From positions 1 to 64,000 of the forward strand of contig QUBZ01000008.1 in the NCBI GenBank assembly GCA_014338005.1: a stretch of DNA of 64,000 bases, read 5' to 3'. A model generated the notes under the pieces. That model worked only from the letters and a program-made list of their open reading frames with translations. It did no database searches and was not told the DNA's origin. This DNA comes from Chloroflexota bacterium. GTDB taxonomy: Bacteria; Chloroflexota; Anaerolineae; Aggregatilineales; Phototrophicaceae. This document shows positions 1 through 64,000 of this stretch, piece after piece; the first letter of the stretch is position 1, and every line of letters starts with the position of its first letter. The position numbers and the translations under genes were made by a program.

Positions 1-436
1 TGAAGCGCCCGCTGAGGGCGGTCGGCGAGCCGGGGCCGGCGCTTTCGCCGCGCAGGGCGGCCAGCAGGCTGTCCAGGCCGGCGTCCAGGCTGCCGGCGGC
101 GTCGGCGTATTGAATGAACTTGATGTACAGCCAGATTGTTTCCGGCGGGATGGCTTCCAGGCGCAGCAGGTAGAGCGGCTTACCCAGTTCGCGCAGCAGC
201 AGGCATTCGGCGCTGCACATATCCGATGCCAGCGAACGCGGCGACATCACCAGCAGGCCTAGGTCGCAGCCCTGAATGGCCTCCCGCAGGGCGCGCTCCC
301 AGTTGGGCGTGCCGGGCGTCAGGCCCCCCTTGCGGTGGTCAACCCAGGCGGCGAACCCGCCGGCGTCCAGGCGGTCGGCGATCTGATTGACGGCGGCATC
401 ATCACCGGTGGCATGGCTGATAAAAATCGTGGGCAT
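1..436 (-). CDS. TIR-domain protein (C-terminus beyond window edge)
   Basis: The frame opens at ATG 436 and runs off the left edge after about 145 codons. The start reads MPTIFISHATGDD, the typical first strand of a TIR domain, followed by a helix and an FAAWVD second strand. The stretch SPRSLASDMCSAE near residues 65-77 fits the SxxSxxSxxCxxE pattern, in which the Glu is the NAD-cleaving residue of enzymatic TIR domains. Stand-alone bacterial TIR proteins act as NADases in defence or as protein-interaction modules; which applies cannot be decided because any C-terminal effector or sensor domain is outside the window. A TATAAA element (plus-strand 449-454) sits upstream. TIR assignment is firm, function open. 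Confidence 0.8.
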   Translation of the reverse strand, partial: MPTIFISHATGDDAAVNQIADRLDAGGFAAWVDHRKGGLTPGTPNWERALREAIQGCDLGLLVMSPRSLASDMCSAECLLLRELGKPLYLLRLEAIPPETIWLYIKFIQYADAAGSLDAGLDSLLAALRGESAGPGSPTALSGRF

Positions 437-506
437 GGCGTCGTCCTATTTATATCTATTACGCGCTTCTGTATTGTAATCCCGATTGGCCGTTTTGGGG
501 GCGCGA

Positions 507-585
507 ACCTCACCCCCCAACCCCCTCTCCATGTGGAGAGGGGGAGTCAAGTCCCTCTCTTATGGAGAGGGATTTAGGGTGAGGT
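507..585. repeat. G/C-rich inverted-repeat element, copy 1
   Basis: A non-coding element begins with CTCACCCCCCAACCCCCTCTCC-type sequence and ends with its approximate complement (GGAGAGGGATTTAGGGTGAG), so the ends pair as terminal inverted repeats. An internal CTCTCCatgtGGAGAG hairpin is also present. It fills the space between the TIR gene and the M23 gene, and resembles the elements at 33832-33960, 42888-43022 and 53458-53627. Confidence 0.65.
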
Positions 586-682
586 TGGCACGCCGCGCAA
601 ATGGCGCTTGCATTGGCCGCCGAAAATCGGCACAATGGCGCTGCTCTGTTCCATGCCTGCCGGTTAGTCTGGAGTCATCCTG

Positions 683-1657
683 GTGAAACGAGTGTTCCTG
701 TTCGTCGTTCTGCTGGCTTTCGGGGGGCTGTCCGCCGCTTTCGCGCTGGCGCAGGAAGCCACGCCCATCCCCGCGCCGACCCTGCCGCCCACGCCGACCC
801 CCATGCCGCGCCCCCGCCCGACCGACATGCTCACCCAGGAGCGGGCGACGGTGGAGTTTTTTTTCGCCAGCCTCAGCCAGGGCGGCAGCGGACTGCTGCG
901 CGTGACCGGCGACGGTATGGCCGGGTGCAGCACGCGCTTTTTGAACGCCGTTGTGGACTGTTTCCCCGTGCCGGGCGACGGGTATTTCGCCCTGCTGGCC
1001 GTCAGTATGGAGCAGAACCCGCGCCGCTACCCGCTGGATGTGTTCGTCTGGTATACGGACGGCGCGCGCCAGACCATCAACGCTGAGGTCGAAGTCACCA
1101 GCGCGGGTTTCATCCGGCAGAATATAGACCTGGCCCCGGACAAGGTTTACCTGATTGACCCGGAAATCGAACGCACCGAGTTCGCCCGGCTGGAAAGCAT
1201 CTTCAGCACCATCACGCCGGAGCGGCTGTGGGCCGGCCAGGGTTTCCAACTGCCCATCCTGGGTTCGGAACTGACCTCGCCGTTCGGCGCGTTCCGCACC
1301 TTCAACCAGTCCTTCCAGACGCGGCATACCGGCTGGGACATCCGCGCCACCCTGGGACAGCCGATCATGGCAATCGGCGCGGGGCGGGTGGCCTACGCCG
1401 GTTTTATGGACATTCGCGGCAATATGGTGGCCCTCGATCATGGTTACGGCATCTTTTCGACCTACGCGCACCTGTCGCAAATTCACGTCACGCGCGGACA
1501 GAGCATCAACGAAGGGCAGATCATCGGCACAGTCGGCAATACCGGGCGCACCAGCGGCGCGCACTTCCACTGGGAGGTAGCCGTCAACGGCCAGTTTGTG
1601 GACTCGGCGCAGTTCATCCAGATGTGGCTGCCGGGGCTGGGCGCGGCCTCGCCGTAA
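683..1657 (+). CDS. Secreted M23-family metallopeptidase (LytM-like)
   Basis: This predicted exported peptidoglycan endopeptidase has 324 residues. Residues 1-23 form a signal peptide, followed by a Pro/Thr-rich linker (about 25-47) that would tether the protein across the envelope. The C-terminal M23 fold (about 196-312) carries the zinc-site residues expected of LytM enzymes: H215 and D219 in HTGWD, H263 in YAHLS, and H294 and H296 in the HFHWE motif. With all of these present an active enzyme is likely rather than a degenerate activator. The start is GTG 683, chosen because GGAG at 671-674 precedes it at good spacing. The region between signal and catalytic domain is not recognised. Confidence 0.88.
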   Translation: MKRVFLFVVLLAFGGLSAAFALAQEATPIPAPTLPPTPTPMPRPRPTDMLTQERATVEFFFASLSQGGSGLLRVTGDGMAGCSTRFLNAVVDCFPVPGDGYFALLAVSMEQNPRRYPLDVFVWYTDGARQTINAEVEVTSAGFIRQNIDLAPDKVYLIDPEIERTEFARLESIFSTITPERLWAGQGFQLPILGSELTSPFGAFRTFNQSFQTRHTGWDIRATLGQPIMAIGAGRVAYAGFMDIRGNMVALDHGYGIFSTYAHLSQIHVTRGQSINEGQIIGTVGNTGRTSGAHFHWEVAVNGQFVDSAQFIQMWLPGLGAASP

Positions 1658-1783
1658 ACGGGCGGCGCGCCCCCCGACTGGACAGGCGGCTGATAACCCG
1701 CTAGACTCACAGATGTTCTAAAAATGCGCCGCCGGGGTGGGGTAAACTCGCCCCGGCCTGTCTCGATTCGTGAGTTAAAAATC

Positions 1784-4336
1784 ATGATTCCTGTCCGGCT
1801 TGAACTCAAAAACTTTCTGGCCTACCGCACCCCCGACCCGATTCGTTTCGACGGCATCCACCTGGCCTGCCTGACCGGCCCGAACGGGGCGGGCAAGTCG
1901 TCGCTGCTGGACGCCATCACCTGGGTGCTGTGGGGGCGCGCCCGCGCCAAACGCGACGACGACCTGATCCATCAGGGGCAGAGCGACATGCTGGTACAGC
2001 TTGACTTCGAGCAGGAAGGCATCCTCTACCGGGCGATTCGCAAGCGGTCGCGCAAACATCGCGGCACGGGCGAGCTGAACCTGTTTTCGCTGCTGGACGG
2101 CGGGCAGCTAAACTCGTTAAGCGAGCCATCCATCCGCGAGACGCAGGAGAAGATTAACCAACTGCTGCGGCTGGACTACGAGACGTTTGTGCATTCGGCC
2201 TTTTTGCAGCAGGGCAAGGCGGACGCCTTCACCACCCAGCAGCCGGCCAAACGTAAACAAATCCTGGCGGACATCCTGGGACTGGCGCAGTGGGAAGTTT
2301 ACGAAGAAGCCGCCAAAACCGAGCTGAAGAAGATTGACGACGATTTGCGTGTCATCGAAATGCGGCTGCGCGAGATCGAGGCCGAACTGGAAAAAGAGCC
2401 GCGCCTGAAGGCCCAATTGGATGAGGCCGCCGCCGCCCAGCAGGAAGCCCAGGCCGCGCTGGAGGCTGCCGAAAAACGCTTGGAAGAGGTGGCCCACGCG
2501 CCGGAAGCCCGCCGCGCCGCCCAATCCAGCCTGGCCGACCTGGAGCGCCGCCTGAAAGAGCGCCGCGAAGACCTGGAGTCGGTCGAGAAGGACATCATCG
2601 CCCAGCAGGCGCGCGTCACCGAACACGAAGCGGTGGTGGCCGCCCAGGGTGACATCGAAACCGGCTATGCCGCGCTGGTCGCCGCGCGCCAGACCCACGA
2701 CGCGCTGGCCGATAAACTGCGCGCCCTCAGCGACTTCGACGCCCGCTATCATACGCTGGATAAACAGCTTCAGGCCGCCCGCGCTGCGCTGGAAAACGAG
2801 GCCAGCGGTTACGAGGCGACCATCGCCGAACTGTCGCGCGCGATTAAAGACTCCGGCGACGATGAACTGGCCGCCGTACAGGCAGAAGTGAGCGAACTAA
2901 AAACCAGAGAAGCGGAACGCGGCGCGCTGGACGAAGAAACGCGCGCCCTGGCCGAAGAAAAAGCCGAACTAGAAGGCATTAAAAAGACGCTCACCACCGA
3001 AGGGCAAACGCTCCGCGAACGGCTGGAACGCCTGAAAGTGACGACCGAAGCGGTATGCCCGCTGTGCGGCCAGCCGCTCGACGCCGGACACCGGCAGGAA
3101 TTGATCGCCCAACTGGAGGAGGAAATTGAATCCCGGCGGGCGACCTATGCCGCCAACCAGGCGCGCATCCAGGCCATCGGCCAGGAAGTGAAAATTCGCC
3201 GGGAGCGCCTCGCCGAGTTTGACCAGGAATTAAAGCGCCTGCCGCAGCTGATTGAACGGGCCGGCAAACTTCAGCAGCAGGCGCAGGCCGCTTTTGAAGC
3301 CGCCGCCCGGCTGGACGACGAACGCGCCCGCCTGGAGGCCGTCCGCGCCGCCCTGAAGGGCGAGCAGTTCGCCCACGACATCCGCCAGCAAATGGCCGCG
3401 CTGGATGATGAACGCGCCCATATTGGCTACGACGCCGATTCGCATACCCTGGCGCGGCAGGATTTGGAAACCTACCGCGTTTACGATGCCCGCTACCAAC
3501 AACTTCAGATCGCGCTCACCAGCCTGGACGGCGCGCGCCAGGCGTTAGAGGGGGCGCTCAACCGCCGGGAGCGCACGCTCAAGGCGCTGAGCGAGGACGA
3601 AGCCGCGCTGGAGGCGCTGCGGGCGGAAATCGCCCGGCTGGACGTACTGGTGAAAGAGCAGCAGATTCGCCAGCAGGAGGTCAACCGCCTGCGAACCACC
3701 GAACGCACCGCGCACGAGCGGCTCACCATCGCCCAGCAGGAATTGGCCGCGATGGACAGCCAGCGCGCCCGCAAAACCGACCTGGAAACACGCCGCGCCC
3801 GCAAGCGCCACGAGGAATCGCTGTACAAAGACCTGCGGGCGGCCTTCGGCAAAAACGGCGTCCCGGCCATGATTATCGAGGCCGCCATCCCGGAACTGGA
3901 GTCGTCGGCCAACCGGCTGCTGGCGCGCATGACCGACGGGCGCATGAACCTGAGCTTCAGCACCCAGCGCGAAAAAGCCGCCGGGGATGGCGTGATCGAA
4001 ACGCTGGACATCCAGATCGCCGACGAACTCGGCACGCGCGCCTATGAAACCTACAGCGGCGGCGAGGCATTTCGCATCAACTTTGCCATCCGGGTGGCGC
4101 TGTCGCAGCTTTTGGCGCGCCGCGCCGGGGCGCACCTGCGGACGCTGTTCATTGACGAGGGTTTCGGCACGCAGGACGAAGATGGCCGCAACAAACTGGT
4201 GGAAGCCATCACCGCCATCCAGGAGGATTTTGACCTTATCCTGGTCATCACCCATCTGGACGACCTGCGCGATTCGTTCCCGGTGCATGTGGTGGTGCAA
4301 AAAACGCCCGGCGGCAGCCGCGTGGTGGTGCGGTAA
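1784..4336 (+). CDS. sbcC: SbcC-type exonuclease subunit (SMC-like ATPase)
   Basis: SbcC (Rad50 homologue) is the ATPase and DNA-tethering half of the SbcCD nuclease, which cleaves hairpins and blocked DNA ends. The 850-residue product has Walker A GPNGAGKS at 32-39, a long coiled coil broken at its apex by the zinc-hook CPLC (C425, C428), the ABC signature YSGGE near 757-761 and Walker B FIDEG with D791/E792. The ATG at 1784 is preferred over one 20 codons earlier because MIPVRLELKNF is the usual family N-terminus. The nuclease partner SbcD is not encoded next to it or elsewhere in the window, which is unusual because the two are normally adjacent. Confidence 0.92.
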   Translation: MIPVRLELKNFLAYRTPDPIRFDGIHLACLTGPNGAGKSSLLDAITWVLWGRARAKRDDDLIHQGQSDMLVQLDFEQEGILYRAIRKRSRKHRGTGELNLFSLLDGGQLNSLSEPSIRETQEKINQLLRLDYETFVHSAFLQQGKADAFTTQQPAKRKQILADILGLAQWEVYEEAAKTELKKIDDDLRVIEMRLREIEAELEKEPRLKAQLDEAAAAQQEAQAALEAAEKRLEEVAHAPEARRAAQSSLADLERRLKERREDLESVEKDIIAQQARVTEHEAVVAAQGDIETGYAALVAARQTHDALADKLRALSDFDARYHTLDKQLQAARAALENEASGYEATIAELSRAIKDSGDDELAAVQAEVSELKTREAERGALDEETRALAEEKAELEGIKKTLTTEGQTLRERLERLKVTTEAVCPLCGQPLDAGHRQELIAQLEEEIESRRATYAANQARIQAIGQEVKIRRERLAEFDQELKRLPQLIERAGKLQQQAQAAFEAAARLDDERARLEAVRAALKGEQFAHDIRQQMAALDDERAHIGYDADSHTLARQDLETYRVYDARYQQLQIALTSLDGARQALEGALNRRERTLKALSEDEAALEALRAEIARLDVLVKEQQIRQQEVNRLRTTERTAHERLTIAQQELAAMDSQRARKTDLETRRARKRHEESLYKDLRAAFGKNGVPAMIIEAAIPELESSANRLLARMTDGRMNLSFSTQREKAAGDGVIETLDIQIADELGTRAYETYSGGEAFRINFAIRVALSQLLARRAGAHLRTLFIDEGFGTQDEDGRNKLVEAITAIQEDFDLILVITHLDDLRDSFPVHVVVQKTPGGSRVVVR

Positions 4337-4523
4337 GGGACGATTACAAAAAGCTATAGGAGTTGTCCAGCATATTCGAGTAAAATTATCGTAGGATGAT
4401 CTGGAGAATAGGACATAAATATATTGAAAGCTCACAGAACAATCTACCTGCCGCAATCAACGCTTGCAGAGATTGCATATATGTCAGACTAAACCACATC
4501 CCCCATTTTGAGGTGCTTCCCTG

Positions 4524-5225
4524 ATGATGACCATCAATATGGACTACTGGCGGCAGCCGGAAGGCGTCCCCATTCCCGGCGACGAACTGAAGTTCCTGTA
4601 CATCCCCGACGACGTGGAAGCCTACATGACCGCCGAACTGGCCTGGCAGGTTTACGATTACCAGAAGGCGCACGCCGAGGACGGGCGGCAGATCACCAAA
4701 GCCGTGATGGTGACGATGGGCGGCCTGCTGCCCGGCGTGCTGCTGCATGACCACATCGCCTGGAGCGCCAAACCGCACATCCCGCCGATTGAGTTCGGCA
4801 CGCTTGGCGTGCAGTGTTATGCCGGGCCGGGCAAACCGCTCGACCAGCCGCGCGTCATCCAGGCGCTGACGATCAATGTGTCCGGGCATGTGGTGGCGGT
4901 GGTGGAAGACCTGGTTGACCTGGGCGGCACGGCGCGTTTTGTGCGGCAGCTTTTGTTAAGCCAGGGCGCGCGCGACGCGGTGCTGATCGCGCCGTTCATG
5001 AAAAATACACGCATGACCGAGGAAATGGAGGTGATCTGGTTCAGCGTTGTGCCGAAGGACACCTGGATCATCACCCCGCGCGAACGGGTGGAGACGCTGC
5101 TGAAGCGCGTGCCGTACTGGCGGCAGCAGGGCGCGGCGCTGGCCGACTGCGAGGTCAATCTGCGGCGCATCGGCTACCCGGATTATCTGATCGAGCGGTA
5201 TTTGGAAGTGGCCTACGGCGGCTGA
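4524..5225 (+). CDS. Phosphoribosyltransferase-family protein
   Basis: The 233-residue cytosolic protein contains a PRPP-binding loop of type I phosphoribosyltransferases, VVAVVEDLVDLGGT at residues 123-136: hydrophobic strand, acidic pair E128/D129, D132 and GGT. The upstream region includes a GGLLPG loop near 66-71, consistent with the PPi-binding loop of purine salvage enzymes. The closest general type is a xanthine/hypoxanthine phosphoribosyltransferase, but substrate cannot be inferred. Two in-frame ATGs (4524, 4527) follow a GAGGTG ribosome-binding site; the first is used. About 190 bases separate it from sbcC, so it is probably transcribed independently. Confidence 0.75.
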   Translation: MMTINMDYWRQPEGVPIPGDELKFLYIPDDVEAYMTAELAWQVYDYQKAHAEDGRQITKAVMVTMGGLLPGVLLHDHIAWSAKPHIPPIEFGTLGVQCYAGPGKPLDQPRVIQALTINVSGHVVAVVEDLVDLGGTARFVRQLLLSQGARDAVLIAPFMKNTRMTEEMEVIWFSVVPKDTWIITPRERVETLLKRVPYWRQQGAALADCEVNLRRIGYPDYLIERYLEVAYGG

Positions 5226-5345
5226 GAGAGAATTTTTATGACCGACCGCCAGAAATGGGAATATCTCAGTCCAGGGTCTTTCGACAGGCATAACTCGTGG
5301 ATGATGGTGTAATCCGCCACCCGGCACAACGGGTTTTGCGCTCTG

Positions 5346-6119
5346 TCAGCGGTTACGATTCATCTCATAGATGATCCGCAGGCCGTCCAGCGTCAGTTCC
5401 GGCGCGATGGTATCAATCACCTGGGTGTGCTGGTTGAACAGCGGCGCTAACCCGCCGGTGGCGATCACCTTGATTTCCGGTTCATCCAGCGCGGTTTTGA
5501 GGCGCGCCACCAACCCTTCCACCAGCGACACATATCCCCAGAAAATGCCGGACTGCATGGCGTGAATGGTATTGCGTCCAATCGGGCTGGGCGGCGGGAA
5601 CAGGTCTACCTTGTGCAGGCGGGCCGCCCGCGATACCAGCGCGTCGTGGGCGATGCCGATGCCGGGGGCAATCGCGCCGCCGCAGTACGCGCCGTCCGCC
5701 GAAACCACATCGAAAGTGGTGGCCGTGCCAAAATCAATCACGATGGCCGGCGCGCCGTAAAGCGCCACCACCGCCGCCGCGTTCACCAGACGATCTGCGC
5801 CGGCCTGCTCCGGCTGGTCAATGGCAATTTTGATGCCCATCGGCGTCTCGTTGGTGATAACCAACGGGTGATGCCCCATGTAGGTTTCGACCAGTTCCAC
5901 GAACGCCGGCGTCAGCGCCGGGACGACACTGCCGATGACGACGCCGCTGATGGCGCGGTAGCCCAGGTCGGCGTCGCTCAAAAAGTTCCGCACCAGCACG
6001 GCGTATTCATCCGGCATTTTGTCCGGCACGGTGCGCGCCCGCCACGACAGCGCCCATGAGCTATCCTGCCACAGCCCCATGTGAATGTTGGTATTGCCGA
6101 TGTCAATCGCCAGCAGCAT
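5346..6119 (-). CDS. coaX: Type III pantothenate kinase
   Basis: CoaX phosphorylates pantothenate in the first step of coenzyme A synthesis. The product (257 residues) opens with MLLAIDIGNTN, the ASKHA phosphate-1 motif, has GADRLVNA near residue 107, the phosphate-2 strand VIDFGTATTFD near 130 and the adenosine-type motif VIATGGLAPL near 225, all typical of type III kinases. The ATG at 6119 is chosen over a GTG three codons earlier because GAGGAG lies exactly 8 bases before it and overlaps the GTG. It is monocistronic here, and convergent with the upstream phosphoribosyltransferase gene. Confidence 0.93.
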   Translation of the reverse strand: MLLAIDIGNTNIHMGLWQDSSWALSWRARTVPDKMPDEYAVLVRNFLSDADLGYRAISGVVIGSVVPALTPAFVELVETYMGHHPLVITNETPMGIKIAIDQPEQAGADRLVNAAAVVALYGAPAIVIDFGTATTFDVVSADGAYCGGAIAPGIGIAHDALVSRAARLHKVDLFPPPSPIGRNTIHAMQSGIFWGYVSLVEGLVARLKTALDEPEIKVIATGGLAPLFNQHTQVIDTIAPELTLDGLRIIYEMNRNR

Positions 6120-6222
6120 GATATTCACTCCTCAAAAATGGCGCTGGCCGGCAGCATGTCCGCGCCGTCCAATAAAAACTGTGCTGAGTGATGCGTTTTG
6201 AGTGCCGAGTCAAAGACAATTT

Positions 6223-6645
6223 TCAGCGCCGCCCGGCCAGGCGGTCATCCTCGCGCCGGTCGAGCGTTTGTTTAAGCGCATCCTCCAGCGGCCTTTCTTC
6301 CAGGCCGCGCTCGCGGTCGTCCAGGCGGCGGCGCAGGTAGGCGGCTTCGTCTTCGTCCAGGTCATCCACCAGGCGGTCAATCAGCGTGTACATATCCACG
6401 CCTTCACGCTTGTGTTTTTCGCTTTCCTGCGTGCTGCGCTGAACAGCAAAGACGGCCAGCAGCCCGGCGATGCCCATAATGATGACCAGGGTGAAAACCA
6501 CCCAGGGGAACGGGGAAGCCGCTCCACTCCGAAACAGCAGCGGTATCAGCACGGCGACTGTCAGACCGATGACGAGGCTCAGTTTGGCACGTCTTCGCAT
6601 TCGCGGGTTTTGATCGGACTCAGGGGGTATAAAAATCGGGAACAT
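6223..6645 (-). CDS. Small two-helix membrane protein, unknown function
   Basis: I do not recognise this 140-residue protein. After a short cytosolic, basic N-terminus (RMRRRAK) there are two hydrophobic segments, near residues 22-39 and 47-67, separated by a short loop. The C-terminal half (about 75-140) is soluble, highly charged and predicted helical, with DEDEAAYLRRRLDDRERG-type sequence. A helical-hairpin membrane anchor with a cytosolic charged tail is the simplest topology. It lies between coaX and a CoA-transferase-like gene on the same strand, with about 100 bases on each side. Confidence 0.6.
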   Translation of the reverse strand: MFPIFIPPESDQNPRMRRRAKLSLVIGLTVAVLIPLLFRSGAASPFPWVVFTLVIIMGIAGLLAVFAVQRSTQESEKHKREGVDMYTLIDRLVDDLDEDEAAYLRRRLDDRERGLEERPLEDALKQTLDRREDDRLAGRR

Positions 6646-6737
6646 ATTAGGGTTCTTTCCGGCAAGCGCCCGTATGGTTTTGAAAAAACCGACACGCTCC
6701 TGAACTCTTTACGCAAAAACCGGCCTGCGGGTTGCAT

Positions 6738-7886
6738 TCAGCCCGCCCGCGCCGCGCCGATGGCGATCAGCGCCTCGATTTCGCCGGCAGCGTAACCGGC
6801 TTCGGCCAGGATGATGCGCGTGTGTTCGCCGTACCCCGGCACGCGCCCCGGCTCGAATGCCTCGCCTTCCAGCCGCAGCGGCGAACGCATCCAGGGCGTG
6901 CCGTCCGCGCCGATGCCCATCGCGCCGCGTGCCTGGATGTGCGGGTCGTTCGCCACTTCGCCGGGCGCGTTAATGACCGCGAAGCAGCAGTCGGCATCCC
7001 GCAGGCGCTCGTCCCATTCGGCGGCGGTTTTAAGCGCGAACAGTTCGGCCAGTTCCGCCCGCAGGTAAGCCTGGCGCTCCGGCAGCAGGTGGTCGGCGAT
7101 CAGGTCGGCGCGTTCAACGGCGTGGCAGAAGTTGGCCCAGAACTTCGGCTCCAGCGCCGACAGCGAAACCGCGCGACCATCGCGGGCATGGTAGACGTTG
7201 TAACAGGCCGCGCCGCCGGTCAGCGCGCCCTGGCCGCCGCCCACGCCGGTTTTGAGCGCCTCCGCCCAGGGATATAACACGAACGGCAGCGCCGCCTCGA
7301 ACAGCGAAGCCTCTACATGGCAGCCTTCGCCGGTGCGCTGCGCCTGGAACAAACCGGCGGCGATGCCGGCCACCGCCACATAAGCCCCGCCGATGTCTGC
7401 CGTCTGGCCGCCGATGACGTGGGGCGTTTTCATCGCGCCCACCAGCCCGGCGACCGCCGTATAGTTCAGGTCGTGACCGCTGCGGGCGGCATACGGGCCG
7501 TCGCTGCCCCAGCCGGAAATCGAGGCATAAACCAGGCGGGGATTGACAGCGCGCAGCGACTCGTAATCGCAGCCCAGGCGGCGCATCACATCCGGGCGAA
7601 AACCCTCCACCAGCACGTCGGCGCCTTTAACCAGCCGCCGGAGCGCGGCCAGGCCATCCGGCGTTTTCAGGTCGAGGATGGCGCTGCGTTTGTTCCGGTT
7701 GCAGATGCGGAAAAACACGCTCAGGCCGTCTACCAGCGGAGGCATCCAGCGGCCATAATCGCCGCCGTTGGGGTCTTCAATTTTGATGACATCCGCCCCC
7801 AGGTCGGCCAGCATCATCGTACACACGCCGCCCGGAATCAGGCGGGTTAAATCCAGCACGCGCACGCCGGCAAGCGGTTTAGGCAT
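6738..7886 (-). CDS. CaiB/BaiF-type CoA-transferase or alpha-methylacyl-CoA racemase
   Basis: The protein is 382 residues and belongs to the class III CoA-transferase family, opening PLAGVRVLDLTRLIPG with a Rossmann-like ADLGADVIKIEDP. The GHDLNY motif at 137-142 and D164 in ADIGGA correspond to the His/Asp pair used by alpha-methylacyl-CoA racemases (known from the mycobacterial enzyme), while transferases keep only the Asp. The His favours a racemase-like role in branched-chain acyl-CoA metabolism, but a transferase is not excluded. A strong ribosome-binding site AAAGGAGG precedes ATG 7886, and a TATAAT -10 element lies at 7942-7947. Confidence 0.85.
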   Translation of the reverse strand: MPKPLAGVRVLDLTRLIPGGVCTMMLADLGADVIKIEDPNGGDYGRWMPPLVDGLSVFFRICNRNKRSAILDLKTPDGLAALRRLVKGADVLVEGFRPDVMRRLGCDYESLRAVNPRLVYASISGWGSDGPYAARSGHDLNYTAVAGLVGAMKTPHVIGGQTADIGGAYVAVAGIAAGLFQAQRTGEGCHVEASLFEAALPFVLYPWAEALKTGVGGGQGALTGGAACYNVYHARDGRAVSLSALEPKFWANFCHAVERADLIADHLLPERQAYLRAELAELFALKTAAEWDERLRDADCCFAVINAPGEVANDPHIQARGAMGIGADGTPWMRSPLRLEGEAFEPGRVPGYGEHTRIILAEAGYAAGEIEALIAIGAARAG

Positions 7887-7941
7887 CTCCCATCCTCCTT
7901 TAAGCGCGCAAAACGCCGGGAATCAAAGACGCGCGAGGTTT

Positions 7942-7947
7942 ATTATA
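7942..7947 (-). promoter_or_regulatory. Probable -10 element of the CaiB/BaiF-type gene
   Basis: The minus strand reads a perfect TATAAT in a GC-rich stretch about 55 bases before the start codon. No good -35 box is visible at 16-18 bases, so the promoter may be activator dependent or weak. Confidence 0.4.
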
Positions 7948-7987
7948 CCCGCGCGCCCGTTTTCAGACTGCTGTCCGGCGGTCGGCG

Positions 7988-9400
7988 TCAGGCCCAGCCG
8001 AACAGCCGCGCCAAGGTGGCGGTGATGAAGGTGACGGTGAAACCCAGCGCCAGCGGCAGCAGCGCCGAAACCAGCGTCCAGCGCCGGCTGCGCGTCTCAC
8101 GCCAGATGGTCAGCAGCGTGGTGCTGCATGGGTTATGCAGCAAGCTGAACAGCATCAGATTGATGGCCGTCAGCAGCGTCCAGCCGCCGAGCTGCGTCAG
8201 CACCGTATAGGTCTGCGCGTCCTCCAGTTCCAGCATCACGCCGGCCTGCGCCATCTGCGAGCCGCCCAGCGTCAGCGTCAGCATCAGAATGGTGGGGATG
8301 ATGATCTCGTTGGCCGGGATGGCGACGATGTAAGCCACCAGGATGATGCCGTTCAAACCCAGCAGCAGCCCCAGCGGGTTCAACAGGTTGACCATATGCC
8401 CGGCAATGCTGGCATCCCCGATGGTGATATTGCTGGTCAGCCAGATGACCGCGCCCGCCGGGGCGGCCATCATCACCGCGCGCCACAGCACGATCAGCGT
8501 GCGGTCAATGACCGAGGTATACAGCGTTTTGAGAATCTGCGGCGGGCGGTAGGGCGGCAGTTCCAGGCTGTACACCGAAGGCGCGCCCTTCAGCCAGGTT
8601 TTGGACAGCCCCCACGACACCGCCAGCGCGACCAGGATGCCCACCACCGCCACCGTCACCACGCTGGTCGCCGCTGCCGCGCTTGCCAGCACCGGTGGGG
8701 CGGACGCGCCGATGAAAATCGTCCCCATCAGGATCAGCGTCGGCCAGCGCCCGTTGCAAATGCTGAAGTTATTGGTGAGGATGGCGATCAGCCGTTCGCG
8801 CGGGCTATCTATGATGCGCGTCGCCACCACGCCGGCGGCGTTGCAGCCGAAGCCCATCATCATGGTCAGCGATTGTTTGCCATGCGCGCCGGCGGCGGCG
8901 AACAGCCGGTCGAGGTTGAAGGCCACGCGCGGCAAATAGCCGAAGTCCTCCAGCAGCGTGAACAGCGGGAAGAAAATCGCCATCGGCGGCAGCATGACGG
9001 ACACCACCCAGGCGGTCGCCATGTACACGCCGTCAATCAGCAGCCCGGACAGCCAGGCCGGGGCGCTGAGGGCGGCGGCCAGGTTGTGCAGCGCGCCGTA
9101 AACCCTCCCCAGCAGCAGGTCGGCCAGCATGGACGAAGGGACGTTCGAGCCGGTGATGGTCAGCCAGAAAACGCCGAAAAACATCAGCCCCATGACCGCA
9201 AAACCCCATACCGGATGCGTCAGCGCCCGGTCAAGCGCGCGGTCGAAGGTCAGGCGCGCGCGCGTGCCGTCGTGGCTCACGCTGCGGTCGGCGATTTTCG
9301 AGGCATCCGTATAGATGGCCTCCATCAGTTTATCGTGATAATCCGCGCCCAGTTCGGCGCGCAGTTGGGCGGCGGTTTTCAGCACATCGCTGCCGGTCAT
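7988..9400 (-). CDS. feoB: FeoB permease domain encoded as a separate gene
   Basis: These 470 residues are the membrane part of the FeoB ferrous-iron transporter without its GTPase domain. After a soluble N-terminus of about 60 residues come multiple membrane segments including the two Gate regions, with FeoB-type motifs LLEDFGYLPRVAF and GFGCNAAGV, and a second Gate half near LGLNGIILVAYIVAIPANEI. The GTPase lies immediately upstream and the two overlap by ATGA (9397-9400), so translation is coupled and the halves probably assemble. The break is a clean gene split, not a frameshift, because each half has proper ends. Confidence 0.9.
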   Translation of the reverse strand: MTGSDVLKTAAQLRAELGADYHDKLMEAIYTDASKIADRSVSHDGTRARLTFDRALDRALTHPVWGFAVMGLMFFGVFWLTITGSNVPSSMLADLLLGRVYGALHNLAAALSAPAWLSGLLIDGVYMATAWVVSVMLPPMAIFFPLFTLLEDFGYLPRVAFNLDRLFAAAGAHGKQSLTMMMGFGCNAAGVVATRIIDSPRERLIAILTNNFSICNGRWPTLILMGTIFIGASAPPVLASAAAATSVVTVAVVGILVALAVSWGLSKTWLKGAPSVYSLELPPYRPPQILKTLYTSVIDRTLIVLWRAVMMAAPAGAVIWLTSNITIGDASIAGHMVNLLNPLGLLLGLNGIILVAYIVAIPANEIIIPTILMLTLTLGGSQMAQAGVMLELEDAQTYTVLTQLGGWTLLTAINLMLFSLLHNPCSTTLLTIWRETRSRRWTLVSALLPLALGFTVTFITATLARLFGWA

Positions 9401-10230
9401 GAGGCCACCTCCAGCGGAATCCGGTCGCTCACCGGGGCCGGCAGCACGCTTTGACCCCGTGTCAGGTCGCCCAGGGTGCGGTCGCGCACGGCCTGTTCAA
9501 TGCTGGCGTCACCGTCCAGCAGGCGCAGCGCCACCCAGCGGGCGTTCGGCAGCCCCGGAAATTCCTGGTTCAGCGCCGCCACCAGGTTTTCGACGGCCTG
9601 TTCCAGGCGCGCATCGCGCTGGTGGATGCGGTGCGGTCGCGTGACGAAGCGCCCCGCCGCCACCTGAGCGACAGCGTCCAGCAGTTCCGGGATGCCCTGG
9701 CCCCGGCGCGCGGCCATCGGCACGACCGGCACACCCAGTTCGCGGGCCAGGTGGCGATCGTCCACCTTCAGGCCGTGCCGCCGGGCTTCGTCCATCAGGT
9801 TCAGCGCCACTACCACCCGGTCGGTGATTTCCAGGATTTGCAGCGCCAGGTTCAGGTTGCGCTCCAGGCGCGTGGCGTCCACCACCACGACGGTCACGCT
9901 CGGCTGCCCGAACAGGATAAAATCGCGGGCGATTTCCTCATCCGTACTGGTGGACAGCAGCGAATACGTGCCGGGCAGGTCAACCAGTTTGTAGTTTTTG
10001 CCCTCATAGGCGAAGCCGCCCTCGGCGCGGGCGACGGTTTTACCCGGCCAGTTGCCGACGTGCTGGCGCAGGCCGGTGAGCGCGTTAAAAACGGTGCTTT
10101 TGCCGGTGTTGGGGTTGCCGGCCAGGGCGACCACATAATCGAAATTCTCGACGTTGAGGCCGAGTTTTTTCAGCGCGGCGCTGTGGTAGGCCGGGCAGGT
10201 TTCGCAGGCTCCGGTCACAACTACAGACAT
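9397..10230 (-). CDS. feoB: FeoB GTPase domain encoded as a separate gene
   Basis: The 277-residue soluble protein matches the N-terminal G domain of FeoB: P-loop GNPNTGKST at 38-46, G2 region GNWPGKT at 59-65, G3 DLPG at 84-87 and G4 NLMD at 144-147, followed by the helical regulatory region. It has an N-terminal extension with CETC (C9, C12), a possible metal or redox site. The ribosome-binding site AAGGAGG before ATG 10230 is strong. It sits between feoA (3-base gap) and the permease gene (4-base overlap) in one iron-uptake operon. Confidence 0.92.
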   Translation of the reverse strand: MSVVVTGACETCPAYHSAALKKLGLNVENFDYVVALAGNPNTGKSTVFNALTGLRQHVGNWPGKTVARAEGGFAYEGKNYKLVDLPGTYSLLSTSTDEEIARDFILFGQPSVTVVVVDATRLERNLNLALQILEITDRVVVALNLMDEARRHGLKVDDRHLARELGVPVVPMAARRGQGIPELLDAVAQVAAGRFVTRPHRIHQRDARLEQAVENLVAALNQEFPGLPNARWVALRLLDGDASIEQAVRDRTLGDLTRGQSVLPAPVSDRIPLEVAS

Positions 10231-10233
10231 GGT

Positions 10234-10488
10234 TTATTCCTCCTTGTTGGGCAGCAGTCGGATGACGATGTTTTGGGCCTGCCGGCGGCGCAGGGCGATC
10301 ACCGAGCCGCGCACACGGTAGGCGGTGGGATCGCCCAGGGGACTCCGCATCTCAACCTCGATGCGCGTGCCGGGCAAAATGCCCAGGTCCATCAGGCGCC
10401 GCCGCTCGGCGCCGGTAACTGCCAGTTCGATCACTTCCGCCGTCTGGTCTTTCATAAGCTGGTCAAGGGTCAGCGATGAGACTGCCAT
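10234..10488 (-). CDS. feoA: FeoA-type SH3-like protein
   Basis: FeoA is a small cytosolic SH3-like protein needed for FeoB-mediated Fe(II) uptake. The 84 residues show the family pattern: ERRRLMDLGILPGTRIEVEMRSPLGDP and a final IALRRRQAQNIVIR strand. It is the first gene of feoA-feoB(GTPase)-feoB(permease). A near-consensus promoter with overlapping palindromes lies directly upstream, implying iron-responsive control. Confidence 0.92.
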   Translation of the reverse strand: MAVSSLTLDQLMKDQTAEVIELAVTGAERRRLMDLGILPGTRIEVEMRSPLGDPTAYRVRGSVIALRRRQAQNIVIRLLPNKEE

Positions 10489-10505
10489 AGAACTACCTTA
10501 TATGT

Positions 10506-10547
10506 TAATTAGATCAATCTGTTAGTCATTTTAGATCAACCTAAAAT
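10506..10547 (-). promoter_or_regulatory. Tandem DtxR/IdeR-like operators of feoA
   Basis: Two related 20-base palindromic sites lie at 10528-10547 (core TTAGATCAACCTAA, with symmetric ATTTTAG and CTAAAAT arms) and 10506-10525 (core TTAGATCAATCT). Their TTAGATCAA cores are 22 bases apart, two helical turns. The first covers the -10 hexamer and spacer of the promoter. The half site TTAGGTTGATCTAA resembles iron-dependent DtxR-family operators (TTAGGTTAGCCTAA type). Placement predicts repression when iron is plentiful. Confidence 0.65.
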
Positions 10548-10556
10548 TTTTGTCAA
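10528..10556 (-). promoter_or_regulatory. Sigma-70-type promoter of the feo operon
   Basis: The minus strand carries TTGACA (plus positions 10551-10556), a 17-base spacer and TAAAAT (10528-10533). This near-consensus promoter lies about 40 bases before the feoA start. It is strong by sequence and so probably needs the overlapping repressor site. Confidence 0.8.
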
Positions 10557-10610
10557 GTGTGATCTTTCAGCAAAAAGGCGGACATCTGTCGTCGAAAAGG
10601 GAAAAAACAC

Positions 10611-10638
10611 AAAAAAGGGGCGGCCTGCTCGCCGCCCC
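10611..10638 (-). terminator. Rho-independent terminator of the SIMPL gene
   Basis: On the minus strand GGGGCGGC, a 6-base loop and GCCGCCCC form an 8-bp GC stem (10617-10638) followed by six T. It lies 28 bases past the stop of the SIMPL-domain gene and insulates it from the feo operon. Confidence 0.9.
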
Positions 10639-10665
10639 TGTCAGAGATAGTCGCCCCGCCGGGGG

Positions 10666-11421
10666 CTAACCGCCGATGGCAAAGGTCACGTTCACCTGTA
10701 CGCTGACATTCAACTGGCCGGGGGCGATCTGCACTCCGCCGCCGCCGTAACCCATCGCCGCGAACATCTGCGGGACTGCGCCGCCGGCCATACCCTCGCT
10801 GATGATGACCGGCTGGCCGAGCGTCACGCCCATCGCCGCCGCCAGGCGTTCGGCGCGCGCGCGGGCGTCCTCGACGGCCTTCAGACGGGCTTCCTGCTCC
10901 AGGTCGGTCGTGTTGGCGATGCCGAAGGTCAGGCTGTTGATGCTGGTCGCGCCGGCGTCCAGCCCGGCCTGGATGACCTCGCTCACGCGGTTGATGTCGC
11001 GCACAGTCACGTTCAGCATGTTGTTCACCCGGTAAACGCGCTCGCCGGTGGGCATGTTGGTCTGCGGGTCGTAGCGGTCTTCGGGATAGACGTTAAAACT
11101 GACCGTCTGCACGTCCTCCGCCGCCGCACCCAGGGCGGTAAGCGCCTGCATAATGGCCGCCATCGTCTGGTTGGCCTGGGCAACCGCCTGGCTGACGCTG
11201 GCGTTCACGCTGTCCACGCCCAGGTTAATGTAAGCCACATCGGGCGAGCCGCTGGCAAGCCCGCTGCCACTCACGGTGATCGAGTTCGTGGGCAGATAGC
11301 CGCCCTGGGCCTGCACGGCAAAAGCCGGGCCGCCGGCGACCGTCAGCAGTGCCATCACCGCCAGCAGCACCGCGCTGGCGGCGCTCATGACACGCCAATT
11401 TAAGGGAAACCGCTGTTTCAT
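10666..11421 (-). CDS. Secreted SIMPL-domain (DUF541, YggE-like) protein
   Basis: The 251-residue exported protein has a basic start, a hydrophobic stretch at about 12-35 and probable cleavage near AFAVQAQ. The mature part is the SIMPL fold: an N-terminal ITVSGSGLASGSPDVAYI strand set, a helix rich in QAVAQANQTM, and a C-terminal region with ARLKAVEDARARAERLA. Family members are periplasmic or cell-surface proteins of poorly defined function, some linked to oxidative stress. ATG 11421 follows an AGGAGG ribosome-binding site. It is monocistronic with its own terminator. Confidence 0.85.
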   Translation of the reverse strand: MKQRFPLNWRVMSAASAVLLAVMALLTVAGGPAFAVQAQGGYLPTNSITVSGSGLASGSPDVAYINLGVDSVNASVSQAVAQANQTMAAIMQALTALGAAAEDVQTVSFNVYPEDRYDPQTNMPTGERVYRVNNMLNVTVRDINRVSEVIQAGLDAGATSINSLTFGIANTTDLEQEARLKAVEDARARAERLAAAMGVTLGQPVIISEGMAGGAVPQMFAAMGYGGGGVQIAPGQLNVSVQVNVTFAIGG

Positions 11422-11539
11422 TGCTGCGTCCTCCTGGTTTTAGATTACATTTCGTATAACGCCGTTTATTGTATCACGACGCCACCAATAAGACGCGCCG
11501 AATGCCTTTCAGGTTCCCCACGCCTACCCTACGGCCAGC

Positions 11540-12073
11540 CTACCGGTAATTGCCGCGTGTGTGGCGCAGCCAGCCATGCTGGATGGCGCGCGCTTCTTCG
11601 ACCGAAACGAAAGCGTCCGGCTGAATGCTGCGGACGGTCTGGAGTACGTCCGCCACATCGCGGCGGAAAACCACGCAGCGCAGCATCAACACCGCGCCGT
11701 CCTTACCTTCGCCCATCGTTTCCGTCACGCCGTGTCCGCGTTCCCGCAGCGCCTGGGCGATGTCGTGGCCGTTACGGTGGGTGATGATGGTGGCGACCAT
11801 GTAGCTGGTGATGAAACGCGCTTCAATCGCCATGCCGACATAACCGCCGATGGCGAAACCGCCGCAGTAGGCCACCATGTTCAGGACGTTGGTCAGGTCG
11901 CTGACGATATTGGCGATGACAACGGCGAAGATAAACGCCTCGATGAAGGCCAGCACCGCCGCCAGGAAACGCTGGCCGCGCGTGATGAGGATGAGCCGCA
12001 CCGTGCCGATGGCGTTATTCAGTGTCCGCAGGCCGAACAGCAGAGCCGCAAAACCCAGAGCTTCGAGAGTCAT
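11540..12073 (-). CDS. UPF0316 membrane protein (DUF5698 plus DUF2179)
   Basis: The protein has about 177 residues with three hydrophobic segments in the first half (LFGLRTLNNAIGTVRLI..., FIEAFIFAVVIANIV, VAYCGGFAIGGYVGM), then a soluble DUF2179-type domain from about residue 85. LRTLNNAIGTVR and the NYVG-like GGYVGMAIE motif are typical of UPF0316. Longer starts exist (to 12166), but starting at MTLEALGF places the first helix where family members begin. No strong ribosome-binding site decides it. Function is unknown for the family. It may read through from the two upstream cyclic-nucleotide-binding genes. Confidence 0.75.
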   Translation of the reverse strand: MTLEALGFAALLFGLRTLNNAIGTVRLILITRGQRFLAAVLAFIEAFIFAVVIANIVSDLTNVLNMVAYCGGFAIGGYVGMAIEARFITSYMVATIITHRNGHDIAQALRERGHGVTETMGEGKDGAVLMLRCVVFRRDVADVLQTVRSIQPDAFVSVEEARAIQHGWLRHTRGNYR

Positions 12074-12193
12074 AAGGTTGTACAAATCTACCGTAAAGAG
12101 AAATACAAACAGCAAGCATAACGCAAAGCGTGCCAACCGGCAACGCGGGGAAACAAACAAAAACATCGGACACGCAGAAGCATGTCCCTATAG

Positions 12194-12222
12194 CCCTTCT
12201 CCCCTAAGTTCGGGGAGAAGGG
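12194..12222 (-). terminator. Hairpin downstream of the hydrogenase operon
   Basis: CCCTTCTCCCC and GGGGAGAAGGG form an 11-bp perfect stem around a 7-base loop, 24 bases past the last gene of the hdr-mvh operon. There is no T-run, so it may slow decay rather than terminate. Its sequence is akin to the G/C-rich intergenic repeats elsewhere in the window. Confidence 0.5.
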
Positions 12223-12245
12223 TGAGGGGTACGGCCATCGGTTAT

Positions 12246-12722
12246 TTAACGATGGCCGGTTTCTTCTTTGCCAAGCCCGTACAGATCGAGCAGTTGAATC
12301 CGCGTGTGATCCAACGACTGCATCATTTTGTGCGAAAACCGCTTCATGAATTCGTAACCCAACACCGGGTCCTGCTCGCATTTGGTACGCAAACATACGC
12401 CGTCCAGTGCGATGACCCGCGTCAGCTCCATCGCCCGCCCGCTGAAGTGCCAGTGGTAGGGCGAAAACAGCCACGACCAGCCCACAACATCACCTTCATC
12501 ATGCGTATAGAGGATCGTGGTGCCGCCGGGAACAGCCGCTTCGACGGAAACCTTGCCATGACGGATGATGAAAAACTTGGTTGCCTCGTCCCCCTCTCGA
12601 AAGAGAAATTCGCCGGCATCGTAACGTTCGTTGCTGGCGCAGCCGGTCAGCAGTTCGAGGTAATGTTTTTCAAGTCCGGCAAAAAACGGGTGTTTGGTCA
12701 AAATCGGCTCTAGCGTTTCCAT
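12246..12722 (-). CDS. Stand-alone cyclic-nucleotide-binding (CRP-like sensor) protein 1
   Basis: The 158-residue protein is a single cNMP-binding beta-barrel (about 5-125) with FFAGLEKHYLELL, GEFLFREGDEATKFFIIRHGKV and a closing helix, and no winged-helix DNA-binding domain behind it. The phosphate-binding cassette is degenerate: no RxA pair is evident, so ligand is uncertain. The tail (DHTRIQLLDLYG) matches that of the next protein upstream, HETRIQLAAARA, marking them as paralogues. ATG 12722 is chosen because AAGGAG lies 8 bases before it; an ATG two codons upstream is too close. It is the last gene of the hydrogenase operon. Confidence 0.75.
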   Translation of the reverse strand: METLEPILTKHPFFAGLEKHYLELLTGCASNERYDAGEFLFREGDEATKFFIIRHGKVSVEAAVPGGTTILYTHDEGDVVGWSWLFSPYHWHFSGRAMELTRVIALDGVCLRTKCEQDPVLGYEFMKRFSHKMMQSLDHTRIQLLDLYGLGKEETGHR

Positions 12723-12765
12723 AATCATTGCTCCTTTTTGAGTGCTTTGCATCAGGGCCGGCCGG

Positions 12766-13233
12766 TCAGGCGCGCGCCGCCGCCAACTGAATACGGGTTT
12801 CGTGCAAACGCGACATCGCCGCGCGGGCGATACGGCGCGTCAGCACGATCTCCAGATCGGAATCGGTTTCGCATAACTTTCGCAGGCCGTCCGCCGCGAT
12901 CTTCAGCACCCGACATGGGCTGCTGGCAAGCGCGGTCGCCGTGTACGCATACGGCTCGATGAGCGCCGAAATGCCGAACGGCTCGCCCGGATTCACCTGC
13001 CCGACGAAAAAATCCTTCCGCAGATCGGGATGATCCCGGTCTGTGACGGTGTAGTGAAGGTCAACGCTGCCTTCGACGAGAAAATAAAAACCGTCGGCGG
13101 CGCGTTCGATCTCAAACAGCGTGTCGCCGGTCTGATACGACTGCTCATCCGCCAGCATGGCGATTGCTTTCAGGTGCGCATCGCTGAGGCCGCCGAAAAA
13201 CGGGTAGCGGCGCAGCATCTCAGGGGAAATCAT
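12766..13233 (-). CDS. Stand-alone cyclic-nucleotide-binding (CRP-like sensor) protein 2
   Basis: This 155-residue paralogue of the neighbouring protein also consists of one cNMP-binding barrel (RYPFFGGLSDAHLKAIAML, GDTLFEIERAADGFYFLVEGSV, NPGEPFGISALIEP) with a C-terminal helix and no effector domain. The start at 13233 overlaps the hydrogenase protease stop by ATGA, so it is translationally coupled to hydrogenase maturation. A longer upstream open frame is not used because it would overlap the protease gene out of frame. A role as a redox or nucleotide-sensing subunit of the Hdr-Mvh system is an inference from context only. Confidence 0.78.
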   Translation of the reverse strand: MISPEMLRRYPFFGGLSDAHLKAIAMLADEQSYQTGDTLFEIERAADGFYFLVEGSVDLHYTVTDRDHPDLRKDFFVGQVNPGEPFGISALIEPYAYTATALASSPCRVLKIAADGLRKLCETDSDLEIVLTRRIARAAMSRLHETRIQLAAARA

Positions 13234-13733
13234 ATCATTTGTCCTTCCTCGACGGGTTGGCGCAGCAGTTCCAGAACCAGCCGGGCGGCCTGAGGAACGG
13301 CTGCTGCAATGGGCGGGGTGAGCGTTTCGGTAAAGTCGAAGGTTGGTACGACTTCGATGCCGATGATCCACAGCGTTTCCGGCAGCGGCAGCGCCAGCGT
13401 TTGCCCCAGGCGCAGCGCCGCTGCCAGCGTCATATCGTGGACGGACGTGGAATAACCGGCGGCCAGGCCGAACAGGTCGGCAGCCGAAAAAACGTTGATC
13501 GCGCCGGGCGGCTGCCGCCCGGTGGCGAGCGCGTCAATGATGATGGCCTGGTGGCAGCCAACCAGCCGTTCCATCAGCCGCAGCCCGCCGACGGCCAGGC
13601 AGTCCACTTCGACCGCCGGGCCGGCTTCGCGCCGGACGTGTTCGGCCACCTGCCAGCCCACGCCGTCATCACCCAACAGGGGATTGCCCAACCCCACCAC
13701 CAGCGCCGGGCGGCACGCCGCGTCCATCGGCAT
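13230..13733 (-). CDS. NiFe-hydrogenase maturation protease
   Basis: This M52-family endopeptidase removes the C-terminal peptide of the hydrogenase large subunit once nickel is in place. The protein has about 167 residues and contains the hallmark VVGLGNPLLGDDGVG with the nickel-sensing Asp, the central IIIDALATG strand (second metal ligand) and SVHDMTLAAAL with the ligand His. ATG 13733 follows GGTGGAG at 8 bases. It lies 37 bases downstream of the large-subunit gene, whose product carries a matching cleavage site after DPCFGCATH. It is coupled to the next gene by a 4-base overlap. Confidence 0.9.
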   Translation of the reverse strand: MPMDAACRPALVVGLGNPLLGDDGVGWQVAEHVRREAGPAVEVDCLAVGGLRLMERLVGCHQAIIIDALATGRQPPGAINVFSAADLFGLAAGYSTSVHDMTLAAALRLGQTLALPLPETLWIIGIEVVPTFDFTETLTPPIAAAVPQAARLVLELLRQPVEEGQMI

Positions 13734-13770
13734 TGTTAAGACTCCACCTTGAACCGCGCCCATGCCGATT

Positions 13771-15276
13771 TTAACAAAACTGTCGCAAAACTTCGACCGG
13801 CACGCCCTGGGCATCCCGAATGGTCACTTCCAACGGCATCTGGCCGGGCAGGGAATGGGTGGCGCAGCCGAAACACGGGTCGTAGGTGCGGAAGGCCATC
13901 TCGATCCGGTTCAGCAGCCCTTCGGTGACGACCGTACCTTCATGAATCAGGTTTTGGGCCGCCTTTTTGATGGACATGCTGATCGGCGCGTAGTTGTTGG
14001 TCGTGCCGACGATCAGGTTTACCTGCGTCAGGACGCCGCGTTCGTCCGTCCAGTAGTGATGCGTCAGCGTGCCGCGCGGCGCTTCCACACAGCCGACGCC
14101 TTCGGTCGGTTTTTGTGTGGGTACGGCATGCACCTGGTCGGAGGTGATCTCCGGGTCGGTCGCCAGTTCCACCCAGCGTTCGGCAGCGTACAGCAGTTCG
14201 ATCAGCCGCGCCCAGTGGGTCGCCAGCCGGTGATGTACGACTTTGGTCGGCCCGGCGCTGATGTACCGCTCGCCTTCCTCGTAAACCAGCGTGGCGTAAA
14301 ACCGGTCGTATTCTTCCTGCGCCAGCGGCGTCGCCATACCGTCGGCAGCGTTCAGCCGGGAAAGCGGCGTGGCGCAGTACACGCCCGACCCTTTGCCGTC
14401 CACAAAACCCTTCCAGCCCACTTTTTTAAGATACGGGAATTTAAGGTACGTCCAGGGTTCGGCGCGTTCGGCAATCCAGTGGGGGTAATCCTGCGGCGCG
14501 TATTTGCCGATGCGCTCGCCGTCCGGCGCGACCACGCTGATCTGGCCGTCGTAGAAGTTGACGTGGTTGTTTTCGTCCACCATGCCGATGTAGTAGGTAT
14601 AGTGGGTGTAGGTATCGCCCAGAATCAGGTCAAGATAGGCCTGGTTGCGGACGACCAGATCATCAAACAGCTTGAGGCTGAACTGTGCGAACTCCACCGC
14701 CCAGCGCCCCATACGTTCGATTTCGCGCCGCTGCTCCTCGGTAATGCCTTTGGTCAGGCCGCCGGGGATGGACGTGCAGGGGTGAACCTGGCGCCCGCCG
14801 ATCATCTCGATGACGCTGTGGCCGTACTTACGCGCCTGGATGACCTTACCGCCGATTTCCAGCCCGACCTTGTGGATAATACCCAGGATGTTGCGCTCCG
14901 CCGGCGGCGCATCCGCCCCCATGATGATGTCCGGCCCGCCCAGGGCATAAAAATGCGTGGTGTGGTCGGCCACAAAAAAGGCGCTGTACAGCAGCTCGCG
15001 CAGCTTGCGGGCGGCGGGCGGCGGCGTCACGCCGTAGACGGCATCGCCGGCTTTGGCAGCGGCCATGTGGTGCGCCTCCGGGCAAACGCCGCAGATGCGG
15101 CTGGTCAGAATAGGCATTTCCTCCACCGGGCGACCCACGCAAAACCGCTCGAACCCGCGCAGTTCGGGAATCTGGAAGTAGGTATTGGCGACGTTGCCGG
15201 CTTCGTCCAGGAAAATTTCGATCTTCCCGTGACCTTCCAGCCGCGTGATGGGGTCAATCGTGATACGCTGCTTCAT
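13771..15276 (-). CDS. mvhA: NiFe-hydrogenase large subunit, MvhA-like (group 3)
   Basis: This is the catalytic subunit that splits or forms H2 at the NiFe site. Of 501 residues, the N-terminal nickel ligands are C62 and C65 in RICGVCPEAHH and the C-terminal pair C468 and C471 in DPCFGCATH. A 27-residue tail after His474 would be cut off by the adjacent M52 protease. Motifs and gene neighbours (MvhG, MvhD, HdrABC) place it with cytosolic group 3c methyl-viologen-type enzymes. Its start overlaps the end of the small-subunit gene by 23 bases, indicating coupled synthesis. Confidence 0.93.
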   Translation of the reverse strand: MKQRITIDPITRLEGHGKIEIFLDEAGNVANTYFQIPELRGFERFCVGRPVEEMPILTSRICGVCPEAHHMAAAKAGDAVYGVTPPPAARKLRELLYSAFFVADHTTHFYALGGPDIIMGADAPPAERNILGIIHKVGLEIGGKVIQARKYGHSVIEMIGGRQVHPCTSIPGGLTKGITEEQRREIERMGRWAVEFAQFSLKLFDDLVVRNQAYLDLILGDTYTHYTYYIGMVDENNHVNFYDGQISVVAPDGERIGKYAPQDYPHWIAERAEPWTYLKFPYLKKVGWKGFVDGKGSGVYCATPLSRLNAADGMATPLAQEEYDRFYATLVYEEGERYISAGPTKVVHHRLATHWARLIELLYAAERWVELATDPEITSDQVHAVPTQKPTEGVGCVEAPRGTLTHHYWTDERGVLTQVNLIVGTTNNYAPISMSIKKAAQNLIHEGTVVTEGLLNRIEMAFRTYDPCFGCATHSLPGQMPLEVTIRDAQGVPVEVLRQFC

Positions 15277-16288
15277 GGATTAACTCCTGTTCTGCTTCCT
15301 CGTCATCGCAGGCAGTTTTGCCGCCCCGCAGAAGCGAGTTCGCCAGGCTAAAGCGGTAGACCTGCCCGGCAGGATCGGGGATGCCGTCCAGGCAGCGTTC
15401 GATTTCTTCCGGGGTGTTACCGTCAATAACCGACGCAAAGGCGCTCAACAACCGCGCGCCGTAGTCCAGCACGCCCTCGGCAGAGCCATAACAGCCGATA
15501 CAGGGCGCGCCGGCCTGCGGACACAACGCGCCGCACCCGCTGCGCGTGGCCGGGCCGTTGCAGGGCAGCCCCTGTTCCAGCAGGCACAGTGCCGGGTCAA
15601 TGTGATCGAGATTCTGGATGCGCTCGAAGGCTCGAATATGTTTGACATTGCGGGCGCGCTTGCATTCGTCACAGACCGTCGAATAACCCGCGCCGATGAT
15701 ACTGCCCGGCGGCGGCAGTTCCGCCTGCCCATGCAGCGCCTGGATGACCAGATCAACCACAGCAGCGATCTGGTGCGGTTCCGGCGGGCAGCCCGGCATG
15801 AAATAATCCACCGGCACGACCTGCGCCAGCGTTTTTAAGATCGGGTAAAATTCCGGGATGTGCAGCTCGCCTTCGGGAACCTGCCAGACCGCCTGTGGGC
15901 GGACGCCCTGGCTGTCGGTAGAAACGCCGTCGTAAACTGCCGCGAACAGCGACTCCGGCGCGCTGAGGTTCGCCAGGCCGGGGATGCCGCCCTGACAGGC
16001 ACACGAGCCGAAGGCAACCAGGATTTGCGACTTGCGGCGCAGCAGGCGCGCCAGCATCTCGTTTTCGGAATTGCGGATGCCGCCGTCGAACAGCGTCAGG
16101 GTGATCGAACCGTCCGGCATGGCCTCCACGTCCTGGTATTTGGCGTCCATCGCCACCGGCCAGAAGACCACCTCAAAGTTCGCGTCCACGTCCAGGATTT
16201 TTTCGTGGATGTTGAGGACGGCGATTTCGCAGCCGCCGCAGCCGGCGGCCCAGTACATCGCAAATTTGGGTTTGCCGTTGGCGCTCAT
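15254..16288 (-). CDS. mvhG: NiFe-hydrogenase small subunit, MvhG-like
   Basis: This electron-transfer subunit of the Mvh hydrogenase has 344 residues. It has a proximal-cluster motif CGGCEIAV (C17, C20), AFGSCACQGGIPG, MPGCPPEPHQI and a Cys-rich C-terminal region (CDECKRAR, CNGPATRSGCGALCPQAGAPCIGC) that would hold further FeS clusters. There is no twin-arginine signal, so the complex is cytosolic. The start is ATG 16288 after a GGAGGGG ribosome-binding site; a much longer open frame upstream is antisense-type coding noise over mvhD. ATGA overlap joins it to mvhD. Confidence 0.92.
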   Translation of the reverse strand: MSANGKPKFAMYWAAGCGGCEIAVLNIHEKILDVDANFEVVFWPVAMDAKYQDVEAMPDGSITLTLFDGGIRNSENEMLARLLRRKSQILVAFGSCACQGGIPGLANLSAPESLFAAVYDGVSTDSQGVRPQAVWQVPEGELHIPEFYPILKTLAQVVPVDYFMPGCPPEPHQIAAVVDLVIQALHGQAELPPPGSIIGAGYSTVCDECKRARNVKHIRAFERIQNLDHIDPALCLLEQGLPCNGPATRSGCGALCPQAGAPCIGCYGSAEGVLDYGARLLSAFASVIDGNTPEEIERCLDGIPDPAGQVYRFSLANSLLRGGKTACDDEEAEQELIHEAAYHD

Positions 16289-16755
16289 GCCGTCCCCTCC
16301 TTGACCGCTTTTTCGTCCGCGTGCGGCGCCGCGCCGTTGTGGCGCTGCGGCCAGTTGAGCGGGCCGAGCGCGCGGATTTCCTCGACCATATCGGTGATTT
16401 CCTGCGCCAGCTTGACGCCCTCGGCGGCGCTGGCCCACACCAGTTTGACGCGCTCCGGCTCGATGCCCATCTGCGCCAGCATCCGGCGCAGCAGCAGGTA
16501 GCGCCGCAGCGCCTTGTAGTTCTGCTCCAGGTAGTGGCACTCGCCGGGATGGCAGCCGGTGATTAACACACCGTCCGCGCCGGAAGCCAGCGCCTTCAGC
16601 ACGAAGGTCGGGTCTAACCGACCGGAACACATCAGCCGCAGCAGCCGGATATTGGGCGGGTATTTGACTCGCGCCGTTCCGGCCAGATCGGCGGCTCGGT
16701 AGCTGCACCAGTTGCAGGTGAAGCCGATGAGTATGGGTTCAAACGAATCGCTCAT
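16285..16755 (-). CDS. mvhD: MvhD/FlpD-type hydrogenase delta subunit
   Basis: The 156-residue iron-sulfur protein connects Mvh hydrogenase to HdrA. The N-terminus GFTCNWCSYRAADLAG, then RLMCSGRLDPTFVLKAL and GCHPGECHYLEQN, supply the conserved cysteines of the family. In methanogens this subunit hands electrons to the flavin of HdrA for bifurcation. It sits 12 bases downstream of hdrA and overlaps mvhG by 4 bases. The charged C-terminal tail (about 130-156) is longer than the core family domain. Confidence 0.92.
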   Translation of the reverse strand: MSDSFEPILIGFTCNWCSYRAADLAGTARVKYPPNIRLLRLMCSGRLDPTFVLKALASGADGVLITGCHPGECHYLEQNYKALRRYLLLRRMLAQMGIEPERVKLVWASAAEGVKLAQEITDMVEEIRALGPLNWPQRHNGAAPHADEKAVKEGTA

Positions 16756-16767
16756 GTTGTGCCTCCC

Positions 16768-18807
16768 TTACACCGGCGCCGGTTCGGGTGCAGGGGCGCG
16801 CCGGGCAACATCCAGCAGCAGCCCTTCGATCTGCGCCAGCACCTGCTCGTTGCTAAAGACCGTGCCGCTGATGGCGCCCGCCGGGCAGGCCGCCACACAA
16901 GTGCCGCAGCCCTGGCACAGCGCCGGGTTGATCTCCGTCACCATGCGGTCTTCGTGGAAGATGATGGCGTTAAACGGACACAGGCCGTTGCAGATGCGGC
17001 AGCCGGAACACTTGCTTTCGTCCACGCTGGCGCGCACCGGCTCCAGCGCGATTTCGTGCTGCTGGATGCGCGCCAGTACGCGCGCCGCCGCCGCCGCGCC
17101 CTGGGCGACCGTAGAGGGAATATCCTTCGGCCCCTGCGCGCAACCGGCCACAAAAACGCCTTCCGTCATGGTGGCAACCGGGTCGAGTTTGGGGTGTTTT
17201 TCGATAATCCAGCCGTCGGCGCTGCACGAGATGCCGAAGCGGTGGGCGACTTCTTTGGCGTCGTGGCGCGGCTCCAACCCCACCGACAGCACCACCATAT
17301 CCACCGGAATACGGCGCTGTTTGCCCGCCAGCGTGTCCTCCACCTGGATAATCAGCTTACCTTCCTCGCCGGGCAGCCGGGCGGCGTCGGTCACTTCGGC
17401 TACGCGCCCCCGGATGAGGATCGCGCCGTCGTCCAGCACGCGCTGGTAAAACTCGTCGTAGGCTTTGGCGGTGGTGCGGATGTCTATGTAGAAGTTGTAG
17501 ACGGTCGCGCCGGTGCGCTCGCGCACCAGATGGGCAAACTTGAGGCTTTGCATACAGCAGATGGCCGAGCAGTAGTTGTTGAAGTTGCGGTCACGGCTAC
17601 CGGCGCAGTGGATGATGCCGACCGTCTGCGGCTGCGTCACGCCGTCGCGCAGGACGATCTGCCCGTTGGTCGGCCCGGCGGCGTTGCTCAGGCGTTCAAA
17701 TTCCAGACTGGTAAACACGTTCGCCAGCCGCCCGTAGCCGTACTGGCCGATGCGCCGCGCGTCCAGGATGTCGAAGCCGGTCGCCAGGATGATATTGCCG
17801 ACCTGGACCGTCAGCAGCTCGTCGGTCTGCTCGAAGTCTATGGCCTCGGTGGGGCATAACTTCTCGCAGGCGCGGCAGGTTCCTTTCTGGAAGTAAGTGC
17901 AGTTTTCCCGGTCAATCACCGGGTATTTTGGCACGGCCTGGGGGAAGGGCGTATAAACAGCCTTGCGGTAGCCCAGCCCGGCCTCAAAGACCTCATCAAT
18001 CACTTTTTTAGGGCATTTTTCCTGGCAGATGCCGCAGCCGGTACACAGGTCTTCCTTGATGTAACGCGCTTTTTTCCTGATGGTGACGGTGAAGTTGCCC
18101 ACGTAACCCTGCACTTCCATAACTTCGCTCCACGTCAGCAGCGTAATATTGGGATGCGTGCCGACCGACACCATACGCGGCGTGAGGATGCAGGCCGCGC
18201 AGTCCATCGTCGGGAAGGTTTTGTCGAACTGCGCCATATGGCCGCCGATGGACGGCTCGCGCTCCACCAGATAGACCGGGAAACCGGCATCGGCGATTTC
18301 TAAGGCGGCCTGGATGCCGGCGATGCCGCCGCCGACCACCAGCGTGGCCGGGTGAATCGGCACGCGCAGCGGCTCTAGCGGCGCGTGCCAGACCACGCGC
18401 TCTACGCCGCCGGAGATGATGGCTTTGGCTTTTTCGGTGGCGGCTTTTTTGTCGGTATGCACCCAGGATGCCTGCTCGCGGATGGAAACCAGCTCGCACA
18501 GGTAGGGGTTTAAGCCGGCGCGCTGGCAGGCGATACGGAAGGTCTGCTCGTGCAGGTGCGGCGAGCAGGCCGCCACCACCACGCGCGTCAGCCCCAGTTC
18601 CTGGATGTCTTTTTCGATCAATTCCTGGCCGAGGCTGGAACACATAAATTTATAGTCGCGGGCGACCACCACGCCGCGATGGTTGAGGTGTTCTGCCGCC
18701 CACAGCGCAACGGCCTCCACGTCAATCGTGCCGGCGATATTGCTGCCGCAGTGACAAACATAAACGCCGATGCGCTCCTGTCCGGTGTGTCCGTTATGTT
18801 GGGTCAT
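16768..18807 (-). CDS. hdrA: HdrA-like electron-bifurcating flavoprotein
   Basis: HdrA carries the FAD that splits electron pairs between ferredoxin and a disulfide or other acceptor. The 679-residue product has an N-terminal CHCG (C18, C20) domain, the FAD Rossmann loop VVGGGIAGIQAAL near residue 156, ferredoxin-type motifs LCTGCGICQEKCPKK and a TCRACEKLC cluster in the middle, and two 4Fe4S sites at the C-terminus (KCSGCRICNGLCP, LCQGCGTCVAACP). Gene order hdrC-hdrB-hdrA-mvhD-mvhG-mvhA implies one cytosolic complex. CoM-S-S-CoB itself is unlikely in a bacterium, so the physiological acceptor is unknown. Confidence 0.92.
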   Translation of the reverse strand: MTQHNGHTGQERIGVYVCHCGSNIAGTIDVEAVALWAAEHLNHRGVVVARDYKFMCSSLGQELIEKDIQELGLTRVVVAACSPHLHEQTFRIACQRAGLNPYLCELVSIREQASWVHTDKKAATEKAKAIISGGVERVVWHAPLEPLRVPIHPATLVVGGGIAGIQAALEIADAGFPVYLVEREPSIGGHMAQFDKTFPTMDCAACILTPRMVSVGTHPNITLLTWSEVMEVQGYVGNFTVTIRKKARYIKEDLCTGCGICQEKCPKKVIDEVFEAGLGYRKAVYTPFPQAVPKYPVIDRENCTYFQKGTCRACEKLCPTEAIDFEQTDELLTVQVGNIILATGFDILDARRIGQYGYGRLANVFTSLEFERLSNAAGPTNGQIVLRDGVTQPQTVGIIHCAGSRDRNFNNYCSAICCMQSLKFAHLVRERTGATVYNFYIDIRTTAKAYDEFYQRVLDDGAILIRGRVAEVTDAARLPGEEGKLIIQVEDTLAGKQRRIPVDMVVLSVGLEPRHDAKEVAHRFGISCSADGWIIEKHPKLDPVATMTEGVFVAGCAQGPKDIPSTVAQGAAAAARVLARIQQHEIALEPVRASVDESKCSGCRICNGLCPFNAIIFHEDRMVTEINPALCQGCGTCVAACPAGAISGTVFSNEQVLAQIEGLLLDVARRAPAPEPAPV

Positions 18808-19808
18808 TCGTCCGCCTCCTTGCTGCCGGGCATCCGGGGCATGGGCAAACCGGAGTCCTTTTTCTTGCGCCGGGGTTGTTCGCCCACCGTCACCGTTTCG
18901 GGTTCAGCCGCCGGCAGTTCGATGCCGATGCGGCTGAGGGCCGGTCGTGGGTCTACAAACTCCTTACCCAGGCCCAGGGCCTCCGCCTCCAGGCCGAACG
19001 CCAGGCCCATCAACTGCGTGAAGTAGATAATCGGCACGTGGTAATCGGTGCGGAAGTAGCGGTTCATCTCGGCCTGATAGGCGTCCAGGTTCAGCTGGCA
19101 CATCGGGCAGAGCGTCACCATGATGTCGGCGTGGTACTCCGCCGCCCCGTGAATCAGCCGCCGGATGAGTTCGTAAGCCGACGCCTGGTTGATCTGCGTC
19201 ATGTGGCCGCCGCAGCAGTGCGTTTTCATTGGGAAATCAATCACTTCCGCGCCCAGGGCTTTCAACAGCCGGTCGAGCGCCAGCGGGTGTTCGACGTTAT
19301 CCCAGCGGTTGTCGCGGTCAGGCCGCGCGATCATGCAGCCGTAATACGGCGCGACGCGCAGCCCCTTGAGCGGGCGCACGACTTTGGCCCGCACCGCCTC
19401 GATGCCCAGGTCATTAACGATGATGTCCAGCAGGTGGCGCACCTTCACCGTGCCGGGTGTGTAGTGCAAGCCGCCGGCATCCAGCGCCGTGTTCACCTGC
19501 TGGGCCAGGTGAGCGTCCTGCCGCATGTAGCTGTCGGTTTTCGCCAGGTTCAGGTAGCAGGCGCTGCACGCGGCCATCACCGTATGCGTGCCGTTCACCT
19601 GCCGGGCGGCCAGCGCCAGGTTGCGCCCCACCAGGGCATAAGCGGCCACATGATGCACGGCCACGTATTCGGTCGCGCCGCAGCAGTTCCAGTCCTCGAT
19701 TTCTTCCAGTTCCAGGCCGATCATCTCGCGGATCGCCAGCAGCGAGTCCATGTACGGGCGCGCTGTGCGCTGGAGCGAGCAGCCCGGATAAAACAGATAT
19801 TTGTTCAT
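18804..19808 (-). CDS. hdrB: HdrB-like heterodisulfide reductase subunit
   Basis: HdrB holds the noncubane FeS clusters that reduce the disulfide substrate. The 334-residue protein contains two CCG-domain motifs, first PGCS...NCCGA...CSACY and second YGCM...HCCGG...CPMC, so both cluster sites are intact. A Lys/Arg-rich low-complexity tail (about 300-334) extends beyond the usual end. It overlaps hdrC by one base (TGATG) and hdrA by four. Intact catalytic cysteines argue for a real disulfide-type reductase rather than a remnant. Confidence 0.92.
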   Translation of the reverse strand: MNKYLFYPGCSLQRTARPYMDSLLAIREMIGLELEEIEDWNCCGATEYVAVHHVAAYALVGRNLALAARQVNGTHTVMAACSACYLNLAKTDSYMRQDAHLAQQVNTALDAGGLHYTPGTVKVRHLLDIIVNDLGIEAVRAKVVRPLKGLRVAPYYGCMIARPDRDNRWDNVEHPLALDRLLKALGAEVIDFPMKTHCCGGHMTQINQASAYELIRRLIHGAAEYHADIMVTLCPMCQLNLDAYQAEMNRYFRTDYHVPIIYFTQLMGLAFGLEAEALGLGKEFVDPRPALSRIGIELPAAEPETVTVGEQPRRKKKDSGLPMPRMPGSKEADE

Positions 19809-20407
19809 CAGGTCGCCTCCAGTTCGATAGCCCGGTTGAGAATGGCCTGAAGCTGCTCGATTTTTTCAATGCGCTGGGGCGTCAGGTCCATACGCCCTTT
19901 GGTGAGCATCCCCAGGCCGAACGGCACCATCGAGGGCAGCTGCAGCGGGCGGTGTCTGAGGTTGTGGCGAGTCGCCAGGCCGAATTCAAAGCTGCGCCCG
20001 AAGTTTTCGATGTACCCGATGAAGGTCTGCGAAAAGTCCGGCGCGGTTGAATCGTCGTACAGTTTTTCCCGGATCGCCATCCGTTTGAGCGTGTACATCA
20101 CGTCGGTGATATGCACTTCCTGCGGGCAGCGGACGGTGCAGTAATAACAGGAAACGCAGTACCAGGGGGTGTTGCTGCGTAACACCGCCTCGCGCATATC
20201 CGCCCGGATCATGGCGAAAATCTGCCGGGGCGTGTGATCCATGTCCGCCGCCGACGGGCAGGAGCCCCCGCACGTACCACATTGTATACACATCTGGAGG
20301 CGCGAATCGCCAGGCGTAGCGTCCATAACTTCTTTGAGGAAGCTGCCGGGGACGAATGGAGGCGGCGAAGCAGCTTGATGAGCAGGCAGGTTTTGCTGTT
20401 CGGTCAA
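19808..20407 (-). CDS. hdrC: HdrC-like iron-sulfur subunit
   Basis: The 199-residue ferredoxin-like protein shuttles electrons from HdrA to HdrB. Two 4Fe4S motifs are visible, CIQCGTCGGSCP near residues 40-51 and CVSCYYCTVRCP near 84-95. There is no membrane segment, so this is the soluble HdrC of HdrABC and not the DsrM/HdrE-linked type. It is the first gene of the operon, with a strong GGAGGTGA ribosome-binding site upstream of ATG 20407 and a long 298-base leader region. Confidence 0.92.
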   Translation of the reverse strand: MTEQQNLPAHQAASPPPFVPGSFLKEVMDATPGDSRLQMCIQCGTCGGSCPSAADMDHTPRQIFAMIRADMREAVLRSNTPWYCVSCYYCTVRCPQEVHITDVMYTLKRMAIREKLYDDSTAPDFSQTFIGYIENFGRSFEFGLATRHNLRHRPLQLPSMVPFGLGMLTKGRMDLTPQRIEKIEQLQAILNRAIELEAT

Positions 20408-20705
20408 AGGTCACCTCCTCGAAGCAACGAAGGTAAAAGTTGTTAAAGATGGCTCAGAAATGTCTCCTTTTACTCCTTTTACTGCTGCGCAGCCCTGTAA
20501 AAAACAAAAGCTGAAAGCAGCGAAAGCTAACTTTCAGCAGATGTGATGAGTCTGGGTTGTGTTCCGCTGCTTCAGCGCGGTTTAACAATGATTTAGTGTT
20601 TAAATATTAATTTGATTTTATGGTGGAACAAGTCTATCTAAAGCCGCAAGTGTAAAAAATCACCAATCCGCCGCGCATTTGTCATGACAGCCACCGGGGA
20701 ACGGT
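20408..20705 (-). promoter_or_regulatory. Leader region of the hdr-mvh operon
   Basis: The 298-base stretch is clearly more AT-rich than its surroundings and holds no gene. A possible promoter on the minus strand is TTGTTC (plus 20626-20631), 16-base spacer, TAATAT (20604-20609). Between it and hdrC there is an 8-bp hairpin, GCTGAAAG/CTTTCAGC (20510-20538), in what would be a 5' leader of about 190 bases. No clear FNR or Rex box was found. Confidence 0.4.
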
Positions 20706-21473
20706 TCACGTCCGCAAATAGGCCGCCCCGAATAAATCCACGATGCCGCCGGTCAGGTAATCTGTGCCGTCGGAAGCTAAAAAGGCGACTGTGCAGGCCA
20801 CTTCTTCCGGCCTGCATACCCGCCCCAGAGGGCTTTGCTGCTGGATGGCGGCCCAGGCCGGGCTGTTTTTGTCGTTGGTCGCCATATCCGTTTCGACCAC
20901 ACCCGGCGCGACCGCGTAAACGCCGATGCCGTAGGGAGCCAGCGCCTGCGCCAGCGTCTGGCTGAAGGCGTTCAGCCCGGCTTTGCTGGCGGCGTAAGCC
21001 GGGGCTTCCGGTTTACCCCGGAAGGCCGTCCGCGACGAGATGTTGATGATCTTGCCGCCGCCCTGCCGCATCATATGGTGGGCGGCGCAGTAGGATGCGT
21101 TGGCCGCGCCGACCAGGTTGGTAGTCAGGATGCGCGCCCAGGCGGCCTGCCAGGCCGTATAGTCCACGTCCGGTAGAGGGTGTTCCTCGAAAATTCCGGC
21201 ATTGTTGACCAGCACGTTCAATCGCCCGAACGTTTCGATCACCTCGTCCACCATGCGCCGCACAGCATCCGCGTCGGTGATGTCGGCCTGCGTGATGACG
21301 TGGCCGCTGCCGGGCAGCAGGGTTAGCGTCTGTTCGGCGGCCCGGCGATTGACGCCGTAATGCACCGCCACACGCCCGCCGCGCCGCGCGAACTCCAGCG
21401 CGCAGGCCCGCCCAATACCCCGCGACGCGCCGGTGATAAGAATCGTTTTATCGGCGAAATCCGGCTGAACCAT
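20706..21473 (-). CDS. SDR-family oxidoreductase
   Basis: The 255-residue NAD(P)-dependent short-chain dehydrogenase has cofactor loop TGASRGIG at 14-21, NNAG near 90, catalytic Ser147, and Tyr160 with Lys164 in YAASK. It resembles 3-oxoacyl-ACP reductase (FabG) and sugar dehydrogenases; the position at the end of a sugar-acid uptake and aldolase operon favours a role on a sugar or sugar acid. It starts one base after the stop of the upstream aldolase gene, so it is surely cotranscribed. Confidence 0.88.
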   Translation of the reverse strand: MVQPDFADKTILITGASRGIGRACALEFARRGGRVAVHYGVNRRAAEQTLTLLPGSGHVITQADITDADAVRRMVDEVIETFGRLNVLVNNAGIFEEHPLPDVDYTAWQAAWARILTTNLVGAANASYCAAHHMMRQGGGKIINISSRTAFRGKPEAPAYAASKAGLNAFSQTLAQALAPYGIGVYAVAPGVVETDMATNDKNSPAWAAIQQQSPLGRVCRPEEVACTVAFLASDGTDYLTGGIVDLFGAAYLRT

Positions 21474-21474
21474 C

Positions 21475-22377
21475 TCAAACCCGCTCCATAAGCCCTATGG
21501 CGTAATCAATCAGTTCGTCGGCGATGCGCGCGTGAACGGCGTCGAACGGCAGAATCGGCTCGCGGACGCGCGGGGTGCGGTAAATGCCCTGCCGGTGCAG
21601 CAGCCGTTTAAAGAAGTGAATCGAAAGATCGAGATGCTGGTTGGAAAACGCCAGCACCGGCAGCAGCCGGTAAAATGACTGCTGCGCGTCCTGGCGCTGC
21701 CCGGCGGCGTACAGCCGGTAGATGCGCGTGTACAGCCGGTGCAGCCCGGTCGGCATCAGCGTATGCACGCCGCGATCCAGCGCCTCGATCATCTGCGTCA
21801 CCGCCCAGCCGCCGGCGACATGCAGCCGCCCGCCGGTGGCCGCCAGCACCTCGGAATATTTGACGCCGGCGGGGACGACTTCGATTTTGATGGATTGGAA
21901 ACATTCCACCGTTTCAAACAGCCGGACGATCAGCGGGACCGGTAGGCCGTACCCCTGGAAATCCCAGTCCTGGAGCATCAAAAAACCCGGACGCAGCGCC
22001 GCCAGCGCCCGCACCTGGGCGATATAATCGGCGTCGCCGGCATACGGAATGCTGGCAAGCACACCGTCGCAGCCCAGGTCAATGAGCGTCCGCGCATGAT
22101 TTTCGCGCGCGCGGGCGTCCGCCGCCGACGCGCCGCCGATCACCACCGCGCGCCCGCCCACCGCCTCGACCGTCGTTTTGACGATCTGCCGGCGTTCTTC
22201 GAGGCTGAGTTTATCCACCTCGCTCGCCATCGCCGGCGCCAGAAAGCCCGTTACCCCGGCCTCCAGCGCCAGCGCGATATTGTTCTGGAGCGACTCGACA
22301 TCCAGGCGGTCATCATCGCTAAAGGGCGTGTTGAGAACCGTGACGATGCCGCGCAGCCGGGCGATCAGACCGGCCAT
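21475..22377 (-). CDS. DapA-superfamily aldolase, atypical active site
   Basis: A 300-residue TIM-barrel protein of the dihydrodipicolinate synthase/N-acetylneuraminate lyase superfamily. The Schiff-base lysine is retained (K164 in SIKIE), but the usual YNxP tyrosine loop is replaced by LQDWDFQGYG near 135-143, and the GTTGE substrate loop by APAMASE. The chemistry therefore probably differs from a standard pyruvate aldolase. It overlaps the upstream permease stop by one base (TGATG). A second, canonical family member lies at 25635-26540 in the same cluster. Confidence 0.8.
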   Translation of the reverse strand: MAGLIARLRGIVTVLNTPFSDDDRLDVESLQNNIALALEAGVTGFLAPAMASEVDKLSLEERRQIVKTTVEAVGGRAVVIGGASAADARARENHARTLIDLGCDGVLASIPYAGDADYIAQVRALAALRPGFLMLQDWDFQGYGLPVPLIVRLFETVECFQSIKIEVVPAGVKYSEVLAATGGRLHVAGGWAVTQMIEALDRGVHTLMPTGLHRLYTRIYRLYAAGQRQDAQQSFYRLLPVLAFSNQHLDLSIHFFKRLLHRQGIYRTPRVREPILPFDAVHARIADELIDYAIGLMERV

Positions 22378-23216
22378 CAGCCTTTAATCCCGGTGCGCGA
22401 AATGCCTTCGATGAAATACCGCTGTAAAATCACAAAAATAATGATGGGCGGCAGCGCCGCGAACACCGCGCCCGCCATAGACTGGCCGATGCTCATCTGT
22501 CCCTGAACCATGCCGGCGCGCAGGCTTAAAAACTGCGCGATGCCAACCGGCAGCGTCCGCACCGAATCGCTGCGGGTGACGATCAGCGGCCAGAAGAAGC
22601 TGTTCCAGGTGGATAAAAAGGTGATGATGGCGACCGCCGTCAGCGCGGGGCGCGCCAGCGGCAGCACCACCGACCAGAATACCCGGAAGGCGCTGGCCCC
22701 GTCCACGCGCGCGGCTTCTTCCAGTTCGCCCGGTATGCTCAGGAAAAACTGCCGCATCAAAAAAACGCCGGTCACATTCGCGCCCACCGGCAGAATCAAC
22801 GCCCAGTACGTATCCGTCAGCCCCAGGCGCGAGAACAGGATGAACAGCGGCACAACGGTGATCTGGATGGGGACAAACAGCATGGACAGGACGATCATAA
22901 ACAGAAGGCCGCGCCCGCGAAATTCCATCCGCGCGAAGGCATAGCCCGCCATCGAGTCCAGCACCAGCACCAGCAGTGTAGCCGCCGTCGCGGTGAACAG
23001 GCTGTTAAACAGCCACTGCATCATGGGGTAATTCTGGACGATGGCCTGAAAGTGTTCGACGGTGAAGTTCTGGGGAATCCAGCGAATCTGGGTGGTGATG
23101 ATTTCCCGCTCCGGTTTGATGGAGGTGGAAAGCATCCACAGCGCCGGCGCCAGCACCAGCGCCACCACGACCGCCAGCAGCACGTACCAGGCCGCCCGCG
23201 ATATTGTTCTGGACAT
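22377..23216 (-). CDS. ABC sugar transporter permease (MalG-like)
   Basis: The 279-residue inner-membrane subunit has six predicted segments and the EAA loop at [23 protein letters not shown], which docks on the ATPase. MalG/CUT1-type features include the long periplasmic loop after the first helix and a PxxxxxG-type C-terminus ([12 protein letters not shown]). It abuts the second permease with no gap. No ATPase gene is nearby, so a shared MsmK-type ATPase encoded elsewhere is likely. Confidence 0.88.
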
Positions 23217-24149
23217 TTATTCCACCCCTTTCAGCCCGCGCCGGTAGCCGCGAATCTGGAAAAAAGCGACGATCACCAGGATGCCGAACAGGATGAGCGC
23301 GACCGCCGAGCCGTAGCCGAACTTTTGGAACTGGAACGACGTGGTATAGATGTACTGCACCAGCGTCAGGGTGGCCGTACCCGGCCCGCCGGAGGTCATC
23401 ACGTAGACCTGATCGAAAACCTGAAACGAATTAATGATCGTCAGCATCAACACCAGGAAGGTAGTGGGGGCCAGCAGCGGCAGCGTGACAAACCGGAACA
23501 CCCCCCAGGCGCGCGCGCCGTCAATGCGCGCCGCTTCGTACAGCTCGTGCGGAATATCTTGCAGCCCGGCCAGGAACAGCACCATATCGTAACCCACCGT
23601 CCACCAGACGGTAGTCAGGATGATGCCGTACATGGCCGTACTCTCGCTGACCAGCCAGGGAACGTTGGCGATGCCGAAAAAGTTCAGGTACACATTCAGC
23701 AGGCCGAAATCCTTGTCCAGAATCCACGTCCACAATACGCCGACGACGGTAGACATAATCACATAGGGCATAAACACGACCACCCGCCCTACCGCGCGCC
23801 CGCGCCGAGGCTGGTTGAGGAACAGCGCCAGCGCCAGGCTGAGGACGATCAGCGTTGGCACGGTGAGCAGAACAAAAAAGACGGTATTCTGAAAGGCATC
23901 CCCCAAGCGCGGGTCGCGGGCCATGGCCTCGAAATTGGCGAAGCCGACAAACCGGGGCGTGCCGACGGCCTGCCAGTTGGTGAACGCGATGCCCAACCCG
24001 GCCAGCGATGGCCCCAGCCGGAACAGGACGAAAAACACCAGATACGGCAAAATGAAATAATAGGGGGTCAGGGATGGTCGTCGTTTGGGCGCGAGTCCCG
24101 CCAGGGCTGCGTAACTGCCGGACTCGGCGGTGCGGGGTAATATACGCAT
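23217..24149 (-). CDS. ABC sugar transporter permease (MalF/UgpA-like)
   Basis: The 310-residue membrane subunit partners the downstream MalG-like protein. The first helix (about 30-50) carries the [18 protein letters not shown] pattern of CUT1 permeases, and the EAA loop reads [26 protein letters not shown] 24149 is preferred because GAGGGA lies 8 bases upstream; a start 12 codons earlier has no ribosome-binding site. A strong hairpin separates it from the binding-protein gene upstream. Confidence 0.88.
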
Positions 24150-24200
24150 AACACATTTCCCTCGTAACGCTCTGCCGCGCCTCACATCCGTCTGCCGGTT

Positions 24201-24231
24201 TGCCCCCTCCGGGCGCGTGCCGGAGGGGGCA
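24201..24231 (-). other. Intercistronic hairpin after the binding-protein gene
   Basis: TGCCCCCTCCGG and CCGGAGGGGGCA form a perfect 12-bp stem around a 7-base loop in the 105-base gap between the solute-binding-protein gene and its permease genes. There is no T-run. Such hairpins after malE-type genes stabilise the upstream mRNA and allow more binding protein than permease to be made. Confidence 0.7.
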
Positions 24232-24254
24232 GGTGTGAGGAGGATGCACGGACT

Positions 24255-25541
24255 TTACGGGATAGAGAGAATGGCCGTAATGGCATCGCAGGCATTCTGG
24301 ACTTCGGTGCGGATGTCCGCCTTCTCCAGGATGATGCGCTGTCCCATCACCATCATCGGCGTGGGGGCGTTGGAGGCGAAAATTTCCGAAAACTTCGGGA
24401 TATTCGGCAGCAGCACCTGGTTGGGCAGCATGTCTACAAACGCCTGACGACCGGGCAGTTCCTTAAATTCTTCAGAGGCGATCAGGTCATTGCGGATCGG
24501 AAGCTGGCCGGATGCCAGCCAGTCGAACGAGTTCGCGGCCAGCCATTCGACGAACGCCAGCGCCTCATCCCGCTTGGTGGGGTCGGCGAAAGTCGGCAGG
24601 GTGAAGTTGTGGCCGCTGCCCCAGACCGCCGCTTTATCAAAAATCGTCGGATACGGCGCGGTCGCCCAGCGCAGCCCTTCGGCTTCTGCCGCGATCATGG
24701 CCGGAATCTGCCAGGGGCCGTCAACCAGCATGGCCGTGCGCCCGGTGATGAAGTCGCGGGCATAGTCGGTCTGGCCCTGGGGCGCGGCGTAATGCACATA
24801 AACCAAATCCTGAAGCCACTGCCAGGCCTGGACGGCTTTGTCTATGTCCATCGCGCAGGCCGTCGCATCTTCATTGAGGAGCTGCCCGCCGAGCTGGTTG
24901 TAAAGCGCGTACCACTGGTAAAAGCCGTGATGGTTGGTATGCATGTTGATGGCATACTGGACGATATTGGCCGGGTCAAAACCCTCGTCGCCGGGGTGTT
25001 TGCCGGCGGCGTCCACCGTCAGCAGACGCGCGGCGGCCAAAAATTCTTCGGCGTTGGTGGGCGGCGCTTCGATTCCGGCGGCCTCAAATAGGTCAAGATT
25101 GTAGTACAGGCCGTGAATGCCCAGGTCGAACGGCAGCGCCCACATCTGGCCGTTGTAGAACTGCAATTCCCACGCCTTCGATACGTAAGCATCCTTCTGG
25201 AACACCTCGGAGGCCGCCACGATGTCATCCACCGGCTCAATCAGACCCAGGTTGATGAACATGGCGGTTTCCTGCGGGTGCATCGCCATAATATCCGGCG
25301 ACTCGCCGGCGCTGGCAGCGGCGATGAAAGCGTCAAACAGCGGCGACCAGGCCTGAACGGTCAGGTTAACCTGCACGCCGGGATGTTCGGCGTTGTAGCG
25401 GTCTACCAACTGCTGCATGATCGCGCCGTCCGGGCCGGTCCAGCCGCCCCAGAATTCCAGGGTGACGACATCCTGCGCGTTGAGCGCCATGACGCCGGTC
25501 AGCAGCGCCACCAGTAGAAGCATCAAACTCAGTTTTCGCAT
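24255..25541 (-). CDS. ABC transporter extracellular sugar-binding protein
   Basis: The 428-residue secreted family 1 solute-binding protein has signal peptide 1-22, probable cleavage at ALNA/QD and no lipobox Cys. The mature start [15 protein letters not shown] and the [17 protein letters not shown] region are typical of CUT1 binding proteins. Lack of a lipid anchor is unusual for a cell without an outer membrane, so retention may depend on the permeases or on an S-layer. Its ligand is unknown; aldolases, a sialidase-like enzyme and an IclR regulator in the cluster suggest a sugar acid or glycan fragment. Confidence 0.88.
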
Positions 25542-25634
25542 GACAATTTCCTCACTTCACTCATTAAAATACCGTATCGAAGTAATTTTGATGGACAGCC
25601 GATTTCAGCCGGTAACGCTCCTCCTTTCCCTGCC

Positions 25635-26540
25635 TCAGGCAGATGCCGGCATCACATTCAGGGCGCAAAGCGCCTGCCAGCAGGCTTCGATGCGCGCCGC
25701 CGCCGCGCGGCGCAGGGGCAGGCGCACATCCCCAATGGGGACGCCGCGCCGGGCGCACATGGCTTTAAACAGGGACAGGTCGGCTCCGTCGCCCAGGGTT
25801 TGCCGCACCGCATCCAGTTGGGCTTGCAGCGCGCGCGCCGCCGCCAGATCGCCGTTTTTGGCTGTCGTCAGGATGCCGACGACCAGTTCCGGCACGAAGT
25901 TGGCATTGCCGGAGACGCAGGCATCCAGGCCGACCGCCTGCCCGGCCATAATCAGGCCGTCCGGCCCGCTGGCCGTGTTGAACTGGCCGTCCTGCAAAGA
26001 GCGGCAGGCAAACAGGGTCGCCAGCGACCCGCTGCTGTCCTTGAGGCCGGTAATGTTCGGCAGCGCCGCCAGTTTAAAGACCAGTTCGGTCGAGAGGTTA
26101 TTGGGGGTGACGCCGGGATTGTTATACAGATAAACCGGAAAATCCGGGACGGCCTGGGCGACCGCCTCAAAATGTTCGTACAGGGCATCGTCGCTGAGGG
26201 TGTAAAAATAGGGCGGGACGACCGCCGCCGCGTCCGCGCCCACGTCGCGCGCGTGGCGGGTCAGCGTGATGGTTTCGGCGGTGGTGATCGCGCCGGTATG
26301 GACGATAACCGGCACACGCCGGCCGGTATGCCGGATAACCCATTCGGCGGCCTGCTGGCGCTCCGCCGTCGTCAGCAGCGGGCCTTCGCCGGTTGTGCCA
26401 AACGGGAACAGGCCGGCGATTCCGCGCGCGATCAAAAAGTCCACCAGCGCCGCGATCCCGCGTTCGTCCACCCGGCCATCGTCGGTGAACGGGGTTAACA
26501 TCGGCACGATCACGCCCATGATTTTGAGTCGAGTCATCAT
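25635..26540 (-). CDS. DapA/NanA-superfamily aldolase
   Basis: The 301-residue TIM-barrel lyase has a full active site: GTTGEG at 48-53, Tyr139 in YLYNNPG and Schiff-base Lys167 in GLKDSSG. Members include dihydrodipicolinate synthase, N-acetylneuraminate lyase and 2-keto-3-deoxy-aldonate aldolases. Operon context with a sugar importer and a BNR enzyme favours a catabolic keto-acid aldolase over lysine synthesis. It overlaps the upstream BNR gene by four bases and is separated from the binding-protein gene by 93 bases. Confidence 0.87.
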   Translation of the reverse strand: MMTRLKIMGVIVPMLTPFTDDGRVDERGIAALVDFLIARGIAGLFPFGTTGEGPLLTTAERQQAAEWVIRHTGRRVPVIVHTGAITTAETITLTRHARDVGADAAAVVPPYFYTLSDDALYEHFEAVAQAVPDFPVYLYNNPGVTPNNLSTELVFKLAALPNITGLKDSSGSLATLFACRSLQDGQFNTASGPDGLIMAGQAVGLDACVSGNANFVPELVVGILTTAKNGDLAAARALQAQLDAVRQTLGDGADLSLFKAMCARRGVPIGDVRLPLRRAAAARIEACWQALCALNVMPASA

Positions 26541-27493
26541 AACGCCCCCTGCATTAGCCAGTATTCGTCAAAGCGCGCGTAGTGAATCGCTTCGCGCCGG
26601 TAGGTATAAACCAGGTGAACGGCCCGGTCGGCGGTTTGCAGCAGCGCCGGGTAGGAAATTTCGGCATACTCGTCTTCGATCACCTGCTGCCAGCGCCAAT
26701 CCTCGTTTTCGCCGGTCGTCAATGCCACGCACAGCGGCGTCCGCAGCGTGGGGCTGTTATTGTAGGCCAGCGCCAGCCGTCCGCTCGCCAGTTTGAGCAG
26801 GTCAATGCCGGAATTGGGGTTGGGCAGCGCGGTGGCTTCTGGGGCCGACCAGCTTTCCCCACCGTCCGACGACTCCGAACGCCAGATGACGCCGCCCTTG
26901 CCGCCGGTACGCAGGTAACACAGCAGCCGCCCGCCCGGCATCACCACCAGGTTAGGATGGATATTGCCGTTTGGAGAGATCATCGGCGCGGTCAGCCGCC
27001 AGGTCTGGCCGTCGTCATCGCTGATAATCATGCGCGACTGCCAGGTGTTTTCGTCGTAAGCCGGCAAAATGATGCGGTTTTGAAGAACCAGCGGGCGGCT
27101 GCGGAGCATCAGACCCGGATAATCAAATAAGCGGACGGGTTCGCTCCAGGTCTGGCCGCCGTCGGACGATTTTTTGACATACGGCACGGCGCTGCGCCAG
27201 TCCTGCTGCTGGATGACGACGTAAAAAAACCAGATGTCGCCGCCTGGCCGGGGCAGCAGAACCGGCTGTCCCAGCGAATGGCCGTCCACCTGGGCGATCA
27301 CGCGCGGGGGCGTCCAGCCATCTGCGCCGGGCAGCAGCCGCGCTTCCAGCAGGCTGACATCCGGCGCGGTTTCATACGAGCCGCCCATCCACACCGCCGC
27401 CAGCCCGGCTTCGCCCAGGTCGGCCAGCGCCGCGCAGTGGGCAAACGGGCGGTCGCTCAGGCGTTCAAACACCGGCATTTTGAGGATGCTCAT
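26537..27493 (-). CDS. BNR-repeat (sialidase-superfamily) protein
   Basis: The protein has about 318 residues and is a six-bladed propeller marked by at least three Asp boxes: SSDGGQTWSEP, SDDDGQTWRLT and SSDGGESWSAP. No signal peptide is present, so it acts in the cytosol on an imported substrate if it is an enzyme. The start is ATG 27493, which overlaps the IclR stop by one base (TGATG); longer frames upstream run through the IclR gene and are rejected. True sialidase activity is unproven; the arginine triad cannot be assigned by eye. Confidence 0.8.
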   Translation of the reverse strand: MSILKMPVFERLSDRPFAHCAALADLGEAGLAAVWMGGSYETAPDVSLLEARLLPGADGWTPPRVIAQVDGHSLGQPVLLPRPGGDIWFFYVVIQQQDWRSAVPYVKKSSDGGQTWSEPVRLFDYPGLMLRSRPLVLQNRIILPAYDENTWQSRMIISDDDGQTWRLTAPMISPNGNIHPNLVVMPGGRLLCYLRTGGKGGVIWRSESSDGGESWSAPEATALPNPNSGIDLLKLASGRLALAYNNSPTLRTPLCVALTTGENEDWRWQQVIEDEYAEISYPALLQTADRAVHLVYTYRREAIHYARFDEYWLMQGAL

Positions 27494-28287
27494 CACTTCC
27501 CCGCCATGTTCTGCCGAACCATAGACATGCGTTCGGGTACATAACCCATCCGCCGCGAAATTTGCTGGGCGGTGTATACCACCCCGCCTGAAAGCACCTC
27601 CAGCCGCGAGTCGATAATTTCGGTGTCCAGCCCGGAAATGCTGCACGCGCCGATCACCGCGTTGTGGGCATCAAAAATCGGCGCGCCCACGCAAAAGGTA
27701 TTCAGTTCATGTTCCTGGTTATCCACCGTATACCCGCGCGACCGGGAGCGGGCCAGATCATCCTGAAGCTGGCGAAAGTTGGTCAGGGTGTGCGGCGTGA
27801 ATGCGACCAGGGAATCGGGGCGATCCGCATACAGGCGGCTGACTTCCGCCGGCGGCAAAAAGGCCAGCACCGCTTTGCCGACCGCCGTACAGTACAGCGG
27901 CGCGTAATCGCCAACCGCCGTCCGCGCCAGCAGGCGCTGCGACGACTCAATCGCGTAAATGTACAAAACCCGGTCGCCATCGCGGACGGTGAGGTAAACG
28001 GATTCATTGCAGGTATCGGCCAGCTCGCGCAAAAGAGGCGCGGCGCGGTCGCGCAGTTCGACATTGACCAGGATATTCTGGGTGAGGGCGATGATCGTCT
28101 TGCCCAGGGCGTAGGAATCGTCGGCCTGCTGTTCGATGAAGCCGTATTGAAGCAGGGTGTTCAGCAGATGGTGCGCCGTGCTTTTATGCATCCCCAGGCG
28201 TTTGCTGATGGTCGTCAGCGTCAGGCAGGGTTCGGCGGTGCTAAAGAGGTTTAATATTTCGAGTGCTTTGGCTACCGAAGCAATCAT
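27493..28287 (-). CDS. IclR-family transcriptional regulator
   Basis: The 264-residue regulator heads the catabolic cluster. It has a winged-helix N-terminus (about 1-65: AKALEILNLFS...TISKRLGMHKSTAHHLLNTL) and an IclR effector domain (about 80-255) with YSAVGKAVLAFL-like CTAVGKAVLAFL and a C-terminal GACSISG stretch. IclR proteins sense keto-acids or sugar acids, which fits the aldolases downstream. A 17-base perfect palindrome lies 19 bases upstream of its start and overlaps the presumed -10, suggesting autoregulation of the whole operon. No Shine-Dalgarno sequence is evident. Confidence 0.9.
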   Translation of the reverse strand: MIASVAKALEILNLFSTAEPCLTLTTISKRLGMHKSTAHHLLNTLLQYGFIEQQADDSYALGKTIIALTQNILVNVELRDRAAPLLRELADTCNESVYLTVRDGDRVLYIYAIESSQRLLARTAVGDYAPLYCTAVGKAVLAFLPPAEVSRLYADRPDSLVAFTPHTLTNFRQLQDDLARSRSRGYTVDNQEHELNTFCVGAPIFDAHNAVIGACSISGLDTEIIDSRLEVLSGGVVYTAQQISRRMGYVPERMSMVRQNMAGK

Positions 28288-28305
28288 CGTTTCAAAAACC
28301 GATTA

Positions 28306-28322
28306 GTTTCATAATATGAAAC
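28306..28322 (-). promoter_or_regulatory. Candidate IclR operator over the -10 region
   Basis: GTTTCATA-A-TATGAAAC is a perfect 17-base palindrome in the 122-base gap between iclR and recD2. TTTCA/TGAAA arms resemble operators of IclR/KdgR-type regulators. On the minus strand it contains TATTAT, a plausible -10 box, with TTCAAA 18 bases upstream as a weak -35. Binding would block the iclR-led operon. Confidence 0.65.
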
Positions 28323-28409
28323 AGTGTATCTTATTTTGAAAAATCGTATCACGAATCGCGCGGCGAGTCAAGCCAACCGACGCGAAACCGCGAGGGGGTG
28401 CGATCGGGC

Positions 28410-30602
28410 TTAGGGGCGCAGGCGGGGCAGCAGGCCGCCGTACCGTTCGGCCACTTTGTTGTTGCTGACGGCGATATGGAGGGCTTTGCGCGTCCCCACG
28501 ATCACCACCAGCCGGCGGGCGCGGGTGATGGCCGTATAGAGCAGGTTGCGCTGAAGCATCATATAATGCTGTGTGAGCAGCGGCAGAACCACCGCCGGGT
28601 ATTCCCCGCCCTGGCTGCGGTGGGTGCTGATGCAGTAGGCGTGGGTCAGTTCTTCGACTTCGTTCCAATCATAGTCAATATAACGCCCGTCAATGACGAC
28701 TTCGAGCGTATTATCGTCAAAGTTGATGCCGCTGATGCGCCCGAGGTCGCCGTTAAAGACTTCTTTTTCGTAATTGTTGCGGGTCTGCATCACCTTGTCC
28801 CCGGCGCGGAACACCCGCCCGCCGAGCTTTTTTTCGGCTTGGCGCGGGCTGCCGTTGAGCGCCTTCTGGAGCGCGTCGTTGAGCGCGTGGACGCCGACCT
28901 GCCCGCGATACATGGGGGCGATCACCTGGATGTCGTCCAGCGGGTCGAAGCCGAATTTGTTGGGAATCCGGTTTAGCACCAGGTCTACCACCAGTTCCGC
29001 CGCCCGCGCGGGGTCGTCCTCCTGGAACAGAAAAAAGTCGCGGCTCTGGTTGTCCACCGTTGGCATCTGCCCCTGGTTGACGCGGTGGGCGTTGACGACG
29101 ATCAGGCTGTCCTCGCTCTGGCGAAAGATGGTTTGCAGGCGGGTGACGTGCGCCAGGCCGCTGTTAATCACATCATGCAGCACATTGCCCGCGCCGACGC
29201 TGGGAAGCTGGTCAATATCACCCACCAGCATCAGATGGCTAGTGGGGCGCAGCGCCTTCAGCAGGCTGTAAAACAGCACCAGGTCAATCATGGAAGCTTC
29301 ATCCACGATCACCATATCGGCTTCCAGCGGGTAATCCTCGTCGTGCAGGAAGTGGCCGTCCGGCGAATAACCGAGCATCCGGTGAATGGTGGTGGCGGTT
29401 TGGCCGGTGGCTTCGCTCAGGCGTTTGGCAGCCCGTCCGGTGGGGGACGCCAGCTTAAAGGTGCGTTTGGCGCTCAGCAGCGCGTTGATGACCATTTGCA
29501 GGGTGGTGGTTTTGCCCGTGCCGGGGCCGCCGGTGAGGACGGACAGTTTGCTGATCAGCGCGGCTTTAACTGCGTCCTGCTGCTGGCCGGTGAGCGCGAC
29601 CTGGTTGGATTTTGCCAGTTCGGCCAAAAAATCCGGCCAGTGGGTATCCTGCCAGGCTTTAATCAGGGCGGACGGCGCGCCGGCCATATCCAGCAGCAGC
29701 CGCGCCACGCCGCGTTCCGAATGGTAATACATGGGCAGGTAAACCACGCCCAGCGGGCGGCCATCCTCATGAATCACGTCGCCGTACAGTTCTTCTTCCT
29801 GCACCAGTTGGTTTAGCACGAACTCCACCACCGGCGGGTTTTCGATCTCCAGCAGTTTGCAAGCTTCCCCCACCAGCACAGCGCGGGGCGCACAGGTGTG
29901 GCCGTCCAGCGCCAATTTGTTGAGCGCGTAAAACAGCCCGGCGCGGATGCGCCCGCGCGACTCGCCGGTGACGCCCATGCTGCGCGCGATGGCGTCCGCC
30001 CGGATGAAGCCGATACCGAACACCTCATCGGCCAGGCGGTAGGGGTCTTCCTTCACCCGCTCGATGGTTTCCTGACCGTATTCGCCGTAGATGCGGATCG
30101 CCATGCGGCTGGTGATGCCGTAACCCTGCAAAAAAATCATGATCTGGCGCATGACGCGGTTTTCCGCCCAGGCTTTGATGAGGTCTTTCGCCAGGTTGGA
30201 CTTCAAGCCCGGCACTTCGTCCAGGCGCTCCGGGGCGTGGTCGAGGATGTGGAGCGTTTCGTCGCCAAAATAGTCGGCGATTTTCTCCGCCGTGCGCGGG
30301 CCGATGCCCTTGACGATGCCGCTACTGAGGTAGTTGATAATGCCGGTGCGGCTGGTGGGCAGAATCGGTTTGACGATTTCGGCGCGGAACTGCATCCCGT
30401 AACGCGGGTCGTTGACCCAATCGCCGATGAACTCCACCGCCTCGCCGGGCTGAAGTTCCGGCATCGCGCCGACGACCGTTACCGTGCCGTCGCGGGCGGA
30501 CAGGTCGGGGCGGCTTTTGTCCGGCAGCAGCCGCAGGACGGTATAACCGTTTTCGTCGTTGTAATAGGTGATGCGTTCAATTGAGCCGGTCAGTGTTTCC
30601 AT
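28410..30602 (-). CDS. recD2: RecD2-type DNA helicase
   Basis: The 730-residue SF1B 5'-3' helicase of the RecBC-independent RecD2 class has an N-terminal OB-like domain (METLTGSIERITYYNDENGYTV...), tandem helix-hairpin-helix segments near GIVKGIGPRTAEKIA, Walker A GGPGTGKTT at about 358-366, Walker B VIVDEASM at about 431-438, and the C-terminal motif VI region YTAITRARRLVVIVG. METL at 30602 is chosen as the start because family members begin there; an upstream ATG would add 12 residues. Role: DNA repair or recombination. Confidence 0.92.
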   Translation of the reverse strand: METLTGSIERITYYNDENGYTVLRLLPDKSRPDLSARDGTVTVVGAMPELQPGEAVEFIGDWVNDPRYGMQFRAEIVKPILPTSRTGIINYLSSGIVKGIGPRTAEKIADYFGDETLHILDHAPERLDEVPGLKSNLAKDLIKAWAENRVMRQIMIFLQGYGITSRMAIRIYGEYGQETIERVKEDPYRLADEVFGIGFIRADAIARSMGVTGESRGRIRAGLFYALNKLALDGHTCAPRAVLVGEACKLLEIENPPVVEFVLNQLVQEEELYGDVIHEDGRPLGVVYLPMYYHSERGVARLLLDMAGAPSALIKAWQDTHWPDFLAELAKSNQVALTGQQQDAVKAALISKLSVLTGGPGTGKTTTLQMVINALLSAKRTFKLASPTGRAAKRLSEATGQTATTIHRMLGYSPDGHFLHDEDYPLEADMVIVDEASMIDLVLFYSLLKALRPTSHLMLVGDIDQLPSVGAGNVLHDVINSGLAHVTRLQTIFRQSEDSLIVVNAHRVNQGQMPTVDNQSRDFFLFQEDDPARAAELVVDLVLNRIPNKFGFDPLDDIQVIAPMYRGQVGVHALNDALQKALNGSPRQAEKKLGGRVFRAGDKVMQTRNNYEKEVFNGDLGRISGINFDDNTLEVVIDGRYIDYDWNEVEELTHAYCISTHRSQGGEYPAVVLPLLTQHYMMLQRNLLYTAITRARRLVVIVGTRKALHIAVSNNKVAERYGGLLPRLRP

Positions 30603-30741
30603 AAAGGCGATTGTAGCAGAAAGCGCGCCGCCGCACACCCGCCGGTAAGTTCGACAAACTTTTCACAAACCTCTCATCCCGCATTCAGATGAGTTGGTTA
30701 GAGTACATCCGTATTTTGTCTGTGTTGTAAGGAGATGATCT

Positions 30742-31215
30742 GTGCTTACAATCGGCCAGCCCGCGCCGGATTTTGAACTGCCGAACCAGGATGGCGAACC
30801 GGTTCGGCTAAGCGATTTTCGCGGCCAGAAAGTGGTGATTTTCGCCTTCCCGAAGGCCAATACAGCCGGCTGCAACGCCCAGGCCTGCGGCTTCCGCGAC
30901 GAGTTCCCAAACATCGAAACGGCTAACGCGGTTGTGCTGGGCATCAGCGCCGACACACCCGCCGAACTGAAAGCCTGGAAACAGGCCAAAAAGCTGCCCT
31001 ACGATCTGCTGTCGGACACCGAACGCCGTGTCCTGACCGCCTGGGGTGCGTGGGGGGTATCGCTGCTGAATGTAATTAACTTGCCGCTGATGGTGCGCTC
31101 CTACTGGGTGATTGACGAAAACGGAATCGTGGCCGATATGCAGGTGGGCGTCAGCCCGACCGGCAGTGTAAATAAGGCGCTGGCGGCCCTCAACCGTGAA
31201 GTGAACCGCGCATGA
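30742..31215 (+). CDS. Bcp-type peroxiredoxin
   Basis: The 157-residue thiol peroxidase has peroxidatic Cys44 and resolving Cys49 in the PKANTAGCNAQAC motif, the arrangement of atypical 2-Cys Bcp/PrxQ enzymes. Thr41 of the conserved PxxxTxxC is present. GTG 30742 follows AAGGAG. It overlaps the downstream S51 peptidase gene by ATGA. Role: reduction of hydroperoxides with thioredoxin-type donors. Confidence 0.9.
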   Translation: MLTIGQPAPDFELPNQDGEPVRLSDFRGQKVVIFAFPKANTAGCNAQACGFRDEFPNIETANAVVLGISADTPAELKAWKQAKKLPYDLLSDTERRVLTAWGAWGVSLLNVINLPLMVRSYWVIDENGIVADMQVGVSPTGSVNKALAALNREVNRA

Positions 31216-31913
31216 CGGAAAACTCGTTTCCCGTTTATCTTCATGGCGGGGGCGCGCGCCCCGGCACGTTCCAGGCTTTTGTGCAGGCGGCGCGGCCAGA
31301 CGCCGCCCGCCCGGTTGTTTTTCTGTATCTGGCAGGCAGCGAGGATGAACTGCCAGAAACCCACGCCACCTTCCAACTGGACGAGCAGACCTTTCATGCC
31401 ATCGGCGTATCGGCGGCGTCCCCTGTGGACGCGGCGGTGCTGCGGGCCGTTCAGCCCTCCGGCATTTTCATCGCCGGCGGGCCGACGCCGCTCTACCAAG
31501 AAGCATTGTGCGCCGACATGTCCTGGCTGGATTACGCGCGCGAAAGCCGCATCCCGCTGGGCGGCACGTCGGCAGGCGCGGCGGTTTTACCCCGGCAGGC
31601 CATCGTGGGCGGCTGGCAGGTGCGGCGCGCCGACCGCCTGACCCAGATGCTCTATCAGGGCGCGGGCGAGGGCTTGGACGAACTCGAAGTGCGGCCAGGA
31701 CTGGGCGTGGTATCCTTCAGTGTGGATGTCCATGCCAGCCAGTGGGGGACACTCTCCCGCTTACTGCACGCGGTAGATACCGGCGCGGTCGCCGAAGGCT
31801 GGGCGATTGACGAAAACACCTTCCTGATCGTCGAAAACGGCCAGATGCGGGTGAGCGGTTGGGGACAGGTGTATCACGTCCGCAAGGGCCGCCGCCTGGA
31901 CGTGGCGATTTAA
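31212..31913 (+). CDS. Peptidase S51-family (cyanophycinase-like) protein
   Basis: The 233-residue protein has the S51 nucleophile elbow GGTSAGAA with Ser120, preceded by the glycine-rich FIAGGPTPLYQ strand. The N-terminus VYLHGGGARPG and the late VDVHASQWG segment (a His candidate) fit cyanophycinase and peptidase E relatives. Likely a cytosolic dipeptidase or isoaspartyl-type peptidase; the polymer cyanophycin is not implied because no cyanophycin synthetase is present. Coupled to the peroxiredoxin gene, followed by a terminator. Confidence 0.78.
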   Translation: MTENSFPVYLHGGGARPGTFQAFVQAARPDAARPVVFLYLAGSEDELPETHATFQLDEQTFHAIGVSAASPVDAAVLRAVQPSGIFIAGGPTPLYQEALCADMSWLDYARESRIPLGGTSAGAAVLPRQAIVGGWQVRRADRLTQMLYQGAGEGLDELEVRPGLGVVSFSVDVHASQWGTLSRLLHAVDTGAVAEGWAIDENTFLIVENGQMRVSGWGQVYHVRKGRRLDVAI

Positions 31914-31944
31914 GGTGATGGCGCGGTGATCGAATAATGATGGG

Positions 31945-31973
31945 ACGGGCGGGACTTACAACCCGCCCGTTTG
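31945..31973 (+). terminator. Rho-independent terminator of the peroxiredoxin operon
   Basis: ACGGGCGGG and CCCGCCCGT form a 9-bp stem (31945-31970) with an 8-base loop, followed by TTG TTT, 32 bases past the S51 gene stop. Confidence 0.75.
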
Positions 31974-31980
31974 TTTGCCC

Positions 31981-32145
31981 CTACTGTGCCAGCGGTGTAT
32001 TGTTTTGCGCGGCCTGGATAACACCATAGATCACGAAACGAGTTCTGACATCCATCGAAAGGCCGATCTTTGCGCGAATGTGGCGCGGGGGAATCAAAAC
32101 CGGCCCCGTGTTTTCCGGGGCAGGCGGTTGATTTGCGGGGATCAT
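31981..32145 (-). CDS. Small ORF downstream of the kinase-response regulator gene
   Basis: Fifty-four codons open at ATG 32145, only 15 bases past the stop of the kinase-regulator gene, and close at TAG 31981. The product has a Pro-rich N-terminus (NQPPAPENTGP) and a helical C-terminal part with MDVRTRFVIYGVIQAAQNN. No ribosome-binding site or recognised family. Distance and strand suggest cotranscription, but it could be chance. Confidence 0.35.
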   Translation of the reverse strand: MIPANQPPAPENTGPVLIPPRHIRAKIGLSMDVRTRFVIYGVIQAAQNNTPLAQ

Positions 32146-32160
32146 GAACAAAAGCGCCGT

Positions 32161-33702
32161 CTACAGGTCGTGCAGTTCTTCCAGGCTGATGAACCCCTCG
32201 CGCAGCGCATGAAGCGCGGCAGCGTTGCGGTCTTTGGCGCCCAGTTTGTTCATGGCCTGCGCCAGCGACTCAATCACCGTCGGCAGCGGAAGCTGTAACA
32301 CACGGGCGATGTCGGCGTTTTCCAGCCCGGCGGCCACCTGCAACAAAACCTGCCGCTCCTGCTCACTGATTTTGGATTCGGTACCACCGCCGATCAGCCC
32401 GCCGACGATGCGTTCCGCCACACCCTGTCCCAGAACAAGCTGCCCCTGCGTGACCTTTTGAATGCTGTCGAGCAGTTCGTTTTCGTCGGCGGATTTGAGG
32501 ATGTAACCATGCGCCCCGGCGCGCAGCGCCCGCATGATGTACCACTCCTCCTCGCGTCCGGTCAGCACCAGCACTTTGACGTTGGGGGCTTCGGCGCGGA
32601 CGGAAGGCAGGATGTCCAGCCCGCCCTTGCCGGGCATGTTCAGGTCAAGCAGCAGCACGTCCGGCAGCATCGCCAGCGTTTGTTTAAGCGCGGTTTCGCC
32701 TTCCGGCGCTTCGCCCACCACTACATATTCATCGTGCGATTCCAGAAACGAAGCCAGCGTGCGCCGTAAAATGGTGTGGTCGTCCGCCAGCAGGACGCGA
32801 ATGGCCGGCTTGCGCCGCTGGAGCAGCGCCTGGCCGGACTCGGTAGGGCGGATGTGGGTAGCGGTATCCGGCGTGGGCGGCGCGACGGCTTCCTCCGTCG
32901 GGGCGGTCGGCACGGCGGCTTTGAGCGCGTTTGCCAGCGCCTCGCAGCTCTGGAAGCGGCGGACGGGATTTTTCTCCAGCGCCTTGAGGATGACGCGCTC
33001 CAGTTCTACCGGCATATCCGGCGCGATCAGGCGCGGCGGCGGCGGCGGTTGTTTGACCTGCTGTAAAAGCAGGGCCGGGATTTCGTCGGCGTCGAAGGGC
33101 AGGTGGCCGGTCGCCATTTCGTACAGCACCACCCCCAGGGAGTAAATGTCGGTGCGGTTATCCAGAGTCAAACCCTGTGCCTGCTCCGGCGACAGATACG
33201 CCGGCGTGCCGATCACCATGCCGTCCGCCGTCACGCGGGTGGCTTCCTTCGGCAGCGCCAGCCCCAAATCCATAATTTTGATCTGCCCATCGTGCGTCAC
33301 TTTGATATTGGCCGGTTTGATGTCCCGGTGGATGACCGAACGGCTGTGAGCGTATTGCAGCGCCAGGGCGATCTGCGCCCCCAACTGCACGACCACTTCC
33401 GCCGAAGTGGGGACATAATGCGACAGCGGAAAACCCTCGACATACTCAACCACCAGGAAGTTGAGATCATCTTCCTCGGCGATGTCGTAAATCGCCATGA
33501 TATTGGGATGGTTCAACTGCGCCGCCGCGCTGGCTTCCTGGAAAAAGCGTTTGCGGGTGGCCTCACGCACGTGGGGCAGCAGCACCTTAAGCGCGACCTG
33601 CCGCCCCAGGCGGGTATCCACCGCTTTATACACGGTGGCGGTTGAACCATCGCCGAGATGTTCTTGAATCTGGTAGCGGTTGCGTAATTTGCGTCCGATC
33701 AT
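32161..33702 (-). CDS. Ser/Thr protein kinase fused to a NarL-type response regulator
   Basis: The 513-residue cytosolic fusion begins with a Hanks kinase (1-265): glycine loop GDGSTATV, K39, HRDIKPAN with D127, DLG at 145-147 in place of DFG, and GTPAYLSPEQ from 165. After a Pro/Thr-rich linker (266-299) follows a receiver domain (300-420) with acidic pair D307/D308, phosphoacceptor D353, T381 and K403, all intact. The end (about 443-503) is a LuxR/GerE-type HTH, ISEQERQVLLQVAAGL...KLGAKDRNAAALHAL, with a somewhat divergent recognition helix. Kinase and DNA-binding output on one chain is rare. No transmembrane sensor is present. Confidence 0.92.
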   Translation of the reverse strand: MIGRKLRNRYQIQEHLGDGSTATVYKAVDTRLGRQVALKVLLPHVREATRKRFFQEASAAAQLNHPNIMAIYDIAEEDDLNFLVVEYVEGFPLSHYVPTSAEVVVQLGAQIALALQYAHSRSVIHRDIKPANIKVTHDGQIKIMDLGLALPKEATRVTADGMVIGTPAYLSPEQAQGLTLDNRTDIYSLGVVLYEMATGHLPFDADEIPALLLQQVKQPPPPPRLIAPDMPVELERVILKALEKNPVRRFQSCEALANALKAAVPTAPTEEAVAPPTPDTATHIRPTESGQALLQRRKPAIRVLLADDHTILRRTLASFLESHDEYVVVGEAPEGETALKQTLAMLPDVLLLDLNMPGKGGLDILPSVRAEAPNVKVLVLTGREEEWYIMRALRAGAHGYILKSADENELLDSIQKVTQGQLVLGQGVAERIVGGLIGGGTESKISEQERQVLLQVAAGLENADIARVLQLPLPTVIESLAQAMNKLGAKDRNAAALHALREGFISLEELHDL

Positions 33703-33831
33703 TGCCGGTTATCCAGGAGTTTAATCCACGACTTGTAGCATAACATTACGCAAGCCGCAGGACAAGCCGCCCCCGGGTAATCGCTTCAAAAGCATTCGGG
33801 TCAACCAACACAGCCGTGATGGAGATCACAC

Positions 33832-33960
33832 CCCCTCTAAATCTCCCCCGAATTCGGGGGCGACTTGGCTGCCGACGGCATTAAGCCCCCGCCCTGAATT
33901 CGGCGACCCGAATGGGGATGCACGTCCCCTGAGCGCGAGGAGGTTTGGGGGTGGGGTCAG
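33832..33960. repeat. G/C-rich inverted-repeat element, copy 2
   Basis: The 129-base non-coding element starts with CACCCCCTCTAAATCTCCCC and ends with GGTTTGGGGGTGGGGTC, which pair as imperfect terminal inverted repeats. Its right part (33903-33960, containing GGCGACCCGAATGGGGA and TCCCCTGAGCGCGAGG) matches the reverse complement of 53458-53514 at most positions. It fills the gap between the kinase gene and the restriction-modification locus. Confidence 0.75.
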
Positions 33961-33983
33961 AAAAGTCCAGAAGCGAACCGGCA

Positions 33984-34930
33984 CTAATAGTTCAGCAGTG
34001 TCCACAGATCGCCGGTCAAAAGCTGCTGAAAATCCCCGATTTGTTCGCGCAGGCGTTGGCTGCTTAGCATTTCCGGTCGGGGAACAACGTAATAAAACCC
34101 GTCCAATTTTTGGAGCGCAGCTGTGTAACCTAAAAAGTGATTGGACTTAAAAGTGGAGTTAATTCCAAAAATACTGTTCCCGCTTTTCGCCCGCCGGACA
34201 TCATGCAGAAAAATCGCCACGACCGGAATATCACGCTGCAATAATTTGGACAATAAATGCTTGTCCAGGAATATTTTGTCTATCCTGTCCTTACTGGTGG
34301 TTTTGATCGAGCCGACGATCTCGCCGGGATGAATATAGGGTTTTCCAGAAGTGGTTACAGCCTGATTTTGAGAGAACACCACATCCAGTTCATAGGGCAT
34401 TTCATATCCCGGAAAACCAGGGATGGGTATCCTCACGGTACGGGACTCGGCAGTTAACCCCACTTCCCGAACAATCAGTTTGATGAATGTCTCAAAAAGC
34501 TGCCCAATGCGCTTCCTCGCCTGGTTTGAGAGCATAAAAGCATCGCCGATGCAGCCGATAGACTGCTGGATGGTGTAGACGATGCGGTTTAGCTCGCGCT
34601 TCTGCAAATATTCCTGCGCGCCGGCCTGGTCTGCGGTTTTCTCTTTGTGCGTCCGAATTTCCGTCAAAAAAGTCATAAAACGGACAAACATGCTGTCGAA
34701 CAATTTTTATCTTCAATGAACAAAGTCGTATTTACCGGGCGTGTAATCAGACCTTGTTCGTATTGATAAAAGATGTAATAGGGATGGGAGGGCGAGATAA
34801 CCCGTCGAAGCCGTGACACGGCGATAAAGTCCAGGAAAGCAGCGCCAATGTCTCCAAAATCGTCCAGATTCTTGAAAGCGTCTTTATCCTGGACTCTGGC
34901 TTGCAGCCGCAAGAGATCATTGATCGTCAA
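33984..34930 (-). pseudogene. Restriction endonuclease gene split by a frameshift
   Basis: Two open frames continue one another: an N-terminal part from ATG 34930 and a 239-codon part from 34703 to 33984. They meet at a run of five A on the minus strand (plus 34704-34708); one extra A would join ...LFIEDKK with LFDSMFVRFMTF... into about 314 residues. YELDVVF near the middle, followed about 20 residues later by EIVGSIKTTSKDR, could be a PD-(D/E)xK nuclease core with an SxK variant. It follows a DNA methyltransferase gene by 26 bases, hence the call. The frameshift may be real, phase-variable or a sequencing error. Specificity unknown. Confidence 0.65.
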
Positions 34931-34956
34931 CGAATTGATCTCCGACGCAGGGTGTT

Positions 34957-35835
34957 TTACAGATCAAAATCAAGCCAGGCCGTTACCGGCTTCTCCTGCA
35001 CCTGTTCGATCCGCTGCGCTGCCCACCGGCAGTATTCCGGCGAAATATCGCAGCCGCGCCATTTGCGTTTTAGCTGTTCGGCTGCTACAGCGGTCGTACC
35101 AGAGCCAAGAAAAGGGTCAACAACAACGTCGCCCGGATTAGAAGAGGCAAGGATGAATTTCCTCACCAGTTCTTCCGGTTTTTGGGTCGGGTGCGGCGTT
35201 TTTTCGTTCATCCCGTTGCAGGTGGTTGGGATTTCGATCACGTCACGCGGTTTTGCGCCTCTGGGGTGTGGATGCCAGCGGCGGTTTCCATTTTTGCCGT
35301 TTCCATACTGGCTGGTTACGGCCTGGGGATGTTCAGGGTATTTGAGGGTATGGCGGCCATAGGGAATACGAATGTCGTCTATATTAAACGTAAAGGTACT
35401 GCTTTTGCGAAAATGCAGGATGCTCTCGTGAGATCGTCCCCAATCGCTGCCCAGGTTGGCTTTATTTTTATAGTGCCAGACCAGCCACCGGCAGCCGGCA
35501 AAAAAACGCGAGGCTGGAAACTTCAGATCGGCTAAAATCTCCAAAAATCCACAAATATACAGCGTGCCGCTCGGTTTGAGAATCCGGGCCGCCTGTTCAA
35601 TCCATAATAACGACCACTCAATGTATTCCTGTTGAGATTCAAAAGTATCCCACTCAGCTTTTTTAATGTTGTACGGGGGGTCGGCAAAAATCAAATCAAC
35701 AGATTCATCCGGCAAGTTTTTGAGCCATGCAGCGGCATCGCCAACCGAAATCTGACCGTTGGGGTGCGCGTAAAAAAATACCGGCTCTTGCGGGTTTATT
35801 TTCGTGATTTCGACCGGAAGATACTCGCCGCGCAT
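34957..35835 (-). CDS. Type II DNA methyltransferase (beta class, DPPY)
   Basis: The 292-residue S-adenosylmethionine-dependent DNA methyltransferase has catalytic motif IV DPPY in IFADPPYNIKKAEW near residue 55 preceding the SAM-binding motif I DPFLGSGTT near 242, the order of beta-class enzymes. DPPY suggests N6-adenine, although N4-cytosine methylation is possible. HPTQKPEELVRKFI (motif X-like) is typical. The target-recognition region in the middle (about 110-210) is unique. It protects the genome from the adjacent nuclease. The locus is visibly more AT-rich than its neighbours, a sign of horizontal transfer. Confidence 0.88.
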   Translation of the reverse strand: MRGEYLPVEITKINPQEPVFFYAHPNGQISVGDAAAWLKNLPDESVDLIFADPPYNIKKAEWDTFESQQEYIEWSLLWIEQAARILKPSGTLYICGFLEILADLKFPASRFFAGCRWLVWHYKNKANLGSDWGRSHESILHFRKSSTFTFNIDDIRIPYGRHTLKYPEHPQAVTSQYGNGKNGNRRWHPHPRGAKPRDVIEIPTTCNGMNEKTPHPTQKPEELVRKFILASSNPGDVVVDPFLGSGTTAVAAEQLKRKWRGCDISPEYCRWAAQRIEQVQEKPVTAWLDFDL

Positions 35836-36001
35836 AGCATTATTCCCTCGAACAGACGATGATTTCTATTGTACTGTACGCAGCAAAAGAAGGGAAAACC
35901 CCTCGCGCCACATGCCTGAGGGCTGAGGCGCGGGTTTTTGTGCGTTAATCCCCCGGCGGCGAGGGTATGCACGCGGCAGGCTGTTCTGCTATGCTGGAAG
36001 C

Positions 36002-36793
36002 ATGGACATTCACCAACAGATAGCCGACTTGCAGGCTGCCGTCACCCGCCTGGAAGGCGAGGCCGCGCGCCTGGAAACCGAACTGAACCAGATCGAGCGC
36101 GAACTGGACGAGTTCGCCGCGCGGTACGACCGGCTGGTGACGCCCGCCCACGCCAAACTGGAGGCTGCCCGCGCCGCCATCGAAGACCTGGAACGCCGCC
36201 GCTACCTGGAACGCATCGCCAACCTACCGCCGGAAGATGAACCGGCGCGCCCGCTCGGTTTTACGCCGGTGGCCGACCAGTACCGCCGCGTATGGGAAGA
36301 CCCGCGCCCCATCGAACCGCCGCCTCCATCCGGCGACCGCCCGCGCGAGTCTGCCCTGCCGGGCGACCCAGAAACGCGCCTCAAACGCCTGTACCGCGCG
36401 CTGGCGCGGCGCTACCATCCTGACCTGGCGACCGGCCCCGCCGACCGTGACTACCGCAACAAACTGATGATGCTGATTAACGAGGCCTACGCCGGGCGCG
36501 ACCTGGACACCTTGCAGCTGCTGGCCGAACAGCCGGAAGGCGTCAACCCGGACGAGCCGGCAGCCGCCCTGCGCCTGCGCCGGCTGCGGTTGACCCACGA
36601 TGACCTGGCGCGGCGCATCGAAAATATGCAGGCGGAGCGCGCGCGGCTGGTTCACAGCGACCTAATGCGCCTGAAAACCGAGGATAAACTGGCGCGGCAG
36701 CGAGGTCGCGACCTGCTGCGCGAGATGGCCGCCGAACTGGAAGCCGAGTACCAGCAGGCCATGATCGTGCTGCAAAAACTGCGTAGGGGCTAA
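36002..36793 (+). CDS. J-domain protein flanked by coiled coils
   Basis: The 263-residue cytosolic protein has an N-terminal coiled coil (1-75, heptad-rich IADLQAAVTRLEGEAARLETEL), a Pro-rich linker, a J-domain-like segment (about 124-175) with HPD at 139-141 in ALARRYHPDLA, and a C-terminal coiled coil (about 185-262). This is neither DnaJ nor CbpA; it lacks Gly/Phe and substrate-binding regions. J-domains recruit DnaK, so it probably targets DnaK to a partner bound by the coiled coils. It lies 94 bases upstream of dnaN on the same strand. Confidence 0.72.
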   Translation: MDIHQQIADLQAAVTRLEGEAARLETELNQIERELDEFAARYDRLVTPAHAKLEAARAAIEDLERRRYLERIANLPPEDEPARPLGFTPVADQYRRVWEDPRPIEPPPPSGDRPRESALPGDPETRLKRLYRALARRYHPDLATGPADRDYRNKLMMLINEAYAGRDLDTLQLLAEQPEGVNPDEPAAALRLRRLRLTHDDLARRIENMQAERARLVHSDLMRLKTEDKLARQRGRDLLREMAAELEAEYQQAMIVLQKLRRG

Positions 36794-36887
36794 AACAGGC
36801 GTTCCATTCCGCCGCTACTCAAATTGCCCGGCCTGATGTATACTCATCAGGAAATTGAGTTGGGTCACTACCGGGGGAGCATGTGAG

Positions 36888-38021
36888 ATGCGCCTGAGCG
36901 TCCTTCAAGATAAATTAGCGAGAGGATTGAGCATCGTCAGCCGGGCGGTCGAAAGCCGGCCCACACTGCCGGTGTTGGGTAACGTCCTGTTGGCGACGGA
37001 AGATGCCCGCCTGAAGCTGGCGGCTACCAACCTGGAAATGAGCATCACCACCTGGATCGGCGCCAAGGTCGAACGCGAAGGCGCGATCACGCTGCCCGCT
37101 AAAACGCTGGCCGATTTGGTTAACAACCTCTCGCAGGATCGGGTGGATATGACTCTCGACTCATCCACCCAGACGGTCAAAATCCAGTGTGGAGCTACCA
37201 CCTCCAACATCAAGGGCATAGATGCCAGCGAGTTCCCCATGATCCCCCAGGGCGGCAGGGAAGACGTGGTGCTGCCGGGCAAACTGCTCAAGGAGCTGAT
37301 TAACCAGTCTGTGTTCGCGGCGGCCAAAGACGATAACCGCCCGATTTTAACCGGCGTTTATACCCAGTTCGACGGCAGCGTGATGACGATGGCGGCGGCG
37401 GACGGCTACCGGCTGGCGGTGCGGACGACCGAAATCGAACAGCATTTCCCTCAGCAGGTAGATATGGTCATCCCTGCCCGCGCTTTGAGCGAAATCGCCC
37501 GCATCATCGGCGATGAGGACGACATCGTGACCATCAGCCTGCCGGACGAGCGCAACGTCGTACTGTTCCACATGAAACATACCGATGTGGCCGCACAAAC
37601 CCTGGAAGGCAAATTCCCGGACTTCAGCGCCATCATCCCGCGCAGCTACCAGACCTCTACCGTAATGTATACCACCGACCTGCTGGCGGCCTGCAAACGC
37701 GCCGAAATTTTCGCCCGCGACTCGGCCTACAGCGCCAAAATTTATGTCAAACCGGCAGCCGGCCCCGGCGAACCAGGTATCGTGACGGTGGCGGGCATCA
37801 GCGCCGAACGCGGCGATAACGAGGGCGTGCTGGATGCCACCGTCGAGGGCGAGCCGCTCAACATTTCTTTCAATATCAAATACCTGATCGAGGCGCTCAA
37901 CGTCATCCCCGACGAGCGCGTGGTGTTCGAGAGCAACGGCCCCGCCCATGCCGGCGTCATCCGGCCTGACGGCAAGGACGACTTCATCTGCGTGGTGATG
38001 CCGATGAGCCTCAACCGCTGA
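36888..38021 (+). CDS. dnaN: DNA polymerase III beta subunit (sliding clamp)
   Basis: DnaN forms the ring that tethers polymerase III to DNA. The 377-residue product shows the whole family pattern: MRLSVLQDKLARGLSIVSRAVESRPTLPVLGN at the start, SEFPMIP in domain 1, AAADGYRLAVR near 170, and a C-terminal FVCVVMPMS-like ICVVMPMSLNR that forms part of the protein-binding cleft. ATG 36888 is chosen because GGGGGAG lies 8 bases upstream; a start 11 codons earlier would contain that site. There is no dnaA beside it; instead a repeat-rich non-coding region follows. Confidence 0.95.
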   Translation: MRLSVLQDKLARGLSIVSRAVESRPTLPVLGNVLLATEDARLKLAATNLEMSITTWIGAKVEREGAITLPAKTLADLVNNLSQDRVDMTLDSSTQTVKIQCGATTSNIKGIDASEFPMIPQGGREDVVLPGKLLKELINQSVFAAAKDDNRPILTGVYTQFDGSVMTMAAADGYRLAVRTTEIEQHFPQQVDMVIPARALSEIARIIGDEDDIVTISLPDERNVVLFHMKHTDVAAQTLEGKFPDFSAIIPRSYQTSTVMYTTDLLAACKRAEIFARDSAYSAKIYVKPAAGPGEPGIVTVAGISAERGDNEGVLDATVEGEPLNISFNIKYLIEALNVIPDERVVFESNGPAHAGVIRPDGKDDFICVVMPMSLNR

Positions 38022-38050
38022 CGCGCCCACTTCGTCCGTACACGCTCTGC

Positions 38051-38083
38051 GCCCCTCGCGCCATACTGCCGAGGGGCGTTTTT
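38051..38083 (+). terminator. Rho-independent terminator of dnaN
   Basis: GCCCCTCG (38051-38058) pairs with CGAGGGGC (38070-38077) around an 11-base loop, followed by GTTTTTTAT. It lies 30 bases past the dnaN stop. Confidence 0.88.
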
Positions 38084-38510
38084 TATCCCAAACCGGCCTG
38101 GGATAAAAAGCCGCCGCCGGGTTATCCCAACCGCTTCAAACGCCCATATATCCCCATTTAATCCAAGTAAGAGGCTTATTATAAGAAGATGCCTGTAGAT
38201 AACCTGTCGAAAACATTACCCAAATTGTCGAAAACCTGTAGATAAGTAGAATCGTGTCTGTAGATAACCCCTTGTGTTGTAAGCAGGTTTGGACAGTATT
38301 TGAATCCTAAAACGGTCGGTTTCTGTCGAAACTGTCGAAAACCACCCCGGTTATCTACAGGCCGCCTGTCGAAAACTTTTATCCCACCTATCCCGCATTT
38401 AACAATTGGCCTGGGATAAAGTTGTGTTATTTAAGCCCCTGACGCCACAGGTTTGGGAAAAGAATCCCACATTACGAAAGCGCATTACAAAGTTTTCGAC
38501 AGTTTCGACA
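38081..38510. other. Candidate replication origin (oriC) with three repeat families
   Basis: Non-coding, AT-rich relative to the genome and directly after dnaN. Four DnaA-box-like 9-mers TTATCTACA (one mismatch to TTATCCACA) lie at 38194-38202, 38237-38245, 38259-38267 (minus) and 38351-38359 (plus); the first three are 43 and 22 bases apart, close to whole helical turns. Seven copies of TGTCGAAA(A)C lie at 38205, 38226, 38324, 38333 and 38367 (plus) and 38492 and 38502 (minus). Five copies of (T)TTATCCCA lie at 38082, 38099, 38122, 38378 and 38412 (two inverted; the first two form a hairpin). The AT-rich stretch 38136-38190 could be the unwinding element. Confidence 0.72.
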
Positions 38511-38649
38511 GCCCCTACTAAAGCTACTATTCTTTAAATATCTCTACATCTGAGGGCATGTGTTTAAAGAGGCCGCCCGGTTTCGTATTATCCCAAATTC
38601 CGCTATGCTGGTGAGTATCGGTTGGGTTGTAAAAAATGAGGGAATCGGG

Positions 38650-39882
38650 ATGGAAGGCGTTGAAAAGCGCGTTTTGGTGTTGGAACGGCTGGCGCAGATC
38701 AGCCTGGTATTAAATTCGACGCTCAAACTGGAAACACTGCTCGGCCATGTGATGGACGCTGCCGCCGAAATCACCGGGGCGGATGCTGCGTCGGTGCTGC
38801 TGTGGATGCCGCAAACGCGCGAATTACGCTTCGCGGCCACCACTACCACACCCGATAACCCGCAGCTGATCGGGCAGACGGTCCCGCTGACGGGCAGCAT
38901 CGCCGGCGCGGCGCTGCAAAATAACCAGATCGTGCAGGTGGACGATGCCAGCGGCGACCCGCGCCACTACGGCCAGGTTGACCAAGAAAACCGCTTTCAA
39001 ACGCGCTCGCTGCTGGCCGTACCGCTGGTTTATCAAAACCGCGTGATGGGCGTGCTGGAGATTGTCAACAAACAAGAACTGCCCTGGACGGCAGCAGACC
39101 GGGAATATGCCGGCATTCTGGCCGCGCAGGCTGCCGTCGCCATCGAACGCGCGCAGCTGGTGGAGGCCCTGCGGCGCGCCAACCAGGAATTGAGCGAGAT
39201 TGACCGGCTCAAGAATGATTTTATCGCCATCATCTCGCACGAACTCCGCACGCCGCTGGCGATCATCCTGGGATATGCCAGCTTTTTGCAGGAAGAAGCC
39301 GAAGGCGAAATGGGCGAGCTGGTCGGCAAGGTGGTCGCGGGCGCCATGCAGCTCCGCCGCATCATTGAAGACCTGACCAACCTGCGCTACCTGCACCAGA
39401 GCGCCGCCGAATTAAAACGCGCGCCCGTGCCGCTGGTGGCGCTGATCGAAGAAGCCGTGACGGATGCTGCCGACATGGCGGCGGCCAAAGGCCATACGCT
39501 GGATGTTGTGCCGCCGGAAGCCGATGTGATGGTAAACGTTGACCGGATTCGCATGGTGATGGCGCTGACCAACCTGCTGAACAACGCGGTGCGCTTTACG
39601 CCGGAGGGCGGCACAATTCAGGTGCGGACGGAAAACCGCCCCGGCGAAGTATGGGTGCTGGTGACGGACAGCGGAGTTGGCCTGCAAGCCGACCAGCTTG
39701 AGCGGGTTTTCGAGCGGTTTTATCAGGTGGAAAATTCTTTAACACGGCATCACGGCGGCATGGGCGTCGGCCTGAGCATCGTGCGGGCGCTGGCCGAGGC
39801 GCACGGCGGGCGCGTGTGGGCCAGCAGCCCTGGTCTGGGCGCGGGCGCGACCTTCACCCTGGCGCTGCCGCTGGCGAAGTAA
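38650..39882 (+). CDS. GAF-domain sensor histidine kinase
   Basis: The cytosolic kinase has about 410 residues: a GAF sensor (about 5-165, with SLLAVPLVYQNRVMGVLEIVN), a dimerisation helix with phospho-acceptor His near 197 in IISHELRTPLA, and a HATPase domain with N box NLLNNAVRFTP, G1 DSGVGL, F box FERFYQ and G2 GGMGVGLSIV. No transmembrane segment. The ATG at 38650 after GAGGGAATCGGG is preferred to a start 30 codons earlier that would run into the origin-like region. No cognate regulator gene is adjacent. The receiver domain of the kinase-regulator fusion at 32161-33702 is one possible partner; this is only an inference. Confidence 0.9.
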   Translation: MEGVEKRVLVLERLAQISLVLNSTLKLETLLGHVMDAAAEITGADAASVLLWMPQTRELRFAATTTTPDNPQLIGQTVPLTGSIAGAALQNNQIVQVDDASGDPRHYGQVDQENRFQTRSLLAVPLVYQNRVMGVLEIVNKQELPWTAADREYAGILAAQAAVAIERAQLVEALRRANQELSEIDRLKNDFIAIISHELRTPLAIILGYASFLQEEAEGEMGELVGKVVAGAMQLRRIIEDLTNLRYLHQSAAELKRAPVPLVALIEEAVTDAADMAAAKGHTLDVVPPEADVMVNVDRIRMVMALTNLLNNAVRFTPEGGTIQVRTENRPGEVWVLVTDSGVGLQADQLERVFERFYQVENSLTRHHGGMGVGLSIVRALAEAHGGRVWASSPGLGAGATFTLALPLAK

Positions 39883-39941
39883 GCATAAATTGAATAAACT
39901 CGATTCATACAAATGTTAATTCCCCAAAAAGGAGCTTAACA

Positions 39942-40634
39942 ATGGGCATTTCGTTTACCTGGCTCGGACATTCGGCATTCTCGCTGGATATTGACGGACA
40001 TGCCGTGCTGTTTGACCCGTTTTTGACGAACAACCCGCTTGGGGCAGCATCGGCCAGTGAGGTGCAAGCGGAGGTTATTTTTCTATCTCACGCGCACGGC
40101 GACCACCTGGGTGACACGGTAGACATCGCCAAACGCACCGGCGCGAAGGTCGTTTCCGGCAACGAGATCGCCGTCTGGATGGGCAAACACGGCGTAAAAA
40201 ACGCGCACGGGCATAACACCGGCGGCAGTTTCGATCATGGTTTTGTGGTCGCTAAATGGACGATTGCCTTTCACAGCTCGTCCTTCCCGGACGGCACATA
40301 CGGCGGCGACCCCAACGGCTTCGTGCTGACGACCAAACAGAGCGGCAAAAAGCTGTATTTCGCCGGCGATACGGCGCTGTTCAGCGATATGAAGCTGATC
40401 GGCGATATGGGGCTGGATGTGGCCTTTTTGCCGATTGGCGACAACTTCACGATGGGGCCGGAGGACTCGCTCCACGCGATTCGGCTGCTGCGCCCCCGGC
40501 TGGTGGTACCGATGCACTATAAAACCTGGCCGCTGATTGACCAAGACGCCAGCGCCTGGGCTAACCGTGTGAGCAGCGAAACCGATTCGCAGCCCATCGT
40601 GCTTGACCCAGGGCAGACCTACCGGCTGGAATAG
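39942..40634 (+). CDS. UPF0173-type metal-dependent hydrolase
   Basis: The 230-residue member of the metallo-beta-lactamase superfamily has the metal-binding HAHGDH motif with H50, H52, D54 and H55, ITWLGHSAF-like FTWLGHSAF at the start, YFAGDTALF (Asp ligand) and VPMHYKTWP (final His). This is the YtkL/UPF0173 pattern. Substrate unknown. AAGGAG precedes ATG 39942 (GGAGCTTAACAATG). Convergent with hypE. Confidence 0.85.
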   Translation: MGISFTWLGHSAFSLDIDGHAVLFDPFLTNNPLGAASASEVQAEVIFLSHAHGDHLGDTVDIAKRTGAKVVSGNEIAVWMGKHGVKNAHGHNTGGSFDHGFVVAKWTIAFHSSSFPDGTYGGDPNGFVLTTKQSGKKLYFAGDTALFSDMKLIGDMGLDVAFLPIGDNFTMGPEDSLHAIRLLRPRLVVPMHYKTWPLIDQDASAWANRVSSETDSQPIVLDPGQTYRLE

Positions 40635-40656
40635 GCCGGTTCGCGCTGCGCTGCCG

Positions 40657-41733
40657 TCAGCAGATGCGCGGCAGCAGTTCCCCGGCGGGCAGGTCTACCA
40701 CGCGGCGCGCGCCGATGCGCGTGCGCGCCAGCACGATGCCGGGATGTTCCGCAGTGACTTCGCCAATGATGGCTGCCTGAGCGCCGTAGGGGTGGGCGCG
40801 CATGGCCTCCAGAACCGCATCGGCGTGTTCCGGCGGCAGGATCGCCACCAGTTTGCCTTCGTTGGCGACGTGCAGCGGGTCAAGCCCCAGCATGTCGCAG
40901 GCGCTCTGTACGGCTATATCCACCGGCACGGCAGATTCGTCGAACTCAATGCCGGCGTGTGAGGCCGCCGCCAGCTCGTTCAGCACCGCCGCCAGCCCGC
41001 CGCGCGTGGCATCCCGCAGGCAGTGAATGTCCGGCGTGATATTCAGCATGGCCTGTACCAACCCGTGCAGCGGCGCGGTATCGCTGACGATGGGCGCATC
41101 GAAGGCCAGCCCTTCCCGCACCGACATAATGGCGATGCCATGATCGCCCATCGTGCCGCTCACCAGCACGCGGTCGCCGGGGCGGGCGCGGTCGGGGGCG
41201 ATGTGAATACCCGGCGGCACGACGCCGATGCCGGTGGTATTGATGTACAGGCCGTCGCCGTGTCCCCGGTTGACGACTTTGGTGTCCGCCGCGATCATCT
41301 GCACCTGGGCGGCGCGGGCGGCGCCGGCAAAAGCCGTCACGATGCGCCCCAGGTCATCCATCGGCAGCCCTTCTTCTAAAATGAATCCGGCGCTGAGGTA
41401 CAGCGGAGTCGCGCCGCTCATGGCGACATCGTTCACCGTGCCGTAAACGGCCAGTTCCCCGATGCTGCCGCCGGGGAAAAACAGCGGGTGAATGACGAAG
41501 GAGTCCGTACTGATCGCAAGGCGCGGCGCGCCCCCGGCGGTGTCCAGGCCAAACAGCGTCGAGTCGCCGAACTGCGCCAGCAGGTCGTTGTTCAGCAGCG
41601 GCGCGAACAGGTGTTGGATCAGATCGGCCATCATTTTGCCGCCGCTGCCATGCCCCAGCACGACGGTCGGGTAGTTCCGCAGCGGCGCGGGGCATGTCCA
41701 GCCGGTCAGGTTCAGGGTGTTGTCATCACGCAT
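40657..41733 (-). CDS. hypE: Hydrogenase maturation factor HypE
   Basis: HypE dehydrates a carbamoyl group on its C-terminal cysteine to thiocyanate, supplying CN ligands of the NiFe site. The 358-residue protein ends with LLPRIC, the functional C-terminus. It shows the PurM/ThiL-like ATP-binding pattern VVLGHGSGGKMM, QFGDSTLF, SIGELAVYGTVNDVAMSGA and DATRGGLAAVLNE. It is 27 bases downstream of hypD and is the last gene of the hyp operon. Confidence 0.95.
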   Translation of the reverse strand: MRDDNTLNLTGWTCPAPLRNYPTVVLGHGSGGKMMADLIQHLFAPLLNNDLLAQFGDSTLFGLDTAGGAPRLAISTDSFVIHPLFFPGGSIGELAVYGTVNDVAMSGATPLYLSAGFILEEGLPMDDLGRIVTAFAGAARAAQVQMIAADTKVVNRGHGDGLYINTTGIGVVPPGIHIAPDRARPGDRVLVSGTMGDHGIAIMSVREGLAFDAPIVSDTAPLHGLVQAMLNITPDIHCLRDATRGGLAAVLNELAAASHAGIEFDESAVPVDIAVQSACDMLGLDPLHVANEGKLVAILPPEHADAVLEAMRAHPYGAQAAIIGEVTAEHPGIVLARTRIGARRVVDLPAGELLPRIC

Positions 41734-41760
41734 AAAAATATGTTCCTAACTTATTGCCCA

Positions 41761-42861
41761 TCACCGCGCCCGCTCGAAGCGCCCGTAGCGGTAATAAGCC
41801 GCGCAGGCCCCTTCCGACGAAACCATCGTCGCACCCAACGGCGTCTGGGGCGTACATTCCTTGCCGAAAGCCGGGCAGTCCACCGGCTTGCGGATGCCCT
41901 TGAGAATCTGCCCGCTGATACACACCGACGACTCCTGCGTTTCGATGGCCGCCACGTCGGGGAAGCGCCGCTCGGCGTCGTAAGCCAGGTACTCGTCGCG
42001 CAGGCGGTAGCCGCTCATCGGGATCACGCCGATGCCGCGCCATTTGCGGTCGCACAGTTCAAACACCTGGCTCACCAACTGCTGGCCGGGGACGTTGCCC
42101 TCGCGCGTGACGGCGCGAGTATAGGCGTTTTCGACCTCGGCGCGCCCCTCCTCAAGCTGGCGCACAACCATTAGGATGCCGCGCACCAGGTCTACCGGCT
42201 CGAAGCCGGTGACAACCATCGGCACGCGGTAGCGGGCGACAAGCTGTTCGTATTCCCAGTAGCCCATCACGGCGTTCACATGCCCCGGCGCAAGGAAGGC
42301 GTCCACCTGCACATCGTCGGATTCCAGCAGCGCCGCCAGCACCGGCGGCACGGTGACGTGCGATACCAGCACCGAATAGTTGTTGATGCCCTGGCGTTTG
42401 GCCTGGAAAACCGACATGGCGTTGGCCGGGGCGGTGGTTTCAAAGCCGACGGCGAAAAAGACAACTTCGCGCTCTGGGTTGTCCTGGGCGATTTTGAGCG
42501 CGTCCAGCGGCGAATAGACGATTCGCACGTCGCCGCCCTGCGCTTTGACGCTGAACAGGTCGCGGGACGAACCCGGCACGCGCAGCATATCGCCGTAAGA
42601 GGTGAGGATGACATTGGGGCGGGAGGCAATCGCTACCGCTTTGTCCACCAGTTCCAGCGGCGTCACGCACACCGGGCAGCCGGGGCCGTGAATCAAGGTG
42701 ATCTGGGGCGGCAGCAGTGTATCCAGCCCGCTTTTAAGGATACTGTGCGTCTGCCCGCCGCAGACTTCCATCATCGTCCAGGGGCGCGTGACGGTGCGCG
42801 CTACTTCGTCCAGCAGCCGCCGGGTTATTTCGCCATCGCGGTATTCGTCCAGATATTTCAT
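41761..42861 (-). CDS. hypD: Hydrogenase maturation factor HypD
   Basis: HypD is the 4Fe4S scaffold on which the Fe(CN)2CO group is built with HypC. The 366-residue protein contains [30 protein letters not shown] and the C-terminal cysteine set [23 protein letters not shown] and PVDCPAFG. It is downstream of hypF but separated from it by a G/C-rich repeat. No hypC, its usual partner gene, is adjacent. Confidence 0.95.
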
Positions 42862-42887
42862 CGCCTATGCCTTTTATTAAACCATTC

Positions 42888-43022
42888 CCCTCTCCCTGCC
42901 CCTTCCCCAAATCTTGGAGAGGGGTAAAACGGATCATAACGAGCTTCTCAGTCCCCTCTCCATTTTGTGGCGACCCGAATGGGGACGAATATCCCCTGAG
43001 GGGAGGGGATTTAGGGGTAGGG
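42888..43022. repeat. G/C-rich inverted-repeat element, copy 3, inside the hyp operon
   Basis: CATTCCCCTCTCCCTGCCCC at the left and GGGGAGGGGATTTAGGGGTAGGG at the right form imperfect inverted ends of a 135-base element. The internal segment GGCGACCCGAATGGGGACGAATATCCCCTGAGG matches copies 2 and 5. It separates hypF from hypD and contains no plausible gene. Confidence 0.7.
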
Positions 43023-43054
43023 AAAGCTCAGAACGGAACGAGCACTCAATATGG

Positions 43055-45316
43055 TTAACGACTGCCAAATCCGATGGCCGCCTGTCCAAGCGCCAGGCCG
43101 CCGTCATTGGGCGGCACCAGCCGGTGCGTATAAACTCTCAAACCGGCCTGGCACAGCAGCGGCAGGGTTTTGCCCAACAGCGTCACGTTCTGGAATACGC
43201 CGCCGCTGAGCGCCACTTCGTCCAGGCCATACCGCTCCGACAGGCGCAGGCAGGCATCCCGTATCATCCGCGCCGCGCCGTTATGAAAACGCGCCGCGAT
43301 CGCCGCCGGTGATACACCCGCCCGGTAATCTGCGACGATCTGCCGCAGCGCGTCCGCCGGGTTAATCACATCCGCCGTATCAAAATCATACGCGCCGCTT
43401 TCCGCCGGGTCAACCACTGCTTCCAGTTCGATGGCGGCCTGGCCTTCGTAAGTGACGGCCTGGCAGATGCCGGCCAGCGCCGAAACCGCGTCGAACAGCC
43501 GCCCCATGCTGCTGGTGAGCGGCGTATTCAACCCGGCGGCCACCTGTTTATGGATGATGTCCCGCTCGACTGGCGGCAGCGCCCGCAGCGGCGGCAGGTC
43601 ATCGTCCGGCGCAAGCCCGCAGGCCAGCAGATAAGCCAGGGCGATACGCGCCGGTTTGCGCGTGGCGGCGTCGCCGCCGGGCAGCGGCAGCGGCTTCAGG
43701 TGCGCGGCCCGCTCGAAGCCCCGGTAATCGGCGATCAGAAATTCGCCGCCCCAGATCGTGCCGTCGGTGCCGTAGCCGGTGCCGTCAAAACACACGCCGA
43801 TCACCGGGCGGTCGCCGGGATGGCGATTTTCCGCCATGCAGGCGGCGATATGCGCGTGATGGTGCTGGACGGCCAGCCGGGGCAGCCCTTCAGCTTCGGC
43901 GCGGGTTTGCGCGTAGCGGGTGGACAGGTAATCCGGGTGTTGGTCATGGATGATCTGCTGCGGCTGGATGCGGAACAGGCGCTCGAAATGTGTGATGCCC
44001 TGCTCGAACGACAGCGCCGTTTCGTAATTTTCCAGATCGCCGATGTGGTGGCTCATGAAAGCATACGAGTCGCGCGTGACGCAGAAGGTGTTTTTGAGTT
44101 CCGCGCCGACCGCCAGCATGGGCGGCATATCGAACGGCAGCCGCACCGGGTAGGGCGCATAGCCCCGCGAGCGGCGCACCGGCAGTTCTTCATCGTTGAA
44201 CACGCGCATCACCGAATCGTCGGTGCGGATGTGGATGCTGCGGTCGTGCATCAGGAAGGCGTCGGCCAGCGCGGGCAGCCGGGCGCGGGCTTCGGCGTTA
44301 TCGGTCACAATCGGTTCTTCGGACAGGTTGCCGCTGGTCATCACCAGCGGGGGCATTCCATCCTCGAACAACAGGACATGCAGCGGCGTATAGGGCAGCA
44401 TCACGCCCAGGACGGCCTGCCCCGGCGCGACCTCCGCCGCGACGGCTGCGGCCTCCGGGCGGCGGCGCAGCAGCACGATGGGTGCGGCAGGCGAAGTCAG
44501 CATACGCGCTTCGACTTCCGAAACCAGGCAGTGGCGCTTGACCATCTCCAGATCGGCCATCATCAGCGCGAAGGGTTTGGCGACCCGCCCCTTGCGGCGG
44601 CGCAGTTCGGTGACGGCGGCGGCGTTGGTGGCGTCGCAGGCCAGATGAAAACCGCCCAACCCCTTGATCGCCAGGATTTTCCCAGCGCGCAGCGTGTCCA
44701 CTGCCTGCCGGATGGCCGCATCCCCGCGCGCGGTTGTGCCGCCGCCGTCCTCCAGCCACACCTGCGGCCCGCAGTCCGGGCAGGCCACCGGCTGGGCATG
44801 AAAGCGGCGGTCGGCGGGGTCATGATATTCGGCCTCGCAGGCGGCGCACAGCGCAAAATCCGCCATCGTCGTCAGCGGGCGGTCGTAGGGGATGTCCGTG
44901 ATGATGGTGAAACGCGGCCCACAGTTGGTACAGTTGATGAACGGGTAGCGGCAGCGGCGGTCGGCGGGGTCGAGCAGTTCGTGCCGGCAGTCCGCGCACA
45001 GGGCGATGTCCGGCGAAATCGGCTGGAACGCGCCCTGTTGAGCTTCGCTGTAACGAATCTCAAACGCGGCGTGGTATTCGGGCGGGCTGTCGGCGGCGGT
45101 CAGGCTGTCAATGCGCGCCAGCGGCGGGGCCTGGGCCGTCAGCGCATCCAGGAAGGCTTGCAGCGACTCCGGCTCGCCCTCGGCGCGGATGTCCACGCCT
45201 GCCGACGTGTTCCGCACCCAGCCGACCAGCCCGTGCTGCCGGGCCAGTTTGTAGACAAAGGGGCGGAAACCCACCCCCTGTACCACGCCGGTAATGTGAA
45301 TCGTTTTGCCGATCAT
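43055..45316 (-). CDS. hypF: Carbamoyltransferase HypF
   Basis: HypF converts carbamoyl phosphate to carbamoyl-AMP and carbamoylates the HypE C-terminal Cys. The 753-residue product has the full domain order: acylphosphatase-like (1-90, VQGVGFRPFVYKLA), two zinc-finger repeats (CADCRHELL...CTNCGPRF and CAACEAEY...CPDCGPQ), a YrdC-like domain (about 200-390) and a Kae1-like C-terminal domain with VQHHHAHIAACMAE and GVCFDGTGYGTDG. Length and motifs are normal. It starts 35 bases after hypB. Confidence 0.95.
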   Translation of the reverse strand: MIGKTIHITGVVQGVGFRPFVYKLARQHGLVGWVRNTSAGVDIRAEGEPESLQAFLDALTAQAPPLARIDSLTAADSPPEYHAAFEIRYSEAQQGAFQPISPDIALCADCRHELLDPADRRCRYPFINCTNCGPRFTIITDIPYDRPLTTMADFALCAACEAEYHDPADRRFHAQPVACPDCGPQVWLEDGGGTTARGDAAIRQAVDTLRAGKILAIKGLGGFHLACDATNAAAVTELRRRKGRVAKPFALMMADLEMVKRHCLVSEVEARMLTSPAAPIVLLRRRPEAAAVAAEVAPGQAVLGVMLPYTPLHVLLFEDGMPPLVMTSGNLSEEPIVTDNAEARARLPALADAFLMHDRSIHIRTDDSVMRVFNDEELPVRRSRGYAPYPVRLPFDMPPMLAVGAELKNTFCVTRDSYAFMSHHIGDLENYETALSFEQGITHFERLFRIQPQQIIHDQHPDYLSTRYAQTRAEAEGLPRLAVQHHHAHIAACMAENRHPGDRPVIGVCFDGTGYGTDGTIWGGEFLIADYRGFERAAHLKPLPLPGGDAATRKPARIALAYLLACGLAPDDDLPPLRALPPVERDIIHKQVAAGLNTPLTSSMGRLFDAVSALAGICQAVTYEGQAAIELEAVVDPAESGAYDFDTADVINPADALRQIVADYRAGVSPAAIAARFHNGAARMIRDACLRLSERYGLDEVALSGGVFQNVTLLGKTLPLLCQAGLRVYTHRLVPPNDGGLALGQAAIGFGSR

Positions 45317-45351
45317 CGCTGCAAGTTCTGCCGGGGCGCGCCGGCACGCCC

Positions 45352-46020
45352 CTACTTGCTTTTGTAGCCGGCGACCTGCTGGTAAAGCCAGTCCGTCCAG
45401 GCGTCCAATCCTTCGCCGGTGGCGCAGGAAACCGGGAAGGTCGTCAGCCCCGGATTGAGGATTTCGACGCCTTTGACGAAATAATCCATGTTGAACTTGA
45501 TGTAGGGCAGCAGGTCAATCTTGTTGATGATGAGCGCGTCCACGCCCCGGTACATGGGCGGGTATTTGTAGGGTTTGTCGTCGCCTTCTGGCACGCTGGC
45601 GATCAGCACGCTGAGGTGCGTCCCCAGTTTGAAGCCGGCGGGACAGATCAGGTTGCCGACGTTTTCGACCACCAGCAGGTCAATCTCGTCCAGGCGCAGA
45701 GTGTGCAGCGCGCCGGACAGCATCACCGCGTCCAGGTGGCAGTTGCCGCCGGTGTTGATCTGAACCGACTGCATCCCGGCGGCGGCGGCGCGGTCGGCGT
45801 CAATGGTGGTTTCGATGTCGCCGTCCACCATGCCGATACGCAGCCGGTCTTTAAGCCGCTCCTGCGTGGCGACGATGGTGCTGGTTTTGCCCGCGCCAGG
45901 TGAGGACATGATGTTGACCGCGAAGACGCCGGCTTCGTCCAGGATACGCCGGTTCTGGTCTGCAAGCTGGTCGTTGGCCGATAAAATCTGCTCGACAACC
46001 GCTACCTGTTTAACTGTCAT
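45352..46020 (-). CDS. hypB: Hydrogenase nickel-insertion GTPase HypB
   Basis: The 222-residue SIMIBI-class GTPase inserts nickel with HypA. P-loop SSPGAGKTS lies at 39-47; MVDGDIETTIDADRAAAAG and INTGGNCHLDA carry the metal-binding residues at the G-domain dimer interface; the NKID G4 motif is near 167. It lacks an N-terminal His-rich storage stretch. First gene of the operon, with AAAGGAG upstream and a promoter with an FNR-like box. No hypA is seen in the window. Confidence 0.95.
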   Translation of the reverse strand: MTVKQVAVVEQILSANDQLADQNRRILDEAGVFAVNIMSSPGAGKTSTIVATQERLKDRLRIGMVDGDIETTIDADRAAAAGMQSVQINTGGNCHLDAVMLSGALHTLRLDEIDLLVVENVGNLICPAGFKLGTHLSVLIASVPEGDDKPYKYPPMYRGVDALIINKIDLLPYIKFNMDYFVKGVEILNPGLTTFPVSCATGEGLDAWTDWLYQQVAGYKSK

Positions 46021-46048
46021 TGATGTCCATCTCCTTTACTGCGCTCCC

Positions 46049-46091
46049 ATTATAACGCGCCGGGGGCGGTTTTTGTGATGATAAACATCAT
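46049..46091 (-). promoter_or_regulatory. hyp operon promoter with FNR/CRP-like box
   Basis: A TATAAT -10 (plus 46049-46054) lies 28 bases upstream of hypB and has no -35 box. Instead ATGAT-AAAC-ATCAT (46078-46091), close to the FNR consensus TTGAT-N4-ATCAA, is centred about 42.5 bases before the expected start point. That is the classical class II activator position, so anaerobic activation is predicted. Confidence 0.6.
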
Positions 46092-46119
46092 ACTTTTACG
46101 TCGCGGTTGTCATAGGCGG

Positions 46120-46278
46120 TCAGCGGCGGGGGCGGCTTTCGCGGCGCAGGGCTTCCACTTCTTCACGCATGTAACCGTGCGGATACAGGCGGCGGCGCGG
46201 CGGAATCCGCCGGGGCGAACGGGGCGCAAACACGAGCGCGGTGATAAAGGCCAGTCCCAGATATTTGACCATTCTCAT
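46120..46278 (-). CDS. Possible 52-residue Arg-rich membrane-anchored protein
   Basis: A small frame opens ATGAGAATGGTC at 46278 and closes at TGA 46120. The product starts with a short hydrophobic stretch (VKYLGLAFITALVF) followed by a very basic tail (APRSPRRIPPRRRL...). There is no good ribosome-binding site and no family match. It lies just upstream of the hyp promoter in a 344-base gap that otherwise holds nothing recognisable. Confidence 0.3.
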   Translation of the reverse strand: MRMVKYLGLAFITALVFAPRSPRRIPPRRRLYPHGYMREEVEALRRESRPRR

Positions 46279-46364
46279 TGTCGTCAGCCTTCTCTATACG
46301 AACGGCCACCCCTATTGTAAACTGCCGCCGTTTTGAGAAAGCCCCCAATAATGCGGGAAGCGGC

Positions 46365-47345
46365 TTAAACCGCCCGGAAGCGCAGCACGTCCTCGTCCTG
46401 GCGGCGCACCTTGCCGCGCCGCTCCAGGTAGTCCAGGTGCGCCAGCGTTTCCGCCAGGGCGAAGCGCCACTCGTGCGGGGAAAATACGCTGCTGTCAAAG
46501 ACCCGGCGGGCGGTTTCATAAACCGTCGCGCCGCTCCCGACGGCGGCCAGCATGTGCGCCAGCCGCATTTCGTGGTGCGCCAGCAGTTCATCCACCCGTC
46601 CCACCCAATCGGTGATGAGCGACTTGTGTCCCGGCAGCGCCAGCCGCACGTCTAATCGTTTGAGGTCGCGCAGCGAGGTTAAAAAGCGCCCCAGCGGGTC
46701 AGGGTCGCCCTCCGGCCAGACGCCGATATTGGGCGTGATTTTCATCAGCACATGGTCGCCGCACAGCAGCAGATGCTCGTCGGGGTCATAAAAAAGAAGC
46801 TGGCCGTCGCTGTGGCCGGGCGCATGAACGAGCGTAAAACGCCGCCGCCCGATCTGCAATTCGCCGCCGGGCTGGAGCGTTTCCAACCGCGCCGGGTGCG
46901 GCAGCGTCATCTCGGCAGTGCCGTAAAAACTGTGCGCCGCCACGCCTGCGGCATCTGGGGGCAGTCCCAGGCGTGTCAGATAGGCGTCGAACCCGTCTGC
47001 CATCTGCCCCTCCAGCCAGACCGAACGGGCGAAGGCCGCCTCGCGCTCCGAAAGGTAAACCGGCAGCGGCTCGCCGGCCTGCTCCTGAAGCCACCCGGCC
47101 AGGCCGAAGTGATCGGGGTGGGCGTGCGTCAGCACGATCTGGCGCAGCTCGCCCGGCCTGAAGCCCAGCGACGTGAAAGCCGCGTCCCAGGCGGCGCGCG
47201 CTTCCGGCGTGTTCAGCCCCGTATCCACCACTGTCCAGCCGTCCGCGCCGCGAATCAGATACACATTGACGCGGTTGAGCGCGAAAGGCAGCGGCAGATG
47301 CACCTGGTAAATATCGTCGGCTACCGGCACAAGGGTATGGGACAT
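46365..47345 (-). CDS. MBL-fold metallo-hydrolase with C-terminal helical domain
   Basis: The 326-residue protein has the metallo-beta-lactamase motif THAHPDH (H74, H76, D78, H79), APGHSDG for the third His, LLCGDHVL for the bridging Asp and ALPGHK for the last His. After about residue 245 follows a helical winged-type domain (DELLAHHEMRLAHML... LAHLDYLERRGKV) of the LACTB2/hydroxyacylglutathione-hydrolase-like group. Probably a glyoxalase II-type or thioester hydrolase; substrate unknown. Confidence 0.85.
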   Translation of the reverse strand: MSHTLVPVADDIYQVHLPLPFALNRVNVYLIRGADGWTVVDTGLNTPEARAAWDAAFTSLGFRPGELRQIVLTHAHPDHFGLAGWLQEQAGEPLPVYLSEREAAFARSVWLEGQMADGFDAYLTRLGLPPDAAGVAAHSFYGTAEMTLPHPARLETLQPGGELQIGRRRFTLVHAPGHSDGQLLFYDPDEHLLLCGDHVLMKITPNIGVWPEGDPDPLGRFLTSLRDLKRLDVRLALPGHKSLITDWVGRVDELLAHHEMRLAHMLAAVGSGATVYETARRVFDSSVFSPHEWRFALAETLAHLDYLERRGKVRRQDEDVLRFRAV

Positions 47346-47521
47346 CGGGCATTCGCTTTCTACTGGTTAACGAGAGGCATTTTTCCCAGTGTACGGCGCG
47401 CGCGCGATTCGGACAATGGAGGAGTTGACTTTGAGTAAGGGGAACTCCATACCGGGCGTTGTTTCCTCTCGGTTGATTTCCCGCATCGAGTTTAATTTCC
47501 CCTTAGAAACGCCCCCGATGG

Positions 47522-47550
47522 TTGACGGCGGCGTTGTCTGTTCGTATAAT
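47522..47550 (+). promoter_or_regulatory. Sigma-70-type promoter of the PucC-like gene
   Basis: TTGACG (47522-47527), 17-base spacer and TATAAT (47545-47550) form a near-consensus promoter. The start point would be near 47557, leaving a leader of about 40 bases to ATG 47597. Confidence 0.8.
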
Positions 47551-47596
47551 TCTGCCCTAAAATCTCATAAAAACTATAAAAAACGAGAAAATCTCC

Positions 47597-48985
47597 ATGA
47601 ACGATTCGCCAGAGCAGAATCTCTCGGTAGGCCGCAATCTCAAAATCGGCCTGTTTCACCTGGGTTCCGGCATGGCCGATGTCATCAGCACCGGCGTGTG
47701 GAATCGCGTCATGATTAGCGACCTGGGCTTTAGCGCCACACCCATCGGGCTGCTGGTCAGCCTGCGCTACTTCCTGGCGCCGCTGGGTGTGTGGGCCGGG
47801 CGCATGTCCGACCGGCATCAAATCGGCGGCTACCGGCGGCTGTTCTGGGTGTGGCTGGGGCGCGCCATGATGGCCGTCAGCATCGCTCTGCTGGGGCTGA
47901 TGACGGCGCACATCGCGCGCGGCGGAGATGCCACACCGGCGGTTTGGCTGGGCATCACGGCGGCGCTGCTGCTGTTCAGCCTGGGCAATGCCTTTTCCGG
48001 CAGCACCTTTCTGGCGCTCATTTACGACCGCGCCGCGCCGGGCCAGCGCGGGCGGGCGGTCGGCATCGTGTGGACGTTTTTGCTGCTGGGGTTCACGGTC
48101 GGCGGCGTGTTATTCGGCCTGCTGCTGCCCTCGGACGGGGAAGGCGGCACGCCCGGCCTGGACTTTTCGCCGGAGACGCTGCAAAACCTGTTTCTGATCG
48201 GCGCGCTGGTGATGGGCAGCCTGTGGCTCTTTTCGGTGCTGGGGGAAGAACGGCGCGCATCCCGTCCGCAGAATGCCGCCGAAGCGCCGCCGTCGTCTTT
48301 GAAGGATGACCTTAAGCTGGCCTGGAACAATTCTCAGACGCGCTTCTTCTTCTGGTATCTGGCGCTTTCGATGATTTTCGCCTTTTCGCAAGACCTGATT
48401 TTAGAGCCGTTCGCCGGGGACGTGTTCGGCATGGAGGCCCGCATGACGACACGCTTTGCGGCCTATTGGGGCAGTATGGCGATCCTGGGGACGCTGGTTT
48501 TCCTGTGGCTGTCGCGCCGTTACAAACGCCTGACCAATACCGTCATGTCGTGTATCGGCGTGGGCGTGCTGGTGGTTACATTCGTCCTGTTCGCGGTTTC
48601 GTCGCTGGCGGGGGTGCGCGGGTTGGTGACGCCGGGGCTGATTTTACTCGGCATCGGCCTGGGGGTATGGAACGTCGGCACGCTGGGGTTGATGATGGAG
48701 ATGAGTCCCTTTGGGCGCGCCGGCACGTTTCTGGGCTTCTGGACGCTGGTGGTGACGCTGGCGCGCGGAATCGGCGTGTCGGGCGGCGGAATCGCCCGTG
48801 ATGTGGCGCTGGCGGTATTGGGAACTGATCACGCGCCGGCTTATGGCATGGTCTTTTTACTGGGCGCGGCGGGGCTGGGCGCGGCGCTGTGGGCTTTAAG
48901 CCATGTGAATGCCGGCGCCTTCCAGACCGAAGCGGGCGAGTCCGAATCCGGCGCGGAGCAGGTTTTCGCCGGCGCGCTGGATTAA
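47597..48985 (+). CDS. PucC/BCD-family MFS transporter
   Basis: The 462-residue polytopic protein has about 12 hydrophobic segments. The N-terminus LFHLGSGMADVISTGVWNRVMISDLGFSA and the loop GRMSDRHQIGGYRRLFWVWLGR have the shape of PucC-type proteins (GMA...NRVMI.ELG and RSD.H...GWRR.PYIW.G), the family tied to bacteriochlorophyll and light-harvesting assembly. No photosynthesis gene is in the window, so the cargo may be another tetrapyrrole or lipid. It has its own promoter and terminator. Confidence 0.75.
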   Translation: MNDSPEQNLSVGRNLKIGLFHLGSGMADVISTGVWNRVMISDLGFSATPIGLLVSLRYFLAPLGVWAGRMSDRHQIGGYRRLFWVWLGRAMMAVSIALLGLMTAHIARGGDATPAVWLGITAALLLFSLGNAFSGSTFLALIYDRAAPGQRGRAVGIVWTFLLLGFTVGGVLFGLLLPSDGEGGTPGLDFSPETLQNLFLIGALVMGSLWLFSVLGEERRASRPQNAAEAPPSSLKDDLKLAWNNSQTRFFFWYLALSMIFAFSQDLILEPFAGDVFGMEARMTTRFAAYWGSMAILGTLVFLWLSRRYKRLTNTVMSCIGVGVLVVTFVLFAVSSLAGVRGLVTPGLILLGIGLGVWNVGTLGLMMEMSPFGRAGTFLGFWTLVVTLARGIGVSGGGIARDVALAVLGTDHAPAYGMVFLLGAAGLGAALWALSHVNAGAFQTEAGESESGAEQVFAGALD

Positions 48986-49005
48986 AACGCGCGATAACGA
49001 TTCGC

Positions 49006-49034
49006 AGCGGCCAACCACCGGTTGGCCGCTTTTG
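49006..49034 (+). terminator. Rho-independent terminator of the PucC-like gene
   Basis: AGCGGCCAACC and GGTTGGCCGCT form a perfect 11-bp stem (49006-49030) with a 3-base loop, followed by TTTT. Confidence 0.9.
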
Positions 49035-49165
49035 ATTCACCGTAAGTGTGTTACAATAAAATGTAATGTATAGCAGGAAATCGAAGATGGCAGCAGTTAT
49101 CCTCAAAGGGTTTATCACCGAGGCGTGATGGTTCACGCTCCATACGTAATTAGGCTTCGCTTTTT

Positions 49166-50776
49166 ATGACTTCAACCCGAACCCTGACCAACCGCCAGAT
49201 CGCGCGCGCCGCCCTGGTGGTGCTGTTAGGATTCCTCGCCAGCGGCGCGCTGGGCCTGCTGCGCCTGCTGATCGTCTCCCGCCAGTTCGGGACGAGTGAC
49301 GCGCTGGACGCTTTTTATGCCGCCCAGCAAATCCCGGAGCTGATTTTTACGCTGGTGGCGGGCGGCGCGCTGGGGTCGTCGTTCATCCCCATTTATGCCC
49401 GCCAGCGCGAGCAGGACGAAGTCCAGGCGTGGCGGCTGGCGAGCGCCGTCATGACGCTGGTGGCGCTGGCGGCGGCGCTGCTGGGCGCGCTGGTGACGCT
49501 GGCCGCGCCCTGGCTGGTGAGCAGCGTGCTGCTGCGCGGCGCTTCGGCGGAGTCGCAGGCACTGACCGCCGACCTGACGCGCCTGATGATGGTGACGCCC
49601 TTCATCTTCAGCATCAGCGGCCTGGTGATGGGCATTCTGCAATCGCACGGCCTGTTCCTGCTGCCGTCGCTCGCCATCAGCATGAACAATATCGGCATCA
49701 TGATCGGTGCGCTGCTGCTCGCCCCGGCGCTGCCCCCGGCTTCGGGCGTGGCCCAGGTGAGCGGCGCGAACATCTACGGGCTGGCCTACGGCGCGGTGTT
49801 GAGCGCACTGCTGCATCTGCTGGTGCAGATTCCCGGCCTGATGCGGATTCGCGCGCGCCTGCGCCCGCTGCCCGACCCGCGCCTGCCGGGCGTGATGCGT
49901 GTGCTGGCGCTGATGGGGCCGCGCGTGCTGGGGTTGGCGGTGGTGCAGGTGAATTTTTTCGTGAATATCATGCTCACCGCGCCGATGGCCGAAGGCAGTT
50001 ATACGGCGCTGCGGACGGCCTTCACGCTGATGTTTTTCGCGCTGGGCATCATCGCGCAGAGCGTCGGCTCGGCGGTGTTCCCCACGCTGTCGGCGCTGGC
50101 CGCCCAGGGCGATCACGCCGGTTTTGTCAGCCGGCTGTCCGCCGTCGTGCGCGGCGTGTTATTCCTGTCGTTCCCGGCTATGATCGGGCTGATCGTGCTG
50201 GGCAAACCGCTGGTCGGGCTGTTCCAGGGCGGCGAATGGACGGAAACCAGCACCGGCGCAGCGGCCTGGGCGCTCGGTTTTTACGCGGTCGGGCTGGCCG
50301 GCTTCAGCCTGCTGGAAGTGCTGTCGCGGGCATTTTATGCGCTGGCCGATACCTGGACGCCGGTCAAAATCGGCATGGCCGCGATGGTATCGAATATCGT
50401 CCTCAGCCTGATTTTTATCCGTTTCATCGGCGACCCGGACAGCCTGATTAACGGCGCATTCGGCGGGCTGGCGCTGGCGAACGCCTTGACGACGCTGGTC
50501 GAGGCGCTGGCGCTGTGGTGGCTGCTGCGGCGGCGTCTGGGCGGCATGGGCAGCCGGCATATCCTGGACGGCGCGGCGCGGGCGCTGGCCGCTGCGCTGG
50601 TTATGGGCGCGGCGCTGTACGGCCTGGCGCGCTGGATGGACGGCGCGCATCCGCTGGTTGTGCTGGTCGCCGGCGGTGTGGTCGGCGGGGCGGTGTTCTT
50701 CGGGCTGTGCCTGCTGCTGGGGCTGGAAGAAGCGCGCCGCCTGCCCCGGATGCTGCTGCGGCGCGGGCGCGGTTAA
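49166..50776 (+). CDS. murJ: MurJ-like lipid II flippase
   Basis: This 536-residue MOP-superfamily membrane protein has about 14 transmembrane segments. Family marks are the N-terminal RIARAALVVLLGFLASGALG, FGTSDALDAFYAAQQIPEL, then GGALGSSFIPIYARQREQ, and the later LSRAFYALADTWTPVKIG. MurJ flips lipid II across the membrane for peptidoglycan synthesis. No Shine-Dalgarno precedes ATG 49166. A paralogue with another polyprenyl-linked cargo cannot be excluded. Confidence 0.9.
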   Translation: MTSTRTLTNRQIARAALVVLLGFLASGALGLLRLLIVSRQFGTSDALDAFYAAQQIPELIFTLVAGGALGSSFIPIYARQREQDEVQAWRLASAVMTLVALAAALLGALVTLAAPWLVSSVLLRGASAESQALTADLTRLMMVTPFIFSISGLVMGILQSHGLFLLPSLAISMNNIGIMIGALLLAPALPPASGVAQVSGANIYGLAYGAVLSALLHLLVQIPGLMRIRARLRPLPDPRLPGVMRVLALMGPRVLGLAVVQVNFFVNIMLTAPMAEGSYTALRTAFTLMFFALGIIAQSVGSAVFPTLSALAAQGDHAGFVSRLSAVVRGVLFLSFPAMIGLIVLGKPLVGLFQGGEWTETSTGAAAWALGFYAVGLAGFSLLEVLSRAFYALADTWTPVKIGMAAMVSNIVLSLIFIRFIGDPDSLINGAFGGLALANALTTLVEALALWWLLRRRLGGMGSRHILDGAARALAAALVMGAALYGLARWMDGAHPLVVLVAGGVVGGAVFFGLCLLLGLEEARRLPRMLLRRGRG

Positions 50777-50842
50777 TCCCTGGCGAACCTGAGTGGAGGC
50801 TGCGGTGTAGATTCCTTAAGTTGGATGGAAAGGAATCTACCA

Positions 50843-51706
50843 ATGAAACGCGCGTTTCTATTGTTTATGGTATCGCTGGCGCTGGTTTTTGTTCTGCCGG
50901 TTCAGGCATCGGGCGACCAACCCCTGGCGGGCTGCGCCGTCAGCGAACTGACGGACGAGCGCCCCCCTGAAGATTTTATCGCCTCCTGGTCGCGGCAGTG
51001 GTTTCGCAGCGCGGACGGCCAGCTCTGGGCGGACTCTGGCCGCCGTTATGCAGATGGCGTTAAGGTCGGCTGGCGCAAGCCGCCGGGGACGGCGCTGGAA
51101 GTGAGCGGGCGGCGGCTGGACGGCGATGCGCCGCCGCTGGAAGCCTGGATACCGGAAGGTTATCCCGGCGCGTTCCAGTCCAGCGGGTTGTATTTCCCCA
51201 CCGGCGGCTGCTGGGAAATCACCGCGCGGGCGGGCGACAGCACCCTGACATTCGTTAACTTTGTGTACCCGAAAGCCTTCGCGCCGCCCGGCACGGCAGT
51301 GGCGGTGCAGTGTAATAATCTGCGGCAGGTGGCGCGCAGCAGCGCGCTGATTTTCGTCGGCCAGGCGGAGGGGGATTACCCGGTCGCCGGGGGCGATTTT
51401 AGCTGGCAGACGGTGCGGGTCGAAACGCCCATTCGCGGCACGATCCAGGCCGGCGAACGCCTGGAAGTCCTGCGCGACGTTCGTTACGATACGCCGCTGG
51501 AATACGGGCAGACCTACCTGCTTTTTTTGTGGTCGCGGCCAGGGTATCATCTACAGGCTTTATGCCCGCTCGTGATGGTGGACGACACGCAGTTAATCGT
51601 TGCGGACGAGTTCGTCGCGGACGGCTGGAGCGCGTTCGCCACCGGCCAATCTCTTGAAGAAGCCATCGAGCGAATCAAAGAATCGTTATCCCAGGGGACA
51701 GGATGA
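50843..51706 (+). CDS. Secreted protein of unknown function
   Basis: The 287-residue exported protein starts MKRAFLLFMVSLALVFVLPVQAS with a clear signal peptide (cleavage near residue 23). ATG 50843 is chosen over one six codons earlier because AAAGGA lies 8 bases upstream. Four Cys are spread over the mature part (CAVSEL, GCWEI, QCNNL, LCPLV), likely paired outside the cell. The second half, from about 165, has a TIMP/netrin-like feel (SALIFVGQAEG... VETPIRGTIQAGERLEVL... YGQTYLLFL), but I do not assign a family firmly. It overlaps the next gene by four bases. Confidence 0.7.
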   Translation: MKRAFLLFMVSLALVFVLPVQASGDQPLAGCAVSELTDERPPEDFIASWSRQWFRSADGQLWADSGRRYADGVKVGWRKPPGTALEVSGRRLDGDAPPLEAWIPEGYPGAFQSSGLYFPTGGCWEITARAGDSTLTFVNFVYPKAFAPPGTAVAVQCNNLRQVARSSALIFVGQAEGDYPVAGGDFSWQTVRVETPIRGTIQAGERLEVLRDVRYDTPLEYGQTYLLFLWSRPGYHLQALCPLVMVDDTQLIVADEFVADGWSAFATGQSLEEAIERIKESLSQGTG

Positions 51707-52536
51707 ACATCAAAACGCACAGGTTCCAGATCGGGGCGTTTGAGGCGCTGGTGATACAGGACGGCAGCAGGCCCGGCTCGCTGGAGGCAGTGATAAAACG
51801 TTACCCGGATGTCCCGCGCGCAGCCCTGGAAAACGCGGCGCAAACGCTGGGGCTGGATTGGGACGCCATCGAGCTTTCGCGCAATATCCTGCTGCTGGAT
51901 ACCGGGGCGCAGCGCGTCCTGGTGGATACCGGCGAGGGTATAGGGGACGGCCAGCTAACAGAGGCGCTGCCCGCCGCCGGGATTTCGCCGGAAAGGGTGA
52001 GTATCGTAATCCTCACACACGGACACGGCGACCACATCGGCGGCATTACGAACGCTGAAGGCCGGCTGCTGTACCCCAATGCCCGCTACGTGATGTGGAA
52101 AACAGAATGGGATTTTATGCTCGAACTGGCGCAGCAGGTCGAAGACCCGGACTATGCCGCTTTCATCCGGCGCAATCTGCTGCCCATCCAGGATCGTTTA
52201 ACCCTGATCGAAAGTGATACCGACATCCAGCCCGGCATCCGCGCTTTCGCCGCGCCGGGGCATACGGTCGGCCATATGGCGCTGCTGATCGAATCCGGCG
52301 GTCAACGTCTGCTGCACATCGTGGATGCGGCGCACCATCCGGCGCAGATCACCTATACCGACTGGTCGCCGCGCTTCGACCGCCAGCCGGAACTCGCCCG
52401 CGTCACCCGCCGCGCCCTCATCGAACGCGCCCTGAGCGAAAATCTGCCGGTGATGGCCTATCACTTCCCGTTTCCCGGCCTGGGGCGCGTGGCGCAGCGC
52501 GGCCAGATGGCCGTCTGGGAAGCCGGCACACCCTAA
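51703..52536 (+). CDS. MBL-fold hydrolase (lactonase-like)
   Basis: The 277-residue metallo-beta-lactamase-fold protein has THGHGDHIGG (H106, H108, D110, H111), PGHTVGHMA for the third His and HIVDAAHHP for the bridging Asp. Long N-terminal extension and spacing resemble AttM/AiiA-type lactonases and related hydrolases. No signal peptide, so cytosolic. Coupled by ATGA to the secreted protein upstream, although the functional link is not obvious. Confidence 0.83.
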   Translation: MNIKTHRFQIGAFEALVIQDGSRPGSLEAVIKRYPDVPRAALENAAQTLGLDWDAIELSRNILLLDTGAQRVLVDTGEGIGDGQLTEALPAAGISPERVSIVILTHGHGDHIGGITNAEGRLLYPNARYVMWKTEWDFMLELAQQVEDPDYAAFIRRNLLPIQDRLTLIESDTDIQPGIRAFAAPGHTVGHMALLIESGGQRLLHIVDAAHHPAQITYTDWSPRFDRQPELARVTRRALIERALSENLPVMAYHFPFPGLGRVAQRGQMAVWEAGTP

Positions 52537-52629
52537 GCCCGCCCGACTCTTAATGGATGCTCATCATCCCTGCTTGATTCGCGGCCTTGAATTCGGTATG
52601 GTGGGGGCGACGATGGTGGAAAGGAGTGT

Positions 52630-53379
52630 ATGGTGAGCCTGCGTTTTATTGTTATTGGATTGATCGTGCTGGCAGGGCTGGCGCTGCCGTTCGCAGCGGC
52701 GGCGCAGGAGACGGCAGCCGTCGCGGTGAGCAGCGGCGATGTTGAAGTGATGAGCGGCGGCCAGGCCTATGTTTCGTATCTGGCCGCGCCGGCCGATGGC
52801 GGGCCGTATCCGGCTGTGGTGCTGATTCACTCGTTTAACGGGCTGGAAGAAGGCTACCGCACCATGACCGATTTACTGGCTGCCGAGGGATTCGTCGTAC
52901 TGGCGGTCGGCTGGCAGACCTTCGAGCGCAGCCCCAGCGATGCGGTCGTGCGGCAGCTTCTCGATGACAGTGCGGCCTTCCTGTCCGCCCGCCCGGATGT
53001 GGACGCAGCGCGCATCGGTTTAACCGGCTTCTGCGCCGGTGGGCGTTATACCATGCTGTTACTGCCGCAGATGGACGTTTTTGCCGCCGGGGTGGCCTGG
53101 TACGGCTTCCCTTATTCCGGCGACACTCAGGCGGCCAATCTGGCTGCCGACCTGGACGCGCCCATGCTGATGATTCACGGGACGAACGACCAGCCCAGCC
53201 CGATTGGCGATATTTACCGCTATGCCGGGGCGCTGGCCGACGCCGGGGCGTATTTCGAGCTGAAGGTTTACCAGGGCGAACCGCATGGGTTTATGCTGTC
53301 CAACGGCCAGCTTCGTGAAGATGAAATCGCGCGCGATGCGTTTGATGAAATGGTGAGGTTCTTCCGCCGCAAGCTGTAA
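52630..53379 (+). CDS. Secreted dienelactone-hydrolase-family protein
   Basis: The 249-residue alpha/beta hydrolase has a signal peptide (1-25, cleavage near AAAQ). The catalytic triad is that of dienelactone hydrolases: nucleophile Cys135 in GFCAGG, Asp187 in HGTND and His219 in GEPHGF. Its substrate outside the cell is unknown. ATG 52630 follows AAAGGAG. It has its own cistron, with the G/C-rich repeat downstream. Confidence 0.87.
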   Translation: MVSLRFIVIGLIVLAGLALPFAAAAQETAAVAVSSGDVEVMSGGQAYVSYLAAPADGGPYPAVVLIHSFNGLEEGYRTMTDLLAAEGFVVLAVGWQTFERSPSDAVVRQLLDDSAAFLSARPDVDAARIGLTGFCAGGRYTMLLLPQMDVFAAGVAWYGFPYSGDTQAANLAADLDAPMLMIHGTNDQPSPIGDIYRYAGALADAGAYFELKVYQGEPHGFMLSNGQLREDEIARDAFDEMVRFFRRKL

Positions 53380-53457
53380 CCTTACCGTCATCGCTAGTCC
53401 CCACCAGGGCTATCGCATGAAGATACTTCGTCTCAATAAGTGGGCTTTCGCCTTTTG

Positions 53458-53627
53458 ACCCCACCCCCAAACCCCCTCGCGCTCAAGGGACATACGTCCC
53501 CATTCGGCTCGCCATTGCATAGAGAGGGGGGTTAAAAAGACTCTTACTCCCCCTTTCTGCGTGTGCGGCGACCGGAGGAAGTCTCTTTAGAGAGGAAAGG
53601 GGCTGAGGGGATAGGGGTTAACGTGGC
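53458..53627. repeat. G/C-rich inverted-repeat element, copy 4, largest
   Basis: About 170 bases between two convergent genes. The left end GACCCCACCCCCAAACCCCC through GGCTCGCC is a near-identical inverted copy of 33903-33960; the right end reads GGGGCTGAGGGGATAGGGGTT. Internal sequence includes GAGAGGGGGG and a CTCTTTAGAGAG palindrome. No gene is seen in 53380-53662. Confidence 0.75.
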
Positions 53628-53662
53628 GCGAAATTACAGTTTGAAGCGATTACCCTGCCGCC

Positions 53663-54487
53663 TCATCCCCACTTTTTGACCAGTTTGATGTAATCGTAGG
53701 CTTCGCTCAGGCGTTTAAAACGCGCTTCGGCTTCAGCTTTGGGCAGGTGGCTCACGTCCGGGTGAACTTCAAATGCCAGCCGACGAAAAGCGGCCTTCAC
53801 ATCCTCGCGCCGGGCGTCCGGCGGCAGGCCCAGCAGAGCGTAGCTGGCCTCCAGGCGGGTCGGCGGCGGGGCAAACGCCGGCTGGCCGCGTTCCGGTGGG
53901 GGCGGCGGGCCGCCATTAGGGGTGCTGTGGGCGGCAGGCGGGCGAAAACCGGCGCTGCAGGGCGCGGCTTCCGGCTCAAAATCGGCCAGCAGCCAGTAGC
54001 CCTTCACCGGGCCGTATTTGACCGTATGGCGGAAGTGCCGCAGATTCTCAACTTTTACCTCCGGGCCGCTGCGGGCTTCCACTTCGGTACGGCTGACCGG
54101 AGCGAAGCTCACCAGCCGCAGGGCAGGCGTATCGTCCGGCTTGAGGAAATACGCATACAGGCGGTCGCGGCTGAGGGCGTGAACGGCCAGATACCAGCGG
54201 TCGGCGGGGACGTGCTGGCCGGGGCGCGGCAGCAGGCGCGCATCCACCAGAAACAGGGTGTTGATGCCCGCGCCGGTGGCCTGCTCGACAATACGTTTGA
54301 GCCTGGATGGTTTCAGCGGTTCGTCTATCAGGTGAATGTGGACAACGATGCCGGCCCAGGTTAACACCGTCACATCGGGCGAACGCGCCAGGTCCCCGGC
54401 GGTGGTCATCGGGGTGATAGTGCATCGCTGAACGTTCACCAGTTGGACGAGCTGCGCGCGCAGCCAGTGTTGAACGGTCGTTTTCAA
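53663..54487 (-). CDS. Protein with C-terminal J-domain
   Basis: The 274-residue cytosolic protein has an N-terminal alpha/beta domain (about 1-165, VVHIHLIDEPL..., LFLVDARLLP) of no recognised family, a Pro-rich linker (about 180-210) and a C-terminal J-domain (about 211-270) with SYALLGLPPDA and HPD at 242-244 in FEVHPDVSHLP. The J-domain should stimulate a DnaK. The C-terminal J placement is uncommon. It overlaps the small membrane protein gene upstream by 4 bases, in a three-gene unit with a GH13 enzyme. Confidence 0.75.
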   Translation of the reverse strand: MKTTVQHWLRAQLVQLVNVQRCTITPMTTAGDLARSPDVTVLTWAGIVVHIHLIDEPLKPSRLKRIVEQATGAGINTLFLVDARLLPRPGQHVPADRWYLAVHALSRDRLYAYFLKPDDTPALRLVSFAPVSRTEVEARSGPEVKVENLRHFRHTVKYGPVKGYWLLADFEPEAAPCSAGFRPPAAHSTPNGGPPPPPERGQPAFAPPPTRLEASYALLGLPPDARREDVKAAFRRLAFEVHPDVSHLPKAEAEARFKRLSEAYDYIKLVKKWG

Positions 54488-54909
54488 GGCGTTTTTCCGC
54501 TAAAAACCAGCCAGATTAACGATAAACCCAGTCCCGACAAGCCGCCCGCCAGCGCCCAGGCCGGCGCGCGTTCCAGCATCGCCAGCATCAGCCCCGGCGG
54601 AAAGTCGAGAAACACGTGCGCGTGCAGGGCATTTTTGAAAAACATAAATCCGGCGGCGGCGATACTCGCCCCCAGACCGATCAAAATCCCCAGCAGCGCC
54701 GCCAACAGGGGCGCGTAAATACGCGGGAAATCCTGCCCCCCCAGTTTATCCAGCGCGAGAAAAAGGTTCAAGAGCGCCGACAGCCCCAGGCCGAGCAGGG
54801 ACACCGGCCAGACGGCGGTATCCTCCAGGCTCAACCACAGCAGCGCCAGCAGGCCGAACGGCAGCGCGACCAGCCGGGCGCGGCGTCCGGGGCGGGGCAG
54901 ACGTAACAT
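54484..54909 (-). CDS. Small membrane protein, unknown function
   Basis: A protein of about 141 residues with four hydrophobic segments (near 15-32, 36-52, 62-88 and 115-135). No family is recognised. The start at 54909 overlaps the stop of the GH13 gene by one base (TGATG) and gives MLRLPRPGRRARLVALPFG, a positive-inside N-terminus; a 14-codon longer version would overlap the GH13 gene. It is coupled to the J-domain gene downstream. Confidence 0.6.
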   Translation of the reverse strand: MLRLPRPGRRARLVALPFGLLALLWLSLEDTAVWPVSLLGLGLSALLNLFLALDKLGGQDFPRIYAPLLAALLGILIGLGASIAAAGFMFFKNALHAHVFLDFPPGLMLAMLERAPAWALAGGLSGLGLSLIWLVFSGKTP

Positions 54910-56396
54910 CAGGCCGGCTCGAAGTGGAAGATATGCACGCCATACGGCCACAGGTCTACATACAGGCCGATGTTTTCGATCAACTCGCCCTTCCGCAGAA
55001 AACGCCCGCCGTTGAGTACATCGTTTAAATGCCAGTTGGCAGGCGCGATTTCCGGCCAGGCGGCCAGGTTGATATGCCCCTGCGACTGCTGATCGCTCAG
55101 GTTGATGACGATCAGCCGGTGATCGCCTGCGTGACGCCAGCCGTAGGCGATTAGGTTTTCGTGCGTGTGGTTATCTTTGGCTTTTGTCACCGGCAGCAGC
55201 CGCCATTCGCCGTGCTGGTAAATGGGGTGGCGGGTTTCGGCCAGCACCTTCAGGTGAAATGCTTTGAGGTCGGCATTAGGCGGTTCGTAAGGCTGGCGGC
55301 CAATCTGCACCGGCAGTTTAACGCGCCGCCCGACGAGCTGGCCGTCGTGGATGAGCGTCGCGCCGGGCAGCGTGCAGATGAGCGCCGTCGCCGGGCGCTG
55401 CCGCTGCAAACCCAGTGCTTCGGCGGCGCGCTGTTCGTCGTGGTTTTCGATAAAACGCACCTGCTGCCGCTGGAACGGCAGCACCGCCGTCAGATGATCG
55501 CGCAGGTCTTTGATCTTGCCGTCTATGATGCGGTCGTACAGGCGTTTGTCGTAAGTGAAGTCGAAGCCCATTTGCAGCAGGCGGGCTTCCATATCCCAGT
55601 ACACTTCGGCGATGAAACAAAAATCGGGGAACGCTTCCTTCACCTGGGGGATGACCTCCTCCCAGAACTCGCGCGTCGGGGCGGCGCCGATATAGTTCTG
55701 CCAGGTGCGGGCGAAGATGTTGTTGACCAGCAGCATCGCCATGTCGCAGCGCACGCCGTCGCACTGGTCGGCGATGTCCAGCAGAGTCGCCAGCATGGCC
55801 TGGCGCGCGCCAGGATGAAATACGTTGATCTGGGCCGTATCCACCCAGCCGGGGAAATACGGGTCGCGGCCATGCGCCACGATGATCGTTCGCCCGGTGG
55901 CATCGCGGGCGGAGAAAAAGTTATTCGGCTGTTTTTCCATGTCGCGCGGGGTGCCGAGCAGCAGGTAATCCGGGTGGGTTCGCACCCAGGCATGGTCGGA
56001 GGCGACATGATTCGGCACGTAGTCCAGCACCAGACGCAGGCCGCGTTCGTGCAGGCGCTTGCGGAAGGCCGCCAGGCCGCGCCGCCCGCCCAGGTTTTCG
56101 TCCACCTGGTACGAACCGATGGCGTAGGCCGAGCCGATGATGTCGTCATAGGTCAGGTCGGGCAGGGCGGGTTTGTACTGCGCGGCGTATTTGAGGGCGC
56201 TGGCGCGGGCTGCCGCGCTGCGCGTCCACACGCCCATCAGCCAGATGGCGTCCATGCCGTAGCCGGCCAGTTCATCGAGGATTTTATCCGGCACGTTTTC
56301 CAGCGTCACCGGCCAGTTGTAATCGCGGCTGAGGGAGTCCAGCCAGACCCAGGTGTTAATCTCGTAAATAAACGGCTTGAGCGGCCAGGGAGTCAC
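54909..56396 (-). CDS. GH13 alpha-amylase-family enzyme
   Basis: The 495-residue (beta/alpha)8 glycoside hydrolase or transglycosylase retains all catalytic residues: region I DYVPNH at 125-130, nucleophile D218 in GVRCDMAML, acid/base E264 in FIAEVYWD and D320 in IENHDE. No signal peptide, so it acts on intracellular alpha-glucans or maltodextrins. The open active-site loop HGRDPYFPGWVDTAQINVFHP resembles glucanotransferase or amylosucrase-like relatives, but specificity cannot be set. First gene of a unit with a membrane protein and a J-domain protein. Confidence 0.87.
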   Translation of the reverse strand: MTPWPLKPFIYEINTWVWLDSLSRDYNWPVTLENVPDKILDELAGYGMDAIWLMGVWTRSAAARASALKYAAQYKPALPDLTYDDIIGSAYAIGSYQVDENLGGRRGLAAFRKRLHERGLRLVLDYVPNHVASDHAWVRTHPDYLLLGTPRDMEKQPNNFFSARDATGRTIIVAHGRDPYFPGWVDTAQINVFHPGARQAMLATLLDIADQCDGVRCDMAMLLVNNIFARTWQNYIGAAPTREFWEEVIPQVKEAFPDFCFIAEVYWDMEARLLQMGFDFTYDKRLYDRIIDGKIKDLRDHLTAVLPFQRQQVRFIENHDEQRAAEALGLQRQRPATALICTLPGATLIHDGQLVGRRVKLPVQIGRQPYEPPNADLKAFHLKVLAETRHPIYQHGEWRLLPVTKAKDNHTHENLIAYGWRHAGDHRLIVINLSDQQSQGHINLAAWPEIAPANWHLNDVLNGGRFLRKGELIENIGLYVDLWPYGVHIFHFEPA

Positions 56397-56552
56397 GGCA
56401 TCTCCTATTTTCAGGCAGGTTCAACCGACAGCATAATTGTATTGTGCGCTGGCGGGCGCAGTTGGTTCACTGGTGTGATGACAACCTTACCACAAGTTTG
56501 GATAATTACGATAGTTTCTAAAAAATCCTGACCCAGGAGACAGGCGGAAATC

Positions 56553-56894
56553 ATGGCCGATTTTTATATCCCTTCAACCGACAGCGCGCAGGTGGAAATG
56601 CTGCCGGGCGTCTACCGGCGCACGATGGGGACGACCGACGAGGCGATGTTATGCGAGTTTTTCCTCAAGCGCGAGGCGGTCGTGCCGCCGCACAGCCATC
56701 TCAACGACCAGGTGGGATATGTAGTATTTGGCCGGGTGGAGTTCCGCATCGGGGAAGAAAGGCGCATTTGCCTGCCGGGCGACAGCTACGCCATCCCCGG
56801 CGGCATCACGCACAGCGCGCGGGCACTGGTGGATTCGCTGCTGATTGACGTGTTTTCGCCGCCGCGCGACGATTACCGCACCGAGGCGCGTTAA
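56553..56894 (+). CDS. Cupin-domain protein
   Basis: The 113-residue single-domain cupin has motif 1 PHSHLNDQVGYVVFGRVEF (two His and a Gln in place of the usual Glu) and motif 2 PGDSYAIPGGITHSA (third His). The metal site therefore seems complete. Such small cupins are sugar-binding, isomerase or dioxygenase-like; no substrate can be given. GGAGACAGG precedes ATG 56553. Confidence 0.85.
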   Translation: MADFYIPSTDSAQVEMLPGVYRRTMGTTDEAMLCEFFLKREAVVPPHSHLNDQVGYVVFGRVEFRIGEERRICLPGDSYAIPGGITHSARALVDSLLIDVFSPPRDDYRTEAR

Positions 56895-56926
56895 AGCGCC
56901 GCTTTTCCGCTGCCGCGCGGCTGGGC

Positions 56927-56932
56927 TATAAT
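56927..56932 (+). promoter_or_regulatory. -10 element before the SGNH-MBOAT cluster
   Basis: A perfect TATAAT lies in GC-rich DNA 49 bases before ATG 56981, in the 86-base gap after the cupin gene. The -35 position is weak. It is the best promoter candidate for the whole six-gene acylation cluster. Confidence 0.5.
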
Positions 56933-56980
56933 GAGCGGGGTTTTTATCTTTTCAGCCGGCGCGGGCGGCATCATAATCAT

Positions 56981-58117
56981 ATGGCCTTTGTGAAGGTATT
57001 ACTTCTGGCAGGGCTGGCGCTGATTCTGGCCGGGCATCCGGCCACAGCCCAGGAAACACCCCTGGAAACCACCGCACACCGGGCGGCGGTGGTGTACGCC
57101 GGGCCGGGCGACAGCTACCGGCAGCTTGCCGTGCTGCGCCCCGGTAATGCCGTCCAGATCATCGAGCGCAACAGCGTCGGCAACTGGCTGCACGTCCGCC
57201 AGGAAGACCGCAACGGCTTCGTTAAACTGGACGGCTGGGTGATGATAGGGTATCTGAACATTCCGGCGGCGCTGCGTTTGAGCCGGCTGGCGGCCAATAC
57301 CGAACTGGCGGACGCCGACCCCTCTGCCGTCAACAGCCGTTCGCTGGCGGCGCTGTACGCCGCGCCGGTCATCTCGCCCATCAGCGAGGCCATGCGCGGG
57401 GTGTACGCGCTGGGGCAGCAGTTGGGCAACCACAGCGACGTAGTGACAAAAGTGGGCGACAGCCTGACCTTCAACCCCATGTACCTGGAGCCGATGAGCG
57501 ACCCGCGTTACGAGCTGGGGCCGTATGATTACCTGGAGGACGCGCTGCGTTATTTCGGCCCGTCCACCGCCGGGGGCAGCGCGGCGGCCCGCATGGCGCT
57601 GGCGACCTACGTCATCTTCGACCCGATGTGGGCCGACAAAACGCTGTGCCGGCCGGGTGAATCGCCGCTGGACTGCGAATACCGGCGCAAGCGGCCCGGC
57701 GTGGCCTTCATCTTGTTCGGGCCGAACGACGCGCGCCATACCACCCGCGAAAAATACACCGAGCAAATGGGCAAAATCGTCACCGAGACGCTGAACCGGG
57801 GCATCATCCCGGTGCTGTCTACCTTCAGCGTCCACCCGGACGACCCCTACTGGTGGCAGGCCATCGAACTGAACCTGGGGCTGCTGGACGTGGCCGCCGA
57901 ATACGACGTGCCGCTCATCAACCTGTGGGCGGCGGCGCGCCCGCTGCCGGACTACGGCCTCGACCGGGATAAAGTGCATATGAAAAACAGCGGTTTCACC
58001 TATCTCAAGTTTTCCACCGGCCACGAAAGCTGGTACGGGACGAGCCTGCGTAATCTGTTGAGTTTGAAGATGCTGGACGAGATTTACCATTCGATCATTC
58101 TGGAGGCGGACGCATGA
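56981..58117 (+). CDS. Secreted SH3-SGNH-type protein 1 of the MBOAT cluster
   Basis: The 378-residue exported protein has signal peptide 1-23, a bacterial SH3-like domain (about 30-92, AVVYAGPGDSYRQLAVLRPGN...NWLHV...DGWV) and an SGNH-hydrolase-like domain from about 130. Catalytic-type residues are S161 in VGDSLT, N249 in FGPND, and D330 and H333 in DKVH. Cys223 and Cys232 flank a GESPLDCEYR insert shared with the paralogue at 60224-61285. Role inferred: transfer or removal of acyl groups on a surface polymer, with the SH3 part binding cell wall. ATGA overlap joins it to the lipoprotein gene. Confidence 0.82.
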   Translation: MAFVKVLLLAGLALILAGHPATAQETPLETTAHRAAVVYAGPGDSYRQLAVLRPGNAVQIIERNSVGNWLHVRQEDRNGFVKLDGWVMIGYLNIPAALRLSRLAANTELADADPSAVNSRSLAALYAAPVISPISEAMRGVYALGQQLGNHSDVVTKVGDSLTFNPMYLEPMSDPRYELGPYDYLEDALRYFGPSTAGGSAAARMALATYVIFDPMWADKTLCRPGESPLDCEYRRKRPGVAFILFGPNDARHTTREKYTEQMGKIVTETLNRGIIPVLSTFSVHPDDPYWWQAIELNLGLLDVAAEYDVPLINLWAAARPLPDYGLDRDKVHMKNSGFTYLKFSTGHESWYGTSLRNLLSLKMLDEIYHSIILEADA

Positions 58118-58488
58118 GGACAGGTTTGCTGCTGATTCTGCTGGCGCTGCTGCTGGCGGCCTGCGCCGGCGGTGACAGCGGCGCGGGCGATCCGGCGGAG
58201 GCCGTCGAGCGGTATTTGCAGGCAAAAATCGCCGGGGACGCCGATGGCGTGCGCGCCCTGCTGTGCAGCGCGAAGGAAGCCGACCTGGATATGGAGGCGG
58301 GGTCGTTCGCGGCGGTGGAAGCCCGGTTAGAAGATGTGGACTGTCAGCGCGACAGCGATACCGACGTGGTGCGCTGCCAGGGTAAAATCGTAGCTACCTA
58401 CGGGACGGAAGACCTGGACTTCCCACTGTCGGCTTACCGCGTGGTGCTGGAAGGCGGCGTCTGGAAATGGTGCGGGGAGGCCGGTTGA
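58114..58488 (+). CDS. Small lipoprotein of the MBOAT cluster
   Basis: The 124-residue protein has a lipobox LLAAC with Cys17, so it is anchored to the outer face of the membrane. The mature part (about 25-124) looks like a small cystatin/NTF2-like DUF4878-type fold: helix AVERYLQAKIAGDADGVRALLC then four strands ending VVLEGGVWKWCGE. It has further Cys residues (51, 76, 90, 120), possibly two disulfides. It overlaps the SGNH gene before it by 4 bases and the miniprotein gene after it by one base, so it belongs to the acylation unit. Confidence 0.8.
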   Translation: MRTGLLLILLALLLAACAGGDSGAGDPAEAVERYLQAKIAGDADGVRALLCSAKEADLDMEAGSFAAVEARLEDVDCQRDSDTDVVRCQGKIVATYGTEDLDFPLSAYRVVLEGGVWKWCGEAG

Positions 58489-58604
58489 TGCGGCGGCTGT
58501 TTTCCCGCGAGAACCTGCTGGCGCTGGCGCTGTGCCTGCTGGCGATCCTGCTGCTGATCGTCACCACCGACTCCGCGCCGCTGTGGATTTACCAGGGTTT
58601 TTAG
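58488..58604 (+). CDS. DltX-like 38-residue membrane miniprotein
   Basis: A short frame starts at ATG 58488, sharing the A of the lipoprotein stop (TGATG), and ends at TAG 58604. The product has a basic cytosolic N-terminus (MRRLFSREN), one transmembrane helix (about 10-26) and a short extracytoplasmic tail ending in WIYQGF. The S. aureus DltX ends FIYNEF (from memory), whose Tyr relays D-alanine from the MBOAT DltB to DltD. Size, topology, aromatic-Ile-Tyr-x-x-Phe ending at the C-terminus, and position just before an MBOAT gene all agree. Homology is inferred from motif and context only. Confidence 0.72.
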   Translation: MRRLFSRENLLALALCLLAILLLIVTTDSAPLWIYQGF

Positions 58605-58650
58605 GCCGTTTTTAGATCGAAGCTGAACCGGCAGGCAGCTTGTGGACGCG

Positions 58651-58754
58651 GTATACCGCGCCCTTACTCAGCACTTGGAACTTAAGATGTTCCTCGCGGC
58701 GCTGAAAGACGAGGAGTATACTGCGCCCTTACTCGGAACTCAGCACTTGGAACT
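58651..58754 (+). repeat. Direct repeat before the MBOAT gene
   Basis: The 32-base unit GTATACCGCGCCCTTACTC-AGCACTTGGAACT at 58651-58682 recurs at 58716-58754 with one substitution and a 7-base insertion that repeats GGAACTC. The second copy ends 12 bases before the MBOAT start. GGAACT-rich short repeats of this kind may be slippage products. Confidence 0.7.
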
Positions 58755-58766
58755 CGGAACTTATTT

Positions 58767-60227
58767 ATGCAGCTTTCGCACATCGCCTTGTTTGCTGCCG
58801 GCGGCCTGTTATACGCCGGGTTCTGCCCGCCCCGGCAGCGCGGCTGGCTGCTGATGATCGCCAGCGTGGTGACGCTGTACTGGCTTCAGCCCACGCTGAC
58901 GATTTTTTACCTGGACTTCGCGCTGCCGACGGCTACGCTGGCGCTGGCGCTGGCGGTATGGTGGGTGACACGCCCGCCGGAAAGCCCGGTGAGCCGGGAA
59001 GACCGGCTGGCGCTGGCGCTGCTGGCCGGGCTGGTGCTGGCGCTTTCGGCCACCCGCTATTTAGCGCCGGAACTGCGCCCAACGGCTTCCCGCGCGCCGG
59101 ATGTGCCGCCGGTGGCGCTGGCGCTGCTGCTGCTGGGGCTGGCGGGGTGGGCGCTCCGGCGTTTGTTCGGGGCGCGGCATGGGGCGCTGACGGCGGCGCT
59201 GATCGTCCTGGTGGCGCTGTTTATCGTCCTCAAAACGCCGCCGCTGGCGACCGGGTTGGCTGCCGCGCTGCGCGGGCTGACGGGGCAAAATCAGGCGCTG
59301 GCCGCTCCGCTCGATCTGGAGTGGCTCGGTTTTTCCTATGTCGCCTTCCGGCTCATCCATACGGTGCGGGAACGGCAGATGGGCAAACTGCCGGCGCTGT
59401 CCCTGCGCGAATATGTGACCTACAGCATCTTTTTCCCGGCCATCACCGCCGGCCCGATTGACCGCGCCGAACGGTTTGTCAGGGACGACCGCGCCCTGCT
59501 GCCGGGGGCAAACTCGCCGGATGAAAAAACCGCGCCCCGCCTGCTAACCGCGCCGCGCCTGGCCGAAGCCGGGGGACGTATCGGCATGGGGCTGTTCAAA
59601 AAGTTCGTCATCGCGGACAGCCTGGCGCTGCTGGCGCTCAACGCGGCCAACGCCGGCCAGGCGCAGTCGGCGGGGGCGCTGTGGCTGCTGCTGTATGCCT
59701 ATGCCTTCCGGCTGTTTTTCGACTTCAGCGGTTATACGGATATCGCCATTGGCCTGGGGGTGCTGCTCGGCTTCAAGCTTCCGGAAAACTTCGACCGCCC
59801 ATATCTCAAAAATAATCTGGCCGCCTTCTGGCAAAGCTGGCATATCACCCTCAGCAGTTGGGCGCGTTTTTACGTTTTCTCGCCCCTGTCCCGCGCGCTG
59901 CTCCGGCGCAAGGTCAGCGCGCAGGCGGCGGTTTTCCTGGCGCAGATGGCGACCATGCTCATCATCGGCCTGTGGCACGGCGTCAGCGGCGGCTTTATCG
60001 TCTGGGGCGTGTGGCACGGCCTGGGGCTGTTCGCCCATAAGTGGTGGAGCGACCGCACCCGCAAATGGTATCTGAGCCTGAATCAAAAACCGCGCCTGAA
60101 AACCGCCTGGACGGCAGCCGGTATTTTCATCACCTTCCAGTTTGTGACGCTCGGCTGGGTGTGGTTCACCCTGCCGCTGGAGACAGCCTGGCGGGCCTTC
60201 CTGGGGCTGTTCGGGATCGCATCATGA
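58767..60227 (+). CDS. MBOAT-family O-acyltransferase (DltB/AlgI-like)
   Basis: The 486-residue polytopic membrane acyltransferase has about 11-12 segments. The central family block FFDFSGYTDIAIGLG...LPENFDRPYLKNNLAAFWQSWHITLSSW carries His359, and GLWHG carries the invariant His404, corresponding to the two His of DltB and AlgI. The family moves an acyl group from a cytosolic donor through the membrane to an SGNH partner. The N-terminal 150 residues are Leu/Ala-rich and divergent. The weak ribosome-binding site follows a direct repeat. ATGA overlap with the next SGNH gene. Confidence 0.92.
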   Translation: MQLSHIALFAAGGLLYAGFCPPRQRGWLLMIASVVTLYWLQPTLTIFYLDFALPTATLALALAVWWVTRPPESPVSREDRLALALLAGLVLALSATRYLAPELRPTASRAPDVPPVALALLLLGLAGWALRRLFGARHGALTAALIVLVALFIVLKTPPLATGLAAALRGLTGQNQALAAPLDLEWLGFSYVAFRLIHTVRERQMGKLPALSLREYVTYSIFFPAITAGPIDRAERFVRDDRALLPGANSPDEKTAPRLLTAPRLAEAGGRIGMGLFKKFVIADSLALLALNAANAGQAQSAGALWLLLYAYAFRLFFDFSGYTDIAIGLGVLLGFKLPENFDRPYLKNNLAAFWQSWHITLSSWARFYVFSPLSRALLRRKVSAQAAVFLAQMATMLIIGLWHGVSGGFIVWGVWHGLGLFAHKWWSDRTRKWYLSLNQKPRLKTAWTAAGIFITFQFVTLGWVWFTLPLETAWRAFLGLFGIAS

Positions 60228-61285
60228 GACACGGATGGATTGTTCTGATCGGCCTGCTGCTGGCGCTTCCGGGCGCGGCGTCGGCGCAGGATTACACCGC
60301 CCGCGCCGACGGGATGCACCCCGTTTATGCCCTGCCGGACACGGCCAGCCCGCCGCTGTTCTGGCTGGAATCCACGCCGGTGAGGCTGACCGGGCGCAGC
60401 GCCGACGCCGCCTGGGTGCAGATCGCCCTGGCGTCCGGCGGCGGCTGGATGCGCGCCGACGCGGTGCAGACCGGCCTGGATATTTCCGGCCTGCCGGTGG
60501 TGGTCATCTCGCCGGAGATGGTGCTGGACGGCGTGTTGTTCTGGAATATGACGCCCTTCGCGCGGGAGATTTTCGCCTACGGGCAGGAACACGGCGGGAG
60601 AGCGGACTGGTTCTCGAAAGTGGGCGACAGCATCACCGTCAGCGCGGCGTTTCTGCACCCGTTCGGCGTGGGTGTTTACGACCTGGGCGAATATGCCGCC
60701 GAATTGAGTCCGGCGTTAGAATTTTTCGGCGCGGGGCTGGCGGACAACCCCTTCAGCCGGCAGTCGCGGGCGGCGGGCGTGGGCTGGCGCGCCGCTGATC
60801 TGCTGGCCCCCAACGGCGGGGGCGGCTGCTGGCCGGGCGAATCGCCGCTGGAGTGCGAATACCGGGAGGCGCGCCCGGCGGCGGCGCTCATCATGGTCGG
60901 CACGAACGACCTGGTGCAGACCCCAACCGATGACTACCGGCGCGGCCTGTCGCGCATCGTGGAAACCAGCCTGCGTTTCGGCGTCCTGCCGGTGTTAAGC
61001 ACACTGCCGGCGCTGCGCGGTTACGAAGACCGGGCGCGCGAGTTCAACCGCATCATCGTGGAAACGGCAGCGGTGCACGGCGTGCCGCTGTGGAATTACG
61101 CGCTGGCGCTGCGCGGCCTGCCCAACGACGGCCTCAGCCGCGACGGGGTGCATCCTTCCGCGCCGCCCGACCGGGACGCGGCAGCGGTTTTTACGCCGGA
61201 AAACCGGCGCTACGGTTACACCATGCGGAATCTGACGGCGCTGAAGCTGCTCAAACTGCTGCTGGACGAGGTGATGAATGGCTAA
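60224..61285 (+). CDS. Secreted SH3-SGNH-type protein 2 of the MBOAT cluster
   Basis: The 353-residue paralogue of the 56981-58117 product has signal peptide 1-21, a shorter SH3-like region (about 28-85) and an SGNH domain with S136 in VGDSIT, N228 in VGTND, and D307 and H310 in DGVH. Cys202 and Cys211 in CWPGESPLECEYR match the other copy and could form a disulfide. ATG 60224 overlaps the MBOAT stop by four bases; a longer open frame reading through the MBOAT gene is rejected. Probably an acyltransferase or esterase acting on the outside. Confidence 0.83.
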   Translation: MRHGWIVLIGLLLALPGAASAQDYTARADGMHPVYALPDTASPPLFWLESTPVRLTGRSADAAWVQIALASGGGWMRADAVQTGLDISGLPVVVISPEMVLDGVLFWNMTPFAREIFAYGQEHGGRADWFSKVGDSITVSAAFLHPFGVGVYDLGEYAAELSPALEFFGAGLADNPFSRQSRAAGVGWRAADLLAPNGGGGCWPGESPLECEYREARPAAALIMVGTNDLVQTPTDDYRRGLSRIVETSLRFGVLPVLSTLPALRGYEDRAREFNRIIVETAAVHGVPLWNYALALRGLPNDGLSRDGVHPSAPPDRDAAAVFTPENRRYGYTMRNLTALKLLKLLLDEVMNG

Positions 61286-62435
61286 ATGGGACTGGCTGGA
61301 ACGCCCCCCCGCGCCCTACACGCCGGGTTTTCTGGCGCGGGTGCTGGTCAAAGCGGCGCTGCTGTTCGCCGCGCTCAACGCCGCCTTCGCGCTGCTCGAC
61401 CCGCTGCCGGCGCTCGGCCAGCTTTCGCTCTACAACCGCCTGTTCCCCGGACGCCCCCGCCTGCCCTACAGCGAAGACCCGGCGCGCTCGTATAACCTGA
61501 GCCTGTGGAATCTGAACGCTATGCTGGAGTCGCACGAAGTCGCCCGGCCAAAAGCTGCCGGTGAATTCCGCGTGCTGGTGATGGGCGACTCCAGCGTGTG
61601 GGGCGTGCTGCTGCGACCGGACGAAACGCTGGCGGCTTACCTGGACGCCGGGGGTTACGCCACGCCGGATGGTCGAACGATGCGCTTTTACAACCTCGGC
61701 CATCCGATTATGGCGCTGACCAAAGACCTGATGCTGCTGGATGCGGCGATGGCCTACCAACCCGATCTGATTTTGTGGCCGGTGACGCTGCAATCGTTCC
61801 CGCGCGGGCAGCAGCTTGAAGCACCGCTGGTGCAGCACAACGCCGCCGCCGTGCGCCGCCTGATCGCCGCTTACGGCCTGGCGCTTGACCCCGCCGACCC
61901 GCGCCTGCTGGATGATTCGTCCCTGGACAGGACAATCATCGGGCGGCGGCGCGACCTGGCCGACCTGCTGCGGCTGCAGCTTTACGGTGCAGCCTGGGCC
62001 GCCACCGGCATTGACCAGTTTTACCCGGAAACCTACGAACCGCGCCGGTCGGACTTCGAGTCGGACGCCGCCTGGCAGGGCTTGACACCGGAAACCGGCC
62101 TGCCGGAGGATTTTCTGGCCTGGGACGTGGTGGAGGCGTTTTTCGCGCGGGCGGGGGATGTGCCGGTGCTGCTGGTCAACGAGCCGGTGTTCATCAGCAG
62201 CGGGCAGAACAGCGACCTGCGCTACAACTTCTGGTATCCGCGCTGGGTTTATGACGCCTACCGCAGCCGCTTGTTCGAGCGGTCGCAGGCAGATGGCTGG
62301 CCGGTGCTGGACGTGTGGGACGCCATCGCGCCGGACGAGTTCACCGACAGCCCGGTGCATTTAACGCCCGCCGGGTCGCGCCGGCTGGCCGACCTGATCG
62401 CGCCGATTCTGCTGAAAATCGCGGAGCAGCCGTAA
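61278..62435 (+). CDS. DltD/AlgX-like membrane-anchored SGNH protein
   Basis: The 385-residue protein has one N-terminal transmembrane helix (about 18-40) and an extracytoplasmic SGNH domain: S105 in VMGDSSVWG, then YNLGHP (block II-like), and D357/H361 in TDSPVHLTPAG. A single anchor with an outside SGNH domain is the topology of DltD and of AlgJ/AlgX-type acetyl acceptors. It overlaps the preceding gene by 8 bases. In the model it would take the acyl group from MBOAT plus miniprotein and place it on a polymer. It ends 6 bases before the convergent guaA stop. Confidence 0.82.
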   Translation: MAKWDWLERPPAPYTPGFLARVLVKAALLFAALNAAFALLDPLPALGQLSLYNRLFPGRPRLPYSEDPARSYNLSLWNLNAMLESHEVARPKAAGEFRVLVMGDSSVWGVLLRPDETLAAYLDAGGYATPDGRTMRFYNLGHPIMALTKDLMLLDAAMAYQPDLILWPVTLQSFPRGQQLEAPLVQHNAAAVRRLIAAYGLALDPADPRLLDDSSLDRTIIGRRRDLADLLRLQLYGAAWAATGIDQFYPETYEPRRSDFESDAAWQGLTPETGLPEDFLAWDVVEAFFARAGDVPVLLVNEPVFISSGQNSDLRYNFWYPRWVYDAYRSRLFERSQADGWPVLDVWDAIAPDEFTDSPVHLTPAGSRRLADLIAPILLKIAEQP

Positions 62436-62441
62436 AAGGTG

Positions 62442-64000
62442 TCATTCCCATTCAATCGTGCCGGGGGGTTTGCTGGTCACGTCGTACACCACGCGGTTGA
62501 CGCCCTTCACCTCGTTCACGATGCGGCTGCTGGCCCGCGCCAGCAGGTCATACGGCAGGCGCGCCCAATCCGCCGTCATGAAGTCGTCGGTCGTCACGGC
62601 GCGCAGGGCGACCACTTCTTCGTAGGTGCGGTTGTCGCCCATCACGCCCACGCTTTTGACCGGCAGCAGTACGGCAAACGCCTGTGCCGTGCCATGCCGC
62701 AGCAGCCCGGCGGCCTCCAGCTCCTCGGTGAAAATCGCGTCGGCGGCGCGCAGCGTTTCCAGCCGCTCCCAGGTGATGTCCCCCAGGCAGCGCACCGCCA
62801 GGCCGGGGCCGGGGAACGGCTGCCGCCAGACCATCGAGTCCGGCAGCCCCAGCGCCTCCCCCACCCGGCGCACCTCGTCTTTGAACAGGTCGCGCAGGGG
62901 TTCAACCAGCTCAAAAGCCAGGTCGGGCGGCAGGCCGCCGACGTTATGATGGCTCTTGATGACCTTTGCCTGCCCGCTGGCGGCGGCGCTTTCGATCACG
63001 TCCGGGTAAATCGTCCCCTGCGCCAGAAACTTCACCCCCTCGAAGCGGCGGGCGGCGTCGGCGAAGATGTCTATAAACAGCCTGCCGATGATTTTACGTT
63101 TGGCTTCCGGCTCGGTCACGCCGCGCAGCGCCTCCAAAAAATCCTCGGTGGCGTCCACCGCCAGCAGATTCCAGCCCTGCTGGTCGTGGAAAACGCGCGT
63201 CACCGCTTCCGGCTCGCCCCGGCGCAGCAGGCCGGTATTGACGAAGATGGCCGTTAGCTGCTCGCCGATCGCCCGGTGAATGAGCGCCCCCGCCACCGCC
63301 GAGTCCACGCCGCCGCTTAATCCCAGGATAACGCGCTCCCGCCCGACCTGCCGCCGGATGGCGCTCACGGCATCCTCGATGAACGCCGACGGCGACCAGT
63401 TGGCCTGGCAGCCGCACACCCTGAACAGGAAGTTCCGCAAAATGTCCACGCCCAGGGGCGTATGGGAGACTTCGGGATGGAACTGCACACCGTACAGGCC
63501 GCGCGCCGGGTCGCCCATCGCCGCGTAGGGCGAATTGTCCGACCGCGCCAGCGCCACAAAACCCGGCGGCGGCTGTTCGATGCGGTCGCCGTGCGACATC
63601 CAGACTTGCAGTTCCGGCGGCAGGCTCTCAAACAGCGGGCTGCTGCCGCTCTGGACGATGGCCGCCGCGCCGTATTCCCGCGCTTGCGACGGCGCGACCT
63701 GGCCGCCCAGCGCATGGGTGAGCGCCTGCATCCCGTAGCAGATGCCCAACGTTGGGGCTTCCGGCTGCCCGCCCGGCAGCAGCCACGCCGGAAGCTGCGG
63801 CGCGCCCGGTTCGTAAATGCTGTTCGGCCCGCCGGAGAGGATCACGCCGCGCGGCGCATGGTGTGTGATGGTGGAGGAGTCGGCGTCATATGGGAACACC
63901 TCGGCATAGACACCCAGTTCGCGGACGCGCCGGGCAATCACCTGCGTGTACTGCGAGCCAAAATCCAAAACGGCGATGCCGCCGTGTCGCAGATCGGTCA
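62442..64000 (-). CDS. guaA: GMP synthase, glutamine-hydrolysing (5' end cut by the window edge)
   Basis: GuaA converts XMP to GMP with glutamine as ammonia donor. The visible part, about 519 codons, has the class I amidotransferase domain ([17 protein letters not shown], nucleophile Cys in [18 protein letters not shown]), the PP-loop [10 protein letters not shown] and the dimerisation domain ending [16 protein letters not shown]. The frame stays open through 63969-64000 as [14 protein letters not shown], and the last two bases read TG, so the start codon is probably completed by base 64001. An internal TTG at 63968 is not a convincing start. Confidence 0.95.

Follow-up and report, generated by a model that had tools for sequence, protein, structure and literature searches.

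A conserved 38-residue microprotein of Anaerolineae as the probable acyl shuttle of a Dlt-like envelope acylation system

Does a frame of only 38 codons, placed between a small lipoprotein gene and an MBOAT acyltransferase gene, encode the acyl-carrying subunit of an envelope acylation machine? In the teichoic-acid (Dlt) pathway of Gram-positive bacteria, a tyrosine motif carries D-alanine across the membrane. The locus examined here lies in a 64,000-nucleotide stretch of a Chloroflexota genome (contig QUBZ01000008.1; hereafter the window), and the frame, here called mini, translates to MRRLFSRENLLALALCLLAILLLIVTTDSAPLWIYQGF followed by a stop (Table 1). An earlier reading of the sequence alone had described a single hydrophobic helix with WIYQGF at its C-terminal end, a TGATG coupling to the lipoprotein gene and an MBOAT gene downstream. 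The description is accurate: the start codon of mini (ATG) overlaps the lipoprotein stop codon (TGA), and MBOAT follows 163 nt further on. The comparison with DltX made in that reading holds as well, because DltX of B. thuringiensis has one helix and a C-terminal FIYNEF (PMC5541007), and the DltX tyrosine is described as the acyl carrier of the Dlt pathway (PMC12148441).

Table 1 Features of the mini locus in the window, with the roles proposed for them.
Feature	Position	Strand	Remarks
SGNH1, secreted SH3 + SGNH/GDSL protein with DxxH, accessory	56981..58117	+	Position variable among relatives
Small lipoprotein, accessory	58114..58488	+	Weak DUF4440 match; overlaps mini start; often conserved beside mini
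Microprotein (mini), 38 aa	58488..58604	+	Positive N-terminus, single hydrophobic helix, C-terminal WIYQGF; proposed DltX role (acyl shuttle)
Codons of terminal hexapeptide WIYQGF	58584..58601	+	Proposed acyl-accepting Tyr35 at 58590-58592
MBOAT acyltransferase without C-terminal tail, DltB role	58767..60227	+	PF03062, E 2.8e-23; His404 encoded at 59976-59978; His359 also invariant
SGNH2, secreted SGNH/GDSL protein with DxxH, accessory	60224..61285	+	Separates MBOAT from SGNH3 in the window
SGNH3, N-terminally membrane-anchored, DltD role	61278..62435	+	Invariant GDS Ser105 (61590-61592) and His361 (62358-62360)

The frame had also been held too short for normal gene calling. This is not always true and is corrected here because a homologue in Leptolinea sp. 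HRD-7 is annotated as hypothetical protein hrd7_34310. In that strain the lipoprotein-mini-MBOAT segment is located on a 212-kb plasmid and annotated as three hypothetical proteins (L242 4380-6359). The gap between mini and MBOAT in the window (58605-58766) contains two exact copies of ACTCAGCACTTGGAACT, a sequence with 12 copies genome-wide at ≤1 mismatch (reversed control, 0). Since the length of the gap varies among relatives, a dispersed short repeat seems to have been inserted into the operon.

Conservation of the frame was assessed from the MBOAT side. MBOAT was searched in 60 relatives, most of which hold orthologues, and the flanks were screened with a loose C-terminal pattern that did not require WIYQGF. 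Because these loci were collected without the motif, they provide unbiased evidence for it. The reading had proposed that loss of the frame, or of its terminal aromatic-x-Tyr-x-x-Phe, in orthologous loci would refute it; both are kept, with a mini frame ≤1.2 kb upstream of MBOAT in 36 of 44 tailless-MBOAT loci, always stopping directly after [WF]IYQ(G/A/N)F. Of the remaining eight loci, those of G025 and G023 have mini on the MBOAT contig at a distance of 7–12 kb, and those of G038 and G051 have it on a different contig; three more are second copies of MBOAT in genomes already possessing the full set, and the last, G019, has an MBOAT with no mini detected. A second, truncated mini copy (LLIVTTDSNPQWIYQGF) is found in G025 about 0.7 kb behind the first (L123 4166-4381 and 5002-5052).

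Residues N9, A12, L15, P31, I34, Y35, Q36 and F38 are invariant across 29 minis. Profile searches were positive in 46 of 61 relatives and in 94 of 396 genomes of the class Anaerolineae, nearly always with one copy per genome. Among 400 genomes drawn from the phylum, only three weak matches fell outside the class; two are DltX proteins of genuine dlt-like operons, and the third (L131) was rejected as spurious. Searches of Pfam, NCBIfam and PDB sequences with mini as query gave no useful match. When ~85,000 species genomes were scanned for [AS]PxWIYQGF, 298 relatives were confirmed, and the best 80 of these all carry Chloroflexota names except two recorded as uncultured bacteria. Motif invariance in these 80 database loci is partly by construction, since they were found through the pattern itself. 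Codon analysis of 81 loci gave an overall pN/pS of 0.35, falling to 0.16 in the final 11 residues; the tyrosine codon is split between TAC (41) and TAT (40). Mini is under purifying coding selection, which is strongest over the last 11 residues, and the frame is a real gene rather than a chance occurrence.

One family of the draw (f3, Thermoflexales-named records; L124-L127, L184, L185, L190, L194, L195, L200, L226) carries mini outside the MBOAT operon, directly behind a FAAL-like ligase and mostly followed by genes that resemble hydrogenase-maturation genes (HypA/HypB/HypF by eye). In two genomes of this type (G045, G056), mini and the ligase are present and a tailless MBOAT was not found.

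None of 43 complete mini-associated MBOAT orthologues has a C-terminal Tyr hexapeptide, and the MBOAT C-terminus coincides with the end of DltB; tailed paralogous MBOATs of the same lineage end in F-x-Y-x-x-F in 16 of 16 cases. The histidine singled out in the sequence-only reading, His404, is present and does not vary across 55 orthologues; it lies within GLWHG, aligned with the GFWHG histidine of DltB; His359 is likewise invariant and also aligns with a DltB histidine. By sequence, DltB is the closest relative of known structure (6bug, 8jem; E ~1e-45). In an unrooted maximum-likelihood tree built on shared columns, a branch with 100/100 support splits tailed MBOATs from DltB plus the mini-associated MBOATs, and a tree joining DltB to the tailed MBOATs of other phyla was rejected (p-AU 0.0002). 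Support for the mini-associated group itself is only 78/40.

Mini and MBOAT lie in one reading frame in the window, so positions 58488 to 60224 could be read as one chain, with two intergenic stops changed to Gly and a natural 54-residue linker. This read-through chain was folded with AlphaFold using 54 relatives, with 32 rows, the window among them, paired, giving a mean pLDDT of 88, ~86 over the mini helix (moderate confidence) and <50 over the mini C-terminal tail. The MBOAT part of the predicted fold best matches DltB (6bug, Z 28.0 over 390 residues), followed by human PORCN (Z 22.0). We used the mini-MBOAT model for fold matching only; it does not show Tyr35 docked near His404, and no contact is claimed. 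MBOAT is thus closest to DltB by tree, sequence and fold, yet its score of 221 bits against the DltB equivalog TIGR04091 remains under the cut-off of 375.

SGNH3 follows MBOAT in most loci and has an N-terminal membrane helix. Its GDS-Ser105 and His361 are kept in 49 of 49 sequences. The usual DxxH aspartate is missing from SGNH3 and from 48 relatives, which have N/D-S-x-x-H instead; the acid may come from Asp345 or Asp326, both invariant. The predicted structure of SGNH3 matches DltD structures across the whole ectodomain (6pfx, 6o93, 3bma; Z ~14, ~280 residues), whereas shorter SGNH esterases match only its core. Roles of the lipoprotein, SGNH1 and SGNH2 in substrate binding or ester removal are a guess.

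An AMP-forming ligase lies directly ahead of mini in genomes of one family of the order where mini is not beside MBOAT. Nearly every mini-bearing relative has one orthologue of it (both genes in 45 genomes, mini only in 1, ligase only in 2, neither in 13; Fisher p 2e-10, uncorrected for ancestry), and in dozens of loci it lies ~1.5–3 kb behind MBOAT in the same operon. Clustering of the ORFs neighbouring the ligase located an acyl carrier protein of ~82 aa, in many loci encoded after SGNH3 and before the ligase, with the motif [SG]GLIDSFSLVDLALFVEDTF and the sequence GLIDSF. It was found in 77 of 95 ligase loci; a pattern search near the ligase requiring GxDS had found none, the pattern being too strict. 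Across Anaerolineae, the operon usually continues beyond SGNH3 with this small carrier and a FAAL-type acyl-AMP ligase, as seen in most operons long enough to show both. Carrier (3509-3742) and ligase (3759-5504) also occur together in the window's genome, on contig C192 rather than on the window's contig (C47). Compared with solved structures, the ligase is nearest to FAALs (E 1e-69 to 1e-65; CoA ligases ~1e-32). It scores 353–379 bits against the curated FAAL model PRK09192, whose cut-off is 600, and passes no curated cut-off. From this relation to FAALs we infer that it activates a non-amino, probably fatty, acid.

We had at first assumed an acyl-CoA donor, from the missing DltA and DltD, and dropped the assumption because a FAAL-type ligase and a carrier proved to be linked to the operon. 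It could still be that mini is a true shuttle while its MBOAT takes the acyl group from acetyl- or acyl-CoA, just as PatA draws on acetyl-CoA (PMC12148441), and that the neighbouring ligase and carrier serve another pathway. The off-contig position of both genes in the window's genome is compatible with such a donor, but the SGNH3-carrier-ligase linkage recurs in diverse families, co-occurrence with mini is strong, and DltB, the sole characterised MBOAT with a detached shuttle, uses a carrier protein. We consider a CoA donor unlikely.

With a carrier and a ligase found beside mini, MBOAT and SGNH3, all five Dlt roles (X, B, D, C and A) are filled, and the presence of these two genes makes the locus a parallel to the whole Dlt pathway, not just to its X-B-D relay. 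Could it then be a highly divergent but true Dlt system, placing D-alanine onto a teichoic-acid-like polymer? The five shared roles and the DltB-side position of MBOAT in the tree would agree with this, and so would two further similarities. Two of three carriers scanned score 17.0 and 13.7 bits against the DltC equivalog TIGR01688 (cut-off 52.35), the third being unmatched; one carrier matches Pfam PF00550 (35.3 bits), and the two others have no Pfam match and only weak matches to NCBIfam ACP models. An alignment of the mini and DltX profiles with hhalign gave a probability of 95%, over a short, hydrophobic match dominated by the shared tail. In the minis the DltX-like terminal F-x-Y-x-x-F reads W/F-I-Y-Q-G/A/N-F in every case, with W rather than F mostly in first position. 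The profile match suggests a remote kinship of mini and DltX, with too few columns to separate descent from convergence of the tail.

No part of the system passes curated Dlt family cut-offs, however. No DltA (TIGR01734) over cut-off was found in 61 genomes, with two control genomes over it, nor was DltD (PF04914) found in the same 61, with B. subtilis and L. lactis positive as controls. The ligase is nearest to FAAL structures, not to amino-acid ligases. None of 29 minis matched the Pfam DltX model PF12459 at E ≤ 10; the same model scored 75.7 bits for B. thuringiensis DltX, 27.6 for a Chloroflexota DltX (L130) and 17.2 for a further copy (L129), with a cut-off of 25. Because it accepts the L130 protein, from another class of Chloroflexota, the model is valid on this phylum, yet it rejects mini. 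A divergent D-alanylation system therefore seems improbable to us.

The explanation we prefer, and regard as very probable, is that mini is the acyl shuttle in an Anaerolineae machine for envelope acylation that resembles Dlt without being Dlt. Conservation, operon linkage, the fold resemblance of MBOAT to DltB and of SGNH3 to DltD, and the split of MBOATs into tailless ones with mini and tailed ones are observed; the acyl-tyrosine, the direction of transfer, the use of the carrier and an acyl group other than D-alanine are inferred. In the proposed route, the FAAL-type ligase would convert a carboxylic acid to its adenylate and load it on the dedicated carrier protein. The tailless MBOAT would draw the acyl group from the phosphopantetheine arm of the carrier on the cytoplasmic side and, via His404, place it on Tyr35 of mini, whose WIYQGF end would enter the tunnel of MBOAT from the outer face. 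Next, the acyl-Tyr end would swing to Ser105 of membrane-anchored SGNH3, which would esterify a polymer or glycolipid of the envelope. For the acyl-Tyr step the inference is strong and rests on analogy with established Dlt and PatA chemistry (PMC12148441; PMC5541007). The acyl group is probably not D-alanine and possibly a fatty acyl group. The relay proposed in the sequence-only reading is supported, with frame and motif conserved and partners of DltB-like and DltD-like fold present, and it is extended by the carrier and the ligase; acyl-Tyr and expression of the peptide remain inferred.

Mini might instead be a structural or assembly subunit that joins MBOAT and SGNH3, its motif docking without covalent carriage, since DltX also links DltB to DltD (Schultz et al. 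2023, as cited in PMC12148441). The invariance of the tyrosine argues against this, as does a frame that ends exactly at the motif, like the MBOAT tails whose Tyr was shown to be acetylated (PMC12148441), and we hold a purely structural role to be very unlikely. A chance open frame without product has nothing but small size in its favour and is already refuted by conservation, selection and synteny, leaving it practically no credence.

The shuttle explanation has its own weak points: expression and biochemical data are lacking, the ligase and carrier of the window's own genome are on another contig, G045, G056 and G019 are exceptions to the linkage, and SGNH3 lacks the DxxH aspartate. By the tests made we infer a system that works like Dlt and is not Dlt, with neither the acyl group nor the acceptor identified. 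We lean, with little more than even confidence, toward the fuller claim of a second, independently equipped Dlt-type relay in Anaerolineae, running from a FAAL-loaded carrier through a tailless MBOAT and a detached Tyr-bearing mini to a DltD-like SGNH protein and moving a fatty or otherwise non-amino acyl group. If true, a detached shuttle would be the hallmark of carrier-protein donors and a fused shuttle that of CoA donors. The system suggests that Dlt is one case of a wider class of carrier-fed relays, and it connects the detached shuttle with donors fed by a carrier. The results also hint at an acyl modification, of unknown identity, of the Chloroflexota envelope, which has received little study. 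About a quarter of the sampled Anaerolineae genomes contain this 38-residue gene family, which thereby gains a testable function, and the cultured carriers Levilinea saccharolytica KIBI-1 and Leptolinea sp. HRD-7 make tests feasible.

A literature search for links of Chloroflexota, FAALs or carrier proteins to MBOATs found no paper. Like mini, DltX of dltXABCD (PF12459) has one helix, an N-in/C-out charge pattern and aromatic-x-Tyr-x-x-Phe at its very end, but it is ~48 rather than 38 aa long and ends in FIYNEF rather than WIYQGF, and mini has its own SREN...TTDSAP signature and no Pfam match. Both systems combine a tailless MBOAT, a DltD-like SGNH protein, a carrier protein and an adenylating ligase; the Anaerolineae system differs in its FAAL-like ligase, an SGNH protein outside PF04914, a carrier below DltC cut-offs and its gene order. 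Genuine Dlt-type operons occur in another Chloroflexota class (L129 3879-7884; L130 0.7–5.5 kb), with DltX ending in FIYQGF or FVYQGF, an AMP-binding ligase and DltB, and in L129 also a DltD-like ORF by position. They share the phylum and a similar tail with the mini system, and their DltB has no tail of its own, but they have a DltX that matches PF12459 (in L130) and group with DltB in the tree.

FAAL/ACP modules (FadD32; solved FAALs 3pbk, 3kxw, 7r7g) likewise set a FAAL-related ligase beside a dedicated acyl carrier, but serve a polyketide or peptide synthase, whereas the Anaerolineae ligase is linked to an MBOAT-microprotein-SGNH export relay. PatA/PatB and AlgI-type pairs (PMC12148441) also form an MBOAT and SGNH relay with a C-terminal Tyr hexapeptide; in these the MBOAT itself bears the hexapeptide, through two additional helices, and there is no carrier, whereas the mini system encodes it in a gene of its own and includes a linked carrier gene. 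A 2025 study describes the non-Dlt MBOAT-SGNH pathways as having neither a similar carrier protein nor a DltX-like microprotein (PMC12148441), and the Anaerolineae system is an exception on both counts.
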